Shown here in pieces: positions 1 through 64,000 of a DNA stretch of 64,000 nucleotides. The stretch spans positions 80,379-144,378 of the forward strand of contig MCGO01000106.1 of the NCBI GenBank assembly GCA_002104985.1, in the 5' to 3' direction. Position 1 is the first letter of the stretch. Every line of letters begins with the position of its first letter. This DNA is from Rhizoclosmatium globosum (Eukaryota > Chytridiomycota > Chytridiomycetes > Chytridiales > Chytriomycetaceae). The translations under genes were made by a program, and so were the position numbers. Below the pieces are notes generated by a model. The model saw nothing but the letters and a program-made list of their open reading frames with translations. It searched no databases and had not been told where the DNA came from.

Positions 1-2335
1 TTGATGAACATCTCGGAAAAGTTCGTTGAGAAAATAGTTTTTATAAAATTAACGCAACAAACAGGTTGCTGTTTTGAAAGTCCTATGTGGACTCTTTGGA
101 ATTACAGACCAACAAGTCTCATTCAGCCGTTCTTGCTTCGCAACATTACTGTGCAGGGAGAAACTGATTGGAAAGTTTGATGCCATTAGCTCGGAGGATA
201 TTGATCTATTGCCCAAAGTTTTGGAGAACAAGGAGAAGGAGTTCACTCCCATTTTGCAGCATAGCCCGCCATCTGATATACAGCTGCTGTTTGAAGTTTT
301 GATTCCTTGTGTTATCAATTTCGCTTCTGATACCAAGGTATTGCATAGTAAGTGTAGCAATGTCAATACAAATTTATCTTAACTGTGAAAAACAGTGGCA
401 ACAGCCATTTCATGTTACTTTGCGTCACTTTTGCAAAATATCTCCAGCAGAGAAGCCTCGAATCGCATTACACAAATCAAGGAAGTCTCGCTGTTGCTGT
501 CGAAAATCACAAGTAGCCCCGAAAAGATTCCGTTCGTAGCAAGAATCTTGAATGCGTTTGTTGGGCCAGACATGCCAGATTCTGAAAAAGTTCGGGCTTT
601 CCTCTTTATCAAAAATGCCGTGTACAGTGCTTTGGCGAGTCGAAACGTTTCCGTATCTGGGAGCAACACTGGAAGCTTTGTTGGTGCTGTCACGCATGCG
701 TCTACATTCACGGATACAGGAAATCCGTTTATAAGCCTGCTTTGTGCGGTTCAGTTAGAATCAAGCAGCAAAAAAGCTCAAGACTCCAAACAACCAACGA
801 GCTTTGAAGAAATGGACCATGTAAAACCTTCGCAACACATAACACTATTACTGTCAGAATGTTTGACTGTAGTTAACACGCACAGAAGAGCAGCAGAGCA
901 AGGAATCATATTCTCATCTCCTTCTTCGGTGGTTGAAGTATGCGCTGCATTGCATTTACTTGCACATCTTGCATCACAACCAAACCCCAAACATTTCGAG
1001 AGTTCTGAAGATATCCAGCACGATAAACCTGTTCGCTTTAAAACCGGAGCAGTAGGAGTGTTACCTGATGGAGTGTCAGGGGATATTATTGGCCAAGAAA
1101 GAGGGTTCTTGCGTGCAGTTATGTTTCAAAACTGCCCACCGTCTTTGCAAAAAGCATATGTCGCGTTTTTAGCATCAGTTTTGAAAAATACTGATGAATC
1201 TCATAATCTTGCCACGCTGGCAAGGAACGCGGCTGGATGTGTACTCAAAGCTGTCAGCGGCGATGTCTTACGATCAAGTAAGTCATAATTATTTGATTCA
1301 TATCTTTGTTTAAAACTGCGCAGGCTTGATTCTGCTATCGCCTGCCCTTGAAAACCATCCGCCCTTATGTACACCCTTTGTTCAAGGGCTTCTAAAATTG
1401 AATGATTCTGTTCGCTGTATCTTGTTAGAGATTCCTGTAATTGATGAAAGCTCTTGGACCACGAGCTCAACAGATTTGCTCACAGCTTCAGCAGCCCAGT
1501 GTGTGTCTGGACAAGATCAAGGACTTGTTATTTATTGGGACTTGCCGTTTTTATCAAAGCAGGTTTTACCGCGAGTGGTTGACACCTGGTTTCCGTTTGG
1601 AATCGCGATGGGCATCATACGATTGGTAAGAATCGCCTCTAATTGATGGACACTATTAAACGCGTATCACAGATGCAAACATCCAAACATGACCTGATGC
1701 CTCGTGAATACCTACAAATTCTCCTGGCAGTGTCCGTCAGTATTTCCATCTCTCCCGAAGTTTATATTCCGTCGAGAAATAGGATGGAAATCGTGGCTGC
1801 ATCATCTTTACCCTCCGTGGGTTCATTCACAGAAACTTCCAAACCCCCCGCTGCACCAACACAAGCAGAAAACTTAGCGAAAGATCCTTGGGCTCATGTA
1901 TATATGACATTATCAGACGCTATAAATGCAAGTTTGATTCAACAAGAAACTTCTCAATATGGAGTCAATATTATAGAGTCATTTCTGAGGACTAGAGGAG
2001 CTTTGATCGCCCCTAATTTAAAAGGGATTTTGGCGTCAATCGTTTACCTGCATGTTGCAGGACATCGAAGACCGAGAGAGAGGCTGTTGAGACTGGTAAA
2101 ACGTTGGGCCAACTTTCAAGGCGAATATGGCTGGAACACTTCTCGAAGTTCTTTGGATTCGAGAGAAAACGAGAGTGACAAGACAGGTAAAACTGAAAAG
2201 CATTGTTTGGTAGAAGTATCGACGGAAAATCAGGCCGCGGTGCAGGCCGCCATGAGTGATGTATTGAGAAACTTCACCGTACGGTTCCCAGCTATTAGTT
2301 CTGGGACCGGTGGAGTAAGTCATAGCTTAAGTTAA
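1..2335 (+). CDS. Helical-repeat (HEAT/ARM-like) protein, 5' partial
   Basis: The gene enters from the left edge: an intron acceptor ends at 64 and coding resumes at 65 (VAVLKVLCGLFGI). Further introns fit at 348-395, 1278-1323 and 1626-1672, all GT-AG and 46-48 nt long, and the frame stays open to a stop at 2335. About 720 residues are visible. They are Leu/Ala-rich amphipathic helices without signal peptide or membrane segment, as in HEAT/ARM solenoid proteins. A relation to focadhesin-type solenoids is possible but I could not establish it, so no function is assigned. The stop lies 30 bp from the stop of the convergent RCC1 gene. Confidence 0.65.
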
Positions 2336-2365
2336 CGAAAAATAAACCTTTTATAAAAGGAGTGT

Positions 2366-3535
2366 CTAGGGTGTTGTCGTTATTATATCCTCCAAAATTA
2401 CAAAAGTATGTCCGTATCCACAAACACCATACCCAGCTGCTGTATCCACGCCTTGAACAAATTTGCAATTATCAACAGACGCTGCAAGCTCTATATTCTC
2501 AGTGCTTCCAACACCACAATTTCCATGCTCATTCCAACCCCATGCTGTTGCCTTTCCAGTTGAGAATATTGCGATACCAGATTCTGAGCCCAAGCAAATA
2601 TGTGTTGCATTTGAAAGTGCTGGCACTACTGCAGGAGCCATAAACCTCATACCGCTAGGAGTTCCAGGTATTTGACAAAGATCAGACCGACCCCATATGA
2701 TACATTCTTTTGATTCCAAAACAGCCGCACAAAACGACCAGCCACTGTAAACGTGAACAACGGGTCCCTCGGGAAACACTATTTCATTGAAAACGAGATT
2801 CGTTGAGGGATTGATGTCATCTGGCAGGGAATATGGCGTACAGATACTCTTTGGATCTACACCCATCTGTCCAAATCGATTCTTCTTGGAACCCCCGGTC
2901 ATAATTACAACCACAGACCCAGATTTTGTTGCGAGTATAATGTGGAATTGACCTGTGTCCACGGAGATGCATTGTTGCAATTCTGTAGCAGGTCGATACA
3001 AACAGGATGGTCCTGTCTGTGACATACCAACAAAGTCTCCCCAAACCCAGACTTCTCCATTTTGCAATAATGCAGCACTGTATCTCAACGATGCAGCAAT
3101 TGCGGCTGCAGGAGTTGGAAGCGGGATGAGGATTGGGCTACAAGGGATCTTTGAAGGAACTCCATCCACCTGTCCACAACTGTTTTCGCCCCACGCATAC
3201 AAGTTGTGGGAAGAGTCCAGAGCGAGGGAGTGGTTGAAGCCGCATGCAATGTGAGTGAACTGTGTTGAAGGGTCAGGAGCAATGTCCAGGTACTCGAAAG
3301 TAGTTAATTCACGTTGAGAGGGCAGTGCGCCGAGTTGTAGCTGCAAATTTGAGCCACAGCCAGCCAGGCGGGCAGAGGTTGTTATTAAGAGCGAGTGGTT
3401 TGCGCCACAGGATACAGAGAGCGGTTCAGCGCCGGCAGGAAGGATGCATTCGATTGGAATATGCGCGTCACTTGTTGTTCCAGTACCAAGTTGGCCGTGC
3501 GAATTGGATCCGAATGAGAAGAGCTTTTTGCCCAT
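2366..3535 (-). CDS. RCC1-repeat protein, Kti13/Ats1-like
   Basis: An uninterrupted frame of 389 residues starts at ATG 3535 (MGKKLFSFGSNSHGQLG). RCC1-type blades recur: FGSNSHGQLG near residue 7, CGSNLQLQLG near 58, IACGFNHSLALD near 100, YAWGENSCGQ near 114, and a last blade WGWNEHGNCGVG near 335. That blade plus the short terminal strand (GYGHTFVILED) resembles yeast Kti13/Ats1, which with Kti11 supports diphthamide synthesis and Elongator-dependent tRNA modification. A SERGEF-type RCC1 protein is the main alternative. In-frame sequence before 3535 contains no ATG. The start codon lies only 20 bp from that of the divergent squalene synthase paralogue. Confidence 0.75.
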   Translation of the reverse strand: MGKKLFSFGSNSHGQLGTGTTSDAHIPIECILPAGAEPLSVSCGANHSLLITTSARLAGCGSNLQLQLGALPSQRELTTFEYLDIAPDPSTQFTHIACGFNHSLALDSSHNLYAWGENSCGQVDGVPSKIPCSPILIPLPTPAAAIAASLRYSAALLQNGEVWVWGDFVGMSQTGPSCLYRPATELQQCISVDTGQFHIILATKSGSVVVIMTGGSKKNRFGQMGVDPKSICTPYSLPDDINPSTNLVFNEIVFPEGPVVHVYSGWSFCAAVLESKECIIWGRSDLCQIPGTPSGMRFMAPAVVPALSNATHICLGSESGIAIFSTGKATAWGWNEHGNCGVGSTENIELAASVDNCKFVQGVDTAAGYGVCGYGHTFVILEDIITTTP

Positions 3536-3555
3536 GACTTTGAAGTTTCTTGCCA
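3536..3555. promoter_or_regulatory. 20-bp divergent start-codon gap
   Basis: Only 20 bp separate the ATG of the RCC1 gene (3535, minus) from the ATG of the squalene synthase paralogue (3556, plus). No core promoter can fit here, so each promoter or 5' UTR must lie within the coding sequence of the other gene unless upstream exons exist. I saw no spliced upstream exon for either gene. Confidence 0.5.
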
Positions 3556-4951
3556 ATGAATCAACTCATATCTATTTTCCATCCCTCGGAAGTCTACTCC
3601 CTCTTTAGATACATATCTACTGTCTCGGATAAACACATTAAGTACAAGAGCCTTTCGGATGTATCAGCAAAGAAGGGAACTCCAGAGCACTCACGACAGA
3701 TGTGTTATTATTTCCTCAACAAGACATCCCGCTCTTTTGCTCGTGTGATCCAGGAACTTGATCCAAAGCTCAGTCTTTCTGTGTGCGTGTTTGCTCTGGC
3801 TCTAAGAGGTCTAGATACTATCGAGGATGATATGACTCTCTCCAATGAAACAAAGCTGCCATTATTAAAGTCGTTTCATCAGATACTGTACACGGAAGGA
3901 TGGAACTTTGATGGGAATGGTCCGCAGGAAAAGGATCGTTTTCTGATGGTTGAGTTCAATGAAGTCATTGATCAGTTCTTGAGGCTTGGTCATGAGTTGA
4001 GTGGCCTTAATATTGTATCAGCTAGCTCATATAGTTTATAGAGAACAAACTGTAATTGCGGATGTTATCAAACGAATGGGGGCTGGAATGGCAGAGTTCT
4101 GCGACGGAAAGCGAATTATAACAATGGCGGACTACAACCTGTACACTCATACGGTTGCTGGTTTGATTGGAATAGGATTGACGGGTTTGTTCAATGTCTC
4201 CGGCCTCGAGAGCATTACACTCGATGAGTCGTTTCCCAACAGTATGGGGCAATTCCTCCAGAAAGTGAATATCATCAAGGATTTTGCTGAAGATCTCAGC
4301 GAGGGGAGACAGTTCTGGCCACAGAGGGTGTGGGAACAATATACTGCTGAAGGTGAAGGGTTAGAGGCCTTCGTGGATCCAAACAACCTTGAAAACGCGT
4401 TGGGGTGCCTGAATGAGTTGTGCATTGATGCACTGCAGCTAGTTCCTGACTGTTTGGAATATATGAGCAAATTGAAGAATCCATCTGTCATCAGGTGTTG
4501 CGCAATTCCACAGGTTCAGTGTCATTACCTTCCGAAGTATACTTATTTGAAATTGAAATAGGTAGTTGCCCTTGCATCTTTGAGTTGCGTTTTCAACAAC
4601 CGGGTAATCTTCGGTCGAAAGAAGTTCAAGCTTCGTTATGGCCTTGCTGCAAAAATTATGTTTCGTATTCAATCATTTGATGATGTCAAAGAAAGCTATA
4701 GGGAGTTGGTTGGAGACCTTCAGCGGCAGAACAGGAAGCGTGGGTCTGTTCACCTAGATTCCTCGCTGAAGCCTATGACCATTGTATGTTCCAGAATTAA
4801 GAGATGGCTTTACGAACACGATCGAGAAGTTGGCAAGCAAGTTAATTCTTCAGACTATGGGATTTTGGCTTGGATGTTCATAACCATTCTTACATTGGGA
4901 CTTGCAGTCTTAATTTCAATTTGGTTAAACGATTCTAAATCAGTGTATTGA
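3556..4951 (+). CDS. Squalene synthase-like paralogue with altered catalytic residues
   Basis: Three exons (3556-3995, 4042-4513, 4562-4951) give 433 residues of the trans-isoprenyl diphosphate synthase family. The first Asp motif (GLDTIEDDM), the second (NIIKDFAEDLSEGRQFWP) and a C-terminal membrane anchor (residues near 405-425) are present, as expected for an ER enzyme condensing two farnesyl diphosphates. Compared with copy 2 and with mammalian enzymes, the tyrosine of HYVAGLVG is Thr (THTVAGLIG) and the Phe of FCAIPQ is Cys (RCCAIPQ). Both are residues reported as essential in rat squalene synthase (Tyr171, Phe288). Both introns match copy 2 in position and phase, so the two are tandem duplicates. 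The copy is intact but probably not a normal squalene synthase. Confidence 0.85.
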
Positions 4952-5033
4952 CTCCTGCAGTAAACCAGCCTCTTGTTTCCGTTGATGTTGATCTTTTTGG
5001 CAGATGGCCTGATCCCAAAAACACTTTGCAGCA

Positions 5034-6453
5034 ATGGCAACAGCGGCCCTCCTCGCCTCCATCGGACACCCTTCCGAAGTGTATGCACTCCTCAAATACA
5101 AGTTCACGACCTCAGACGCCGTGACCAAGTACACGACCCGCGAGTCTGTGACAGCAAAGAAGGGCACTCCTGAGTACACGTACCAAATGTGCTACTACTT
5201 CCTCAACAAAACATCCCGTTCCTTTGCCCGGGTCATCCAGGAACTCCACCCGGAACTTGCGCATCCTGTCTGTGTCTTCTACTTGACATTGAGAGGCTTG
5301 GACACAATCGAAGACGATATGACCCTCTCAAATGACCGCAAGCTTCCGCTATTGAGAACCTTTGATACGATCATGTACAAAAAGGGCTGGACTTTTAATG
5401 AGAATGGACCAAATGAGAAAGATCGCATTCTTATGGTCGAGTTTGATGTTGTCATTGACCAGTTCTTGAGGCTGAAGGAGAGGTAACGGATATTATATTC
5501 AGTTTCTATCAATCTTAATCGATACCATCTGCCAGCTACCAAACCGTCATTGCTGATGTCACAAGACGTATGGGTAATGGTATGGCCGATTTCTGTGCGG
5601 GAAAGAAGGTTGTCACAATTGCTGACTACGATCTGTACACTCACTACGTTGCTGGATTGGTTGGGATCGGATTGACTGGTCTTTTCAGTGTTTCCGGACT
5701 CGAGGATGCGTCCCTCACCAAAGACGAGTACCTTCAGAACCGTATGGGACTCTTCCTCCAGAAAGTGAACATTATGAAAGATTACTTGGAGGACTTGAAT
5801 GAGGGCAGACAATTCTGGCCAGAGGAAGTTTGGAGCAAATATGTTTGGGAGAACCAAGGTTTGGATGCATTGGCCAAGCCTGAGAATTTGAACGACGCTT
5901 TGGCTTGCTTGAACGAATTGTGTGTGAATGCTATGGAGCTTGCGCCAGATTGCTTGGAGTACATGAGCAAATTGAAGGAGCCATCTGTCATTCACTTCTG
6001 TGCGATCCCTCAGGTATTTACAACGATATCTTACCTAACAAAGCTAATCAATATTACCAGGTTATGGCTATTGCTTCTATTGCCTTGTTCTTTAACAACT
6101 CTGTGGTTTTCACCAAAGGAGGTCTCAAGATTCGACGTGGACTTGCCGTGAAGCTGATATACGAGGGTACAACCTTCGAAGGTGTCAAGAACGTCTTCAA
6201 ACGGTACGCTTTGGAAATCGCTAAGCAGAACTCAAAGCGAGTTGGAACAAATCCAAAGGATGAGTCTTTCATGCCAATGTCGATCGCTTGCTCCAAGGTC
6301 ATTCGTTGGATCAATGCACACGACAAAAAGATGGGCATTGTTCCAAAGAGTTCGGGGGAGCAAGTGTTTGAGTATTTGATCGTTGCTGTCAACTTTGTAC
6401 TCCTTGCTCTGATTGTCCAGCATTTCTACAACGCTTATAACAGCCTGAACTGA
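5034..6453 (+). CDS. ERG9: Squalene synthase (farnesyl-diphosphate farnesyltransferase)
   Basis: Three exons (5034-5482, 5536-6013, 6061-6453) encode 439 residues, the usual length of the family. It should convert two farnesyl diphosphates to squalene via presqualene diphosphate, the first committed step of sterol synthesis at the ER membrane. All key elements are present: GLDTIEDDM, LYTHYVAGLVGIGLTGLF with its catalytic Tyr, NIMKDYLEDLNEGRQFWP, HFCAIPQ, and a C-terminal transmembrane segment (residues near 412-435). The start is the first ATG of the conserved N-terminus (HPSEVYALLKYKF). It lies 82 bp after the stop of the divergent paralogue and converges on the VanZ-like gene with 55 bp between stops. 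This copy is the likely functional ERG9. Confidence 0.95.
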
Positions 6454-6508
6454 ATCATTTCTTCTGATTAAACTTAGTTTTTCTATATTCTTGCTGTATT
6501 CTAATAAC

Positions 6509-7057
6509 TCAAACCCTCCGTGAGCTCGGCCTCCTCCACCTCTCAGGTCGCATAACCAGCCGACTAACATCTGCCAGATTCCATTGCATCCTATGTGATT
6601 CCGGAGACAGATACACAAAGGTTGCCGTGGCAGCTGTTACAGCCAAAGCAGCCCCTCCAATGTTACCAACAATATCCTTCGCATCAAACTTCCTTGTAGT
6701 AAGAGTGCTTTGGAGCACTTCTGAAGCAACAGCTGCTGCAGCTGCCACGCATAGCACAGCTTGTGTTTTCAATACGAAACGTCTCATATCCCTGTCAGTT
6801 GCTTCCGTATCTTGAAGGTGTAATGGAAGATAGTCCCGAGCATCTCGAATAAGAACAGATATTATGTAGTCGGCGGCAGGAAACAGCGATAGTGTCAGCA
6901 GGAAGAACATGATGAAGTGTAACAGCTTATCGTTTCGGAGCAGAGATGGGATGTAAGGATTTACTACAGAGTTGGGTAGAAGTCCTAATAGTAGCATGAT
7001 AGAGCCAATAACTGACAGCGGCAGTAGGGAGAGGAAGGCGGTGGGCTGGTGCTTCAT
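6509..7057 (-). CDS. VanZ-like family membrane protein
   Basis: A single exon of 182 residues starts at ATG 7057. Hydrophobic segments lie near residues 10-30, 43-62, 98-112 and 130-148. The pattern DKLLHFIMFFLLTLSLFP followed about 50 residues later by SEVLQ and KFDAKDIVGNIGGA is the signature of the VanZ-like domain (Asp-Lys...His...Phe; Ser-Glu..Gln; Asp..aN..G). In bacteria VanZ is linked to teicoplanin resistance; eukaryotic members have no known role, so none is assigned. The family call rests on this motif order. Confidence 0.75.
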   Translation of the reverse strand: MKHQPTAFLSLLPLSVIGSIMLLLGLLPNSVVNPYIPSLLRNDKLLHFIMFFLLTLSLFPAADYIISVLIRDARDYLPLHLQDTEATDRDMRRFVLKTQAVLCVAAAAAVASEVLQSTLTTRKFDAKDIVGNIGGAALAVTAATATFVYLSPESHRMQWNLADVSRLVMRPERWRRPSSRRV

Positions 7058-7317
7058 TGTTGGTTTCTCTTTTCAACAGAAGTTCTTTCATTGACATTTC
7101 GAGCCGTTAAATAATAATAAACGATCGTGATCATTCAGCTAACTGGCATAGATTGAGGTTCTATATATTGTTCAAAGGTTGCTGCGAAATCTTCGTACAG
7201 TCTCATAGGACCTACTGGGCATCTATTCACGCTCCGTAGGTTTTTGCATTAGAAAGAACGGATGAGTAACTCTTGAGTATTCTTCAAGTTTGGAAACCTT
7301 GAGAAACTTGAAAAGAA

Positions 7318-8163
7318 ATGAGGTATGTCAGAACTCCACCTTGGCTCACGCATGGATCCCCTTATCGACGGCTGAATCATATAAGAGATATAAGCAGAGC
7401 CTTTGTTTAGCAACTGTGTCAGCTTGTTCGGCAACACCTTTTCCAACATAATACCCTCCAACCTCATCGCCCTTTTGAGCTTTCACAACATCTGACTCGA
7501 AACTTTAGTTACTTTCTTCCACATCTTCCATCAGGCTGGTAAGTCCTCTTTGACAGCTTCAGTGCGCAGTTCCATCCAACTCTAAAGCGCAACATTCTTG
7601 AAAACCAGGCACGTCGATCAAGCCATCCTCAGCGAAGAAGACCGAGTCGTAATCATCCGATTCGGCCATGATTGGGACACAACCTGTATGCAGATGGATG
7701 AAGTTCTGTACAAATGCGTCGAACAACTTCGAAACTTTGCAGTTATTTATCTCGTGGATATTACTGAAGTGCCGGATTTCAACAAGATGTATGAGATTTA
7801 CGATCCTTGCACTGTTATGTTCTTTTATAGGAATAAGCATATGTGAGTTTGTCTTGTTTGGGGTATGTGCGTTTGAGCTTATGCATTCCTTTTTTAGTAT
7901 GGTCGATTTGGGAACTGGTAACAACAACAAGATCAACTGGGCGATGGATGATACTCAGGAGTTCATTGATATTGTGTAAGTGTTTTGTCTAATATGTTCG
8001 TGTAAGTGCTAATCGTTCGTTTCTAGAGAGACAGTATTCCAGGGAGCAAGGAAGGGCCGTGGTCTTGTCGTTTCGCCTAAAGGTGGGTGATGTTTATTGT
8101 TGGTTAAGTGGTTAGTCCGAAACTAATCATAACTTAGATTACTCGACCAAATACAAGTACTAA
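7318..8163 (+). CDS. DIB1: U5 snRNP protein Dib1/Dim1 (TXNL4A family)
   Basis: Six exons (7318-7322, 7509-7538, 7609-7842, 7898-7975, 8027-8082, 8138-8163) assemble to 142 residues, exactly the family length. The product is a thioredoxin-fold protein of the U4/U6.U5 tri-snRNP needed for pre-mRNA splicing. Recognisable blocks are VDQAILSEEDRVVIIRFGHD, YLVDITEVPDFNKMYEIYDP, NNNKINWAMDDTQ and the C-terminal GRGLVVSPKDYSTKYKY. The start was recovered by joining a 5-nt exon (ATGAG) across a 186-nt intron to TTACTTTCTTCC, giving MSYFLPHLPSGWHVDQA. That intron is over three times longer than the others here. Confidence 0.93.
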
Positions 8164-8260
8164 ATCCGCTATGGTGTAATAAATGTCTCTTCTCTCTTCT
8201 CTCTTTCATTAATGTTCAAATGTCCCGCCGCAACAGAATATCACAGAATCCGCATCTTCA

Positions 8261-10109
8261 ATGCACCTCAATTCCCTACTGCCCCCCGTCTTCAAGCGTC
8301 GCTCTTTCAAACGAATTATTCCACTCTTCATAACAGCAATCGTTCTCGGCCTCGCAAATGTCTTCGGCTTCTGTTCTCCTGTTTTCAATGGGCTTATACT
8401 TCAACCAAAATGCCCAGAGTGGAAGCCTTTCTCGTTAAATACCATCCACGACGTAACTTGCCACGAATTAGACCTAGAAAGCGGTCAGTTTGGGGATCCT
8501 TTTGCAGCATCTGTTTTCAAGGTTTCGCAGTGTATGTCACGATGGCATTGCGGACAAGGATACTTCTTGGTTCAGCGACGAGATGAGGAACTGTGTAAAA
8601 AAATGCTTCGTAAAGAAGGAAAGATGAGAAAAGTCATTTTCGACGATGAGTTGAATCGGAAACTTGTTGAAGATGTTGGACCAGTATGTAACTTTTTGAT
8701 AGTATAATCATATCAATGGATTACATAATAGGACTTTTTCTATCTCGCTTTCGATGGTCCTGCTCGAGTTGCGCCAATGACTTGGACACATGCTGGTAAT
8801 TGCAAAACACGACACCCTTTCCATCTCGTCAACCCTGGAAACTACACTGTATCTCTTGAATGGACTCATACCAACTTCAGCGCCGTAAACGAAATTGATT
8901 TGAAAGGGATTCATCCATCGCCAGTTGGCAAGGGTCGTGATGTGTTGAGGAATATGAAGCTTGAAGTATGTCCTCAGTGTCCACAACTACGCTCGTCTGT
9001 TGTGCGTCATAATTCACGAAACAGTCCTATTTGCAGTAGAACTAGACCAATACAGGGAGTCTTTCTGAGCACGGAAGGCGACAGTGGGGCAATAGTATCA
9101 GACTCGTTGCGAGTGAACAGAACGCAATCGCCTTATGTCTGGATTCCGCTTGGTTGCCGTTTGGATCAAACATTTGACCAGCATCAGAACAATGCTTGCT
9201 TTGGGCTCAAATCCTCCCGATCGTTCTTGATGGTGGGGGATTCACATTCACACCGTTTCTGGGATGCTGTTGACAGACGCATTGTTGCAACTACTGAACC
9301 TTATATATTTGGGGAGAAGACAATATGGTAAAGCACAATAATCGTTGAATGAAACTGATGCAGATTTGAATAGGTATAATCATTACCAAGGACACGTAGC
9401 AAACACATACCACGCAAGCGGAAATAATTCTTTGTTTCTCGAACGAATTCGAACGGATGATGGGATTCCTACTAGCAAATTATGGCCCGATAATCGGACT
9501 ACCACGAGACAGAATGTAACATTTGAGTACCAATGGAGCCATCAATTGACTGAGATAACTGATGACCAAGTGTTTCAAAACGATGGCTTTGCCACACGGT
9601 TTGGGAGACAAAACATAGTTGTGCTTCAAACAGGTGCGTGGGCAGCATCAACTCTTGATCGCGATGGACAGTGGACTTTCAACGAATATCGCCTTCATAT
9701 TCAAACGCTTGCAGAAAAGTTATTGGAGATGCGAAGAAAGGATCCCATGGGACCTACGTTTGTATGGGCGTCAGCCACAAGTATGAAAATTCAAAGACAA
9801 GGGGAGGATACTGCGTATGAAAAAAGTGGCGATTGGAGGAATCCATATCGGATGAAATTATTTAGAGACGTTGCAAAGGAGGTCATGGAGGAGGCAGGAA
9901 TTCCTTATTTGGACTGGTTTGACGTTACGAACCACTTTATACGTGAGTCACCGGACGGATCCCATTTTACGAATCTGCCAGGTATGATGTTTTCTAAATA
10001 TATGCAGTTCCAAGTCTGACTAAGAAGGAGAGCAGCAACGGATGCTGTTGTAGATGATTTGTTACACAAGCTGAACATTGTGCGAAAGAAGAATGACATG
10101 TCGGGATGA
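8261..10109 (+). CDS. Type II membrane protein with PC-esterase (TBL-like) fold
   Basis: Four exons (8261-8683, 8732-9327, 9374-9981, 10036-10109) give 566 residues. After a short basic N-terminus (FKRRSFKRI) there is one hydrophobic signal anchor near residues 20-42, so the body should be lumenal or extracellular. The C-terminal half holds the SGNH-like elements of PC-esterase proteins: MVGDSHSHRFW (GDS serine) near residue 320 and SPDGSHFTNLP (Asp-x-x-His) near 535. Related plant TBL/ESK1 proteins O-acetylate wall polysaccharides and some fungal members act on glycans. The exact substrate here cannot be read. Several N-glycosylation sequons (NYT, NFS, NRT, NNS, NVT) fit a secretory protein. 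Confidence 0.7.
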
Positions 10110-10368
10110 ATGAAGCTAATCTTCACGAATAAAGCCAGGTATTGCTTTACGCGGCATACATTTTACCTTAAGGTGGAGATGCGAAAAATTCCATTGAATT
10201 GTTGATTTTGGTGTCTCCGCTTTTTGTTTCTTTCCGTCGGCCAGCAACTCTCTCGGCGCAACAAGAGGGTCCGGATCAGCCCTTTATTCGAACACATCTT
10301 CAGCCAAAATCCGCACTACGACCCCTTGCCTCCTTGAATCAATACCCACTCTCAGGACCTTCTCTCCG

Positions 10369-13300
10369 ATGAATCCAGGCGATATGGGAACCTTCCAGGA
10401 CCCGCTCCTCTTTGGCTCGCTGATGGGCAGCCACATGCCACTGTCGATGGGACCCGCCGATCAAATGCCAACATGCAACAACAGCAACAGCACCAGCACC
10501 AGCAACAACAGCAGCAGCAGCCGCCTATTAATAGCGGGGCCAGCCAGCCAAACTCCGCCCAGCAAGGTGGTCCAGCGCAGCCTCCGCCAAGTAACAATCT
10601 TAAGAAGAAGCGAATTCCCGCCTGCGATCTGTGCAATTCAAAGGTGTGTTGGCGTTGTTGGCGCTCCTGGACCGACTTCCATTCTCCCACTCAAACCATC
10701 CCTGCTCACTCCTTCCTTCTCTTTAGAAAATCAAATGCGATGGAAACCAGAACTGTTCAAATTGCCTGAAGTCGGGTAATCCCTGCACATTCGAACGAAA
10801 CAAGGATCCAAACAAACAACCCACAAAACGCCCACGAAAAGATGGACCCGCCTCCGCTGCTATGCCTGGCATGGGTGGAATGCCGTCTATGATGGGCGGT
10901 GCTGGTTTCCCAAATACTATGGGAGTAACACAAATACCAGTCTGTTGGGTGCAACAATACCTCCATCATTGATGATGCCCCGAACATCGTCTTCAGGCTT
11001 TGATCCATTAGTGTCTGGAATTGTACCGCCTCGCATTGATCCTCCTATTCCTCCATCCGCCCTCGTATCAGCAGCAATATTGGCGGCAACATCCCAAACT
11101 TTCCAACTCCTCCATCTTTGAACGCATCAATCCCAGCCGGCATGAACCAAATGTTACTGCTGGAATGTATAACAGTGGTTCTAACGCTGGACTTATGCTA
11201 TCCGGAGGAAGCTCATCCATGGCTATACCGCCTGGTGCAGGCTCGTCCAGCCTCTCTAGTAGAGAAGATCCGTTAACCTCGATTCCTCAAGACGCACACG
11301 ATGAACTCGTGGAGCTTTACTTTGAATACATTGACCCCACAGTTCCAATCATTCAGCAATCAACGTTTATGGAAAACAGAGCAAACGAATCTCCTTTGCT
11401 CTTGTGTACCATGTATGCCCTCGCTGCGCGATATTCAACGCATCAGAGTGTCATGGCATTAGGATCCATCTACGGTGGACCCGCTTCTACTATGGATGAA
11501 GTAAAACAACGAGCCTGTGATGTGTTTTACTTCCGTGCTCGTGATTTAGTAGATCAGTACATGGACTTTGCTAAAGCCTCCACTATCGCTGCTTTCTTGC
11601 TACTCAAGTTGCTTTGTGCTGGTAATGAGGATATATTGGGTTGATTACCAAGTTGCTAACCTTTTGGAACAGCATCCGGACGAATTTCGGCTTCATGGAT
11701 GTACTCTGGAATGGCGATCAGTATGCTTAAGGAAATGCGTCGTGGTGCCAATACGGATGATGATGCACCTCCAACAGAAGCCGACACGTCAATAGATTGG
11801 TTGGAACGCGAAAAGAGACGGCGGTTATGGTGGGCGTGTTATATTGGAGATCGATATGCTGCTGCTGCATCCGATAGGCCGATGATTGTGCAGGATGCTG
11901 GTAAGCTTTTCATCGCAGTCCAATCTTTACTTACATCTCCCACAGACTGTAAAGTTCACTTTCCAGCAACTGTAGAAGATTGGTTGAATGGATATCCTGC
12001 TTCTCCAGAAACTCCGGAGGTGCAGGAAGATAGAAAGCGACAAATCGCCGAGTTTGCATCCCAAATACCGTTCAACCCCATCGCACAGAACCAAAGTTAT
12101 TTAGACTATTTCATTCTATTGTCAAAGATTTTTGGCAGAGTCATCGATTTCACCAAAGTTTACAAGACAACAGGTGGTTTGACGGATATGCTCCTCAATA
12201 GTGTCACGAATCCAATGCGTAACGCAAATAACAGCAATACCGAGGCTCAGAACGAAACTCAACTAATTGCTCTTCAAACTGCACTCGAGTCCTGGTACAA
12301 TTACCTCCCAGACTCCTACCGTCAACTCAACTACGACGTTCAGCTCATCGCAGCTTGCAGTCGTCCAAATCCATCCTCCGCAAAACGAGAAGTCTATCTT
12401 CGCGCCAATCTCGCCATCTACTATCGCATGTGCCTAATCTTACTCCACAAACCCAAACTCATGAACCTCCTCCGCAAAACAACCCTATCCCGCCACCACG
12501 CAACAATCCCAAAAGCAGATACCTTCATTGCATGTCACACCGCCGCCAAAGAAATCACACAAATCATTGAAGCAATCCGCGGCCGCGATGCGTCCCCAAC
12601 AAACGGAAGTAACCCATCCCTCACGCATTTCACCCCATTCGTCACATCTTTCGCCGTCTTCCAAAGCGCTCTAGTCCATTTAATCGCGGGACAAGTCTGT
12701 TGTGGCGGTGCAGACGGAGTCCGCAGTGCACAAGTCCATTCGAATGCGTTGAAGGGACTTGCACGGGATTGGGGGCTTGCTGGGAAACTGTACTCTAGTC
12801 TGATCAGTTTGATTGATGTCGCGCGAGAAGCGGCTATGAATGGAGAGATGATTCAGTGTGGCGATCATTGTACGGATCCTGAAAATAATGCGAATATTGG
12901 AGGGATGAGTGGGGCCGGGTTGAATAGCCCAATGGGTGGCATTGCGGGCTTGTTTGGGCTCATGAATGGCGGTATGAATGGAATGAGTGGGTTTCCAGGT
13001 GGTATGGCAGGCGGAATGGGAAGCGGAAGCGGGCTTGGCGGTGGGATGGGTGGTATGGGAGGAATGGGAGGCGGAATGGGAGGAGGTTTTGGTGGGTTGT
13101 TTGGCGGTGGGCGTCATAGAAACAACAACGCACCAGGACAAGCTCGAATTGAGGAGTTGTCGGATGATGTCGCGGCTACTATCAGTGCATCTGTCTCCAA
13201 CGTTCCTGATGTCCCTGTGGTGAACAATGGCAGCTCTTCGAGTAGTGCAGGCACTGGTAATCCTGGTCGCGGAAGCGGAAGCAATACTGGAAAAGCCGCC

Positions 13301-14878
13301 AAAACCACATCAACGTCAGGATCGAACAAAGCAACCAACTCAAATAGCCCTATGGGTAACCCAACTACAACTCCGAATGCAACCGCCTCCAACTTAAATA
13401 ACATGAACCCCAACTTGCCTGCCGCGTCTGGAAACAACATGAATTTCTCATCTAACATGCCTCTTTCAAATAATATACCTGGTCCTGGAATGAACATGCC
13501 TGGAAACAACTTGAATAGTGGGATGGGAAGTACGTTGCCGCCGAATGGCTTGAACAGTGGTATGGCGAACAGCAATTTACCCGGAAACATGAGAAACGTG
13601 AACAATATGCCTGGCAATATGAACGGCGGTAATATAAACTTCCCTCCAAGCCAAATGAACAACCAAATGGGCTCGAATCAAATGGGTTCCAGTAACTTAA
13701 ATCCTATGGGAATAAATCCAATGGGCGGAAATCAGATGGGAGGAAACCCGATGGGTATGAATCCAATGAGCACTGTAAACCCAATGGGCGGAAGTCAGTC
13801 AAACAAGCCGTATGGAGGAAACCAAATGTCCGGAAATAACCAGATTGGTGGAAACAACCAAATGGGCGGTAACCAATTCAACCAATACGGAAGCACGAAT
13901 CTTGGAAACGCCACTGGACCAAATTATCAAATGGGAGGCTCTTCCAATCCAATGGGTGGGCCTTCTGGTATGCCTGGCTTTCCAAACAACAACATGAACC
14001 CGATGGGTCAAAATCCTATGGGCGGAAACCGACCGGCTGGAAACCAAATGCCCAACAATCAATTCAACCAAATGGGAGGACCGAATCAAATGGGACAAAT
14101 GGGAGGCGTTCCAAACCAGATGGGCGGAAATCCTATGGGAATGGGTGGTGGAAACCAAATGCCGGGTAACCAGTACGGAAACCAAATGGGAGGTCCAAAC
14201 GCGATGGGTGTAAACCAAATGGGAGGACCTATGCCTGGAAATCAAATGGGAGGTCCGGCGCAAATGAGTAACAATCAAATGGGCGGTCGGCCAGGGAATA
14301 TGCCTGGTGGTATGGTGAATGGTATGCCAATGGGCTCTGGAATGCCAGGAAACAATATGCCAGGAAACCCAATGTCGAATCCTCAAATGCCTCAAATGGG
14401 TAACATGATGCCTGGTGTTAACCAAGGAATGGGACGGAATCCTATCGCGGGAGGAAACCAAATGGGAGGGCCGATGCCTGGAAACCCAATGGGAAGTAAT
14501 ATGGGAGGACCGAATAACCAATTGGGAGGGCCGAATCAAATGGGTGGAAACCGAATGGCTGGTGGAATGCATCAGATGGGAGGAAACCAAATGGGAGGTC
14601 CTAATCAAATGGGTATGGGATCAAGTTTGCCGGGAATGACAGGAATGCAGGGAGTTGGCGGTATGAATCAAGGCATGCCAGGAATGCAAGCTCCTCCTGG
14701 TATGCAGGGTCCTGGGATGAACGGAATGTGGCCGAATATGAACAACAACAATCCCCCCAACCAAGGACCCAACGGCCCCAACAGCAACAATCAAGGTGGA
14801 AACGACAATCCAATGTGGAATCTTTTGGGTCAAACCACAAACTTTGGTGGACTCAACTCGCCAGGAGACTTCCTGTAA
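10369..14878 (+). CDS. Zn2Cys6 fungal transcription factor with Met/Gly/Asn-rich tail
   Basis: After a Gln-rich stretch come CDLCNSK and, across an intron (10644-10726), KIKCDGNQNCSNCLKSGNPC: the six cysteines of a binuclear zinc cluster. Then follow a fungal-specific regulator domain (middle homology region, WWACYIGDRYAAAASDRP near 11840-11900) and a low-complexity tail of about 650 residues. Further introns fit at 11622-11672 and 11901-11945. Between 10369 and 11160 the frame slips four times in the same direction, near 10443-10473, 10906-10911, 11059-11062 and 11147-11148. Each is equivalent to one missing base and three sit in C runs. ATG 10369 is the natural start if these are assembly errors; otherwise ATG 10473 is the first start in the zinc-cluster frame. 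Confidence 0.8.
12900..14740 (+). repeat. Imperfect coding repeats, Met-Gly-Gly/Asn-Gln unit
   Basis: About 1.8 kb of the transcription-factor exon consists of degenerate units around AACCAAATGGGAGG (coding NQMGG) and close variants such as GGAAACCAAATG. The first part (12960-13110) is Gly-Met-Gly rich, the rest Asn/Gln/Met/Gly rich. The reading frame stays open throughout, so the repeat is under coding constraint or recent. Confidence 0.85.
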
Positions 14879-14981
14879 TTTCTTATTCCAAACATATCCT
14901 GTATTGTATCCATATTCCAAGTATATTTTTAGTTACCGTTTACTAGTAAATTATAAACGATTATTTCTGTTACTCTCGACT

Positions 14982-15697
14982 TTATTTCTGCTTTTTCTGA
15001 GACTTCTTTGCTGAATCCTGTTTCTTGTCGGTTCCCTTTGATTTCTTTTTGCTCTTTGGTTCACCTTCTGCTCGTGCACGCTTTACTGGTGTCTCCGTAT
15101 CCTTCTGATTGTTTCCTGCCAGCACTGATTCCAAGAACTTTCCAGCTTGCTCTTCCCGTTCCTTTTCCGAGTATTTCTCCTTAATTTCTGGGTTGCTTGA
15201 CAAATTATGTTTGATGAATCTCTTCGCAGCGGCTTGGTCCAACTGCATTGGCGCTATTGGTTCGGTTTCAACTCCATGTTTGTGGTTGTATTGTGAATGA
15301 TACCTTTGTTTGCCCCCGCAACTTCACTGACTTTGTCCATATATTCCTTCACACGAGCCTAATTTATCGTCTTAAGTTCATACGGTAGTTTGACTTCAAG
15401 AACTGACCAACTCCTTTCTGACTGGATGTCCCTTTGTAGCTCCTTGTGTCCTCAAGTACACTATCATCGAATCAGTCTAACGATAGCAAAAACAGCTTAA
15501 AAATTACAGAAGGTGAGAGAGTTGATGAGATAGCTGAAGAGAACACAGAGCGAGGCCCGGTCAATCATGCCTTCAGACTGCTGAACAAGTTCATCGAACG
15601 GCGTCGTAAACAAGGGCGCCAAGATAACTTCCAACTGATCGACCGAGGAAGCGAAGGCAACGGCGGCCGCGGTAAACTCTTCTGTTTCGGCTTCCAT
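14982..15697 (-). CDS. LRP1: C1D/Lrp1 (Rrp47) exosome cofactor
   Basis: Four exons (15508-15697, 15408-15460, 15304-15358, 14982-15253) give 189 residues starting MEAETEEFTAAAVAFASSVD. This Sas10/C1D-family protein partners the nuclear exosome nuclease Rrp6 in 3' processing of rRNA, snoRNA and snRNA. Diagnostic sequence is SLTFLYLRTQGATKGHPVRK followed by ELARVKEYMDKV, and the helix DQAAAKRFIKHNLSSNPE. The C-terminal 40 residues are Lys-rich, as in family members that bind RNA. The start is the first ATG in frame. It lies 69 bp downstream of the Rrp17-like gene on the same strand and converges on the transcription-factor gene. Confidence 0.85.
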
Positions 15698-15766
15698 GAC
15701 TTTGAGAGTAGTTTTTGTTTTTTGCAAACTCGATCTATTTCTTTCTTCATTTGTTTTATTCCTTTA

Positions 15767-16317
15767 TCAGAGATCCATTTCTTCGATTGTGACTGTTACT
15801 ACTTTCTTTCCGCCTGCAATGGTTCGTTTCTCGACAGTGGCTGTATCGCTGACTCCCAATTCTTCACGTTCCTTCTTGGCTTTCTTCGTAGCCTCACTGA
15901 TGGCTTCAATCTTTTCAATATCTTCAAATACACTGCTTATTTTGTTTCTCTGTATTGGTATTAGATTGGGTTATGGGTGGGAAGTGAGACGGACCTTTTC
16001 CTTCCTTGCTTCTCGTACAGCTTCCTTCTCCAGTTTGGCATCTCTCTCCTGGGCCTTCTTGATTCTCTCAAGCTTTCGTTTCCGGAAACCAGTCAGGTAA
16101 TCTCTGATGGACGATGTATGGATTAGTTGAAGTGCGAAGCTAACCAACCAACTCACGATCTGCTGGCATCATCATATGAAATGAGTTCGTCCCTCTCTTT
16201 GGCGTCCTTCTTTGGCTTAAAGGAATAAGGCTTGACCTTCTCTCCCTTCTTTCCTTTTCCTTTGCGGTTTCCTCCTGCTCCTGCTTTCTTGTCCTTCCCT
16301 TTCTGATTTGCTCCCAT
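15767..16317 (-). CDS. RRP17: Rrp17/NOL12-family nucleolar protein
   Basis: Three exons (16157-16317, 15995-16103, 15767-15949) give 150 residues. The N-terminus is very Lys/Gly-rich. The core SDYLTGFRKRKLERIKKAQE followed by a charged helix is the signature of the nucleolar protein 12 (NOL12/Nop25/Rrp17) family, 5'-3' exonucleases or RNA-binding proteins acting in pre-60S rRNA maturation. The introns are 53 and 45 nt long. The stop is 69 bp upstream of the Lrp1 start on the same strand, placing two rRNA-maturation genes side by side. It faces the next gene divergently at about 60 bp. Confidence 0.8.
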
Positions 16318-16378
16318 TTTGAAACAATTATTTCAATTACGTTTTATAAGAACTTATTTTATTATTTTATTATTCAGA

Positions 16379-17327
16379 ATGGGTCGGTTGGTGTCAAAAG
16401 CGGCAACCGCCAAGTTTCGATCTCTGTCACAAAAAGTGTTCAAAACGTCTGTTCAGACGCACCCGCCGTCCCGCAATCAAAGAATATTTCTTCCATTAAT
16501 ATCTCCATGAGCTGCACAAGTAATCTCACTCTCAATTCCGCCTCAATGCCTCCAACAGATTCCACTACACAACCAAACCCACTTCGATTCGCATGCATCA
16601 AACTCAAGCAGTTTGTGAAAAAACTGGTTTCCCGGCGCAGCAAAGTAGAATCGTCTGCCACTCTTGCATTGGCAAATACGGACAGTGCGAGTTTCAACAC
16701 CACAGCTCCTCCCCTTTTGAAAGACGTAGTTCCACTTCGATCCGAGTCATCTGACGAATCAACATATGATGCTGCTGCGACAGCAACGCTTCCTGGACCC
16801 TATCATCACCTTTTGTCACGAAAGTATTCATACAGGTATTGGTTTTACCACAATTTCCGTGCAGTATTCTTACCATTCCCTTCAATTAAAATAGCTCCAT
16901 TTTCAACACCCTCCCGCGATCAGACACATCCTCCATCACCGAAAGTGGTGGAGACCCTTCGCTTGAACGTCCACCAACAACACTTGCCAAGACCACACTT
17001 GAAATCGAGCATGATATTTTCGTGTCACCGACATTCAATCCAATCAATCGAATGTCGATCTTATCTAGAGACGCGCCGACACTGTTGACTATGGATTCTC
17101 TTGGATTCCGAAGATCCATTGGATTGGAAGAATTTAGAAGTGGGAATGACTCGTCGGATCAGGAAAGTGACGATGACGAGAGCGATGACGAATGTGATGA
17201 AGAGAGTGGCGATGAAACCGTTCTGGGTAGACGAAGTGATTCTCTTGATAGGAGTGTCAGTGTGAAGTGGGCAGAGTCACCAGTACTGCGACCAAGTGGC
17301 CTTTCTCAGTTAGTTCATTCAGAGTAA
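16379..17327 (+). CDS. Ser/Asp-rich protein of unknown function
   Basis: A frame opens after a possible acceptor at 16377 and contains its first ATG at 16507; another ATG at 16379 is in a different frame, so the start is uncertain. With an intron at 16836-16894 the part from 16507 encodes 253 residues. The protein is rich in Ser, Thr and Pro with one basic helix (FACIKLKQFVKKLVSRRSK). A C-terminal acidic block (DSSDQESDDDESDDECDEES) precedes VSVKWAESPVLRP. No domain was recognised. Disordered nuclear or cytoskeletal proteins look like this, but no function is proposed. Confidence 0.55.
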
Positions 17328-17393
17328 TATCATTATTGTATTATTAATAAATTATGTATTTGAATTCGTTTCTCTGCTTTTCTCAGAAACTTG

Positions 17394-20300
17394 ATGGAAA
17401 CTTGTTCAGTCCTTGCCCAGAAGATTGATGTTGCACCAGGTATGACAGAAACTTGCCTGTAACTTAAACTTACTACATAGCAGGATCGGCGCTGTTAACG
17501 CTCCTTGTTGACCGATTGGTACAAGCTGAAGCAACAGGTCTCCCAACAACGTACTCCCAAAACATCAACGAGACCACCTCCAAACACGTATACATCCTTG
17601 CATGTCTCTGGTCACTTCAAAACGCAGAACGGATCGAAGCTGAAAACAGCAGTGCGAATTCAGTCCAATCATACAAAACCATTTCAACTCTGGTTGAGAT
17701 TGTCTTGTCGTGGGGCATACGTCAAGGACAGGAACTTGAAGGTGAATTAAACTGAAGTAATCAATATTGAGGACTGACACTGTTCGTGAATCAGTGTTCC
17801 AGTACCTCACTTCTCTTACACATATCCTCAGTTCACCGCAATGCTCATGGATCAAGTACTTCATAATCAACAAATACCTGCAAGAAACCTACAGCGCATA
17901 TTTATCTCTCATTGCATCTGCCGAGTCCCTACCTTCAAAACCAACAGATTCGTTCACCTTCCCTCTTTCCCTCCCTGAATCCCTATCCCCAGAAACAACA
18001 TGGACACCTCCCAACAAAATCCCAATCCTTGCGTACACCCAATTCTCATCCCTCCTCCAAACCGGACACATCGACCTCCCAAAATCCATGACCGCATTCC
18101 TCCACATCCTCTCCCTCCCATCAACACCCGCACCCCTCCGCCTCCTCTGCGGCCGCTTCCTCACCTCCCTCCTCCTCCACAAAAAAGGAATCGAATCCCT
18201 CTTATCAACATTCCTCACAACCCTCGACGACCCGCAAGACCCGACAACAGACATCGGCGCCGCGTTATCCTCCATCGCGAGAATCGTGACAACAGTTCCG
18301 AAACAGTGTTCGTCGCCGCAAGAGTATTTCGAGGTGATTGGGCCACAGATTGTGACGCTGATTGAGACGCTTGAAAGGGGGAGCGTGATGTTTCAGGCGG
18401 CGGTTTATTTGGCGGTGCAGTTGACGAATAAGGGGCCCAGGCTTGGGAAACGGTTTATTTTGGATGTGCTTGTTTCTGGGTTTGCGCCGTTTCATACACT
18501 TGTATCGGTGGGGGATTTGTGTGATCTTGATGGGAATCAGGTTATTATTACGGAGGAGGCGTGTGCGAAGGCGGTGGATAATTTGGCGAGGGTTTTGTCG
18601 CATTCGGAACCGTCGTATGCGGTTATGGACGCGCTTCAGCCGTGTTTCTTGCCACTGTACAAAATGTTTGAGGTGCAACAGGAATCCGTTATCCTCGCAA
18701 AGGAAGGCTCGATAAAGGATATGCTGGTGAACCTGCTTCGGTTAAACAGTCCCGCAAAGACCCAACTGGTCCTCACACAGATGGTTCTGTTTCGTGGCGA
18801 GAGTGTTTCTGGATACATTCCTGTTGCGAAAGTTGGCAGTGGCGGTGGCATTCAATTCGTGAAAATGCGGCAAGAAGTTGGGATACGTGGAATCCAAAAC
18901 CCTGACGCGTTTGTTGAGTTTTTGGTTGGCCTTGAGAATGAAGCCATCACATCAGGAGTGTTTTTGGATCTATTGGAAGAATATATCAAGACGAGTACTG
19001 TTTCCGATGACCAGGCGAATACAGAGGAGTCTGAGTTTGCGGTTGAGTAAGTTCAATCCTTCTTCCACGTACAGGAACTGATTCTGGAACAGAAATCTGA
19101 CGATGATTCGAATTCTTATGAGTCTAATTGAAAAGTTTGGTGCGAATTTGGTCAAGGGAACTCGTCGTGTCATTGATCTTGTGAAAAACCTTATTGTGAA
19201 CTCTCAATCTGTTGACACTGGCTGTTTGCTCCTCTGTCTCACAATCTTGAAGACTCTTTTGACTGAATTTGGTATGTCTTGAAAAATCTGTCATCGCTCT
19301 GATCAATCAACGACTTTAGATGTACCGAATGTCGACGTTAGGCAGGAATTCGACTTCACAGAGCTCGTGGCTGTACTGCAAACACTCGAACATCACTCTG
19401 AAAAGGGAATCCAAACAGTATCAACGGATGTTCGAAGGCTGATTCTCTTGAAAAGTAACACCAATGCCTCCGATGCTTCTTCAGGTACATTACTGACTAG
19501 AGAACTGTCACTTTGAATGTTATTGACGCGATTTATGAATTACACAGAAAAACGAACCTCTGAGTTACTCTTTGCAAAATCAATGCTCGAACTCTCAGAC
19601 CCACTCCTCCCCATCCGTGCTCACGGCATTGATCAACTCCGAAAACTTATTCTGAGCAGAGATCCAGTTGGTCACGAAAACTTGTCCACAATCCTGTGTT
19701 CGTTTTTGGACATGATTCAAGACGTTGACAGGTTTTTATCATTTCCTTTCGAGTTATCGTGACATTAATTAACGTTCTTCCAGTTTTATTTATTTGCATG
19801 CTGTTTCGGGCCTCAGCGCGTTGACGGATGTGTATCCACAGGATTCGCTGCAGGAAATCGTGTCACGATATTCAAGCGCAGAATATGATTTAGATTATCG
19901 CTTGAGGATCGGTGAAGTCGCATCAAAGACAATTCAGAGGTCGGGGCAAGTGTTTCCCAAATACGGTACGTTCAGCTCTGAAGTAGTGTGTGGAAGATTA
20001 AACGAAATATGGGGAGAACAGCACCTGAAATACTTCCTCAAATTCTTCGTGTTCTCCATGACCAACATAAAGAGCTTCGTGGCAGTGCGATAGTATTGTT
20101 GGGAGTTGTAGCAGAAACGGCACCGTTTCCTTTGTTGCCTTTCATTCACCAGATTCTGGACTACATTGAGAATACGTTGATTCTCGAGACGAAAGATGCG
20201 GTTATGCGACAAGGTACCCCTTCACTCTTTTAAATGATATTTAATTTAATCACATAATATAAAAGGTGCGGTATTGGCTCTGTTGACGCTGATTCGGGGA

Positions 20301-20465
20301 ATGGACGGAACGTTTTCATCCTTCCCATCTGGAACACTCAAGAAGATTTACACAAGACTCAAGATTGTGAATGAAATGGATCCAGATGAATTGACGCGGT
20401 ATAATGCGGGGATTGCATTGGAAGAATTACGAGATCGGGCTGGTGTCTTCGTTACCATCTTGTGA
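17394..20465 (+). CDS. Tango6/Rtp1 homologue (HEAT-repeat RNA polymerase II assembly factor)
   Basis: Nine exons (17394-17439, 17484-17741, 17772-19046, 19093-19271, 19320-19484, 19548-19731, 19784-19965, 20022-20213, 20266-20465) give about 893 residues. The C-terminal part matches the conserved RTP1/TANGO6 region: DSFIYLHAVSGLSALTDVYP, RLRIGEVASKTIQRSG, ELRGSAIVLLGVVAET and KIVNEMDPDELTRYNAGIAL. In yeast Rtp1 aids assembly and nuclear import of RNA polymerase II; animal TANGO6 was found in a secretion screen. The junction at 17741/17772 is one base out of frame, consistent with a missing G at the acceptor. A sharp change from C-rich to G-rich codons occurs near 18260 inside exon 3. Confidence 0.85.
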
Positions 20466-20523
20466 ATAGATAACCCCTGAATCTTAATTTATTGTTGTCT
20501 TTCCACCCAAAAAGTATCAAGTT

Positions 20524-21739
20524 TCAAATGAGTGACACATCTTCTGTCCAGCATCGCATCTCGTCTTTTCCTATGCCAATTTTGAGTGCAATGCCATCTG
20601 TTTTGATGCGGCATGACAGAATAGAACCAGTCTCGCCTCTATATTTCCCCTCCTTTAAAATCCGCACGCGTTTTCCAACACCATATTTTTCCAGCATGCT
20701 GTTATTTGATGAGGATGACGAGGAGGAGGATGCATTCCTGTCTCTGTCTGACTTGCTACCCACGTAACCATCTTTCCTGTCTTTCCTCCTGTCAGATTCT
20801 TTCCCTCTTGACTCCCTAGAATCTCTTGAACCCCCCTTGGAATCCCGAGGAGACTCTTTTGGAGGCTCAGCACCCAATCCAAGTAAATTCGGCCGAGGCT
20901 TACTAAACACGAAATCCTTCTTGTTCTTTTTCTTTTCATCTTCCACTTCATCCTTGTACCCCATACCCTCAACATAGCAATCCCAAAATCCTCAATAGGA
21001 ACTTGCTCGAAATCTTCAAGGGTTGCTTCTTCAGGCCGTAGTGACAGATCGTACAGGTACTTTTCCTTTGGATCTGCAATGTCACGGATTCCAGGGACAG
21101 CATTTTGAGCAAGAATGGGAAGAACAGTTGTAGAAGAGGAAGCGGAGGTTGATGCATTCAAAAGAGCGTCGATAGCCTTTTGTTCGAGGGTGCGGGTATC
21201 TGGCTCATTGTCCTTATTTAAAGCATCATTTTCCGAGTTATTTGTGAGAGGCGAGGCAGCAAGGGACGACGAGGGAGCCCGTAGTTGCAGGCCCCATTTA
21301 GTTCCGCTCTTGCTGAGAGGATTGAAGCGAGCGAGGCTGTGCTTTCAGTTGAGGGAGCAGGCGAAGGCCGCGAGCCAGGTTCTCTGTCAGTGTCAGTGTC
21401 GGTGGTTGACGAAGGTTGTTGTTGTTGTTGGCGCAGTTGGTTCGTTCGCGACAACGCCGCGCCACTCGTTGACCAGTTTGAGCGGAATCACGAGCGGCGC
21501 CTTTGTCTTTTCAGCGTCGAATGATCTGTGCTCAGTTAACCTCGTTCGCCTCGCCGAATCCACAAACAACTCTCACCCAAGAACTGAACCGCCTTCAACG
21601 CTCAAAATACCCTCAATCGTGTCGGCGTCAGTGTCTGCACGCGCTTTCTTGGTCGTTGTGGCGTCGAGAAGGCTGTCGATGCCGGGGGAAGGGTCTCGGG
21701 TGCCTTGCGTTTTAGTGCGAATGAGATGGATGAAGACAT
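20524..21739 (-). CDS. SPP2: Spp2/GPKOW-type G-patch and KOW splicing factor
   Basis: The N-terminus MSSSISFALKRKAPETLPPA and the core VPIEDFGIAMLR-GMGYKDE are those of the Spp2/MOS2/GPKOW family, which activates the spliceosomal helicase Prp2/DHX16. A KOW-like segment (GVGKRVRILKEGKYRGETGS) lies near the C-terminus, after an Asp/Arg/Ser-rich linker. Exon 1 is 21611-21739; an 80-nt intron (21531-21610) leads to EKTKAPLVIPLKLVNEWRG. The frame breaks inside the G-patch at 20966-20968, where one base is missing from a G run on the coding strand (AGGG then TATG), and twice more between about 21300 and 21500. Assembly errors are likelier than decay because the whole conserved order is retained. 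Confidence 0.8.
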
Positions 21740-21824
21740 TTTAGACAAGAAAGAAGAGAGAAGGAGAGAGAGAAACTGAAGATGTGGGTTTATTGACATT
21801 ATATAATAGACAGGGTTATGCGGA

Positions 21825-22134
21825 TCATGGGTGTTTTGGAGGCCTTTGGTTCTGGCTCTGAAGGTTCTGATAGCCAATCTCTGTGTTTTGCTGCACTTTC
21901 GTCTCTCCAAACTGTCTCTTTGTGATTTCAGCAATTGAAATAGCCTTATTGATTGCCTTGTCCTTTGCCGGTGACCAGCACCTATCAAAGTATGCCAGAG
22001 TTAAGCTGGCATTCAAGCTGTTATAGCAGCACTCACACTGCCCCGCTTGACGATGTCTTCAGGTGTTCCATCGCTGCTTCAACACATTCGGTGATTTTGC
22101 TGCCAGATGCAACTGAAAGAGTCGTTTGTGCCAT
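21825..22134 (-). CDS. Alba-domain protein, Rpp25/Pop6-like
   Basis: Two exons (22039-22134, 21825-21981) encode about 83 residues: MAQTTLSVASGSKITECVEA, then VLVTGKG and KAINKAISIAEITKRQFG. This is the Alba fold with its G-x-G-K-A-I-x-K-A loop, as in RNase P/MRP subunits of the Rpp25/Pop6 group; general RNA-binding Alba proteins are the alternative. The exon 2 frame is interrupted at 21961: removing one base there gives the exact consensus GKGKAINKA. I read this as a one-base insertion in the assembly. The start lies 49 bp from the divergent LRR gene. Confidence 0.7.
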
Positions 22135-22183
22135 CTCAACTTGAAAGTTCTGAACAAAAAACAAAACAAAACAAAAACCAAGA

Positions 22184-23427
22184 ATGGATTCTCTCCCACG
22201 AACTAATCCAATCAATCTTTTGCCTCTCTCTCCCGTACAAGCCGCTCTTTGCCGTGGATTAAGTAAACGCCTCTGCTACTGTCTCTCGCATCCAGACTTT
22301 CTTAGGCTCAACTTGGCTTCAATCTCTTCAATCCTAAATGGCCTTCTGATTTGGATGTCGCGTGGCTCTCTTGGAAAACAGATCAAGCTGATCATCTGTC
22401 GTCTGTGTATGCCCAAGTGGTTCTCTCTACTTTAACCAAGATGGAATGGCACAAGGTATGTCTTTTCATGGCTATGAGCCAGGAGAGAAACTTAGCTATG
22501 AGCGAATGTCAAAGTACTGAAGCGTATGAGGCTGGATGCATTGTCATATGTCAACTTAACACGGAATTCATCTTGGAACCCTTGTTCAAGCTTAACCACA
22601 TGGAACATCCACATGTTATATTATACCAACACATTCATGTAATAGGGTCTAGTGACGAAACCTAGAAAATCACATCTCAAGCGCCGTATTCCATCATCCA
22701 TTATACTAGTCACGAAACTCACACACTTGAACTTATCAATGTCACAAATATCTGGTCTTATTCCCAAAGCACTCAGCCTCTGCATCTCTCTCATCCACAT
22801 TGATCTATCCACAAACGCTTTAACTGGACCAATCCCGTCCTTCCGCTACCTCGAACACCTCCAACACCTCGCACTCGAAGGAAACAAATTCACAGGTCCT
22901 ATTCCAAATGGTCTACCAGACTCCATAACCCACCTCTCACTCTCCCAAAACAAACTCTCTGGAGAAATTCCACAACTCCCATCAGCACTCATCCTCTTCA
23001 CTGCAAACAGAAACAACCTAACAGGCCCACTCCCCGAAACCCTTCCCTCAACGCTAGACCACCTCGACATTTCCCAAAACCGTCTCACAGGACATATCCC
23101 TGCTTCCATGTGCGCACTCACTTCCCTCACACACCTCATCTTACACACAAACAACCTGTCCGGCGAAATTCCTTCCGATATGCACAGAATGACATCCCTC
23201 CGACACGTCAATTTCTCCAAAAACACGTTGGTTGGCAGCTTGCCTCCGTTGTTGGGTGATATGAGGGGTTGTTGAGGTTTATGGTGTATGGGAATGACGG
23301 GATTACGAAAGAGTTCCGGAGAGTGTGCGTCGTGGTGGGGTTTTATATTTTGATTTGCAGGCGCAGTTTGGGAGGGGTGGAAGATGATATGGTTTTTTGT
23401 GAGGATTATAGTTGTCTGGACAAGTGA
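22184..23427 (+). CDS. Leucine-rich-repeat protein, plant-type GPIP repeats
   Basis: From about 22680 the sequence encodes tandem LRRs of the plant-specific 24-residue type: HIDLSTNALTGPIPSF, HLALEGNKFTGPIPNG, HLSLSQNKLSGEIPQ, LDISQNRLTGHIPASM, HLILHTNNLSGEIPSD, HVNFSKNTLVGSLPPL. The upstream part (22184-22670) is coding-like (SDLDVAWLSWKTDQADHLSS) but its exon borders are unclear. After LLGDMRG at 23265-23268 a missing G in a run of four would let the repeat continue as LLRFMVYGND with a stop at 23427; as read, it stops at 23275. No membrane segment is evident. Such proteins usually bind proteins at the cell surface; the ligand is unknown. The exon switches abruptly from C/A-rich to G/T-rich near 23225. 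Confidence 0.65.
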
Positions 23428-23854
23428 CGAATAGGGGCACCAAAAAACAAAGAATATTTCCTTTGGTCCGATTCTCCGCTCCCAACGTTTGTCGCTTCAT
23501 ACCAGTGTTGAATTCGCTAAATTTGAAGCGAACAAAGCCTCTCCAACGCTATTTCAAGTCTTATTGAAACTCTTCCGTTCACCAAGGTTTCTGAATTAAA
23601 CTTGAATCTATGCGGTGTCAAGGGCTTTCGGCAGCCAAATGAAACAAACCGCTCTCAAGAAATTGTTGATTGGACTAGTCATACAAGCCGATGCCTTGAA
23701 GTTGATTCATCATTTGTTTCCGTCTTTGGGGGACTTGCGCTTGCAGATATTCGAACTAGAATGAGGAATGCAAGCTGTAAACTTGGTAGTGGGGATGGAA
23801 ACATGACGGAATGGAATATTCTTCCATTTTAAGTTTTGAAACAAAACAAGAGTG
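23428..23854. other. Intergenic stretch without a supported gene
   Basis: No conserved coding sequence was found. A short plus-strand frame (23602-23832) encodes Ser/Thr-rich sequence without a recognisable domain and may be chance. The last 30 bp precede the ATG at 23855. Confidence 0.5.
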
Positions 23855-24768
23855 ATGGCTTCCAATCAAGTTGCTGGTAGTGTTACCGCTATCGAATGGC
23901 CAAGCGAGATTTACTTTCGGCGTTCCATTAATGATGCGCTTGTGGTTCATGGCTATGCAACTCAAGCAGAAGATGCCGTTCCAGTCCTTAGCATCTCGCA
24001 GTTTTCTGACAAACCTCCCTCAGCTGCCTCTTACGAAGAAATCACTCAAGTTTATGTCGGCAGCTCAAATGGATCGCTGGTTAGCGATCTCAGAACAGGC
24101 TCTGATGACGAAAGTGTATCAACTGTATTCATCAACCCTCCCCTCCTCAAAGTCGTCAACAAGAAAGCGAATAATCCGGCAAAGGAGCAGAAGTTTCACT
24201 TTCAAGCCTCGAGGTCTGGTGCCAGAGTATTGGATTACACAACCCACGATAAGACAGCTGCAAACAAGGATCAAAATGTGGAAGCCACGTTCCAGATGGA
24301 ACAAGTCTGGTTTCGTTGGATCTTCGATCCGTCATTCTCGTCTGTACCTGGCTCGCCTACTCGAACAGCAACACACAACCTCCAATTCACGCAGAATCAC
24401 CTGCAGCAAAGAATGTAACATGGACAACTGTCGCAAAGTTTACCGTCAACCGTTCATTGTTTTATTCCGCATTTGCGACAGAGAACAAGGGAACTAAAAA
24501 CGTGAATCCTTTGTTTGTGGCAGGAAAGTTTGAGCAGGACAAGCTAACGTGGCCAAACTTCCATCAAAACCAGCTGGCAGTAATTCTGTCGACGCTGTGG
24601 AGTGTCTGGATGGGTGATGTTTTGAACCGCGAAGGAGCTTTGAAGGACTTGTTGCTTGTACGTGACAAGAAATTCAAGAAGGAACATGGTGGAGATAAGT
24701 TCATTTCTGCGTTCTACTTTGGAGGATTCCAGTTGAATGGGGCTGATAAACCCAGTCATAAGTCTTAG
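23855..24768 (+). CDS. Unknown protein, about 305 residues, one frame break
   Basis: ATG 23855 opens MASNQVAGSVTAIEWPSEIY and stays open to about 24315. A one-base shift at 24308-24318 (TCTGGTTTCGTTGG) then leads into LDLRSVILVCTWLAYSNSN and on to the stop at 24768. Both halves have coding character with even hydrophobic spacing (FTVNRSLFYSAFATENKG, QLAVILSTLWSVWMGDVLNR), so I treat them as one gene with a missing base. No signal peptide, membrane segment or known domain was recognised. No intron is needed. Confidence 0.6.
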
Positions 24769-24914
24769 ATATCATGGATTGGTAGAGGCACTGATTGATA
24801 ATAATACAGTACATTTCCAAAGAATGCGTTAAAATCATACTAGTAGATTTGTCCACGGGTGTAATAAGAATTACAAAGGAAAGAGTGGAAATCGTGGAAT
24901 TGGTTATCAAAATC

Positions 24915-26084
24915 ATGGCAGACACAACAAACCTCAGCAGCCTTCTTAACGCCCACGCAACAGAGATTGCGCAGCTCCGAGAACGAATCAGCGATGTGAT
25001 TGATCCATCCAAGCACGATGAAATCTGGCTGCTGCGTTTCCTTCTCTCAAACAAGACAGTCGATGCAGCTGAAACAGCGTGCCGATTCACCATCAACTGG
25101 TACAAGACCCATGCAGCTGTAATCGAAACAGTCATGGCTGGAGGAAAGGCTCCGAAAGAGGATGAGATCAATATGTTTCAAGTTACTAACTTCCACAAGG
25201 AAACAACCAAAGGCGAACCAATTTTCTACGTACGAGTTGGTCTCTGCAACAACAAGGGACTCATGGACAATGTATCCCACGATGACTTTGTCAACTTTAC
25301 GATCTTCAACCGAATGAAGGCTCTGGAAGCTTGTGCCAAAGCCACCAAGGAGCAGAACAGACTCGTCAAGATCATCACCGTCATTGACATGCAAAACTTT
25401 AATGTCACCCGTGGAAACGATTTGCGCTTCTTCAAAGCTATCGGTGAAAGCTCGAAAATCAGTGAAAAGATGTTTCCACAGTTGTTGGGGAGATCTGTTA
25501 TGGCAAATATGCCTTCAACCCTTCTGTTCTTATTCAACACCATCTTCAAGCCGTTATTGTCTAAAAAGACGCAGGAGAAACTGGTCTTTTGTCCCGGCAT
25601 TGTATCAGGCAAGCCTCTTGATGCATGTCCATACATTGCTCGAGTTCTCAAACCTGAGGACGTTCCGTCGTTTATTGGAGGAAAATGTAACTGTAAAGGA
25701 GGGTGCATCAGTGGAATTCCAAATTACCAAACTGTTCCAGTCAATGCAATCTCGGATTCTGGGCTCATGAACATTACAGTCCACGCGCGGTCTACGGAAA
25801 CAGTGGAAGTTCCATTAGCAAAAGGAGATCAAATCAAGTACGAATTCAAAATTTCTGAGAAACAGGATATCAAGGTTCAGATCGTATTTCGCCCAAACGG
25901 CGGGACAAAGGAAGTCGAAGTTGTTGCGTTGCGGTCTATTGAGGAGAAAGATGGAATCATCAGCGGGAGTTTCGTTGCATCAACCGCAGGAATTCTTGTC
26001 AAGACGTTTGATAACTCCTTTTCCTGGGTCAGAGCCAAAAACGTTTGGTATAAACTTGAGCAAGTCGAAGACAGAGAAGAATAG
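24915..26084 (+). CDS. SEC14-like CRAL-TRIO protein with GOLD-type C-terminal domain
   Basis: One exon of 389 residues starts at ATG 24915 (MADTTNLSSLLNAHATEIAQ). An N-terminal helical region (HDEIWLLRFLLSNKTVDAAE) is followed by a CRAL-TRIO lipid-binding domain: KIITVIDMQNFNVTRG, RSVMANMPSTLLFLFNTIFK and PLLSKKTQEKLVFC. A beta-rich domain near residues 275-385 resembles the GOLD module of SEC14L proteins (VEVPLAKGDQIKYEFKISEK, FDNSFSWVRAKNVWYKLEQV). These proteins transfer phosphatidylinositol or other hydrophobic ligands between membranes. A Cys-rich turn (GGKCNCKGGC) between the domains is unusual. The protein is probably cytosolic. Confidence 0.87.
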   Translation: MADTTNLSSLLNAHATEIAQLRERISDVIDPSKHDEIWLLRFLLSNKTVDAAETACRFTINWYKTHAAVIETVMAGGKAPKEDEINMFQVTNFHKETTKGEPIFYVRVGLCNNKGLMDNVSHDDFVNFTIFNRMKALEACAKATKEQNRLVKIITVIDMQNFNVTRGNDLRFFKAIGESSKISEKMFPQLLGRSVMANMPSTLLFLFNTIFKPLLSKKTQEKLVFCPGIVSGKPLDACPYIARVLKPEDVPSFIGGKCNCKGGCISGIPNYQTVPVNAISDSGLMNITVHARSTETVEVPLAKGDQIKYEFKISEKQDIKVQIVFRPNGGTKEVEVVALRSIEEKDGIISGSFVASTAGILVKTFDNSFSWVRAKNVWYKLEQVEDREE

Positions 26085-26119
26085 ACTACGAAAGTGTGGT
26101 AATAAAGAGATGTTTGTAT

Positions 26120-28027
26120 TCATGCACAAACCCAAAACAATGCCATAAGCAAGAACGAAAAAATCATATCAACTTGCGAACGTTTGCCCGAACTTGTAGT
26201 TGTTGCCGTATTGGCAAAGTTGACAACCTTGCAGCGTGTCGAGAAACAAAGCTGACCATCTGGACACCACGCCGCAGAAGTATTCCCGGCAGTGCACGAG
26301 CAGTGTCCATTATCACAATAACTCTGCAAAGACCCACATTGAATACCACATCCACCACAGTTACTTGTGTCACCCATCGTTCCTAATATTAAAGCCTATT
26401 AATTTCAACAAATGAACGTAACCATCCAAATCACCTGAGCTGCAATCACACATCCCACCAACACAATTCAACCCGTTCTTACACACAATCCCACAAGCAC
26501 CACAATTATTATTGTCATACAACTGTCCCGTGGGACAAGTGCATTCGGCAGGGAGGTTCGATTCGTTCCGCTGTGGCTCAAAATGGAAATTCGGATTCAT
26601 CCACAGGTTCGGGTTTGGCGTCATGCAGTTTCCAGTGACGTCTAAAGATTGGATGTTGGCTAAGGCTCCAAAGCCGAGTGGGATTGGTCCTGTGAAGAGA
26701 TTTCCAGAAAGGGAACTGGAATTTGAGTTAGATGACATGATTTGGGAAACGAAATTTTGCAATTACATTGTCTTGAGTCCATAGATTTTACATATATTGG
26801 TTGGGATTTGTCCAATCAAGTTGTTATTGCTCAAGTCCAGGTTTGTGAGGGCGGGGATTTGACCAACAGCGAGAGGAATCGTTCCGTTTAAGTTGTTGCT
26901 GCCAAAATTCACGTCAAATAAGTTGTTGCATTTGTTGATCGAGGTTGGAATAGGCCCAGTCAATTGGTTTCCTTCGAGATGGCTAAATTTACATAAATAA
27001 ATTAGAAGCTTGTCTTCTTTCACATTAGTTTTCATGAATTACATGGAGATCAGCTGACGCAATTTTGCAAACGTGTTGGGTATGGTGCCATTCAACTGGT
27101 TATACCCAAGATTTCTACAATAACACATGAACACTTTCGCAGCTGCCAAAAAATGAACATACAGTGATTGCAATGTTGGCACACTCATCAAAGAATCAGG
27201 AATAGGACCCGAAAGCTCGTTTCTCGATAAATCACTGCATCCGAAAGAATTAATCGTGATTGAATTATAAAGATAAATCTCACAGATAATTCAATTGGCC
27301 GAATGATGAAATCCAGGTTGGAATCGGTCCACTAAATTCGTTTCCGGCAAGCTCCCTACTCAAACGTAAGTATCTTCAAAAGTACTTTTGCGGACGTTAC
27401 AAATGCTGAATAGATGCTAGCTTAGACAGTGCGGATGGAATAGGACCGGTAATCGAATTGTTTGAAAGAATCCTACCATAATTTAGTTGCTTATTGTGCT
27501 CGCAAAGAACGTACAATAGTTGCAGGTTGTTCATCGAGCCAAGGCCATCGATTGGGCCGGTTATTTGATTATTCGATAAGACTCTGCCGTTTTGGAATAA
27601 GTTCAACACGATAGATGTCTTGGCTCACAATGAATTCAGCGCCAGGTCCTGCACACAACTCGGAATAGTTCCAGTCATATTATTTCCTGCATAGTTACTG
27701 ATGATGTGGGCATAAGACATCGATGACACTTCACACCTTAAACTTGAAACCGAACTCACAGGTATTGAAGAGACCCAAGACCACAAAAAAGCATCGGCAT
27801 GGGTCCAGGAGCAATTCCGACATTACTTAAAACTCTAACAGAAAAGCTTTAGCCTTGTGGCGAGAGTATTCTAGGAGTGTTTACAATGAGCTGATCTTTT
27901 GATGACCAACAGAATCAGCGATGCACTTGACGTATTTGGATTGGCAGCAATCTGATCCTGTAGGAAAGAGGTTTTTGAACCACATGGTGAGCCCGGTGCA
28001 GTCCGGAGAAGTCGTCGTTGTCGGCAT
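26120..28027 (-). CDS. Multi-exon LRR protein with Cys-rich Stig1-like modules and hydrophobic tail
   Basis: Reading the minus strand, an N-terminal segment DCTGLTMWFKNLFPTGSDCC begins near 28010. It is followed by LRRs, mostly one per exon of about 70-75 nt: LSNVGIAPGPMPML, NMTGTIPSCVQDL, NNQITGPIDGLGSM, NNSITGPIPSALSK, NEFSGPIPTWISSF, NQLNGTIPNTFAKL, NQLTGPIPTSINK and others. Introns of about 45-75 nt separate them. The last exons encode two modules of the pattern NCGACGIVCKNGLNCVGGMC and NCGGCGIQCGSLQSYC, like Stig1-type repeats. The end (MIFSFLLMALFWVCA) is hydrophobic, consistent with a GPI signal or membrane anchor. A cell-surface recognition role is inferred. The ATG at 28027 is the best start seen, but a preceding signal-peptide exon may be missing. 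Confidence 0.7.
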
Positions 28028-28111
28028 TGTTGTCGGATGAAAGTGACAATTTGAAAGACTCCAAATAATTCATATAACATACATCATGTATTCGGTGAAT
28101 CAATACGAAAA

Positions 28112-29652
28112 TTATCGCTGGTTCTTCAGCACTTGGTCCACAATTCTCAAATCAACCACCTTCTCGCGCTCCTTTCCGCGCTTAACACCTTCAGCCCTCT
28201 CAAACGCGTCCAAAACTTTCCACCCTTTATAAGAAACTGGTTCAATACCTTTTTCCTTCAAGATTGGTGCGATTCCGTTGAATCCTGATTTAGAGCTGGC
28301 GGGTTTTGTGGATCCAACATCTTGTAACACTGACTCGGCAGTCTCAATAGCATCATACATTGTGGCAGCAATAACGCCAACAGCACCGCGCTTAATCCAA
28401 CCGCTTGCATACAATCCTGGAACAACCTTGTGAGAGACATCCAAAACACGGCCACGGGTATTTGGAATGAGACCTTTAGATGAGTCAAAGGGTACTTCGC
28501 TGGTTGATGTTGTGATTGGATTTCCAGTGTATCCCAAGGACGTGATTAAGAGCCCACACGGAATGTCTACATACTCCATTGGATTCGTGGTTACTTTAGA
28601 ACCAAGTGGGGATGCAGAAGCAACAGGATCCATTCGCTGGAAACGCACAGCTTCCAAGTGCTTCTGTGTGTTGAGAATAATTTCACGGGGTGATAGGAAC
28701 CAGTTGAGGTGCCATTGTTTTGGGGCTGATGGATCGCGTTCAACAGAGTGAAGAATTTGCATGAGGCGTTTTGGGCCACGGTCTAAGGACTCATCTGATT
28801 CCGAATTGACATAAGGGGAGGTTGAGAGGATTGGAGTTGGGGCGAGAGAAGTTCCTGGGAGTTTTGTCATTTCGCGGAGCTCTTTTGCTGTGAACGCGGT
28901 TTGGTAAGGACCACGACGAGCAACGAGGGGACTTGTGAAATAGTGCTCTTCTCGAGGAGGCAAGAACTGTGTCTGGATATCTGTTTTTGCGAGGTCTTTG
29001 AGGGGAGTGAGAAGGATACGAGCGACATCGAGAGCCACGTTTCCTTGACCAACAATTACAGCTGTGTCCGTTGAGGATAGGTCAATGGGAGGGGTTTGGG
29101 CTGGAGAGTCAGAGGGAAAGCCATTGACCCATTTGACGAATTCATGAGCAGAGTGCTATGGGTCTTTAACTAATCAAATATGATGTTTATACTCACACTC
29201 CCTTTGTTGTTCCTTCATGGCAGATACCCAACTTCTTTGGCTGTTCGCTCCATAGGCCAACACCACTGCATCGTACTGTTCGCGAAGCTGAGCCACGGAC
29301 ACATCGCGTCCAACATTCACATTTCCAAAGAACGAAAAGCGGGGCTCGGCTGAGGCAAATGCATCAAACTTGTTGATCACTTTCTGAGTTTCTTTGTTAG
29401 ACAGCCAGCCATCCAAAGCAGTCCAGATACGCATTAATACCTTTGCATCCGAGTGATCGGGAGCAATGCCAAAGCGAACAAGGCCAAAGGGCATTGGCAG
29501 CTTCTCAAACATGTCAACAGCAACTGATGCGTTTCCCTTGAGCACATGTTGGGCCGTGTAGAACGCAGCTTAATTAACTGTTAGATAGACAGAAACACTA
29601 TGGTCAAGAGCAACTCACCAGGTCCACTTCCCACAATCACAACTCTGAACAT
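28112..29652 (-). CDS. ARH1: NADPH:adrenodoxin oxidoreductase (mitochondrial)
   Basis: The product (about 470 residues) reduces mitochondrial ferredoxin for Fe-S cluster, haem A and related synthesis. Exon 1 (29619-29652) encodes the start of the FAD-binding motif (MFRVVIVGSGPA), continued from 29568 by AFYTAQHVLKGN and PFGLVRFGIAPDHSDAK. The NADPH site is VIVGQGNVALDVARIL, and RRGPYQTAFTAKELREM and ASGWIKRGAVGVIAATM are family blocks. Near 29229-29231 one base is missing: the frame reads RSWVSAMKE where RSLGICHEGTTKGV is expected. The following junction near 29157-29205 is also one base out. The protein begins directly with the FAD domain, so a mitochondrial presequence is not evident. The start is 69 bp from the divergent RuvB-like 2 gene. 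Confidence 0.88.
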
Positions 29653-29721
29653 TTCTCAAGTTCTTTCTTCTTCTTTCTTTTTCTCAAATCCAACAAAACA
29701 AACAAACCCGCCAAACAACAA

Positions 29722-31627
<1,906 letters not shown>

Positions 31628-31922
31628 TTGTGAGTTTTGTCTGGATGAAGGGGCAACTCGGATGTTTGATTGGCGTGATTTCCCTTGTTTCAGTTTCTAA
31701 CTTGTATTGTTTATCTCGTTTTACGCTCTATTTAATTTGAAGAATGACTTGAAACTTTGTTCTAGAAGCTGGCTAGTATTTATGATTGGAAGTGTCACAA
31801 AAGCACCAAAGCAGAGTCCCAAAACCTCACTTCTCTCCTGGTCTCTATACTCTCCTTTATCCTTTGTTACAACACGTTTAACTTATGCAGGCATATAGTA
31901 TCCGCTCTTCTAACTGGCAACA

Positions 31923-32678
31923 ATGGATTCAATCCTCACCAACCCCAAATATCACGACATCTTTTCCATTCTCAAGGGATTCCGAAACGGAGCCGTATAT
32001 GGAGCAAGAATTAGATTCCCACATGCCCTTGTTATGCAGGTCCTGTTCGGAACTGGAACGTGAGTCCGTGTTGGCTGCCCTGAGCCAAAACACTTAGATC
32101 ACTCAGTTACTAATGAGGCATACACAGCATCGAACAGAAATTCAAACGTATCACAGAAGCTACAATTCAACACTCTCGAAACCTCGCCTTCTTTGTGACA
32201 ATCTACAAAACTCTGATGGTTCTTCAACGACGCATCAAAGGACGAGAGGACAGCGCGGATTCCTTTATTGCCGGTTTAATCGGAGGATACTTTATCTTTG
32301 GAGACGACAACAACATCAATCAGCAGATAAACATGTATTTGTTGTCGAGAATCACGTTTGGGATTGCGAAGATGGCTGTGAAGCGGGGTATTGTGCCAGA
32401 ACCTCCTCATTCGTTTCCTATTTTCGCAGCTACTGTGTGGGGTAAGTTGGGGGATTGTTTGTGTTTGTTAGAATCTAATCCGGATTTATCAAAGGAATCG
32501 TAATGTGGCAGTTCCGACATGAGCGTGATGTATTGCAGAGCTCTTTGCAATCGTCGATGCAGGTATGTCTATTATTCGCTGTGGATTGTTTTAGTTGTTA
32601 CTTATTCTTCCGCAGTTCTTGTACAACGACTCCGAAGTCTTTTCAAACTTGGGAAATTGGTTGTGGAGAAATCGCTAG
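31923..32678 (+). CDS. PXMP4: Peroxisomal membrane protein 4 (PXMP4/PMP24)
   Basis: Four exons (31923-32059, 32131-32441, 32495-32562, 32616-32678) encode 192 residues of the Tim17-like PXMP4 family in the peroxisomal membrane. Conserved blocks are LKGFRNGAVYGARIRFPHAL, GGYFIFGDDNNINQQINMYL, LSRITFGIAKMAVKRGIVPE and LQSSLQSSMQFLYNDSEVF. Length and order match animal PXMP4. The function of the family is unsettled. The stop lies 40 bp from the stop of the convergent ribosome recycling factor gene. Confidence 0.9.
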
Positions 32679-32718
32679 GGTATCTCAAGATGCCATACAT
32701 GATTTATTGTGGGAAGTC

Positions 32719-33594
32719 TTAGTGGGATGCGACTTCTTTCTTCTTTGCTTCCACAGCGGCATCAACGTCCTTCATAAATACATCATGCTCCTTTTGAATC
32801 TTGTCTTCAATCTTTTTAACTTCATCCGTTGACTTGATCTTGAGTTTCTTGAGATCAACACGTGCAGTTGCACGTAAATCTCTGATCTGAGTACGATGCT
32901 TTTCGGCAATTTGAGAAATAGATTTGATGATAGTTTCGCGATGTTCTGCGCTCATTCTAGCCATACTGTTAGTTTTCGTTTTTCGAACACGTTTGTGACA
33001 GCTTACTTTGGAACTGTGACTTTCAGTGTTGATCCGTCAACTTTCTGAGGACTCAGGCCAAGCTTTGCATCACGAATAGACTTCTCAGCGAATGGAGTAT
33101 ACTATTCCACAGCCACTAATAAATGACTGCTCAACGTTCAACCCAAAAACTCACGTCTTCATCGTTCAACACAACCATCAAAGTATGAGCATCCTTTGTA
33201 GAAATCTGAGCAATCTCAGATAGAGCAACAGCACCCTTTCCCTTCTTCTCCATCACAACCTGCACCTTATCCAAAAGGGCTGGGTTCGCCCTTCCCAAAG
33301 TGATGCTGGTGCTCAAGTTGTCCTTCAAACGATCAATACAGCTTCGCATCTTTAGCTGCATCTTGGACATGTCGAATTCAGGTGGGGAACATCGTTATCA
33401 TCGTCCTTTTGCTGTTTGCCGCCTTTGGACTTTGACGCAGGTTCCTTCTTTTTGGCGGCATAGAAGCGGATTGATGGAGCGGTATTGATTGAGAGAAGTG
33501 GTGGACGGGATACGACGAAGTGTTGAAGTGGCTGAGACCGCAATGACAGCTGATGCGTGAATTGAACACACCGAAATGACAATGATTGGAACAT
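32719..33594 (-). CDS. RRF1: Mitochondrial ribosome recycling factor
   Basis: Three coding segments (33155-33594, 33007-33101, 32719-32965) encode an N-terminal presequence rich in Arg, Ser and Leu (MFQSLSFRCVQFTHQLSLRS), a Lys-rich linker, and the recycling-factor core: LKDNLSTSITLGRANPALLD, YTPFAEKSIRDAKLGLSPQK and SAEHRETIIKSISQIAEKHR. The protein releases mitochondrial ribosomes from mRNA after termination. In the linker the frame breaks at 33384-33387: adding one C to the coding-strand run restores VPPPEFDMSKMQLKMRSC. The second intron is only 41 nt. Confidence 0.87.
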
Positions 33595-33862
33595 CTTTTT
33601 GTAGAATATTTACACGAAAGAAAAGAAAAGAAAGAAACGAATTGAGGAAATGAATGGGTACTTTGATTTATATTGATTGCTCGCTCAATTTCTGTCAGCA
33701 CAACAATAGTTATTAAGAACTAGAAAGATGATAATCAACCTTTTCCATTATTTTATTGTTATTTGTAGTTTTGTGATGTGCATTCATCTCTAGCGCCACC
33801 GCCCAAGCCTGAGTCCCATCAGCGTTTTCTTCCCTGAATCTCTAAAGACCCAGAACACAACA

Positions 33863-34935
33863 ATGGCACGCAAAGCTATTAACGTCGACGATCTATTGAA
33901 AGACTTGGACATGAGTCTGAACGAGCTCAACGAGGGTGCTGATGGTGAGTAGGATCACACTGGGCTGCATGGGGCACCTTGTTAATTGATCGCTTGCAGC
34001 CGCAGCCGCCGTCGCAGCGCCGACAAAGAGTGGATTGCATGATGCCCTCAACTCTTCCTCTCACGGAGAGGATGATGCATATGGTGACTTTTTGGATTCT
34101 TATGGTGAGGAGCAAGTGGAAGCTGTGAGTCAAAGTGCCTGAACCTTCTTGGATAAGCACCATTCTGACACTTGACTTTCTTTAGCCTGTGATCCCTACT
34201 ATTCCAGTCCCTTCTGTCGTAGCGCCACCTGTTCAATACAGACAACCCCAACCCCTACCAGCCACACCTGTTTCATATCCACAGTACCCTCCACCCACAA
34301 GAAAACCTTTACCCTCCAGACCACCATCTGCATCCACTAATGCGCCTGGTATGGTTCAAAGAATGAACTCAAACCCCGGTGTCAATGGACAGATGAACGG
34401 ATTCGGTATGGGAGCAGGACCTTCCGACAACCTCAGACGTGAGTTTATTGCCATTACACCACGTGTATCCAGTCAAGGCGGTGCTGAAATGGAACGCCGC
34501 GGGTCAACTTCCACAACCATGACCTCGATGACGTCAGCATCAGCCAATTCACCTGAAGTGTCAGACGAAGTCCGGTTGCTTCGTGAACAGCTGGAACGGG
34601 CAAAGATTGAATTGCTGGAGCTTGCACAACAAAAGGCTTCCGTTCCAACATCCGTGCAATCGATGCCAGCTAGAAAAGAATACGAAGAATTCCAGGGCGT
34701 TAACAAACCAATGGCTGCGCCGAAATCAAAGGGAGACGCTTCATCCATCACTTCTGGAAAGAGTGGGAAGAGTGCCAAGAGCACAAGTAGTGGCTGGTTT
34801 GGAATGTCGCGTTCCAAGTCAAACTCCAATGTTAAAGCAGACGGAAGTGCGAAACCAAAGAAGAAGGAGAAGGAGAAGGACCTTCCACTGTATTTGACCA
34901 CCTCCATGACCCTTGGAGCAGGAGGTCGATTCTAA
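33863..34935 (+). CDS. Tandem family member A: LD-like motif, disordered middle, GAGGRF tail
   Basis: Three exons (33863-33944, 34000-34124, 34186-34935) give 318 residues. Exon 1 encodes a short amphipathic helix VDDLLKDLDMSLNELNE and ends in phase 1. The middle is Pro-rich (PPTRKPLPSRPPSAS, a possible SH3 ligand), followed by a short coiled coil (EVRLLREQLERAKIELLELA) and YEEFQGVNKPM. The C-terminal part has SSITSGKSGKS, GWFGMSRSKSNSN, a Lys-rich stretch and the ending LPLYLTTSMTLGAGGRF. No catalytic domain is seen. It is the first of seven plus-strand relatives running to 43490. A scaffold or adaptor role is inferred only from architecture. Confidence 0.8.
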
Positions 34936-35112
34936 CTTTACATAGACAATTTCATTCGAGTTTCTTTCCTTTTCTACGCAATTAAAGAAGGTTTCCTTTT
35001 TTGACTTTGATCAGAATCCACCAAATAGAATTTTCACCGTTGGTCACGTGACAGGGAGACACCCTCTTGCATCTTTGACCAGTCAATTTGTGATTCTGAA
35101 ACCATCCCTTCA

Positions 35113-36966
35113 ATGGCGAGCAACTTGGACAATCTCCTCGCTGATCTTGAGAACGAGTACGAAGGTAATCAGCTTCATCTATCGTGGGGCCAAGAGAATG
35201 GGTCTGACACTTGTGACAGGTGCTGCTGTTACCAGCTCTGTGAAGCGAAACACCACCACCAGATCAGTCAAGGTCGCAATTGAAGATTTGGAGTCGGATC
35301 TGTATGACTTCCTCGATAATTACGGCGACGAGGAAGAAGAGGAAGTGCCAGCGGGGGATGCCCAATTTACTGTCGACACCTCCAAGTTCCTCTCAATTCA
35401 AGAGCCCCAGGTACCTTCATCCGTGTCAACACAACCATCAAATGAACCTGTCGCTGCTGGAGCCGCAAAGAAGTTGGAGGATTTGGATTTTAAGTTTGAG
35501 GGAGAGGATGACGTTGTGACAGCGGTAGTGGAGCAATCACAACCTGCCCCTGTTGCTGAATCTATTGAACCATTGCAGAATGAGCAGCAGAGAGAGGTGG
35601 AACAAGTCGCTCAAGCTGACAACACTGATAACGATGCCGACCACTTCCCACCAGTCAAAAACCTAATTAATCACTTCACTGCCATTGCTGTTGCTCAGGA
35701 TAAGCGGGTGGAGGAAGCGCCTGTTCCGTCTTCTGTTGCTGCCAGCATTAACGAGGAAGTCTTTGTCGATGCCGTACCTGTAATTGAGGAAGTTGTATCT
35801 GCTCCTGTTCCCGTCGTCGCCCCAGTTGTCGCTCCAGTGGAGGAAGTTCCTGTTGCTGTTGAGGAAGTCGTTGAGGAAGTTGCGGTTGAGCAAAAGGTGG
35901 AGTACGATTTCATTCATGCGGCAGAAGGTGCCGCTGTCCAGGGCGAAGAGTTGTCTGTCGTCTCTGGAAACGGGCTTGAACGGGCGGAATCTAAGTATGT
36001 CATTCATCAGGAGGTTCCTCAACCTGTTGCTGTTGTCGGAACTGTGAAGTACGAGGAGCAGGCCTCTGTCGTTGTTGATGCAAAGTCTGCTGTTGTTGAG
36101 AGACAGGAGGTGATTGAAGAGCCTGTTGCGCCACTCGTGCAACCGCAAATTTCTGAGCGAGGATCTTCAACAAAGGAGCGATCAATGTCCATCTATTCGG
36201 AGTCCATTCAGTATATCTCGAAAAGAGACTCGGTTTTGGATAGTGATATCCAAGTCCAAATTATTCGTCTGCGTGGACAAATCGACCGTACTCGTATCGT
36301 ATGTAGTTCTTTTCAGTTAATATCTGATGGCTAACTGCTTGTTTCCAGCTTATCAACGAACAACTCCGTCTGAGAAATATGCCACCTCTCGAACCAGGTC
36401 AATACTCTCTGCCAGCCATTCAACCATCAAAACGAGGATCTATTATCTCAACAGTCTCAAACGCTGTTTATTCAGCTATCACTAGCGTGACTGGACCTGC
36501 TTCTCCAACCACCCCAAGCCCAGCCACTCCAGGCCCTACTGCCCAAGACCTTGAAATTCAGCGTATGCGTGAAGAACTCGAACGAACCAAGCGTGAAATT
36601 GCTGACAAGCAGAAGCAGACCATTACCCCCTACACACCTGCTCCCCCACCAGCAAACGTTGCGCGACCATTACCACCCCAAGAGCAATCCGATTTCCCAG
36701 GCGTTGACAAGGTGATTGAATACAAGAAACCAAGCAAGAACAACGACAGTGCCTCTATCACCTCTGGAAAGAGTAACAAGAGCAACACCGGTTCTAGTTG
36801 GGGTCTGTTCCGTTCCAAGAGCACAAAGTCGATGAAGGAGGCTGCTGATGCAAACGACAAGCCTGTGAAGGAGCGTAAGAAGAGCATTAAGCCTAACGCT
36901 GACAAACCACCACCACTCTACATGACTTCTCCACACATGATGATGGGTGGTGGTGGTCGTTTCTAG
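35113..36966 (+). CDS. Tandem family member B: LD-like motif, PEVK-like segment, GGGGRF tail
   Basis: Three exons (35113-35164, 35220-36298, 36349-36966) give 582 residues, the longest member. Exon 1 encodes MASNLDNLLADLENEYE, very close to the LDxLLxxL pattern of paxillin LD motifs, and ends in phase 1. Residues near 60-330 are acidic and Val/Glu/Pro-rich (IEEVVSAPVPVVAPVVAPVE). Then follow DSDIQVQIIRLRGQIDRTRI and LINEQLRLRNM PPLEPG, a coiled coil (IQRMREELERTKREIADKQK), DFPGVDKVIEYKKP, SASITSGKSNKS, GLFRSKSTKSM and the ending YMTSPHMMMGGGGRF. The distal half is the close relative of member C. Confidence 0.8.
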
Positions 36967-37092
36967 ACGACTTGTATTACAGTACAGTAGATGAAATAAA
37001 GTTTATGTTCTTTTTCGATTAAATTTTGAAACCATTTGCAGCAATTTCGAATAATTTTTGACAACCAAAACAGCACGCGCCAAATTTCAGAT

Positions 37093-37857
37093 ATGCCTGG
37101 GGAAGCACAACAAGCGGCAGCCGTGGATAGAGCCCTGTTAATGAAGTCGAGGACGTTTTCTGAGGAGTCTGATGCGAATCGTCTGGGATCTGAGACTGAT
37201 TCCGTGCTGGATAACGACACTCAAGTACAGATCATTCGGCTGCGTGGCCAAATAGAGCGTACTCGCATCGTAAGTGACTGTTCAAAATTCTTAGTCGAAA
37301 CTTCTGACTTCAACTCGATCTATGTCTAGTTGATCAATGAACAGCTGCGATTGCGAAATATGCAACCGTTGGAGCCAGGTCAGACTACGTTGCCAGCCCC
37401 ATCCAAGAGAACATCAATTATTTCTGCAATAACAAGTGCGGTTGGAAGCGCTATTTCAACCGTGACTGGAGTGACTTCTACTCCTGGCACTGTCAATGGT
37501 TCAGCACCATCTTCTCTGTCAAAAGAACAAGAGATTAAGCAGTTACAAGAGGAACTCAATCGTACCAGAAAAGAAATCACTGGAATTCCACAGACCCCAA
37601 CTCTCTTCACACTTCCATCTGCTCAGAAGCAAGAGTTTCCTGGAGTGGACAAGGTTATCGAATACCAGCACAAGAAGACCGAGAACAGTGATAATGCGTC
37701 TATATCATCGGGAAAAAGTAATAAGAGTGGGTTTGGATTGTTTCGCTCCAAGAGCACCAAGTCTCTGAAAGAAGGTGATATTGCTTCATCAAAGACAGTG
37801 AAGCCAGTGAGAGAGCGCAAGAAGAGTATTGTGTCAAAGTCTCCATGGGCGGCTTGA
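37093..37857 (+). CDS. Tandem family member C: short copy without LD-like exon
   Basis: Two exons (37093-37269, 37330-37857) give 234 residues. The sequence begins just before the block shared with member B (SVLDNDTQVQIIRLRGQIER, LINEQLRLRNMQPLEPGQTT), continues with a coiled coil (IKQLQEELNRTRKEI), EFPGVDKVIEYQHKK, NASISSGKSNKS and FGLFRSKSTKSL, and stops after SPWAA without the GGRF ending. The intron inside LRGQIERTRI|LINEQ is at the same site and phase as in member B. It looks like a partial duplicate of B lacking the first exon and the tail. An AG directly before the ATG (37090) leaves room for an unseen upstream exon. Confidence 0.7.
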
Positions 37858-37968
37858 GTTTTATAAGTTTGAATATAGATTTGTTGTGCTTTTGTGATAT
37901 CCTTTCGTGGAGATCCAAAAATCAATTTGGGATCGTTTGACATTGAGACCCATTGCACAGTGCACACC

Positions 37969-39322
37969 ATGAGCAACACGATCAATGCGCTGCTGAATGA
38001 GCTGGATGAGTTCTTAATTGATTCACCAGGTAAGGCGAGGTATTGCAGCCTTTACTTAAAGCGGGTACTCAATTGAGCCATGAGCAGAGGCAGCCCCGCC
38101 AGCCACTTCTTTTAAAGCCGAAGCCGCCGACGACGCCTACGACATTCTCTCGGCTTATTCCGAAGACACAGCCACCGAATCCGATGCACCGGAACCCGCC
38201 GCGGACGCCCGGCTCAGCAGTTCAAGTGCCTCCATTCCTCTGCCGCCATCGCCCTCGATTCCTCGCCCAACAATTAAACCACTTTTGGCCGAAAAGATGC
38301 GCCAGGATACGATCCAGGAACAGCCTCTTTCACAGCCATCGAATCGGAATGTGAGTTGTGATCACATATCAATCGCACTTTGTTTATTAAACACACACAC
38401 ACAATCCCCTTATTATCATGCAGAGACTTCCAAAGGGTATGAACATGCCGCCAAGTCCTGTGGCAATCAGGTCGAGCATGCTGCAGCAATCTATGCCTCC
38501 CCCAATCTACCTCAGCAGAACAATGTCTTCCAATGGCGCCCCTGCTCCAAACCAAACATTTAACATGGCTCCTGTCAATTCTGGAGCACCTTATGTTCGA
38601 TCTGGCAGGGCCAGTTTCGACAACAATTTGCCAACTCCCAAACGAGGCTCATTTATGCCACCTCCCTCTGTTTACGAAAATGCTCAACAGCAGCAATTTG
38701 CGCGACCAATGTCTCGCACATCCGCGCAATCTTACCCTGATACAATCCAAGAGAGAGAAGAACTGGATTCTCTGCATCACCATTTCCACCAACAACAACA
38801 ACTGCAACTACAACAACAAATGGAGCAGCAGTACGAAAATGAAGAAATCATGGCTCTTCGTGCAGAACTCGAGAAAACAAAGATGGTGAATAACACAATT
38901 TTCCTCAAGGGATATACAGTTGCTGACATCATTTGATTGCAGGAACTTAGCCTTCGTGCAGAATTAGAGCAAGCAAAGAAGGTATTGAGTCTTGACTGAT
39001 TTGATTTTTTTAAAATATCAATGCTAAATTCCGTCTCCAGGAAATAAGTGATCGTATCAGGGAAAATGAATTATTGTTACTGAAAGCTCAAGCTAAAGCA
39101 GCTGATTTGAAGAGCGACACCACATCCTTAAAGTCAAAAACATCGTCAATTGGAACAGAGCAATCGAACTCGTCAAAGAAGGGGCTAGGCTGGCTTGGTC
39201 GTTCGAAAAGTACGGGATCAGCTAAACCAGCAAAGAAGAAGGCTGAAAAAGATGAAAGTAATGTACCGTTGTTCCTTGCGAACCCTTACATGATGCAAAT
39301 GGGTGCTGGTGGTCGTTTTTAA
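37969..39322 (+). CDS. Tandem family member D: LD-like motif, Gln-rich coiled coil, GAGGRF tail
   Basis: Five exons (37969-38029, 38088-38350, 38424-38885, 38943-38981, 39041-39322) give 368 residues. Exon 1 encodes TINALLNELDEFLIDSP and ends in phase 1, as in A, B, E, F and G. A Pro/Ser-rich region (SIPLPPSPSIPRPTIKPLL) and a Gln/His-rich segment lead into a heptad-like coiled coil split over small exons (EEIMALRAELEKTKM, ELSLRAELEQAKK). The tail has SLKSKTSSI, GLGWLGRSKSTGSAKPAKKK and ends VPLFLANPYMMQMGAGGRF. No catalytic domain was seen. Confidence 0.8.
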
Positions 39323-39466
39323 AGGAGTTGGTCAAGGGATGGATGTCATCACACTGGATGATATATGGATAAACTGTTGAAGCGTTATGTACACAAACCT
39401 TTCAATAAAAGCAACAGTTTCTTAGTCAAACAGAGAACAAAAAGCATCAGAAAATTCTTCCTCAAA

Positions 39467-40626
39467 ATGCCTGCAATCGATATGGACAGTCTCCTGCGGG
39501 AGTTGGATGCTTCTCTTGATGAATGCACTACAGGAAAAGGTTAGTTGCATAGTTTCGCTGCTTCAAGCTTCTTGTTTTGGCGAACCATGGCACTACCTTC
39601 AAAGCCGCCGCCACTTACGATATAAACCGATTCGCTGACTCTCTTCCTCATAAACATAGCGCCCCTGCCTCAAGTAACTGTTGCGCATCTCCTCAGCTTG
39701 AACACGGCCACTGTTTCAGGATTGATGGATGTGATATCACCGGCAGACAAACCAACAATGGCATGGAATCTGCGGTTCCTGGTCCTTACTATGGGTGCTA
39801 TCTTTATGTTTGAAAGCAATGGGCCGGAGGAGATGCCTGTAGATGTTGTGCGATTGAATGTGGGAACGGAAGTGGCGTCAACTGGTGTTCCGGGTGAACC
39901 CTTAGCTTTCACTATTGCAAACAATGAAACCCCTGACGAGAATTGGATGTATGTATCTACGACCTTAGATCTTTATTGGATTACTTGGAGGTGACAACTT
40001 AACTAATCATTGCTCACAAATCAAGTTTGAGAGCCAAAACCAAGACATCAAAAGATACATGGATAGATATGATTGCTCGTTTTTCTGTTACTGGCCCAGA
40101 TGAGCAAGATTACGATGAAGGTGCAGATGAGATTACTCTCGAAAGAACTCTTTCTTCAAGCAGGGTAACTTCAGATTACATTGCTTCTTATGATATATTA
40201 ATCCTGTGTCTTATTCAGATTGCAAACTTCCAAGGAGGTCTCCATATTCCAAACAGGCAAAACAGTTTGAACGCTGCACCCCAGCCTATCTTCATCAACA
40301 GGTCTCTTGCGCAACCATACAGCTCGTCTCCAAGCAGCTATAGTTTCGATCGCCGCGACTCTGAAGCCCACTCTCACGTTTCAAGCGAATTCGACAATTA
40401 CTACGGCAATAGAGTATCCGACAGCCCATCGTTTGGTAGTTTCCCCAAACAACAAAGTGTTGGGATCCCTGGCGGTGGTATCTTTGGGTCATTGGGAGAC
40501 ACAGAGCCTGACTTATCTCGCCTTGGGCGATCCAAGTCCAAGACGTCGTCGACTACTTCAGGGGATGCTGTGAACAGAAAGAAGAATACGAAGGCACAGA
40601 TTTCCAAGTCGTTTATCCAGTTTTAA
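39467..40626 (+). CDS. Tandem family member E: LD-like motif plus PH-like domain
   Basis: Exon 1 (39467-39539) encodes MDSLLRELDASLDECTTGK and ends in phase 1. A following exon leads into a PH-like domain (VSGLMDVISPADKPTMAWNL, RFLVLTMGAIFMFESNG, then after an intron at 39949-40025 LRAKTKTSKDTWIDMIARF). The distal exon (40219-40626) is Ser/Tyr-rich and ends with LSRLGRSKSKTSS and a basic tail. The frame between exon 2 and the PH segment is out by one at the C run 39662-39665; deleting one C joins them. PH domains of this type often bind phosphoinositides, but specificity cannot be read here. Confidence 0.72.
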
Positions 40627-40845
40627 ATGATTTTGAAGTCCAGTCAAGCCCTGCTATCAATGTCAATGGCATTCAATCTCATCTTCCTTGTACCTTTTGT
40701 CTGTTACTCTACTTACTCCCTGGGCATGCAATCCCTAATGTGAATAAGCCTCTCTTTCTATCCGTCTTGCTCTTTCCTTCCTTCCATCGCTTAATGAAAA
40801 ATAAATCTGGTTCTAAATCTCCTCGAAGCCCAGAAACTTGTTTAA

Positions 40846-42192
40846 ATGGCAACGAAAGTTGACTCCTTGCTCATGGCACTTCGCAGCTCATTCGAGGAGT
40901 TTATGGACCATGAAGCTGGTGTGTAGTGTACCCAATTCCCCACTTTGTTAGTCAATTAACTCATTCGCTTGCTTCAGATCCCGAGATAACGCCAGAAGTC
41001 AAGCAACTGCTGGAAGCATACAAGCAGAAACATACCGCGAAAGTAGCGGATCTGCTGAGTGAGTCTAATCGAGAGTACCATATGATCTTGGCTGATTTTG
41101 CCTTCCTCAACAGACAAGACTGATGCAACATCTGGACAGCTGTACATTATCCCCGAAGCTCGATACGAAGATACTGCCAAACTTCAGTCGCTGCCTTGGG
41201 CTCCGAGGTTCATTGTGATGTGTCAAGGCAGCTTGTTCCAATTTGCGGACCCAAAACCAACGAATGAAGCTATAGACTACTTTGACCTGTCGGAAAAGAC
41301 ATTTGTGCTGCCGAAGCTGCAGCGAATCAATGTACCACTGGCGTTTGAGATCGTATCAACTTTGCCGACTGGGGAAACCAAGAGCTGGTTGTGAGTGGCT
41401 CCTTGTCTCCTTATGTTCAACTAGCTTTATTAATCGATGTTGTTGAATAGGTTACGTGCAAACAATCTTGCGACAAAGAATATGTGGGTGGAGCTTATCA
41501 ACAAGGCAATTGCCGAAGTTTCATTTGAGTGCAGGCGGCTCCAAAGCTCAAAAAGATCAACAGCAGCACGGAATTCGCACTGGAGACGTATTTAAAAGTC
41601 TGGTGGCGGGAAAGAATCTTCAGTGTATTCCTTCGAAACCTTGAAATCAAACGCCAATCTATCCCCTTTGGAACCAACAGACCCAGCTCCACCCGTCCCC
41701 AAGATTCCTTGGGAAAGATTTCATGGAATAGAGCAGCCCTTTTCAGCTCCGGTTTTGTCCGAGAATCCACCTTAGATTACGCCTCCCCAGCCGAAATGGA
41801 AATCCAGCTTGCAACAAAACTCAACGACTCAAAGCGAGTCCGTGGGAAAAAATCCACACTCATGCGGAGAAATTCAGATTCCTACAGCGAGCACCGTCGA
41901 AGCTCGAGTTTAATGGACGAGGATGAGCATTGGAAGTCTATTGGTGTTCCACCACGTGAATGCAGATGCAGTTTGCGATGGACGAGGCGATGGCACGGGC
42001 GTTGGTTGAAAAGAAAATGAAGGAACAGAGGAGACAGGCTGTTATTGTGGAAGCTGAGAAAGTGATCATGAGAGTGTTTTGTCTGGGGGAGTTGAATATA
42101 CGGGTCGTTCAATGTCGGAACTGCCTCGAAGACCAAGTACTGCGCAAAGTACTACGTTTTCCAGGTTGAAGGGATGGTTTGGATTCAAGTAA
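40846..42192 (+). CDS. Tandem family member F: LD-like motif plus PH-like domain, frame-broken tail
   Basis: Exons 40846-40918, 40978-41058, 41114-41390 and 41451 onward encode VDSLLMALRSSFEEFMDHEA (phase-1 junction as in relatives), a linker helix, and a PH-like domain with LPWAPRFIVMCQGSLFQFAD and KSWLLRANNLATKNMWVELI. After about 41525 coding potential continues but switches frame several times (NSSTEFALETYLK, DPAPPVPKIPWERFHG, KKSTLMRRNSDSYSEHRRSS, MDEAMARALVEKKMKEQRR). It ends FSRLKGWFGFK at the stop 42190-42192, the same GWFG element that closes members A and D. Assembly indels are the simplest reading; true decay of the tail is possible. Confidence 0.6.
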
Positions 42193-42467
42193 ACAATTTA
42201 AATAGAGTCATTTAGCATATTAAGAATGAAGGGTGGTTTTATGTTGATGGGTTGTTGCGCGTGGTTCATGTCAGGAACTGTCAGTGATAAGATGCAGAGC
42301 AATGCTTGGCGAGTGCCTCCCTCCATCAACTCACCAAATTGGAAAATTTGAGGCTGTGAGGCTCTGTTCGACTTGTAACCCTTCAACAAAAAACTTCTCA
42401 AACGATACTACATTACTTGGTTCAATATGTCGCGCGTACTTACCCGCCAGAATACCGAAGTTGAAAC

Positions 42468-43490
42468 ATGATGAACAACCTACAAATTGATGGTGAGTTT
42501 ATGGTTTTGGGTGGACTTCTTGTTCTGACGCCGAATTCAGCAGACAGACGGTCTAGGCAAGGCCGCAGCCTTAGCAAACGAAGACCCTCAATAACAAACC
42601 ATGAAGACCACGGTAACGTAACAATTGGTGCATTGTTAGGTAAGAGTGATAGATATCTACCACCCAATCTAATACACTATCAACAGAGCAACCCAGTGCT
42701 CTCAGTGGACAACTTGATCTTTATGTTCCTCCTACTCGCCGGGGCGAAGAAGGTCTTCTCGTTGAGCGGTTCTTTATCTTAGCGAATCGCACTCTGTACA
42801 TGTTTGTCACGCGATCAACTTTCAGCCAACCTCTCGCAAGCTTAGACCTTACGCCGAATTCCTACATTGTCGCTGATATTAAAGGGGCAACTGAGTTGGC
42901 CATGGAACTGGTTGGAGAAATCGGGCTGGTCAATTCAAATCTTGGATGTAAGTCCACCTCTCTTGCTATGCCAAAGTAAATAATAATTCTCTGAAACCAG
43001 CTTATGCGCAAGAAACATGGCAACAAAGAGTCTCTGGGTTGACATGATCAACCATTCCATCACAGCCAGTGTGAACGAAGTTGCAAAGTTCTCATCTGCG
43101 CGCAGCGTTCCACGCATTAACACATATGCAATGAGTCGAACACAGTCTTATGGTGGATCGGACTCGTATGTAACATCCCCAGTCTACGCCGATAAACGCG
43201 GTGAAGCAAACACGAGACTATCTCAGCGACAGATCCAAGAAGCACAAGCTCTGGATTTATTCCAACAAGGCCTTGAGGTCCAATACAATAGTCACAGACG
43301 TGAATCAGAGTCTTCATTGAACCAAGTGGCAACTCCGACAAGTGATCACAGTCGGTCCGTCGAAGACAACATCTTTTTTGAAGCGTCAAGAAAGATGAAT
43401 AGCGAATACTCGACATCGTCGACGGAGTCTGCTGAGCTTAAAAAGACAGTGAAGCGCCGTGTTAAGACGGCTATTATGGGAATTTTGTAA
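42468..43490 (+). CDS. Tandem family member G: PH-like domain protein
   Basis: Exons 42468-42492, 42541-42639, 42687-42947 and 43001-43490. Exon 1 codes only MMNNLQID and ends in phase 1, the family junction. A basic Ser-rich segment (SRQGRSLSKRRPSI) precedes a PH-like domain (ALSGQLDLYVPPTRRGEEGL, VERFFILANRTLYMFV, then LCARNMATKSLWVDMINHSI). The last junction at 43000 is one base short; one extra T restores GSLCARNM. The tail is Ser/Tyr-rich and ends KKTVKRRVKTAIMGIL, without the GWFG or GGRF elements. Homology to E and F is clear from the order of the PH elements and the intron pattern. Confidence 0.68.
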
Positions 43491-43722
43491 ATAATGTATC
43501 TGAAAGTGAGCTTCTATGAATGTATAGTTAGTAAATAAACAATGGCTTCATTTAATGCGAATATATTGCGTGTTTCTTCCTCAAGACGAAAAGACATAGC
43601 GTGCAATCACTAATGCGGCATTCTTTTGAGTGAGTCCACTTGTTGAATTTCTGTGGAGATGAAGATCCGTTAATGAGAATGAGCGCTAAAAATGGAACGG
43701 AGTCAATTTGATTCCTTTCAAA

Positions 43723-44277
43723 ATGGCCGCCATTCCTGCAGTCTGTCTACCCTTCAACTGCGCGGGCACTTGCTTCTCCTGTTTCCGCAATGGAGCGTGC
43801 TTTAACTCTGAACAGCATTGCAACTTTGATTGTTCTGGAACGTGTGTCCCAACTGCCCTCGATATCAGCAGTACCTGTGCATCACAATACCCTGGCTCCA
43901 CGGCTTGTCAGTTGGCATGCAGCAAGTGCATAGCTCCATCAGCGAATGAAATCGCGACGAGCCGGTTCTTGTCTTGCGACGAGACGGCTGGTACGGCTAT
44001 CTGTAGCCGCGGAATGATGGGAAGTATGCTTTCAAACACGACGATAGTTTTGAAGGATTTGAATCCTGATGGGTTGCCTGTGATTGTCCAGACAACTACA
44101 ACTACTTCAAGCTCTATCGAATTCGTTACTATAACCAAAGCAAGCCAGGGGGCAGCAAGTGCACAAGCAACAGCGATGAGTCCAGTTGCCGTTCTTCTTA
44201 CTACCACTAAGAGTGCTGCTGTTGGCTGTAGTATTAGGGTATTGAGTGTAATGTTTGTTTGCCTTCTCGTTCTATAA
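43723..44277 (+). CDS. Cys-rich repeat-family protein 1 with hydrophobic C-terminus
   Basis: A single exon of 184 residues starts MAAIPAVCLPFNCAGTCFSC. It carries the family core HCNFDCSGTCVPTALDI...TCASQYPGSTACQLACSKC, then FLSCDETAGTAIC, VLKDLNPDGLPV and a Thr/Ser-rich stretch, ending in a hydrophobic segment (SIRVLSVMFVCLLVL). That end resembles a GPI-attachment or tail anchor. There is no N-terminal signal peptide, which is odd for a Cys-rich Thr/Ser-rich protein. Three related copies lie at 51.2-54.7 kb. Function unknown. Confidence 0.8.
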   Translation: MAAIPAVCLPFNCAGTCFSCFRNGACFNSEQHCNFDCSGTCVPTALDISSTCASQYPGSTACQLACSKCIAPSANEIATSRFLSCDETAGTAICSRGMMGSMLSNTTIVLKDLNPDGLPVIVQTTTTTSSSIEFVTITKASQGAASAQATAMSPVAVLLTTTKSAAVGCSIRVLSVMFVCLLVL

Positions 44278-44387
44278 CATCTATATCTGTATATCTTCAT
44301 TACTATTAAATTCTTCTTGTTGAATTCCGTATAATACAAGTTAAATAACGAACAATCAAGAAAGTTGTTCCAAACACAAGCAACTTC

Positions 44388-45233
44388 ATGGCTTCAGTTT
44401 CATTGGCAACCCGCACCTTGACTGCAGCCTCACTGAGCCTGTCCACTGCATTAGTCAGTCCTACACCAACTTCCGTGGCGGAAATCAAACTGCCACAGGT
44501 TGGGGACTATGTGCTGACGTCGGTATCCTGCAACTTGACTTCAGTTCCATCTTTCGACATAACATGTTTATCAAAGTTGCAGCTTGTTCAAGATGGATCC
44601 TTTCTGTCTGTCTTGTATCCTGTCTTTGGCTCGTCAGCCAACCTGACTCAAATTGGAGAGAGCAACACAACTACAACAACCACTACAACAACTGCGACCT
44701 CATCTCAATCGGCAACCCAAGCAATATCATCAACTATCTTACCAATCAATCAAATCCAATGTAGCACGCAACCCGAAGATTCAATGACTCGTTTTGATCG
44801 GGTGTTTGGTTCAGGCTCTGTATATGATGTGACAGAGGAGGTTGGCACACTGACCTCATTCAGTCTCATCGCAACTCTGCAATCGGATATTTGTCAATTC
44901 TATTATGCATTTGATGGCGGACTCGGTGCCGTTTGTGGCGGAGAACGAGCTGCTACAGTCTGTAATAAGGAGGCGGGATTAGAATGCCGCCAAGGTGTCT
45001 GTGTACCTTCGTATATCGAAACTGTCAGGACAACGATTTTGCCGAATACTACTTCTGCCACTCGAGTTTCTACTTCAGATTATACCAATACAACATCCAC
45101 CTTGGGTACGAGATCCGCTGCGCCAACTGCAACAGGAAGTAAGATTGACTCTAATAATGAAACGACCAGAAGAGTGGCATCGACGCAGGCATCTGTCCCC
45201 GATTCTACCTCAACCTCCTCCTCCCGCACGTAA
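44388..45233 (+). CDS. Thr/Ser-rich protein with Cys cluster, possibly secreted
   Basis: One exon of 281 residues from ATG 44388. The N-terminus MASVSLATRTLTAASLSLST is moderately hydrophobic and could be a signal peptide or mitochondrial presequence. A Thr run (about 95-105) and a C-terminal Ser/Thr-rich third flank a region with FYYAFDGGLGAVCGGERAAT and CNKEAGLECRQGVCVPSY. The Cys pattern suggests an extracellular fold. It follows Cys-rich copy 1 in the same orientation at 110 bp. No family was recognised. Confidence 0.6.
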   Translation: MASVSLATRTLTAASLSLSTALVSPTPTSVAEIKLPQVGDYVLTSVSCNLTSVPSFDITCLSKLQLVQDGSFLSVLYPVFGSSANLTQIGESNTTTTTTTTTATSSQSATQAISSTILPINQIQCSTQPEDSMTRFDRVFGSGSVYDVTEEVGTLTSFSLIATLQSDICQFYYAFDGGLGAVCGGERAATVCNKEAGLECRQGVCVPSYIETVRTTILPNTTSATRVSTSDYTNTTSTLGTRSAAPTATGSKIDSNNETTRRVASTQASVPDSTSTSSSRT

Positions 45234-45472
45234 ATAATCGTTCATCACGGAGTGATTCCTCATACATAACAGTACTCGATGAAATAATAATAAAGTCACC
45301 TCATTAGTGAAGTTTATAATTTGAAGGCGCGAAAAGAAAACATAATCAAGAGTTTGCTAATACCACATTTCTTTCATAATTCATAACTAAGATACTGCGA
45401 AATATAAAAACGACAACAGATTCATGCATTCAACTCCATCAAAACCAAATCCTCCACACTTGTTCTCCATGC

Positions 45473-46395
45473 TTATTCCGCCCACGACTCTTCCACAGTC
45501 TCCCGCACTCGCCTGTTGTACGCTTTGCGGTCCTCCTGAACGATGTGATGTTAGAATGCAAGAGAGAGGACAAGAGGGAGTGAAACTCAACAGTGAAAAG
45601 GCGCGCTGCCTCCGTATTCGCCGGACTATTTGGGTTTGGGTCATGCAATAAACTCTGAATACTCGTCAAAATAGCTGCAGTATCATACGTCGGACTCCTA
45701 CAATTCAAAAGTTCAAGGGGCTTTTTTAACATTCTGCATCCCAAATACCCCAAAGACAAGATAACCTACCAACGGTTCTGCAGAATATCCAGACACAAGT
45801 CTCCGTTCGCATACACATTTGGATGGAACATTTTAGAAACGAAGCGAACGTGGGGTGGTTTTGTTGGGTACGATTCGTCAAAGGTCAGAATGAGTTTGAA
45901 GGTCCCGTCTTCGAAGGGTGTGTCTTCGGGGCCAAAGATTACGGCGTTCCAAATGAGTCTATTGAGTTGCGGGATTGGAGGTCAGTGTGAAGGAGAGAAG
46001 CGAGTGGGGATGGTTTGTAGTTGCAGGTAATAGATTATGTGAGAGAAGAGAGTTGCAGCAGGACTACAAGTGTAGTGGGCTTCCAAAAAGAGCGACAGGC
46101 AAGGGCAGCGAGTAAAGAAGGAGGACATAAACGAGAGGCGTACACATTGTCGGGACACGGGGCTCCAGAGACACCCTCAGGTGGGTCAGTGGACAGCTTC
46201 TTGAAATCGCGCATTAAGCGACGCTTTGCCGTTGTGCTGGGCGGGTTGCATAGGGTTAGTTGCGTGTTTGGAGTAGATAAAGGGGGAAAAGGAAGGGTTG
46301 GTATGAGTACAGCTTATCCAGCAGTCATCAAACTAGATGAACTCTCAATGCGGCGGCATGGGGAATGGGCCGGGTTCGTTGTGTGGATACCTCAT
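45473..46395 (-). CDS. RAD6: Ubiquitin-conjugating enzyme E2, Rad6/UBE2B type
   Basis: Five exons (46391-46395, 46144-46236, 45770-45958, 45592-45697, 45473-45535) give 151 residues, the length of animal UBE2A/B. The product should monoubiquitinate histone H2B with Bre1 and PCNA with Rad18. Sequence blocks are [60 protein letters not shown], active-site Cys in [31 protein letters not shown] and the C-terminus [13 protein letters not shown]. The first coding exon is just ATGAG, joined across a 154-nt intron. The yeast acidic tail is absent, as in animals. Confidence 0.93.
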
Positions 46396-47460
46396 GCTGA
46401 GTGTGGTTGGGTTTTGGAGGTTTGTTTCAGCCTCCTCAGCACCTAGTTTTCTGTGGGTATAGATAAACAATCCAAAAGAAGAAAGTACTTTCACCAATAG
46501 TTGATCGGAGAATTTCATGAGTTTCTTGTGAAAAAGCATCACGCCATCACAAAACAACTAAGTCCTGACTCCACCAACTTCTCTGACATCGCAGGCATGG
46601 TTAGTGCATGCATTCGTTAGAAACAAGCACTAATCACGTATAAACACAGAGCTACATTGGCCTTGGACTTAATCTGACGGTACAAAGACGTGGAGTATTC
46701 ACTGGTCCAAACGGACAAAGGTTTAACCCTGCGGCACCACCATCACGAACGTCAGCAGAGCAGCAAGCCCATTCTCAGACTCTGCAGGAGCTGAGAGCAA
46801 TGCGTCGCGGCAGTGTTTCGAGAGTGTCGGACTCAGCAGCTTTAACATCTCCCACTGCTTCTGATGTTCCGGCCACTGCCTCTACCACCAACATCGCTGA
46901 AGATTGTGGAAATGTCTGGGAGGCAGATGAAGTAGCCCCGGACTTCTATGATGCCGACGACGACCACAACGAGTCTCTTCCCCCTCCCATCTCTACCACC
47001 CCTGTCACGTTTGCTTACGTTTGTACTCAACACAATCTATCCAGCTTCTTTCCCTAACTCCCCGCTCTCTGCTGATTCTCTTCGTGCTGGGCTCATAATT
47101 TCCACAACCAGTGATGATGGACTGGCAGCTCAATACTGGAGACATTTGGAGGATGTTTATCACCATAGCGAGCACCTGCGAAACTTAATTGGATTCTATG
47201 AGGAGAAGGGGAGGGTCTTTTGGCAAGCAGTCAAGGATGATATAGATGGAATGGACAATCCGCTTTTTCAGGCAGCAGCAACGTTTTTGGCAGAAAGGGT
47301 GATAGAGAAGGAGTCGTTCTACAGCCAGGAAGCGCAACTCGTCTTGGAAGAAGTATTTGGGACCAGAGCTGAGATGCTGTTTGATGATAAGGTTTTGCGC
47401 GAAATACAGGTCGCATTTGATGATGGGACATTAGGAAGTCAGCACAGTTTCAATAGTTAG
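46394..47460 (+). CDS. Unknown protein with uncertain start
   Basis: Coding exons are visible at about 46500-46596 (LIGEFHEFLVKKHHAITKQL), 46650-47000 (SYIGLGLNLTVQRRGVFTGP then acidic and Ser-rich sequence) and 47050-47460 (DGLAAQYWRHLEDVYHHSEH, AATFLAERVIEKESFYSQEA). The frame changes between the last two near 47000-47050, by an intron or an indel. The only upstream ATG that splices in (46394, [20 protein letters not shown], donor at 46462) overlaps the antisense start codon of RAD6. Alternatively translation starts at the ATG directly before the 46597 donor. No domain was recognised. Confidence 0.45.
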
Positions 47461-48696
47461 TTCCAATATAGTAGTTTTATTGTTTTTATGACTTAAAGAT
47501 TTTGTTTACTGAGTCTCGCCAAGTCTGAGAGAAAATGTATCGAGGGTGTGTTGACTTTTTGGTAAAGTGTCACGAATCTTTTCAGCACATCTGTCACTCA
47601 CCCGAAATGCACCAAATTTGAAGAGGGATCTTAAATCAAGTATTATTCAATATCTCCGAGGCTGAAGTGGCCGTTTTGCTGTTAGTTCTCAGTCGAGTTT
47701 CAGCAAAGTGACACATTGAATCCACAACATATCTTTACCTTGGATTTTGCACTTCCATACTCGTCCTGCTGTAAATTATATTACAAGAAGAATGAATGAA
47801 GGACGTTGTGCTTGCAAACCTGGATAATCCATCATCAAGGCGATCGAGAATCATCGCCCGAGTACCCATCCAAGGACGCTGACCCAAACAAGTCGTTCGT
47901 AGTGGCGAAGCTCCATAGTCCTTACTCAATCCTCTTCACAATCACAAGACCGCTCTCCGATCATGGAAAATCCAACAGCAAAGTGGCTGTTGAGTTTAGC
48001 AACTGCTTTCTTTGCTTAGGTATTGGGTATCATGCATAAGCGCCTCCCTAATGCACCTCGATAATAGGTCAGCAGATCAAGTAACGTTAATGAACAAACG
48101 AACCTTCTATTCAAGAATCCGAGAGGATAGTGAGAGACTGGCAAACTTATACACAGCCTCATGACCAAACACATTCAGCAACTGAACACCACCACTTACT
48201 ATACTACCAAAGTGCTCTGAGAGGAGAGTGCGCGATTGGTACACATCTTCGTCACAAAAGAATACCAAGAACAGATTCCTCTTTGAAGTCGGTACCAGAT
48301 TCGTCACGAAACGTTGATTTGAGCAAAGCAAGGATGTCATCAAGGGAGTGTACTACAAGCTGAAGTGCTAGGATACTTTTTGAATAATCGCTGACTGGCG
48401 TCTCAATTGCTCAAGTGGCTCTGTCCAGATTTTTTGATTGTTCTGAGCAGCCAATATCAACGAAACCAAAATTAAAGAACTTAATTTGTAAATATTTATA
48501 GCTGTATATCATTCTAAAATGATTTTGGTTTCTATCATAAAAGATTTAAAAGATTTACAGAGGTTGATCTAATAGATTTTCAAAGAACACCAGTCCGTTT
48601 TAACTGAAACACAACAACAAAAGGGAATAGGAAATTAAGCTGAAATGGGGAAAAAGGAAACGAGTAGACGTGGGTGCACAAGAATCAAGACGTGTG
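47461..48696. other. 1.2-kb intergenic region
   Basis: AT-rich sequence between convergent genes with only short frames lacking coding character. No tRNA, repeat family or conserved motif was recognised. The stretch near 48480-48560 is particularly rich in A and T. Confidence 0.5.
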
Positions 48697-50362
48697 TCAC
48701 GCAGCAGCAGCAGTTTCAACTCTCGCTTCATCATTGTCTATTGCACCCTGAGGAATTCTTCCAGTATGCTTGTATATTTCTCTGTCAATAATAAAACGGA
48801 TTTGGCCTCCACGGAGAGCACTCTCTATCTGATCCATATGTTCGTTGCGCCAGCTTACAGTCCCAAACTGTTCGAATGGAAAACCAGTCACCTTCAGACC
48901 AGAAATGGATCCTTTTTGGAGGGGAAGGATTGGCAACTTGGCAACAGGTTGATATCCTGTGATTATTGTGTCAAAAACAATATAAGAAAGGTCGCAAATC
49001 ACGAACCAGCATCACTCAATGCATCGTTCAGTGCATGCAATACAAGACCTTTCACAAACTTTCTTCTCTCTGCAACGTCCATTTTCAGTTGGGAGCTGGA
49101 GATTGTTGTTGCTCGAGCCACCATTTGTCCATGCTTCATAGCTTGATGTTGCATAACCATAAGCGGATGAAGATCTGTCAGGCTTGTGTGTAGAAAAAGG
49201 GCAGATGAATGTCCGATACCAGCTAAGTAGTTTGATAAGAAAGTGTCAAAATTGAATCAAATAACTACCTGATGCCATCCAAGTGCCGCTCCCAGTTTTA
49301 GCATTATATCGAACAAGCACGCAGTGTTCGTCGTATTCAACTGTTTGATGTAAGTCTAAACATTAATATTGAGGTTTTCACTTACCAGCATCGTCGATAG
49401 CAAGCTGAAGATTATCGACTGCTCTGTCATGATACTCCGAATACTTCCGATTACTAAGAGGCAGCAGAGTTTCTGATTGATGATTGGCCTTCTGGCGCTG
49501 CAGCTCGGCGTTGACTTTCTCCTTCAGTTCAGCATACTCTCCCGTTACGTCTTCCATCATCCTCTTGTATTCCGTTTTATCATCCACTTTGGCCTCCGAA
49601 ATCAACAACGACATTCCAAACAGCTGTCCTTTTTGTACACGTCCAGTGTCAGAGAAGGGTTCAGGACAGTTTGCTGCATGACGTTGGAATACTTCATTCG
49701 AGCTCTCATTTCCCTTCACTGCCAAGTAAGCTCGATAAAATGACGGTTCGGGGTTTTTAGTCACAATGGCTCGTCCATTAGGTGGGGGAACACGGTGCAC
49801 CAATCCTGAGGGGTTTGCTGGTAGTTGGGCACGAAGTCCGGCAATGATTTCATCCTTGGCGGCACATGAAGTACATGATGGACAATTCAAAGAAGTCGCT
49901 GCCAATGTTGCACTTGTGGTAATAGTCGAAGGTGTTGGAGCGCTGATTGGTTGTGACAAGTTTGACAGCATGCCGTTTGTTTGCGCATTCGGTCCAACAG
50001 TAACCAAAGCCTGTTCCAGTACCTTCTTCTTCTTCTCTTGGTATCGCTGCCAGTAGTTTTGAACATATCTCTGTACGAGAGTCAGTTTTAGTGAGCCACG
50101 TTTGAAATGCTCACCTGCACGTCTCTCCAATCCACCCCATACTTTTCTGCGTATGACTCGAATACAGCTCTCCCCGAGTTTCCTCGAATAAGTTCCGATC
50201 GAGTGAGTTCTTTCAGTTCTGCTTGATCCTCTGCGTCGAACTTTGATTGCCTTTTTGGACGCTGTAACCATGATCAGTCAGAGCAGTCAGAGCCATATGC
50301 CTTGCAGTTATACATACCTCAGCACGTTGAACAGTGTTGCGACGGTTCCTAATTGGAGGCAT
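48697..50362 (-). CDS. Unknown protein with Myb/SANT-like N-terminus
   Basis: At least six exons (50318-50362, 50115-50261, 49386-50070, 49269-49340, about 49005-49226, 48697 to about 48961) join cleanly. The N-terminus MPPIRNRRNTVQRAE and RPKRQSKFDAEDQAELKELT leads into a helix-rich segment with regularly spaced Trp/Tyr (YAEKYGVDWRDVQRYVQNYW), reminiscent of a Myb/SANT helix triplet. A CPSCTSC motif, a long helical region (KRMMEDVTGEYAELKEKVNA) and a conserved-looking C-terminal half (LVRYNAKTGSGTWMASAGIG, LKVTGFPFEQFGTVSWRNEH) follow. A chromatin or transcription role is a guess from the N-terminus only. Confidence 0.65.
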
Positions 50363-51244
50363 ATGCCTTGTTTTGAGACTCTTTTTGACTTGTTTTTTTC
50401 CAGGTGACGAAGTTGTTCAGACATTTCGCGAAAGAGGGAGAGAAATGCATGAAGTGAAGGGATGATTTATCAGTGAAAGTAATTTCTTTCCTTTGATAGG
50501 TTCTCTGTACCCACAGAAAAACTAGGTGCTCCTCAGAAAGAAGAGAAAGGACAAAGAAAGGAGAGTAAAAATAACGTAAAGCAGTAGATTGAAAGACGTT
50601 TAAACACCTCCTACAAAGCAAGGAGAGTGTATTGTTCCGATAAATAATCATAGCACATCATATTCTCCGCACGGAATACCCTGTCGTTTTGAAGGATGCA
50701 AAAAGGCGGCATCTGTTGGGCACTCTCATGGATGTGATTGTGCAAAGTGTATTCAGTAGTTTATTTCAATTCTTAGATTTACATAAAACACATCTTCGAT
50801 TGTTCTCCAGAATCACCAATTGCTTTTAAACATGCGAGACGTTTACCACCAGGTAAGCAGCCACGGCAACAAAGAGGTCGGGGAAAGTTGGGGGTGGGGG
50901 GAGCACTGACTCGAGCGAGTTTAATTCCTGAAATTGAAGGGACGAGATAATGTCTTTCAACACAATTTAATCGGTAAACTACTTTTTTTTCTCGCTCGCT
51001 CGTTCGAGTATTTACTTAAATTAATTTAGAAAGACCCTTAACCATGGGTATATTGCCAAGATTTCGAGCATTCGCATAATCGTGAATGACAGAGACAGGA
51101 GAATCTTAACAGTGTATCGTCTCGGAGTTCATCTCCACATTCAAAAATACGGAGGAAGAGATGGAGATCCGTAACGGCAACTTGGACCACAAGACATTTG
51201 TAAATTGGCATTCAATTTTTCGTTGGTGAAATACTCAACCAACA
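50363..51244. promoter_or_regulatory. Upstream region of Cys-rich copy 2
   Basis: No gene was found. The stretch 50574-50606 (GTAAAGCAGTAGATTGAAAG and on) recurs at 52282-52314 about 1.7 kb downstream. The block 51062-51186 recurs before copy 3, showing that a unit including promoter and gene was tandemly duplicated. Confidence 0.6.
51121..51170 (+). promoter_or_regulatory. Conserved upstream element of Cys-rich family, copy 2
   Basis: Two boxes are shared by the family: CTCGGAGTTCATCTCC at 51121 and AGAGATGGAGATCCGTAACG at 51158. They lie about 75-125 bp before the ATG at 51245. The boxes contain the partly complementary words TTCATCTCC and GGAGATCC/GAGATGGA, so they may also pair as an imperfect hairpin. 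Confidence 0.5.
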
Positions 51245-51824
51245 ATGGCCGCCATTCCAGCTGCTTGTGCTAAAAATGCCCTGCCAGACTCTAGCTGCTT
51301 CGGTCCCTGTTTCACTTGCTATGTTGGAGGAGGGTGCAAGTTGTCCAAGTCAAACTGCGACTTCAGCTGTTCTGGCACTTGTATTCCAAAGGCTATCGAA
51401 GTAGATTCCTCCTGTATTGAAAGATACCCAGGATCTCAACTCTGCCAAGTTGCATGTGCCGACTGCATATCTTTAAATGGTGAAATGTCAGTCGCTAAAT
51501 TCTTGTCTTGCGACGCTGCCGCTGGAACGGCAATCTGTGCGACTGGGGGAAGAGCTCCAGAGCCTTTCACCGACTGGAAAAACCACACTACTGTGTTGAA
51601 GGATATGAATCCAAAGGGATTGCCTGTTGTTGCCCGAAGGTGTAACTTACACTGCGACATACACTGCAACAACAGCCACCACGACCGTCGTGTATACTAC
51701 CGTCGCTAGGTCCTCCTCATCTTCGGCTGTTGCGACTTCTAGCGTTACGACTTCGAAAATGATCAGCGGAGTGAAAGCCCAGTCCGCAGGACTTTTCGCT
51801 TTGGTATTGGCGGCGCTTCTTTGA
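51245..51824 (+). CDS. Cys-rich repeat-family protein 2 (frame-broken near Thr-rich segment)
   Basis: The frame starts MAAIPAACAKNALPDSSCFG and contains the family core NCDFSCSGTCIPKAIEV, CIERYPGSQLCQVACADC, FLSCDAAAGTAIC and VLKDMNPKGLPVVA. At 51636 an extra G relative to copy 3 (CCCGAAGG versus CCCAAGG) throws it out of frame to a stop at 51709. The sister frame carries the Thr/Ser-rich stretch (TYTATYTATTATTTVVYTTV) and the hydrophobic end SAGLFALVLAALL to 51824. Either an assembly error or a real mutation removing the tail. No signal peptide is seen. Confidence 0.75.
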
Positions 51825-52857
51825 ATGTTATGCACCATTTCAGTCATATAACCGGTTTCCATTTTATAACCTATGCTTTATAGAAGAAAGCCATGTATTG
51901 AAGACACTTATCAAGGAACATAAATACAATAATAAACAGAATCCTCAAAACCAATTCCCGTCTTTGTCACATTCTTCACATGAATTGACGTCGCCATTGT
52001 CATCCGTCGTCATCATCACATTGCAATTCGTTCTGAGGGGTTTCCAACCTGATAAAAATGATACCTATTCGTTCGTTGATATAGCACTCGGTTATTCTGT
52101 GATTAAGCATCATTTATGAAGGTGTGCAGAGATTGAAAAGGAGATGAAAGAAGAAGAATATCTATCAACAAATAACGGAATCGAAATTCGAACAACATTA
52201 AACAATGGGCCGAAGATAATATGTAGAGTCTAAGTTTTTATGCCCTTTACGGCATCCTTGCCTACACAATAATTAAAACAACGTAAAGCAATAGATTGAA
52301 AGACGTTTTAACACCTTCTACCGACACCGGAACACGTCCAGAAGATTCCCGTCTATGGAAAATGACATTCTTTTATGACCCTTGTGCTGCAAACCAATCA
52401 TTTCATTTCCAAATGAGAATACTTGCCAGACTGTCAAAATACTCATTTATGAGACAGCTTACTCCTTACATTGTTGTTGTATGAATATGCATTTTTACAC
52501 AAAGGCTGCATTTATGAGGAGTTCGATTCATTATGATTTTTCGGATCTAACAAGGAGCATTTGAGCATTCATATAATAGTGAATAACGGAGAGACGGACG
52601 AATCTTGCAGTGTATCATCTCGGAGTTCATCTCCATATTCAAAAACACAAAGTTTTAGAGGCCACTTTGCAACCCTTTCCGTGTTGTCAAATGTACGTAG
52701 TTCGGCCCCACGATGGCTCTTATTCCTAAACCCTGGGGTTTTGAGCACCAAAGTATATGTAATGTGGTGAGGAAGAGATGGAGATCCATAACGGCAACTT
52801 AGCCCACAAGATATAAATTGGAATTCAATTTCTTGTCGGTGAAATACTCAACCAACA
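51825..52857. promoter_or_regulatory. Intergenic region with promoter of Cys-rich copy 3
   Basis: No gene was found. The region repeats parts of the sequence upstream of copy 2 (52278-52314, 52561-52645) and downstream of copy 3 (52060-52190 resembles 53650-53780). The conserved boxes are at 52619 (CTCGGAGTTCATCTCC) and 52771 (AGAGATGGAGATCCATAACG), here separated by about 110 bp more than in copy 2. A TATA-like GATATAAATTGG lies at 52811, 47 bp before the ATG. Confidence 0.55.
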
Positions 52858-53432
52858 ATGGCCGCCCTTCCAGCTGCTTGTGTTAATAATGCCCTGCCAG
52901 GCTCTACTGTTCCAGTCCCTGCTTCACTTGTTATAGAGGAGGGTGCCAGTTGTCCCAATCAAACTGCGACTTCGACTGCTCTGGCACTTGTATCCCAAAG
53001 GCTATCGAAGTACAGTCCTCCTGTATTGAAAGATACCCAGGATCTCAACTCTGCCAAGTTGCATGTGCCGACTGCCTTTCTTTCAATGGCGAAATGTCAG
53101 TCGCTGAATTCTTGTCTTGCGACGCTGCCGCTGGAACGGCAATCTGTGCGACAGGAAAAAGGATGCCAGAACCTTTCACCAACTGGAAAAACCACACAAC
53201 GGTGTTGAAGGATATGAATCCAAAGGGATTGCCTGTTGTTGCCCAAGGTGTAACTTACACTGCGACATACACTGCAACAACAGCCACCACAACCGTCGTG
53301 TACACTACCGTCACTAGCTCCTCCTCATCTTCGGCCGTTACTACTTCTAGCGTCACGACTTCGAAAATGTACAGTGGAGCGAAAGCCCAGTCCGCAGGAC
53401 TTTTTGCTTTGGTTTTGGCGGCGCTTCTTTGA
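52858..53432 (+). CDS. Cys-rich repeat-family protein 3 (frame-broken near N-terminus)
   Basis: ATG 52858 opens MAALPAACVNNALPGS. Compared with copy 2 one base is missing near 52908-52910 (TCTACTGTTCC). Restoring a base there would give the expected run of Cys residues and join the open frame from about 52911 to 53432. That frame has NCDFDCSGTCIPKAIEV, CIERYPGSQLCQVACADC, FLSCDAAAGTAIC, VLKDMNPKGLPVVAQG, a Thr/Ser-rich region and SAGLFALVLAALL at the end. The copy is over 85 percent similar to copy 2 by eye, so the duplication is recent. Function unknown. Confidence 0.75.
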
Positions 53433-54101
53433 ATGTTATACAGCCATATTCAGTCATATTACCGGTATCCATTTTATAACCTATGCTTTATAGAAGAAGG
53501 TCATTTATTGAAGAAACTTATGAATGAATTACATACCATAATAAACAGAATCCTCAAAACCAACCATTCCGTCTTTATCACATTATTCACATATGAATTG
53601 ACGTCGCCATTGTCAGGGATTTCCAACCTCTCATCATTTGACAAACAATGATGCCAATTCGTTCGTTGATATAGCACTAGGTTATTCTGTGATGAAGCTT
53701 CAGTAATGGAAGTGTGTAGAGATTGAAAATTGAGTAAGGAGAAAGCTGAAAAAAGGAAATGAATATCTATCAACAAATAAACAGCAAATCACCTCGGAGT
53801 TTAATCTCCGAATTCAAAACGGCATAGGTTGGAGAAATCAAATTGAGTCGGCTATTCAGTCTTCTTTTCGCATTCTTAAATGCATATCATTCCCTTTTCT
53901 AATTCTTAAATACAACTCTTCCTACAATTACCACCATTCTTACAGCATCATTTCAATTGAGCACCAAAGACAATATAATTGGCACTGACAAGTGGGTAGC
54001 GAAGAGATGGAGATCCGTATTTTAAGAGCGGCAGCGCGGCTTGTACCAAAAAAGGATATAAATTGCACCCATTCTGCCATCGTAGAAATACTCAATCAAC
54101 A
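53433..54101. promoter_or_regulatory. Intergenic region with promoter of Cys-rich copy 4
   Basis: No gene was found. The conserved boxes appear in diverged form at 53794 (CTCGGAGTTTAATCTCC) and 54003 (AGAGATGGAGATCCGTATTT). A TATA-like GATATAAATTG lies at 54056, 46 bp before the ATG at 54102. The first 130 bp and 53650-53780 are homologous to the regions after copy 2. Confidence 0.55.
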
Positions 54102-54656
54102 ATGGCCGTTCTTCCATCTGCTTGTAATTTCTCTTTAAGTACCGCCTGTCTCACTCCTTGCTTGACTTGCTACCAAGGACTAGGAGGATGTTCGCTGTCT
54201 CAAAACAACTGCGACTTCAACTGCTCTGGCACTTGTATCCCAAAGGCTATTGAAGTATCGACCTCATGCACTGAAAGCTACCCAGCGTCTCAACTTTGCC
54301 AGGTTGCTTGTACCAAGTGTGGTTCTTTTGGGGGTGAAATGACTATTGCCAAGTTCTTGTCCTGTGATGCCCTCGCTGGAACGGCTTTGTGTGCGACTGG
54401 GGGAAGAGCTCCAGAGCCTTACGCCAACTGGAAAAACCAAACTTTGGTGTTAAAGGATATGAATCCCAATGGTTTGCCTGTTGTTGCTCAAGGTGTAATT
54501 TACACCGCGACTACGGCTACCACGAACGCCGGATACATCGCAACCGCAAGCTCCTCCACTGTGACTTCTGCTACTGTTACCACTTCAAACCTTTATAGTG
54601 GAGCAAAAACTCAATCCGCTGGGATTTTTGCTTTGATTTTGGCAGTGCTTCTTTGA
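54102..54656 (+). CDS. Cys-rich repeat-family protein 4 (intact)
   Basis: A single exon of 184 residues starts MAVLPSACNFSLSTACLTPC and continues NCDFNCSGTCIPKAIEV, CTESYPASQLCQVACTKC, FLSCDALAGTALC, PEPYANWKNQTLVLKDMNP. A Thr/Ser/Ala-rich stretch and the hydrophobic end SAGIFALILAVLL close it. Twelve or more cysteines are conserved in spacing with the other copies. The start is fixed by homology and by a TATA-like box 46 bp upstream. There is no N-terminal signal peptide, yet the C-terminus looks like a GPI or tail-anchor signal. Confidence 0.82.
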   Translation: MAVLPSACNFSLSTACLTPCLTCYQGLGGCSLSQNNCDFNCSGTCIPKAIEVSTSCTESYPASQLCQVACTKCGSFGGEMTIAKFLSCDALAGTALCATGGRAPEPYANWKNQTLVLKDMNPNGLPVVAQGVIYTATTATTNAGYIATASSSTVTSATVTTSNLYSGAKTQSAGIFALILAVLL

Positions 54657-54821
54657 ACGTTCCTAAACCATATTTAGTCACACTACCGGATCTCATTCGG
54701 TTTCTACCTACTTATCAAGTTCTATTCAATAAAGCAAGTGAATTTGTTGAAAGATACTTTATTGAAGGTGTTGTCTTGTTAATCTCAACAGCAAAATCAT
54801 TGAATACAGCAACCACAAAAT

Positions 54822-56088
54822 TCAACACCAGCAATCCTGATCTTCATCGCTCGAGATTTCATCATCATCATCATCATCGTCCTCCCATTCATCACGTCTG
54901 GCCCGTCTCCGAGATTTTTCAAACTCTTCATCGTCTGACAAATCGTGATATCTTTTGCGAGAAGATTCAAGAGCGAGGAGGCGCGAGATCTGAAATGCTT
55001 GGAGGTAATCAACTGCTCCGCGGCAGGAATCCAATCCATTCCTTCATCAAGCGCCAACGACTTCAATTCATCTTCCACTTCGTCATGTAAAGTGGACCAA
55101 GCAACGTGACTGTAACGAAACAGCGCGTTAGTTACAAGCATTACAGCCACAACTTCCTCCAATCACAGCAAATTTCATGGTTCAAAAACTCTTGACAGAA
55201 TACAGAGTCTTCACGGAACTCAAGGCCGTGCTCTTCAAGAGTCGCTTCAAGAACTTCTCGAAGTTCATCATCCTTGTCATTGTCAGAGTCGCCCTCGTCA
55301 TCATTGTTTCCGTTGTTTTCTTGATTGTTTCCTTCTCCGCTCGTTTCTTCAGTTTTAGATAAGAGAAACCTGATAATAGTTGTGGCCCATTTGTGAGACT
55401 GTTGCGTAAAGTAATTTGGATGCTCTTCAAATCGCTGACATAATGCGCTGAATTCTGAGTTGTCCAAATTGAAGGGTGGAATCATACTACGATCGCGGCC
55501 CTGTTCAATCCATGCCGAACGAACACAAGTCTGAATCAGCTTGTGAAATTGCTGCAATTTATAAGACTCAATGACTTCGAAAGAGGTATTTGTGAAAGGC
55601 TGAAAGGCGATGGCAAATTCGTACGTGGAGGGCAGATGAACTACAATCTCCTGCCAAAGAATACCAAACACTGAGTGCAGAAGCGTCTGCCAACGCCGAG
55701 TTGCTTCCAATTTGGCTGCGATAAGCTGGCGTGGGTGAGCCTTCGTGTCCACTGATTCCCGTTTGAGCCACTTGACCCTTTCCAACGTCACTCGAAGATA
55801 CGGAAACACTTTCATGAATTCCACGACATTCTTTGCCTTGACACAAACGGAATCAAGGCTCTCTTTTGAATTCTTGACGGTGAGAAAGTCGCCAAAGACG
55901 TGCGATTTGAGTTCGTTCGACAAAGTGGCGTCGATTGAAAGTCCTGTCTTCTGGGCGACTTCAGCCATGCGTTGCTCAACTTCAGTGGACGTCAGACGAA
56001 AACTTCGAATCATGTCAGTGTTTGGGTGGCTTTTGGGATTGTTTTGCACGCGCCGTCTCCCTTTCCCCTTCAAAGGAATATCAATCAT
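54822..56088 (-). CDS. Unknown helical protein with acidic C-terminus
   Basis: Exon 1 (55145-56088) begins MIDIPLKGKGRRRVQNNPKS and is helix-rich with conserved-looking Trp/Phe (WQTLLHSVFGILWQEIVVHL, YFTQQSHKWATTIIRFLLSK). A 35-nt intron (55110-55144, with a CTAAC branch-like site) joins it to HVAWSTLHDEVEDELKSLAL. Near 55017-55023 one base appears missing, after which AVDYLQAFQISRLLALESSR, KRYHDLSDDEEFEKSRRRAR and an Asp run lead to the stop. No known domain was recognised. Its start lies 20 bp after the stop of the ankyrin gene on the same strand. Confidence 0.6.
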
Positions 56089-56108
56089 TTTAATTTACAG
56101 CAAACGCA

Positions 56109-56807
56109 TCAAAAACATTTCCATTCCACATCTTCTCCTTTCTTGGCGTGCCTTTTCATTTCTTCAACGCTTTCACCAACAGTTATATTTGCCCCTTTCT
56201 TCAACAAATACAGCTCAACATGCTCCATCTGTCTCATAGCCGCAACGTACAATGGTGAAAATCCTTTCTTGCAACCATTCGCCAAAAAGTTGATGTCCGC
56301 GCCATATTCTAATAGCAGTTCCACAATTTGCACATGCCCATTGTAACAGGCCCAATGTAGTGGAGTCCAATTATACTTGGTGATAGTGTCCACTTTGTCT
56401 CCAGACTGTAGCAAATACTTTGCGGTCGGGAAAAGGCCTTCAACTGAAGCCACGTGTAGTGGCTTTGCGTGAATTCGCTGGTTGTCATCCACATAGTTAC
56501 CGCCATGCATCAGAATATACTCAACCATGACTTTGTTGTCCAAGGCTATGGCGCGCGAAAGGAATTTGGGGCCATTCTCGTCTGAACCAAACAGAATCTT
56601 TGAGGACTTGATTTCCTGCCACAAGATTGCTTCTTCATTGTCTCGGTTAAGAGACAAGTTTTGTAGAGAGAAGAGAATGATCAGGAAACTGGCAAGAAGC
56701 GCACTAACTCGGAATTTCGAGGTATTATGAAAGCCTTGGTTGGGGCGAAGCTGTGGCAAGAGGGGTTGGGCTTCCAATGCCTTAAGCTCGTTGATTATTT
56801 GTGTCAT
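56109..56807 (-). CDS. Membrane-anchored ankyrin-repeat protein
   Basis: One exon of 232 residues starts at ATG 56807. A single hydrophobic segment (VSALLASFLIILFSLQNLSL, residues near 34-53) precedes three to four ankyrin repeats: AKPLHVASVEGLFPTAKYLL, WTPLHWACYNGHVQIVELLL and SPLYVAAMRQMEHVELYLLK. The C-terminus is short and charged. Ankyrin repeats mediate protein binding; the partner is unknown. It is followed on the same strand, only 20 bp on, by the unknown helical protein. Confidence 0.8.
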   Translation of the reverse strand: MTQIINELKALEAQPLLPQLRPNQGFHNTSKFRVSALLASFLIILFSLQNLSLNRDNEEAILWQEIKSSKILFGSDENGPKFLSRAIALDNKVMVEYILMHGGNYVDDNQRIHAKPLHVASVEGLFPTAKYLLQSGDKVDTITKYNWTPLHWACYNGHVQIVELLLEYGADINFLANGCKKGFSPLYVAAMRQMEHVELYLLKKGANITVGESVEEMKRHAKKGEDVEWKCF

Positions 56808-56927
56808 TGTTTGGTTGTGAGCCCGGTTCCTGTCAAACTATTGAATTGTCCCACATGAGGTTTATGACGTGATTAGCATGCGCCAAACAAGTAAAACGAA
56901 GTCGTTTTCGTTTTATATTTATTAATT

Positions 56928-57611
56928 TCACCAGTAATTCATTGAAACTCCTGGTCCGCAAACAGGTGTTGCATAAACTAATACACTGTACTGATGCTCC
57001 TGATGCTCTTCTCCTCCATAAGCGTAATTTAAAGCGCACATTGCTGGCCCGCATTTACCAACAGGAGTTCCACGATAATGCGTCCTTGCAACTCCAACAA
57101 ACAGCGGCTCCCCATTCGCTTCTCGCCCTCCTTCCACTGCATTCTGTATCAAATGCCCAGGCATGTTTCCTGAGCACGGAATCAATTGAATGCTATTTTT
57201 TGATCCACAAAGAACTTCGTGAGGGGTGTGATGTGGGATTTGTATCTCGCGACCGCCATATGATACATAACAGATTCCATCAGACCGGGCCTTTCCAATA
57301 TGGAGCCACCTTCTAGAGGAACACGAGTTGCGTAGAGGGCAGCGCCATCTGTGTCTTGCCAAGGGGGATCTGCAATACAACAGTTAACCACTTAACGTTA
57401 GATCCCAGTGCACTCACTGCATCGAAGGCATTGCTCGTCCAACGACTGAACGCCAGTACACCTGTGGTCCGAATGATGGTGCCCCGCCGTAGATTGGTCC
57501 GTGGGCGTAGGAAGGAGGTGGCGCAGCTGGTTCATTGTAACGGCCTGAGTGATGGTGGTGGTGGTGGTGGTGGTGGTGGTCACTTTCGAATAGTTTATCA
57601 GGGAAGCTCAT
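56928..57611 (-). CDS. DM9-domain (DUF3421) protein with polyhistidine N-terminus
   Basis: From ATG 57611 the product starts MSFPDKLFESD, followed by a run of ten His and a Pro-rich linker. After an intron near 57370-57418 come two DM9 repeats: DTDGAALYATRVPLEGG with HIGKARSDGICYVSYGGREI, then GREANGEPLFVGVARTHYRG with VGKCGPAMCALNYAYGGEEH. DM9 proteins in insects and molluscs bind mannose or act in immunity; fungal members are little described. The first repeat is broken by a missing base at 57305-57307 (GGC then TCC). A different splice phase reads through without a break but destroys the repeat, so I prefer the indel. Confidence 0.72.
57550..57580. repeat. CAC/GTG trinucleotide repeat
   Basis: A run of GGT/GTG units at about 57550-57580 encodes the ten-His stretch of the DM9 protein on the minus strand. 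A comparable CAT run at 54867-54885 encodes an Asp run in the acidic protein. Confidence 0.85.
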
Positions 57612-58618
57612 TTGTGGTCGATGATGCAAGGAAGTGGAGAACGACGGCTCTGTTTTTGAAACGGTTTTTGTGTTGGTTTGAGGTGTGTACCCACGATTCT
57701 CCGGCTCCAATCACGCTGCTCTATCGCATTATGTTGTTAATTGTGAATCGAGCATCAGCCATCGAAATCTGACAAGTCCAGCCACATCAACATATCTTAC
57801 TCCACTCATGGTCCAACGTCAGTATGAGTTAATACAGTACAGTCACTACTTCGTTGAACAACACCCCAAGTTTCCACTTGTTGGAAAAAAAGTATGGGTT
57901 GTGTTCGTTTTTAACACGCGGCTGGGTAGTGTTCGAATTCAAGTGGCTGAGCGAAAAGAAAAATAGTGTCAATAAATGAAAGGGCTGCCAAAAGCCAAAG
58001 CCAATATTTCATCCAAGACGAGAGAAAATGTGAAACCAATGTATCCATCTATCAATCTCAAACAGATCCATGGACGTGATACAAATTGATACTGTCTCTG
58101 GAATGCGCAACGCGAATTTGAGGTAAATTGTAGCAGGAATGTAAGCATACTGGTTGACTAGCGGTTAAAAGATCCATCAAAATCGAAACAACTCGAGCTA
58201 TAGAAACAAATAGAGCATTCCATGAGCTTCCCACAAATGAGTCAATGAGTCTTTTATATCAATGTATCGTTGAAAACTATCCAAGTACAATGTGGAGAAC
58301 TGTCATAGCGTATTCCGGCGAGATAAACAATCCATTGTAAAACACAAACAGACAAAAGAAACTAAGGGGGCTTTTGAATCAATGGCGAAATCAAGTTGAG
58401 TAGCCACCTGAAATCAGAATCAGTTGTCTTTTATTTTATTGGCAATTATTTGAATAAGAAATTAGGAAAAAGGATGATTATTACATTAGCAATCGTATTC
58501 TCTGCGACCCAATAGGAGGCGATGTATTAAAACTAATGATTTTTGATGAAAACCCTTCCTTTTTGGTTCAACCGAAACCTACGGTACACTAAACATCCAA
58601 GATTCTACAATTCCCAGT
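57612..58618. other. 1-kb intergenic region
   Basis: Short frames only, including one of 50 codons at 57810-57966 that shows no conservation or good start context. No RNA gene or repeat was recognised. Confidence 0.5.
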
Positions 58619-59430
58619 ATGATTATCAGTAACTCGACGGACGAAATAACAAACAATGTTTTTGCTCAGACAGCCTTTCTTGATCAAACGCCTGTTTCAA
58701 CAGAAGGAAATGATTGCTCTCTTACCCCAACCAACAAGCCAGAGTCCGTCGACGATATGAAACAGGTCACTAACACACACTTGAAATTGTCTGACGACTC
58801 CGTGAAAATAAATCTCATGGTTGGTGAGGATGCAAATATGTTGTCGGAAATAAATGGGAACAGCAACAATGATTGTGAGTCGGAGCAACTTGAAGGGACA
58901 CATGAGAAGGACTGGGACTCTGGAATTCACTTGCCTGATAATGAATACAATGGCCATCAAGATATACTAGAAGTTTCAATAAAACCTACAGCCTTGAGTA
59001 ATGCTACAGACCAAGTCGAGTTCATTGAATGTCACGTTGAAGCAAATTTGAAAACGGATGTCCAAGGAGAGCGTGTTGTTCAAGCACCAGAAATTGGAGA
59101 ATGTAGCAGAGTCTCTGATTCAATCCTTATAGAGTCGAAAATTCAAGACGTTCAAACAGAAAGGATTGAGGATTATGTATTGAAGGTTGATTGCGAACGT
59201 GAAAAAGCCTGAATTCATCCGTATTGGACAAGTCTGACGCTTCGCTTGGTATTCGCGAGAAAACATTCCAGCAGGAACGTGAGTAGACAGAAATACTGAA
59301 AAGCAATCAAGAAACATTCAAACAACACAATGCAGCAATATCTGCACCAGAATATATCCCAGCCGAGTCCGAAATGTTTAATATTCCGAAAGCTGAGACT
59401 GATTATGTCAATGCACAAGAAAGTGCATGA
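58619..59430 (+). CDS. Acidic low-complexity protein of unknown function
   Basis: ATG 58619 opens 197 residues of Glu/Asp/Ser/Asn-rich sequence (MIISNSTDEITNNVFAQTAF) to 59212. A missing A in the A run at 59203-59207 would extend it through SLNSSVLDKSDASLGIREKT. A 57-nt intron (59279-59335) then leads to ISAPEYIPAESEMFNIPKAE and a stop at 59430. The composition predicts disorder. No domain, signal or membrane segment was seen. Confidence 0.45.
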
Positions 59431-59466
59431 AACGCTGCTATTAACAAATTTCGCGCGTTTTATTCA

Positions 59467-59913
59467 CTATATTTTGATTTCATTATGAAGGTTGGAGCAA
59501 TTTGAGGGATTCTGCTCAATTCGATCCAAGAAATCCAAAATCCATGCAAAACTTTCAGACAAGACAGTCTGTTGATTTCGACTTTCCGCATAAAGATGTG
59601 GATCAGGCAGAATAATTTGACGCAGTACTGTGGGTTTTTTGCGGACATGGTAGATGACTGTGTTTGGTCCAAACGAGTGATACCATTCTTCAAGATTGTA
59701 ATCGGTGGAATTGTGGAAAGATAAAATTTGAAGCAAAACTGCAGGAGAGGAAAGAAAAAGGGAAAGGTCGGTGGCAAGTTTGGATGGGTCGTCGAGAGTG
59801 CCAAAGAACTTGTTGGGAATGCGGTGGGGAACAATCATTGATTTTCCATTTGAGAGTTGTACGGTATCTGTGTTAAGTCCATCAGTGATTAAAGCAAGAG
59901 AACAACTTGCCAT
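59467..59913 (-). CDS. Unknown 148-residue protein
   Basis: One exon from ATG 59913, starting MASCSLALITDGLNTDTVQL. Hydrophobic and charged residues alternate as in a globular protein (SPAVLLQILSFHNSTDYNLE, SESFAWILDFLDRIEQNPSN). No family was recognised. It converges with the acidic gene at 36 bp. Confidence 0.5.
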   Translation of the reverse strand: MASCSLALITDGLNTDTVQLSNGKSMIVPHRIPNKFFGTLDDPSKLATDLSLFLSSPAVLLQILSFHNSTDYNLEEWYHSFGPNTVIYHVRKKPTVLRQIILPDPHLYAESRNQQTVLSESFAWILDFLDRIEQNPSNCSNLHNEIKI

Positions 59914-60171
59914 AATTTTGTCATAACTTCTGACGAGGATGCCTCATATTTCAATACTACGTTCACTTAAATTCAATTTGTTCCCTTTTTCGGCACCAAA
60001 TAAGGGCGCCATTTTTTACAGCATCGAACCAATGTTTGTTTTGCTTCCCGGAAGTCAGTTGCTTCGCTCACTTTTTGCAATTTGCTATGCTCAGGTCGAA
60101 ATTAATTATCATGTGTAGGTTCATTGGCTATTTAGCACTTCTCATGGGCTCGCTCCACTTAAACAATCACT

Positions 60172-60681
60172 CTAGTGTATACCTTGGCAAGAATATTTCC
60201 TAGCAACTGAAATGGCATTGAGGATTTGAACTCGACGAGGAGGTTTTTGGTTGAGGGTAGAGAGAATTGTTTCGCCTATACGTGGATACGCATTGTTCAA
60301 CGATAGTGTGTAGTACGCACGGATAGCAGCAGATACATAAAAGGACTTTTCTGCATGAATTGGCAGCATACTGTGGATGGGCCGACCGATGTTGAGTTGT
60401 ATACATCGAAACGACTTGAGGGTGGATGTTGGATCTGAACGAAAGTATATAAAGCCAGCCACTGAGAGACGATGTTTTTTCATTCTCAGAATCGCAGATA
60501 GTGCGAGAGAATTGACGTTGAGAGTGTCTTGATCGGACTGGAGGATAAAGGGCGAGGCTATAATCACAGCCTCGTTGATCAGTTTCGAAAGCAGACGAAG
60601 AACGAGAGTGTGTTTGAGGGGTATCCATGGCAGTAAGTGGAACAGGACATCTGAAGAAGCCAATGGATGGATTGTCTGCAT
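60172..60681 (-). CDS. F-box-like protein
   Basis: One exon of 169 residues begins MQTIHPLASSDVLFHLLPWI with PLKHTLVLRLLSKLINEAVI, the spacing of a short F-box or ankyrin-F-box N-terminus (Pro/Leu..hhh.hh..l......l.lRl.sKl.n). The rest (FIYFRSDPTSTLKSFRCIQL) is a plausible substrate-binding region but unmatched. The F-box assignment is tentative. Confidence 0.45.
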   Translation of the reverse strand: MQTIHPLASSDVLFHLLPWIPLKHTLVLRLLSKLINEAVIIASPFILQSDQDTLNVNSLALSAILRMKKHRLSVAGFIYFRSDPTSTLKSFRCIQLNIGRPIHSMLPIHAEKSFYVSAAIRAYYTLSLNNAYPRIGETILSTLNQKPPRRVQILNAISVARKYSCQGIH

Positions 60682-60790
60682 TCTTCTCTCTGTTTGTTTT
60701 GGATGGATATTGGATAGCCAAATGGGAAGAACGTGCGTGCAAATTTTCCATCCTCATTTCATCCAACAACACACCAACTCAACAAAGAGG

Positions 60791-61629
60791 ATGTCGTCGA
60801 CCACACCGCCGCCGCCGCCACCGTCGCGCATTCCGCAGGCCACGGGTTCGAACCACCGCGGCGGACGAGTCGGGGCGCTTGTCGCGGCCTTCAACACGGC
60901 GGCCCAGTCGGATGAGTCGCCGCCAATCACCCGCCAAAAGCCAAAGCCGCAGAAGCTGACTAAAGAGTCGTACGCCACAACGGCGGAGTCATTTGCATTT
61001 CCGCGAGTGGCGCCTGGCTCGTCGTCCGCAACAACTGGTACTGGTACTGGTACTTCTCGGGCTGTCGATATGGCGAGGTACTTGCGTCCCCCTCTCTATC
61101 CCACGCTCCTAGCACATGCTAATGCCTTGTCGCCAGAGCAAAGACCGCTCCTGCGAAGCCGAAACTGGCGGCCGCACTCTCCCGCGAACACATTGAAACC
61201 GTTTCGGATCTCAACATCAACAACAAACAGCCATACAGGTCCCCTTATTCATTCGGTCCCATCCCGCAAGGCAAAGGTCCTGCCTCTCCCACCTCTCCCA
61301 AACGCACCTCCATTGTCTCCAATGCACTTCTTCTGATGCCCCTCCTCCTTCTCTTGTCTCCTCCTCTGCTGGCAGCAACAACAAGAATACCCCTGGCGCT
61401 GGTTACGTCAGTCCCTATGCGTACCGTCCTTCCTCTCGTCTCAGAAAAGAAGATGTGGTTTCGACGGATGATGCTGGTGCTCCCATCGTTTTGACTTCAG
61501 ACAATGTGAGGAGGAACGGCTCAAATTCTTCTCTGGGGATGGTACCAGTACTGCCGTCGATCTGCAGTCCTCTTCTAAACGTGGATCGCCTCGTTCTTCC
61601 AACGATGGGTCGGGTGTGTACATTTATTG
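60791..61629 (+). CDS. Pro/Ser-rich unknown protein with frame breaks
   Basis: From ATG 60791: MSSTTPPPPPPSRIPQATGS, then GGRVGALVAAFNTAAQSDES and KLTKESYATTAESFAFPRVA, all coding-like. An intron about 61078-61140 may lead to PKLAAALSREHIETVSDLNI. Later segments (YVSPYAYRPSSRLRKEDVVS, SGDGTSTAVDLQSSSKRGSP) lie in other frames and end at 61629. At least two single-base shifts are needed. No known domain; the Pro run suggests a profilin or SH3 ligand. Confidence 0.4.
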
Positions 61630-62134
61630 ATTGTTGGACGAAGCCGGAGTGTAGTGACTGAGAAGAGAAGCAATGAGCGGAACTCGATACTGTCAGGCGA
61701 ATTATTGAGCGCAGCAAATAATCTTTAGTGAAGTAAATTGCTTGGATAGGTACGAGCGGAGCTCGTGAACTTCAGCGAACTTGTAATAGAAGGAGAGATT
61801 ACACAAAGTGTAATGGTTTGGATATCGGCGTGACGGGAAGCATATAAGCGCAGCGAAGCAAATGGATCAGAGGGTTAGTGTCATAGTCTCCATTCGAGGT
61901 TGCAAGTGGAGAATTCAAGAAATAAGCAATGAATAGTAAGTCAAATCATGTAGGTTGGAGTTTGCGTGCAGTTGTTACGCAAAGTTGAAATCTGTTGCTG
62001 GAATTACATAAAATACTGAGTTTATATTGCAATAAACTTCTATGTCTTTCTCATCTTTCCTCTGTTTTTCTTTTTTCATTTGGGCGGGAAGAATCCCACC
62101 AGAACCAGCACCCAGAACTGAATCTGTTGCCGCG
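61630..62134. other. Intergenic stretch
   Basis: No coding sequence was supported. A Thr/Leu-rich leader-like frame at 62042-62134 runs into the next gene and is probably its 5' region. Confidence 0.4.
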
Positions 62135-63439
62135 ATGGCTTCCTCGTCGTCCTACTCGATGTCTTCTCCTATTCCTACATTCACAACGACGCAAGCATTG
62201 CACAAGAGGCCGAGCGAACCTGTCAAATCAGAGTACTCACTAATGAAATGAAGGACCTCGTCGGATCTGATGGACAGCTGCGCCTGAAGGATGTATTTCA
62301 GTCAGAAAAGTGGAAGCATCTCTGTGGTGCAACAAGAACGTGGGAAACTGTTCGCGGATACTTGCGTGTCAGTGGTATCTTGGCATGATTCCAACAACGA
62401 AATGTCCGACGAGCCAGAGCTATTGCACGACAATTCCTTCACTTCTAGCATGTTGGAAATATTGGGAACAGCCAGTACATTGAATCGCTTGATTGATCTG
62501 AGTGCCTTTGCCATCCCAACACCATCTACCATTTCTATGCATATTCCGTCTCAACCAAACGCCATTGCAGCAGTGATTCCGAGTGATCTGAGCCTGAGTA
62601 TTGATCAAATTGAAAGAATGGCTTCCCTGACTATGGATGACTCTGATGAGGAGCGAATGAAGTCTTGCTTACGAAACTGTTTTATGATATGCCAAAACTT
62701 GATCCAATGAAATTCAACAGTCTCCTTCTCCCAAACCATAAATCGCCACTGATTATCACTGCTGTTGATCCTGTCGCTGAATTTGCTCGAATCAATGTTG
62801 ACGCCACTTCCTGCTTCTCATTCAGGCAAATCGTTGATGGTCCTCTTTGTTCTCGCCGGATCTCTACGTTTAACATCTTCATTGCAAAACTATTTCTCAA
62901 ATTCTGGCTGGTGGAAAATGTTAGCTATCCAATTGTTCCAGTGGAACGTACTTATCCTTGATTGACCGCTTTAATGTGATGCAGCCAATATCCTTTACCA
63001 ATATCTTCTACTTGCTTAAGCGGAGTGATAGACATTATGCCAGCCTTTGAAAGACTGTATACCCTAATGCCATTGAAACAACTGCGTCCTTGCTCCAGAA
63101 AGGTTTTGAAATGTCAATGCAAAGTGTGATGGTTGGATATTGTATCAACGAAGAGTATGTACAACATTGCGTTCTCTGATGAAGTTTCAGGATCCATTTG
63201 CAGCACTTCTCTTGATTCACTTTGTGTGGCTTCATATCTACCGTAAGTTCCTAATATAACATATATCCTTTCTAACCATCTTTTCAGCGGATCTTTGTCT
63301 TACACTTCTGAATGGAGTCGACATTGACATTGCACCAGAGAATATTTCACTAATTGTTCAGTCATCTGATTTTCTGGATCTATACCAGACTCATGAGAAA
63401 ATCAATGCAGAAAGTGATCCAATTGAGTGGGATGACTGA
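62135..63439 (+). CDS. Multi-exon unknown protein, structure unresolved
   Basis: Coding-like pieces in the plus strand are MASSSSYSMSSPIPTFTTTQ (62135), EAERTCQIRVLTNEMKDLVG with GSDGQLRLKDVFQSEKWKHL (62200-62380), ELLHDNSFTSSMLEILGTAS and IDQIERMASLTMDDSDEERM (62400-62660), a segment near 62700-62830, and LLNGVDIDIAPENISLIVQS with a stop at 63439. Frames differ between pieces, by introns or indels. No domain was recognised; I list one gene because the pieces share strand and composition. Confidence 0.35.
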
Positions 63440-64000
63440 GTACCTTGTTTTGATCTTTAGCTTGTAGTTGTTTGCTTGAATATAATGCGTGGTTTACCTT
63501 GGCAGAATTTTAACCATACCTTCACAGCATATGAAATAAATTACTCCTATTTGTTGTTTGAATGCACAGTGTCTTGTAATTGTGCCAGAATCATGAAAAC
63601 ACTGAAGAACAGCATGGTGAGATGTTAAGTTTGCAGCTATACACCTCAAGGCCGTTTGCTTTTGTTCTTTAGGATGCTAGTTTGACTTAGATGCACTTTT
63701 GTCCTTTGGAATGTGGCCATTGTCTGCCTTGTCTGGAAACAGAAAGGTTCCAGCTCAAATGTGTCTGACTATTGATAATCTCTTGTATGGCCTTTGTAGC
63801 ATGTCTCCGAACTTGTCTACAGCACCTTATCAACTTTCTAATGGATACTGCTTAGTAGTTTCTGTGCAGGTATGGGAAGTATTCAACAGATGTATAATGC
63901 CCATGAAATTATAGTAAACAACTGTTATGTCATGACTACCTACTTGGATATTGCATCTGGTTGGCCATCATTGGCTCAAATTTCACCGGTTGGCCATCAC
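63440..64000. other. Right-edge stretch without a supported gene
   Basis: Short frames only. A 12-bp word GGTTGGCCATCA occurs at 63959 and again in GGTTGGCCATCAC at 63988, at the very end of the window, perhaps the start of a repeat that continues beyond it. Confidence 0.4.

Follow-up and report, generated by a model that had tools for sequence, protein, structure and literature searches.

A tandem cluster of seven genes, here called A to G, occupies positions 33863-43490 of the window, a stretch of 64,000 nucleotides from the chytrid Rhizoclosmatium globosum. All seven lie on the plus strand, and the gene models bear out the original prediction of seven plus-strand genes in a row. The current annotation of these proteins and their relatives is hypothetical or PH domain-containing only. 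The genes, and the LD motifs located in five of them, are as follows.

33863..34935, plus strand: gene A (exons 33863-33944, 34000-34124, 34186-34935)
33884..33907, plus strand: LD motif of A, VDDLLKDL, in exon 1
35113..36966, plus strand: gene B (exons 35113-35164, 35220-36298, 36349-36966)
35125..35148, plus strand: LD motif of B, LDNLLADL
37093..37857, plus strand: gene C (exons 37093-37269, 37330-37857)
37969..39322, plus strand: gene D (exons 37969-38029, 38088-38350, 38424-38885, 38943-38981, 39041-39322)
37981..38004, plus strand: LD motif of D, INALLNEL
39467..40626, plus strand: gene E (exons 39467-39539, 39660-39948, 40026-40164, 40219-40626)
39482..39505, plus strand: LD motif of E, MDSLLREL
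40846..42192, plus strand: gene F (exons 40846-40918, 40978-41058, 41114-41390, 41451-42192)
40858..40881, plus strand: LD motif of F, VDSLLMAL
42427..43490, plus strand: gene G (exons 42427-42492, or from 42468, 42541-42639, 42687-42947, 43001-43490)

Are these genes intact? In the window contig, gene F contains frame breaks in exon 4, and gene G contains them at its last intron as well as in exon 1; in the other haplotig every gene from A to G is broken once the window exon bounds are transferred, and exon 1 of G is broken in both. Breaks of this kind would suit a set of decaying duplicates, pseudogenes whose motifs are relics, yet we consider that reading very improbable. Genes A-E are open in the window even though they are broken in the other haplotig, and 38 of the 48 exon indels between the two haplotigs are single-base, the pattern expected of assembly error. 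Within A-E the mismatches between haplotigs are distributed 18:9:72 over the codon positions, 68 of 91 changed codons are synonymous, and intact counterparts (P0003, P0020 and P0021) exist in other strains or species. A-E are under purifying selection between the haplotigs, and assembly error is the apparent cause of the frame breaks in F and G.

What do the seven proteins have in common? The A-D proteins are mostly disordered, with a coiled coil and a K/S-rich RSKS segment. Gene A combines an LD helix with the coiled coil LREQLERAK, the element GWFGMSRSKS and a C-terminal GAGGRF. Gene B carries its LD helix, an acidic YDFLD helix and an invariant block ending RTRILINEQLRLR, and further comprises a coiled coil, GLFRSKSTKS and a GGGGRF end. 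The invariant block is helical and is common to B and C; gene C is a B paralogue (51% identity, E 6e-51; blastp with the low-complexity filter on) that lacks both the LD exon and the GGRF tail. Gene D contains its LD helix, GWLGRSKST and a GAGGRF end, and the tails of B and D align with an E value of 3e-4. Homology limited to low-complexity sequence, which the original prediction had named as one way in which it could fail, is thus not what A-D display, given the filtered B-C alignment. Relatives of A-D were found in six genera, all Chytriomycetaceae; those of gene A include the R. globosum protein P0004 and the Siphonaria relative P0012, and P0003 is the gene B counterpart in Rhizoclosmatium sp. 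JEL0117. The Pfam scan of A-D and their relatives returned no family above cut-off, and we rejected FapA, GPHR_N, SMAP, Med28 and similar identities, which were weak matches, all below cut-off.

Genes E, F and G have in common a PH-type domain (blastp E values of 3e-9 for E-F, 2e-10 for F-G and 0.013 for E-G). In E this domain is accompanied by the LD helix, RLGRSKS and the end SKSFIQF, in F by the LD helix and the end KGWFGFK, and in G by a counterpart of the LD exon. The PH-like domains previously claimed for these three genes are upheld by this kinship and by the E orthologue P0021, which scores 27.5 bits against Pfam PH (PF00169), above the curated cut-off of 25.1. Against it, the window's PH exons of E, F and G scanned singly against Pfam matched no family, and the cluster locus is not among the 28 matches of a whole-genome PH search. 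The G orthologue P0020 (16.2 bits) and the short E model P0001 (14.8 bits) fall below the same cut-off. AlphaFold models P0021 as a helix followed by seven strands and a helix, a secondary structure compatible with the PH fold but with a mean pLDDT of only 39. Using this low-confidence model, Foldseek returned no match at E<=0.001 among 824 (best E 0.041), and PH domains and unrelated folds appear alike among the best 50 of the 824. A PDB sequence search gave best E values of 0.28 (query A2) and 0.15 (query A5). Relatives of E-G were found in Rhizoclosmatium only.

Judged from these comparisons, the cluster is two families, A-D and E-G, and not one. The single seven-gene family of fixed architecture that had been proposed does not survive alignment: what can be aligned between A-D and E-G is confined to the LD exon (13 columns) and is not significant (E 0.098). 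We therefore rejected the one-family reading, the LD exon being the sole part common to both groups. Assignment of the genes to unrelated known families, which had also been named as counting against the proposal, holds in part, in that the PH fold family, of which E-G are members, is a known one, while A-D match no Pfam family above cut-off. The GGRF tail is present in A, B and D and absent from C, E, F and G, and the RSKS-type elements attributed to A-F occur in A-E but not in F, which ends SRLKGWFGFK.

The LD-like N-terminal helix predicted for five genes was recovered with a strict pattern in five of the seven window models (A, B, D, E and F); gene C has no LD helix by this pattern. A sixth, missed earlier, comes to light in the R. 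hyalinum G orthologue P0020, which starts MSRVLTEVETMMNALQID. The short, phase-1 exon 1 of gene G is the counterpart of the LD-like exon of P0020 (VETMMNAL), and judged from this orthologue it is likely that six of the seven genes encode an LD helix. The property by which LD-motif proteins are recognized, an acidic amphipathic helix with an LDxLLxxL-like consensus, is found in A, B, D, E, F and P0020. We take the motif of gene B to be the closest of the cluster to paxillin LD1, which B and its Podochytrium relatives (MASIDALLADLD, MASLDDLLADLD) resemble.

When these proteins are shuffled, the strict pattern falls within the first 35 residues in 0.07-0.5% of the versions, and one of 153 other window ATG ORFs of 60 aa or more has it there. 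Among database relatives it occupies the same region in 11 of 21, several of the 11 being near-identical copies. With regard to the others, P0005, P0006, P0007, P0009 and P0019 lack the strict pattern and were judged to be N-terminally short or C-type models, P0016-P0018 carry MSMLLKDL in its place, and in the two Obelidium proteins among the 21, P0011 and P0013, the pattern is absent at the modelled N-terminus. For P0003, AlphaFold predicts an N-terminal helix at residues 2-18 (pLDDT 78 and 66 per ten residues) in an otherwise largely disordered model.

The PH family also extends beyond the window. Contig C68 holds two more genes, one of which (H) has an LD exon, and contig C386 holds a PH cluster of about ten genes, in which N-termini read by eye display an LD-like helix in five of seven and all three PH frames scanned exceed the Pfam PH cut-off. 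Gene H has no Pfam match, and the PH match of gene I, a further family member beyond the window, is below cut-off. PH genes on C112 and C148 were set aside as members; by eye they look like PAK-type kinases with a PH domain and no LD exon. The intron that follows exon 1 is a phase-1 intron in A, B, D, E, F and G and also in H. The LD reading is strengthened because the helix is conserved in orthologues, has its own phase-1 first exon and recurs in two further gene clusters. If this reading is correct, then the LD helix is a separate exon common to two otherwise unrelated protein types.

Which proteins could receive such a helix? The R. globosum genome encodes vinculin (matches of 93.4 and 50.9 bits; cut-off 38.1), with a vinculin tail on contig C334, and, on contig C1, a talin-like gene in which FERM_M lies some 2 kb upstream of I/LWEQ, both on one strand; its rod is at 958.8-961.4 kb. 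Since vinculin and these FERM and I/LWEQ pieces are present, a membrane or cytoskeleton scaffold is plausible. The FAT-domain partner originally suggested was not recovered, the best Focal_AT match in the genome being 16.5 bits against a cut-off of 23.3. Searches of the genome with the Talin_middle and VBS profiles gave no match, and control genomes gave none either, so that these negatives do not establish that the domains are lacking. The rod of the talin-like gene seems short, and an R8-like module may therefore be missing. For talin R8, KD values of 48 uM for the DLC1 LD helix, 168 uM for the paxillin LD helix and 3.5 uM for the RIAM helix are given in PMC4938799.

Four known systems offer the closest parallels. 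Like paxillin, most of the cluster proteins carry an N-terminal LD helix, and P0003 is largely disordered beyond it; they differ from paxillin in that one N-terminal LD motif was noted in each, with a PH domain or basic segment in place of LIM, for which 12 window frames and 8 relatives scanned against Pfam gave no match. The MRL proteins RIAM and lamellipodin have an N-terminal talin-binding helix followed by a PH domain, and E-G share the order of LD-like helix and then PH. The RIAM helix is itself LD-like (PMC4938799). Unlike the RA-PH tandem of MRL proteins, the PH domain comes without an RA match in P0020, P0021 and P0001 (Pfam); E-G relatives are moreover restricted, as found, to one genus, and their partner is here only proposed. 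DLC1 contains the same type of amphipathic acidic helix (LDDILYHV; PMC4938799), but its SAM and GAP domains, described in the same source, are not matched in Pfam for the cluster proteins. With regard to PF00169 itself, the E orthologue exceeds the curated cut-off, F and G are akin to E by sequence and the scanned C386 relatives pass; the PH type here is nevertheless divergent. The G orthologue and genes H and I either score under the cut-off or have no match, and the proteins have an LD exon in addition and a short helix, VAxLL...AT-SG, that recurs before the PH domain.

We propose, tentatively and with a probability of roughly 0.45, that two chytrid gene families lie in tandem at this locus and have in common a separate first exon for an LD-type helix, and that their products are membrane-tethered adaptors recruiting talin/vinculin-type helical-bundle proteins to the cell cortex. 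By analogy, the best reading is that the adaptors would work like the N-termini of RIAM or paxillin without membership of those families. The PH domain would hold E-G at the membrane, and the basic/aromatic K/S-rich segment (WFGxSRSKS) may be the membrane anchor of A-D. A four- or five-helix bundle, that of the vinculin tail or of the talin rod, would receive the LD helix in its groove, and membrane and actin could in this way be coupled without integrin. Ser/Arg-rich segments (RSKS, RRxS) may act as kinase switches, and the coiled coils together with the invariant B block may multimerise the A-D group.

Nuclear export signals and acidic activation helices can likewise be LD-like in sequence, and the spacing of hydrophobic and acidic residues here suits both classes. 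That the leucine-rich helix is one of these, its LD resemblance convergent, appears improbable, because Pfam scans gave no DNA-binding domain match and in E-G the helix adjoins a PH-type domain, commonly a membrane module. A somewhat unlikely alternative is that the helix does serve for docking, but onto a partner that is chytrid-specific or not part of adhesion, such as a CCM3/STRIPAK-like FAT-H or other helical bundle; the cluster would then be a scaffold of the cortex or of secretion with no relation to talin and vinculin. The confinement of the A-D relatives found to Chytriomycetaceae is consistent with such a partner, as PMC5042518 reports a far wider distribution for homologues of talin and vinculin, and so is a match to the CCM3-type PDC10_C profile (17.7 bits, E 0.15), although this lies under the cut-off of 27.3 and the genome does encode known LD readers, namely vinculin and a talin-like gene.

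Basal fungi, according to PMC5042518, retain scaffolds such as talin, vinculin and paxillin while integrin, FAK and Src are absent, and the role of the scaffolds is there called unclear. LD-helix proteins with membrane modules, encoded in the same genome as vinculin and a talin-like gene, offer direct candidates for this missing link. The main text of the eLife atlas of R. globosum development (PMC8887899) contains no mention of adhesion, vinculin, talin, paxillin, pleckstrin or BCR33DRAFT, and at the level of literature listings on BCR33DRAFT genes, LD motifs and talin, vinculin or paxillin in chytrids no description of the cluster genes was found. A broader and unlikely extension of our proposal is that adhesion or cortex organization in Chytriomycetaceae works without integrin: a large, tandemly expanded LD-PH set of three clusters and the disordered LD proteins would anchor talin and vinculin at the membrane, in place of integrin tails, RIAM and paxillin. 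Finally, we note that one gene of the C386 cluster ends GAGSRF, similar to the GAGGRF end of A and D.

What do genes A–G have in common? With the low-complexity filter on, blastp E values are 0.003 (A-B), 6e-51 (B-C) and 3e-4 (B-D) within A–D, the mostly disordered proteins with a coiled coil and a Lys/Ser-rich RSKS segment, and 3e-9 (E-F), 2e-10 (F-G) and 0.013 (E-G) within E–G, the PH-type domain proteins, F and G having been entered as joined pieces; every remaining pair gives 0.12 or worse, or no match. In profile-profile comparison, B-type and A-type relatives match over the coiled coil and tail with 99.3% probability (E 1.4e-20). The alignment of the A–D and E–G profiles is limited to the 13 columns of the LD exon, which encodes the N-terminal paxillin-like helix (consensus LDxLLxxL), and is non-significant (E 0.098). 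Because these profiles align nowhere else, the LD exon is, as judged from sequence, the common ground of the two families.

In the window models, A–E read without interruption across GT-AG introns of 50-120 bases; the frame is broken in exon 4 of F, and in exon 1 and the last intron of G. The LD helix of the window genes is encoded in exon 1, which ends in phase 1.

First exons with a phase-1 end (plus strand)
Gene A: exon 1, 82 bases
Gene B: exon 1, 52 bases
Gene D: exon 1, 61 bases
Gene E: exon 1, 73 bases
Gene F: exon 1, 73 bases

The short exon 1 of G likewise has a phase-1 end. The first exon of C is 177 bases long, ends in phase 0 at the site of B's second intron and, in the window model, contains no LD helix. 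A 32-base unit occurs twice at 37013-37075, in the short gap that separates B from the start of C. The LD exon could be shared by descent, exon shuffling or convergence; its sharing by chance is argued against by the intron phase common to both families.

The original prediction assigned no LD helix to G, and the R. hyalinum counterpart of this gene (P0020) speaks against that. Its N-terminus reads MSRVLTEVETMMNALQID, in which VETMMNAL has LD spacing and fits the strict pattern. The G exon of the window reads MSRVLTRQNTEVET, and another frame gives MMNNLQID.

When the LD-PH part of F was used as a query, two extra places came up in the R. globosum genome, counted outside the locus and its haplotigs: one on contigs C68/C79 (E 2e-4) and one on contig C386 (8e-4). 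Gene H (C68:413.7-416.2 kb) encodes MTQRNMDAIDALLRDLDSSLD in a phase-1 exon, followed by a PH-like stretch, recognized by eye and without a Pfam match, and an E-like end, GIKGGGIFG...KSFIQF. The adjoining gene I has a PH-type domain with 33% identity to F (13.6 bits against Pfam PH, below cut-off) and a C-terminal GIRGGGIFG...KMYIQF; no LD exon was seen in it. C386 carries nine PH matches between 787 and 18428 and a tenth, found by eye, near 11.7 kb; all three PH frames scanned exceed the Pfam cut-off. Five of the seven N-termini read there have an LD-like helix (IEELLASL, LSALMDEI, LEDLLDSL, LDTLLNQL, LDDLMSAI), picked out visually or by a pattern less stringent than the strict one, and two (8820+, 14342-) do not. 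The open stretch of LDDLMSAI has no Met upstream, so its start is not fixed. Among the C386 genes, only the IEELLASL exon was seen to have a phase-1 donor shortly after the helix; its gene ends in GAGSRF. Gene E is recovered when one C386 PH domain serves as query (E 0.0037), and E, F, G and C386 genes have in common a short helix preceding the PH domain (VAxLL...AT-SG; TLAxLQ...AT). In contrast, no LD exon was seen in the PH genes on contigs C112 and C148. Three close-set PAK-like kinase genes with PH-like stretches (by eye) lie at C112:350-364 kb.

How widely are these families distributed? A profile search with A–D returned 17 proteins at E<=1 from Rhizoclosmatium, Podochytrium, Obelidium, Siphonaria, Physocladia and Chytriomyces, and for each genus the one species looked up belongs to the Chytriomycetaceae; the search scored just the 7992 candidates with most shared words, and may miss distant relatives. 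Within R. globosum, no A–D relatives were found outside the locus and its haplotigs. The tandem arrangement likely extends beyond Rhizoclosmatium, since two Podochytrium B-type proteins have consecutive locus tags and contigs equal in length. The given letters of the B/C-type block LDxDxxVQxIRxxGQxxRTRILINEQLRLR are invariant in nine sequences, and the block is predicted as a confident helix (residues 355-386) in the structure model of P0003, the B counterpart of Rhizoclosmatium sp. JEL0117. The full-length E–G search, scoring just 7998 candidates, returned three proteins at E<=10, all from Rhizoclosmatium.

Gene E corresponds to the database entry BCR33DRAFT_715487 from Rhizoclosmatium globosum, presumably strain JEL800; a taxonomy look-up places the species in the Chytridiales, Chytriomycetaceae. 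Over the locus the window contig, C9, shares 96.5-97% identity with C79 and C68, which are themselves identical over 9930 bases (C68:177-187 kb, C79:458-468 kb), making C9 a diverged third copy; the three are duplicated haplotigs. C9 and C79 are separated by 95 indels across the locus, of which 48 fall in exons. With window exon bounds transferred to C79, A–E are open in the window and broken in C79; F and G are frame-broken in both, and neither has an open frame for G exon 1. Assembly error is the best explanation for most frame breaks, because 38 of the 48 exonic indels are single-base, A–E are open in the window, and the indels of F and G lie at different positions in the two contigs. Counted over 1687 codons of A–E, mismatches between C9 and C79 split 18:9:72 by codon position, and the change is synonymous in 68 of the 91 affected codons; by this codon pattern, A–E are under purifying selection. 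Several stretches of window 51061-53473 are 75-93% similar to a single site in the other haplotig, a local repeat whose copy number may differ between haplotigs.

Which proteins might the LD helices bind? PMC4938799 describes talin R8 as a docking site for LD helices from DLC1 and from paxillin, and for the RIAM helix. Two stretches of contig C334 match the vinculin family (cut-off 38.1 bits): one, at 93.4 bits, contains four internal stops, and the other, at 50.9 bits, covers profile positions 676-836 of 852. I/LWEQ matches occur on C24 (170.8 bits) and C1 (76 bits), with smaller pieces on other contigs. The C1 piece also matches Talin_IBS2B (28.8 bits, cut-off 27), and a FERM_M match (30.0 bits, cut-off 23.8) is found in the same orientation about 2 kb upstream; the order and distance of the FERM_M and I/LWEQ pieces suggest that C1:958.8-961.4 kb is likely a talin-like gene, apparently with a short rod. 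An RA piece a further 3 kb upstream (23.5 bits, cut-off 21) may be part of another gene. Focal_AT and PDC10_C each have a single match in the genome, below cut-off. Basal fungi, according to PMC5042518, encode scaffold proteins such as talin and vinculin to varying extent, without integrin, FAK or Src.

We propose that E–G, H and the C386 proteins, with a membrane module next to the LD helix, would keep bundles of the talin or vinculin type at the membrane. In A, B and D a basic aromatic segment would do the same, possibly with clustering via the coiled coils. All functional steps of this LD-adaptor model are inferred, and the partner is its chief uncertainty.

Ordinary neighbours in the window
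24795-26081: CRAL/TRIO gene (60.1 bits)
32719-32964: ribosome recycling factor gene (51.7 bits)

Finally, two similar-looking Cys-rich proteins, possibly secreted, are encoded at 43690-44274 and 54000-54653 (NCAGTCFSC.., ACLTPCLTC..); they have no Pfam match at E<=0.01 and possibly form one family.
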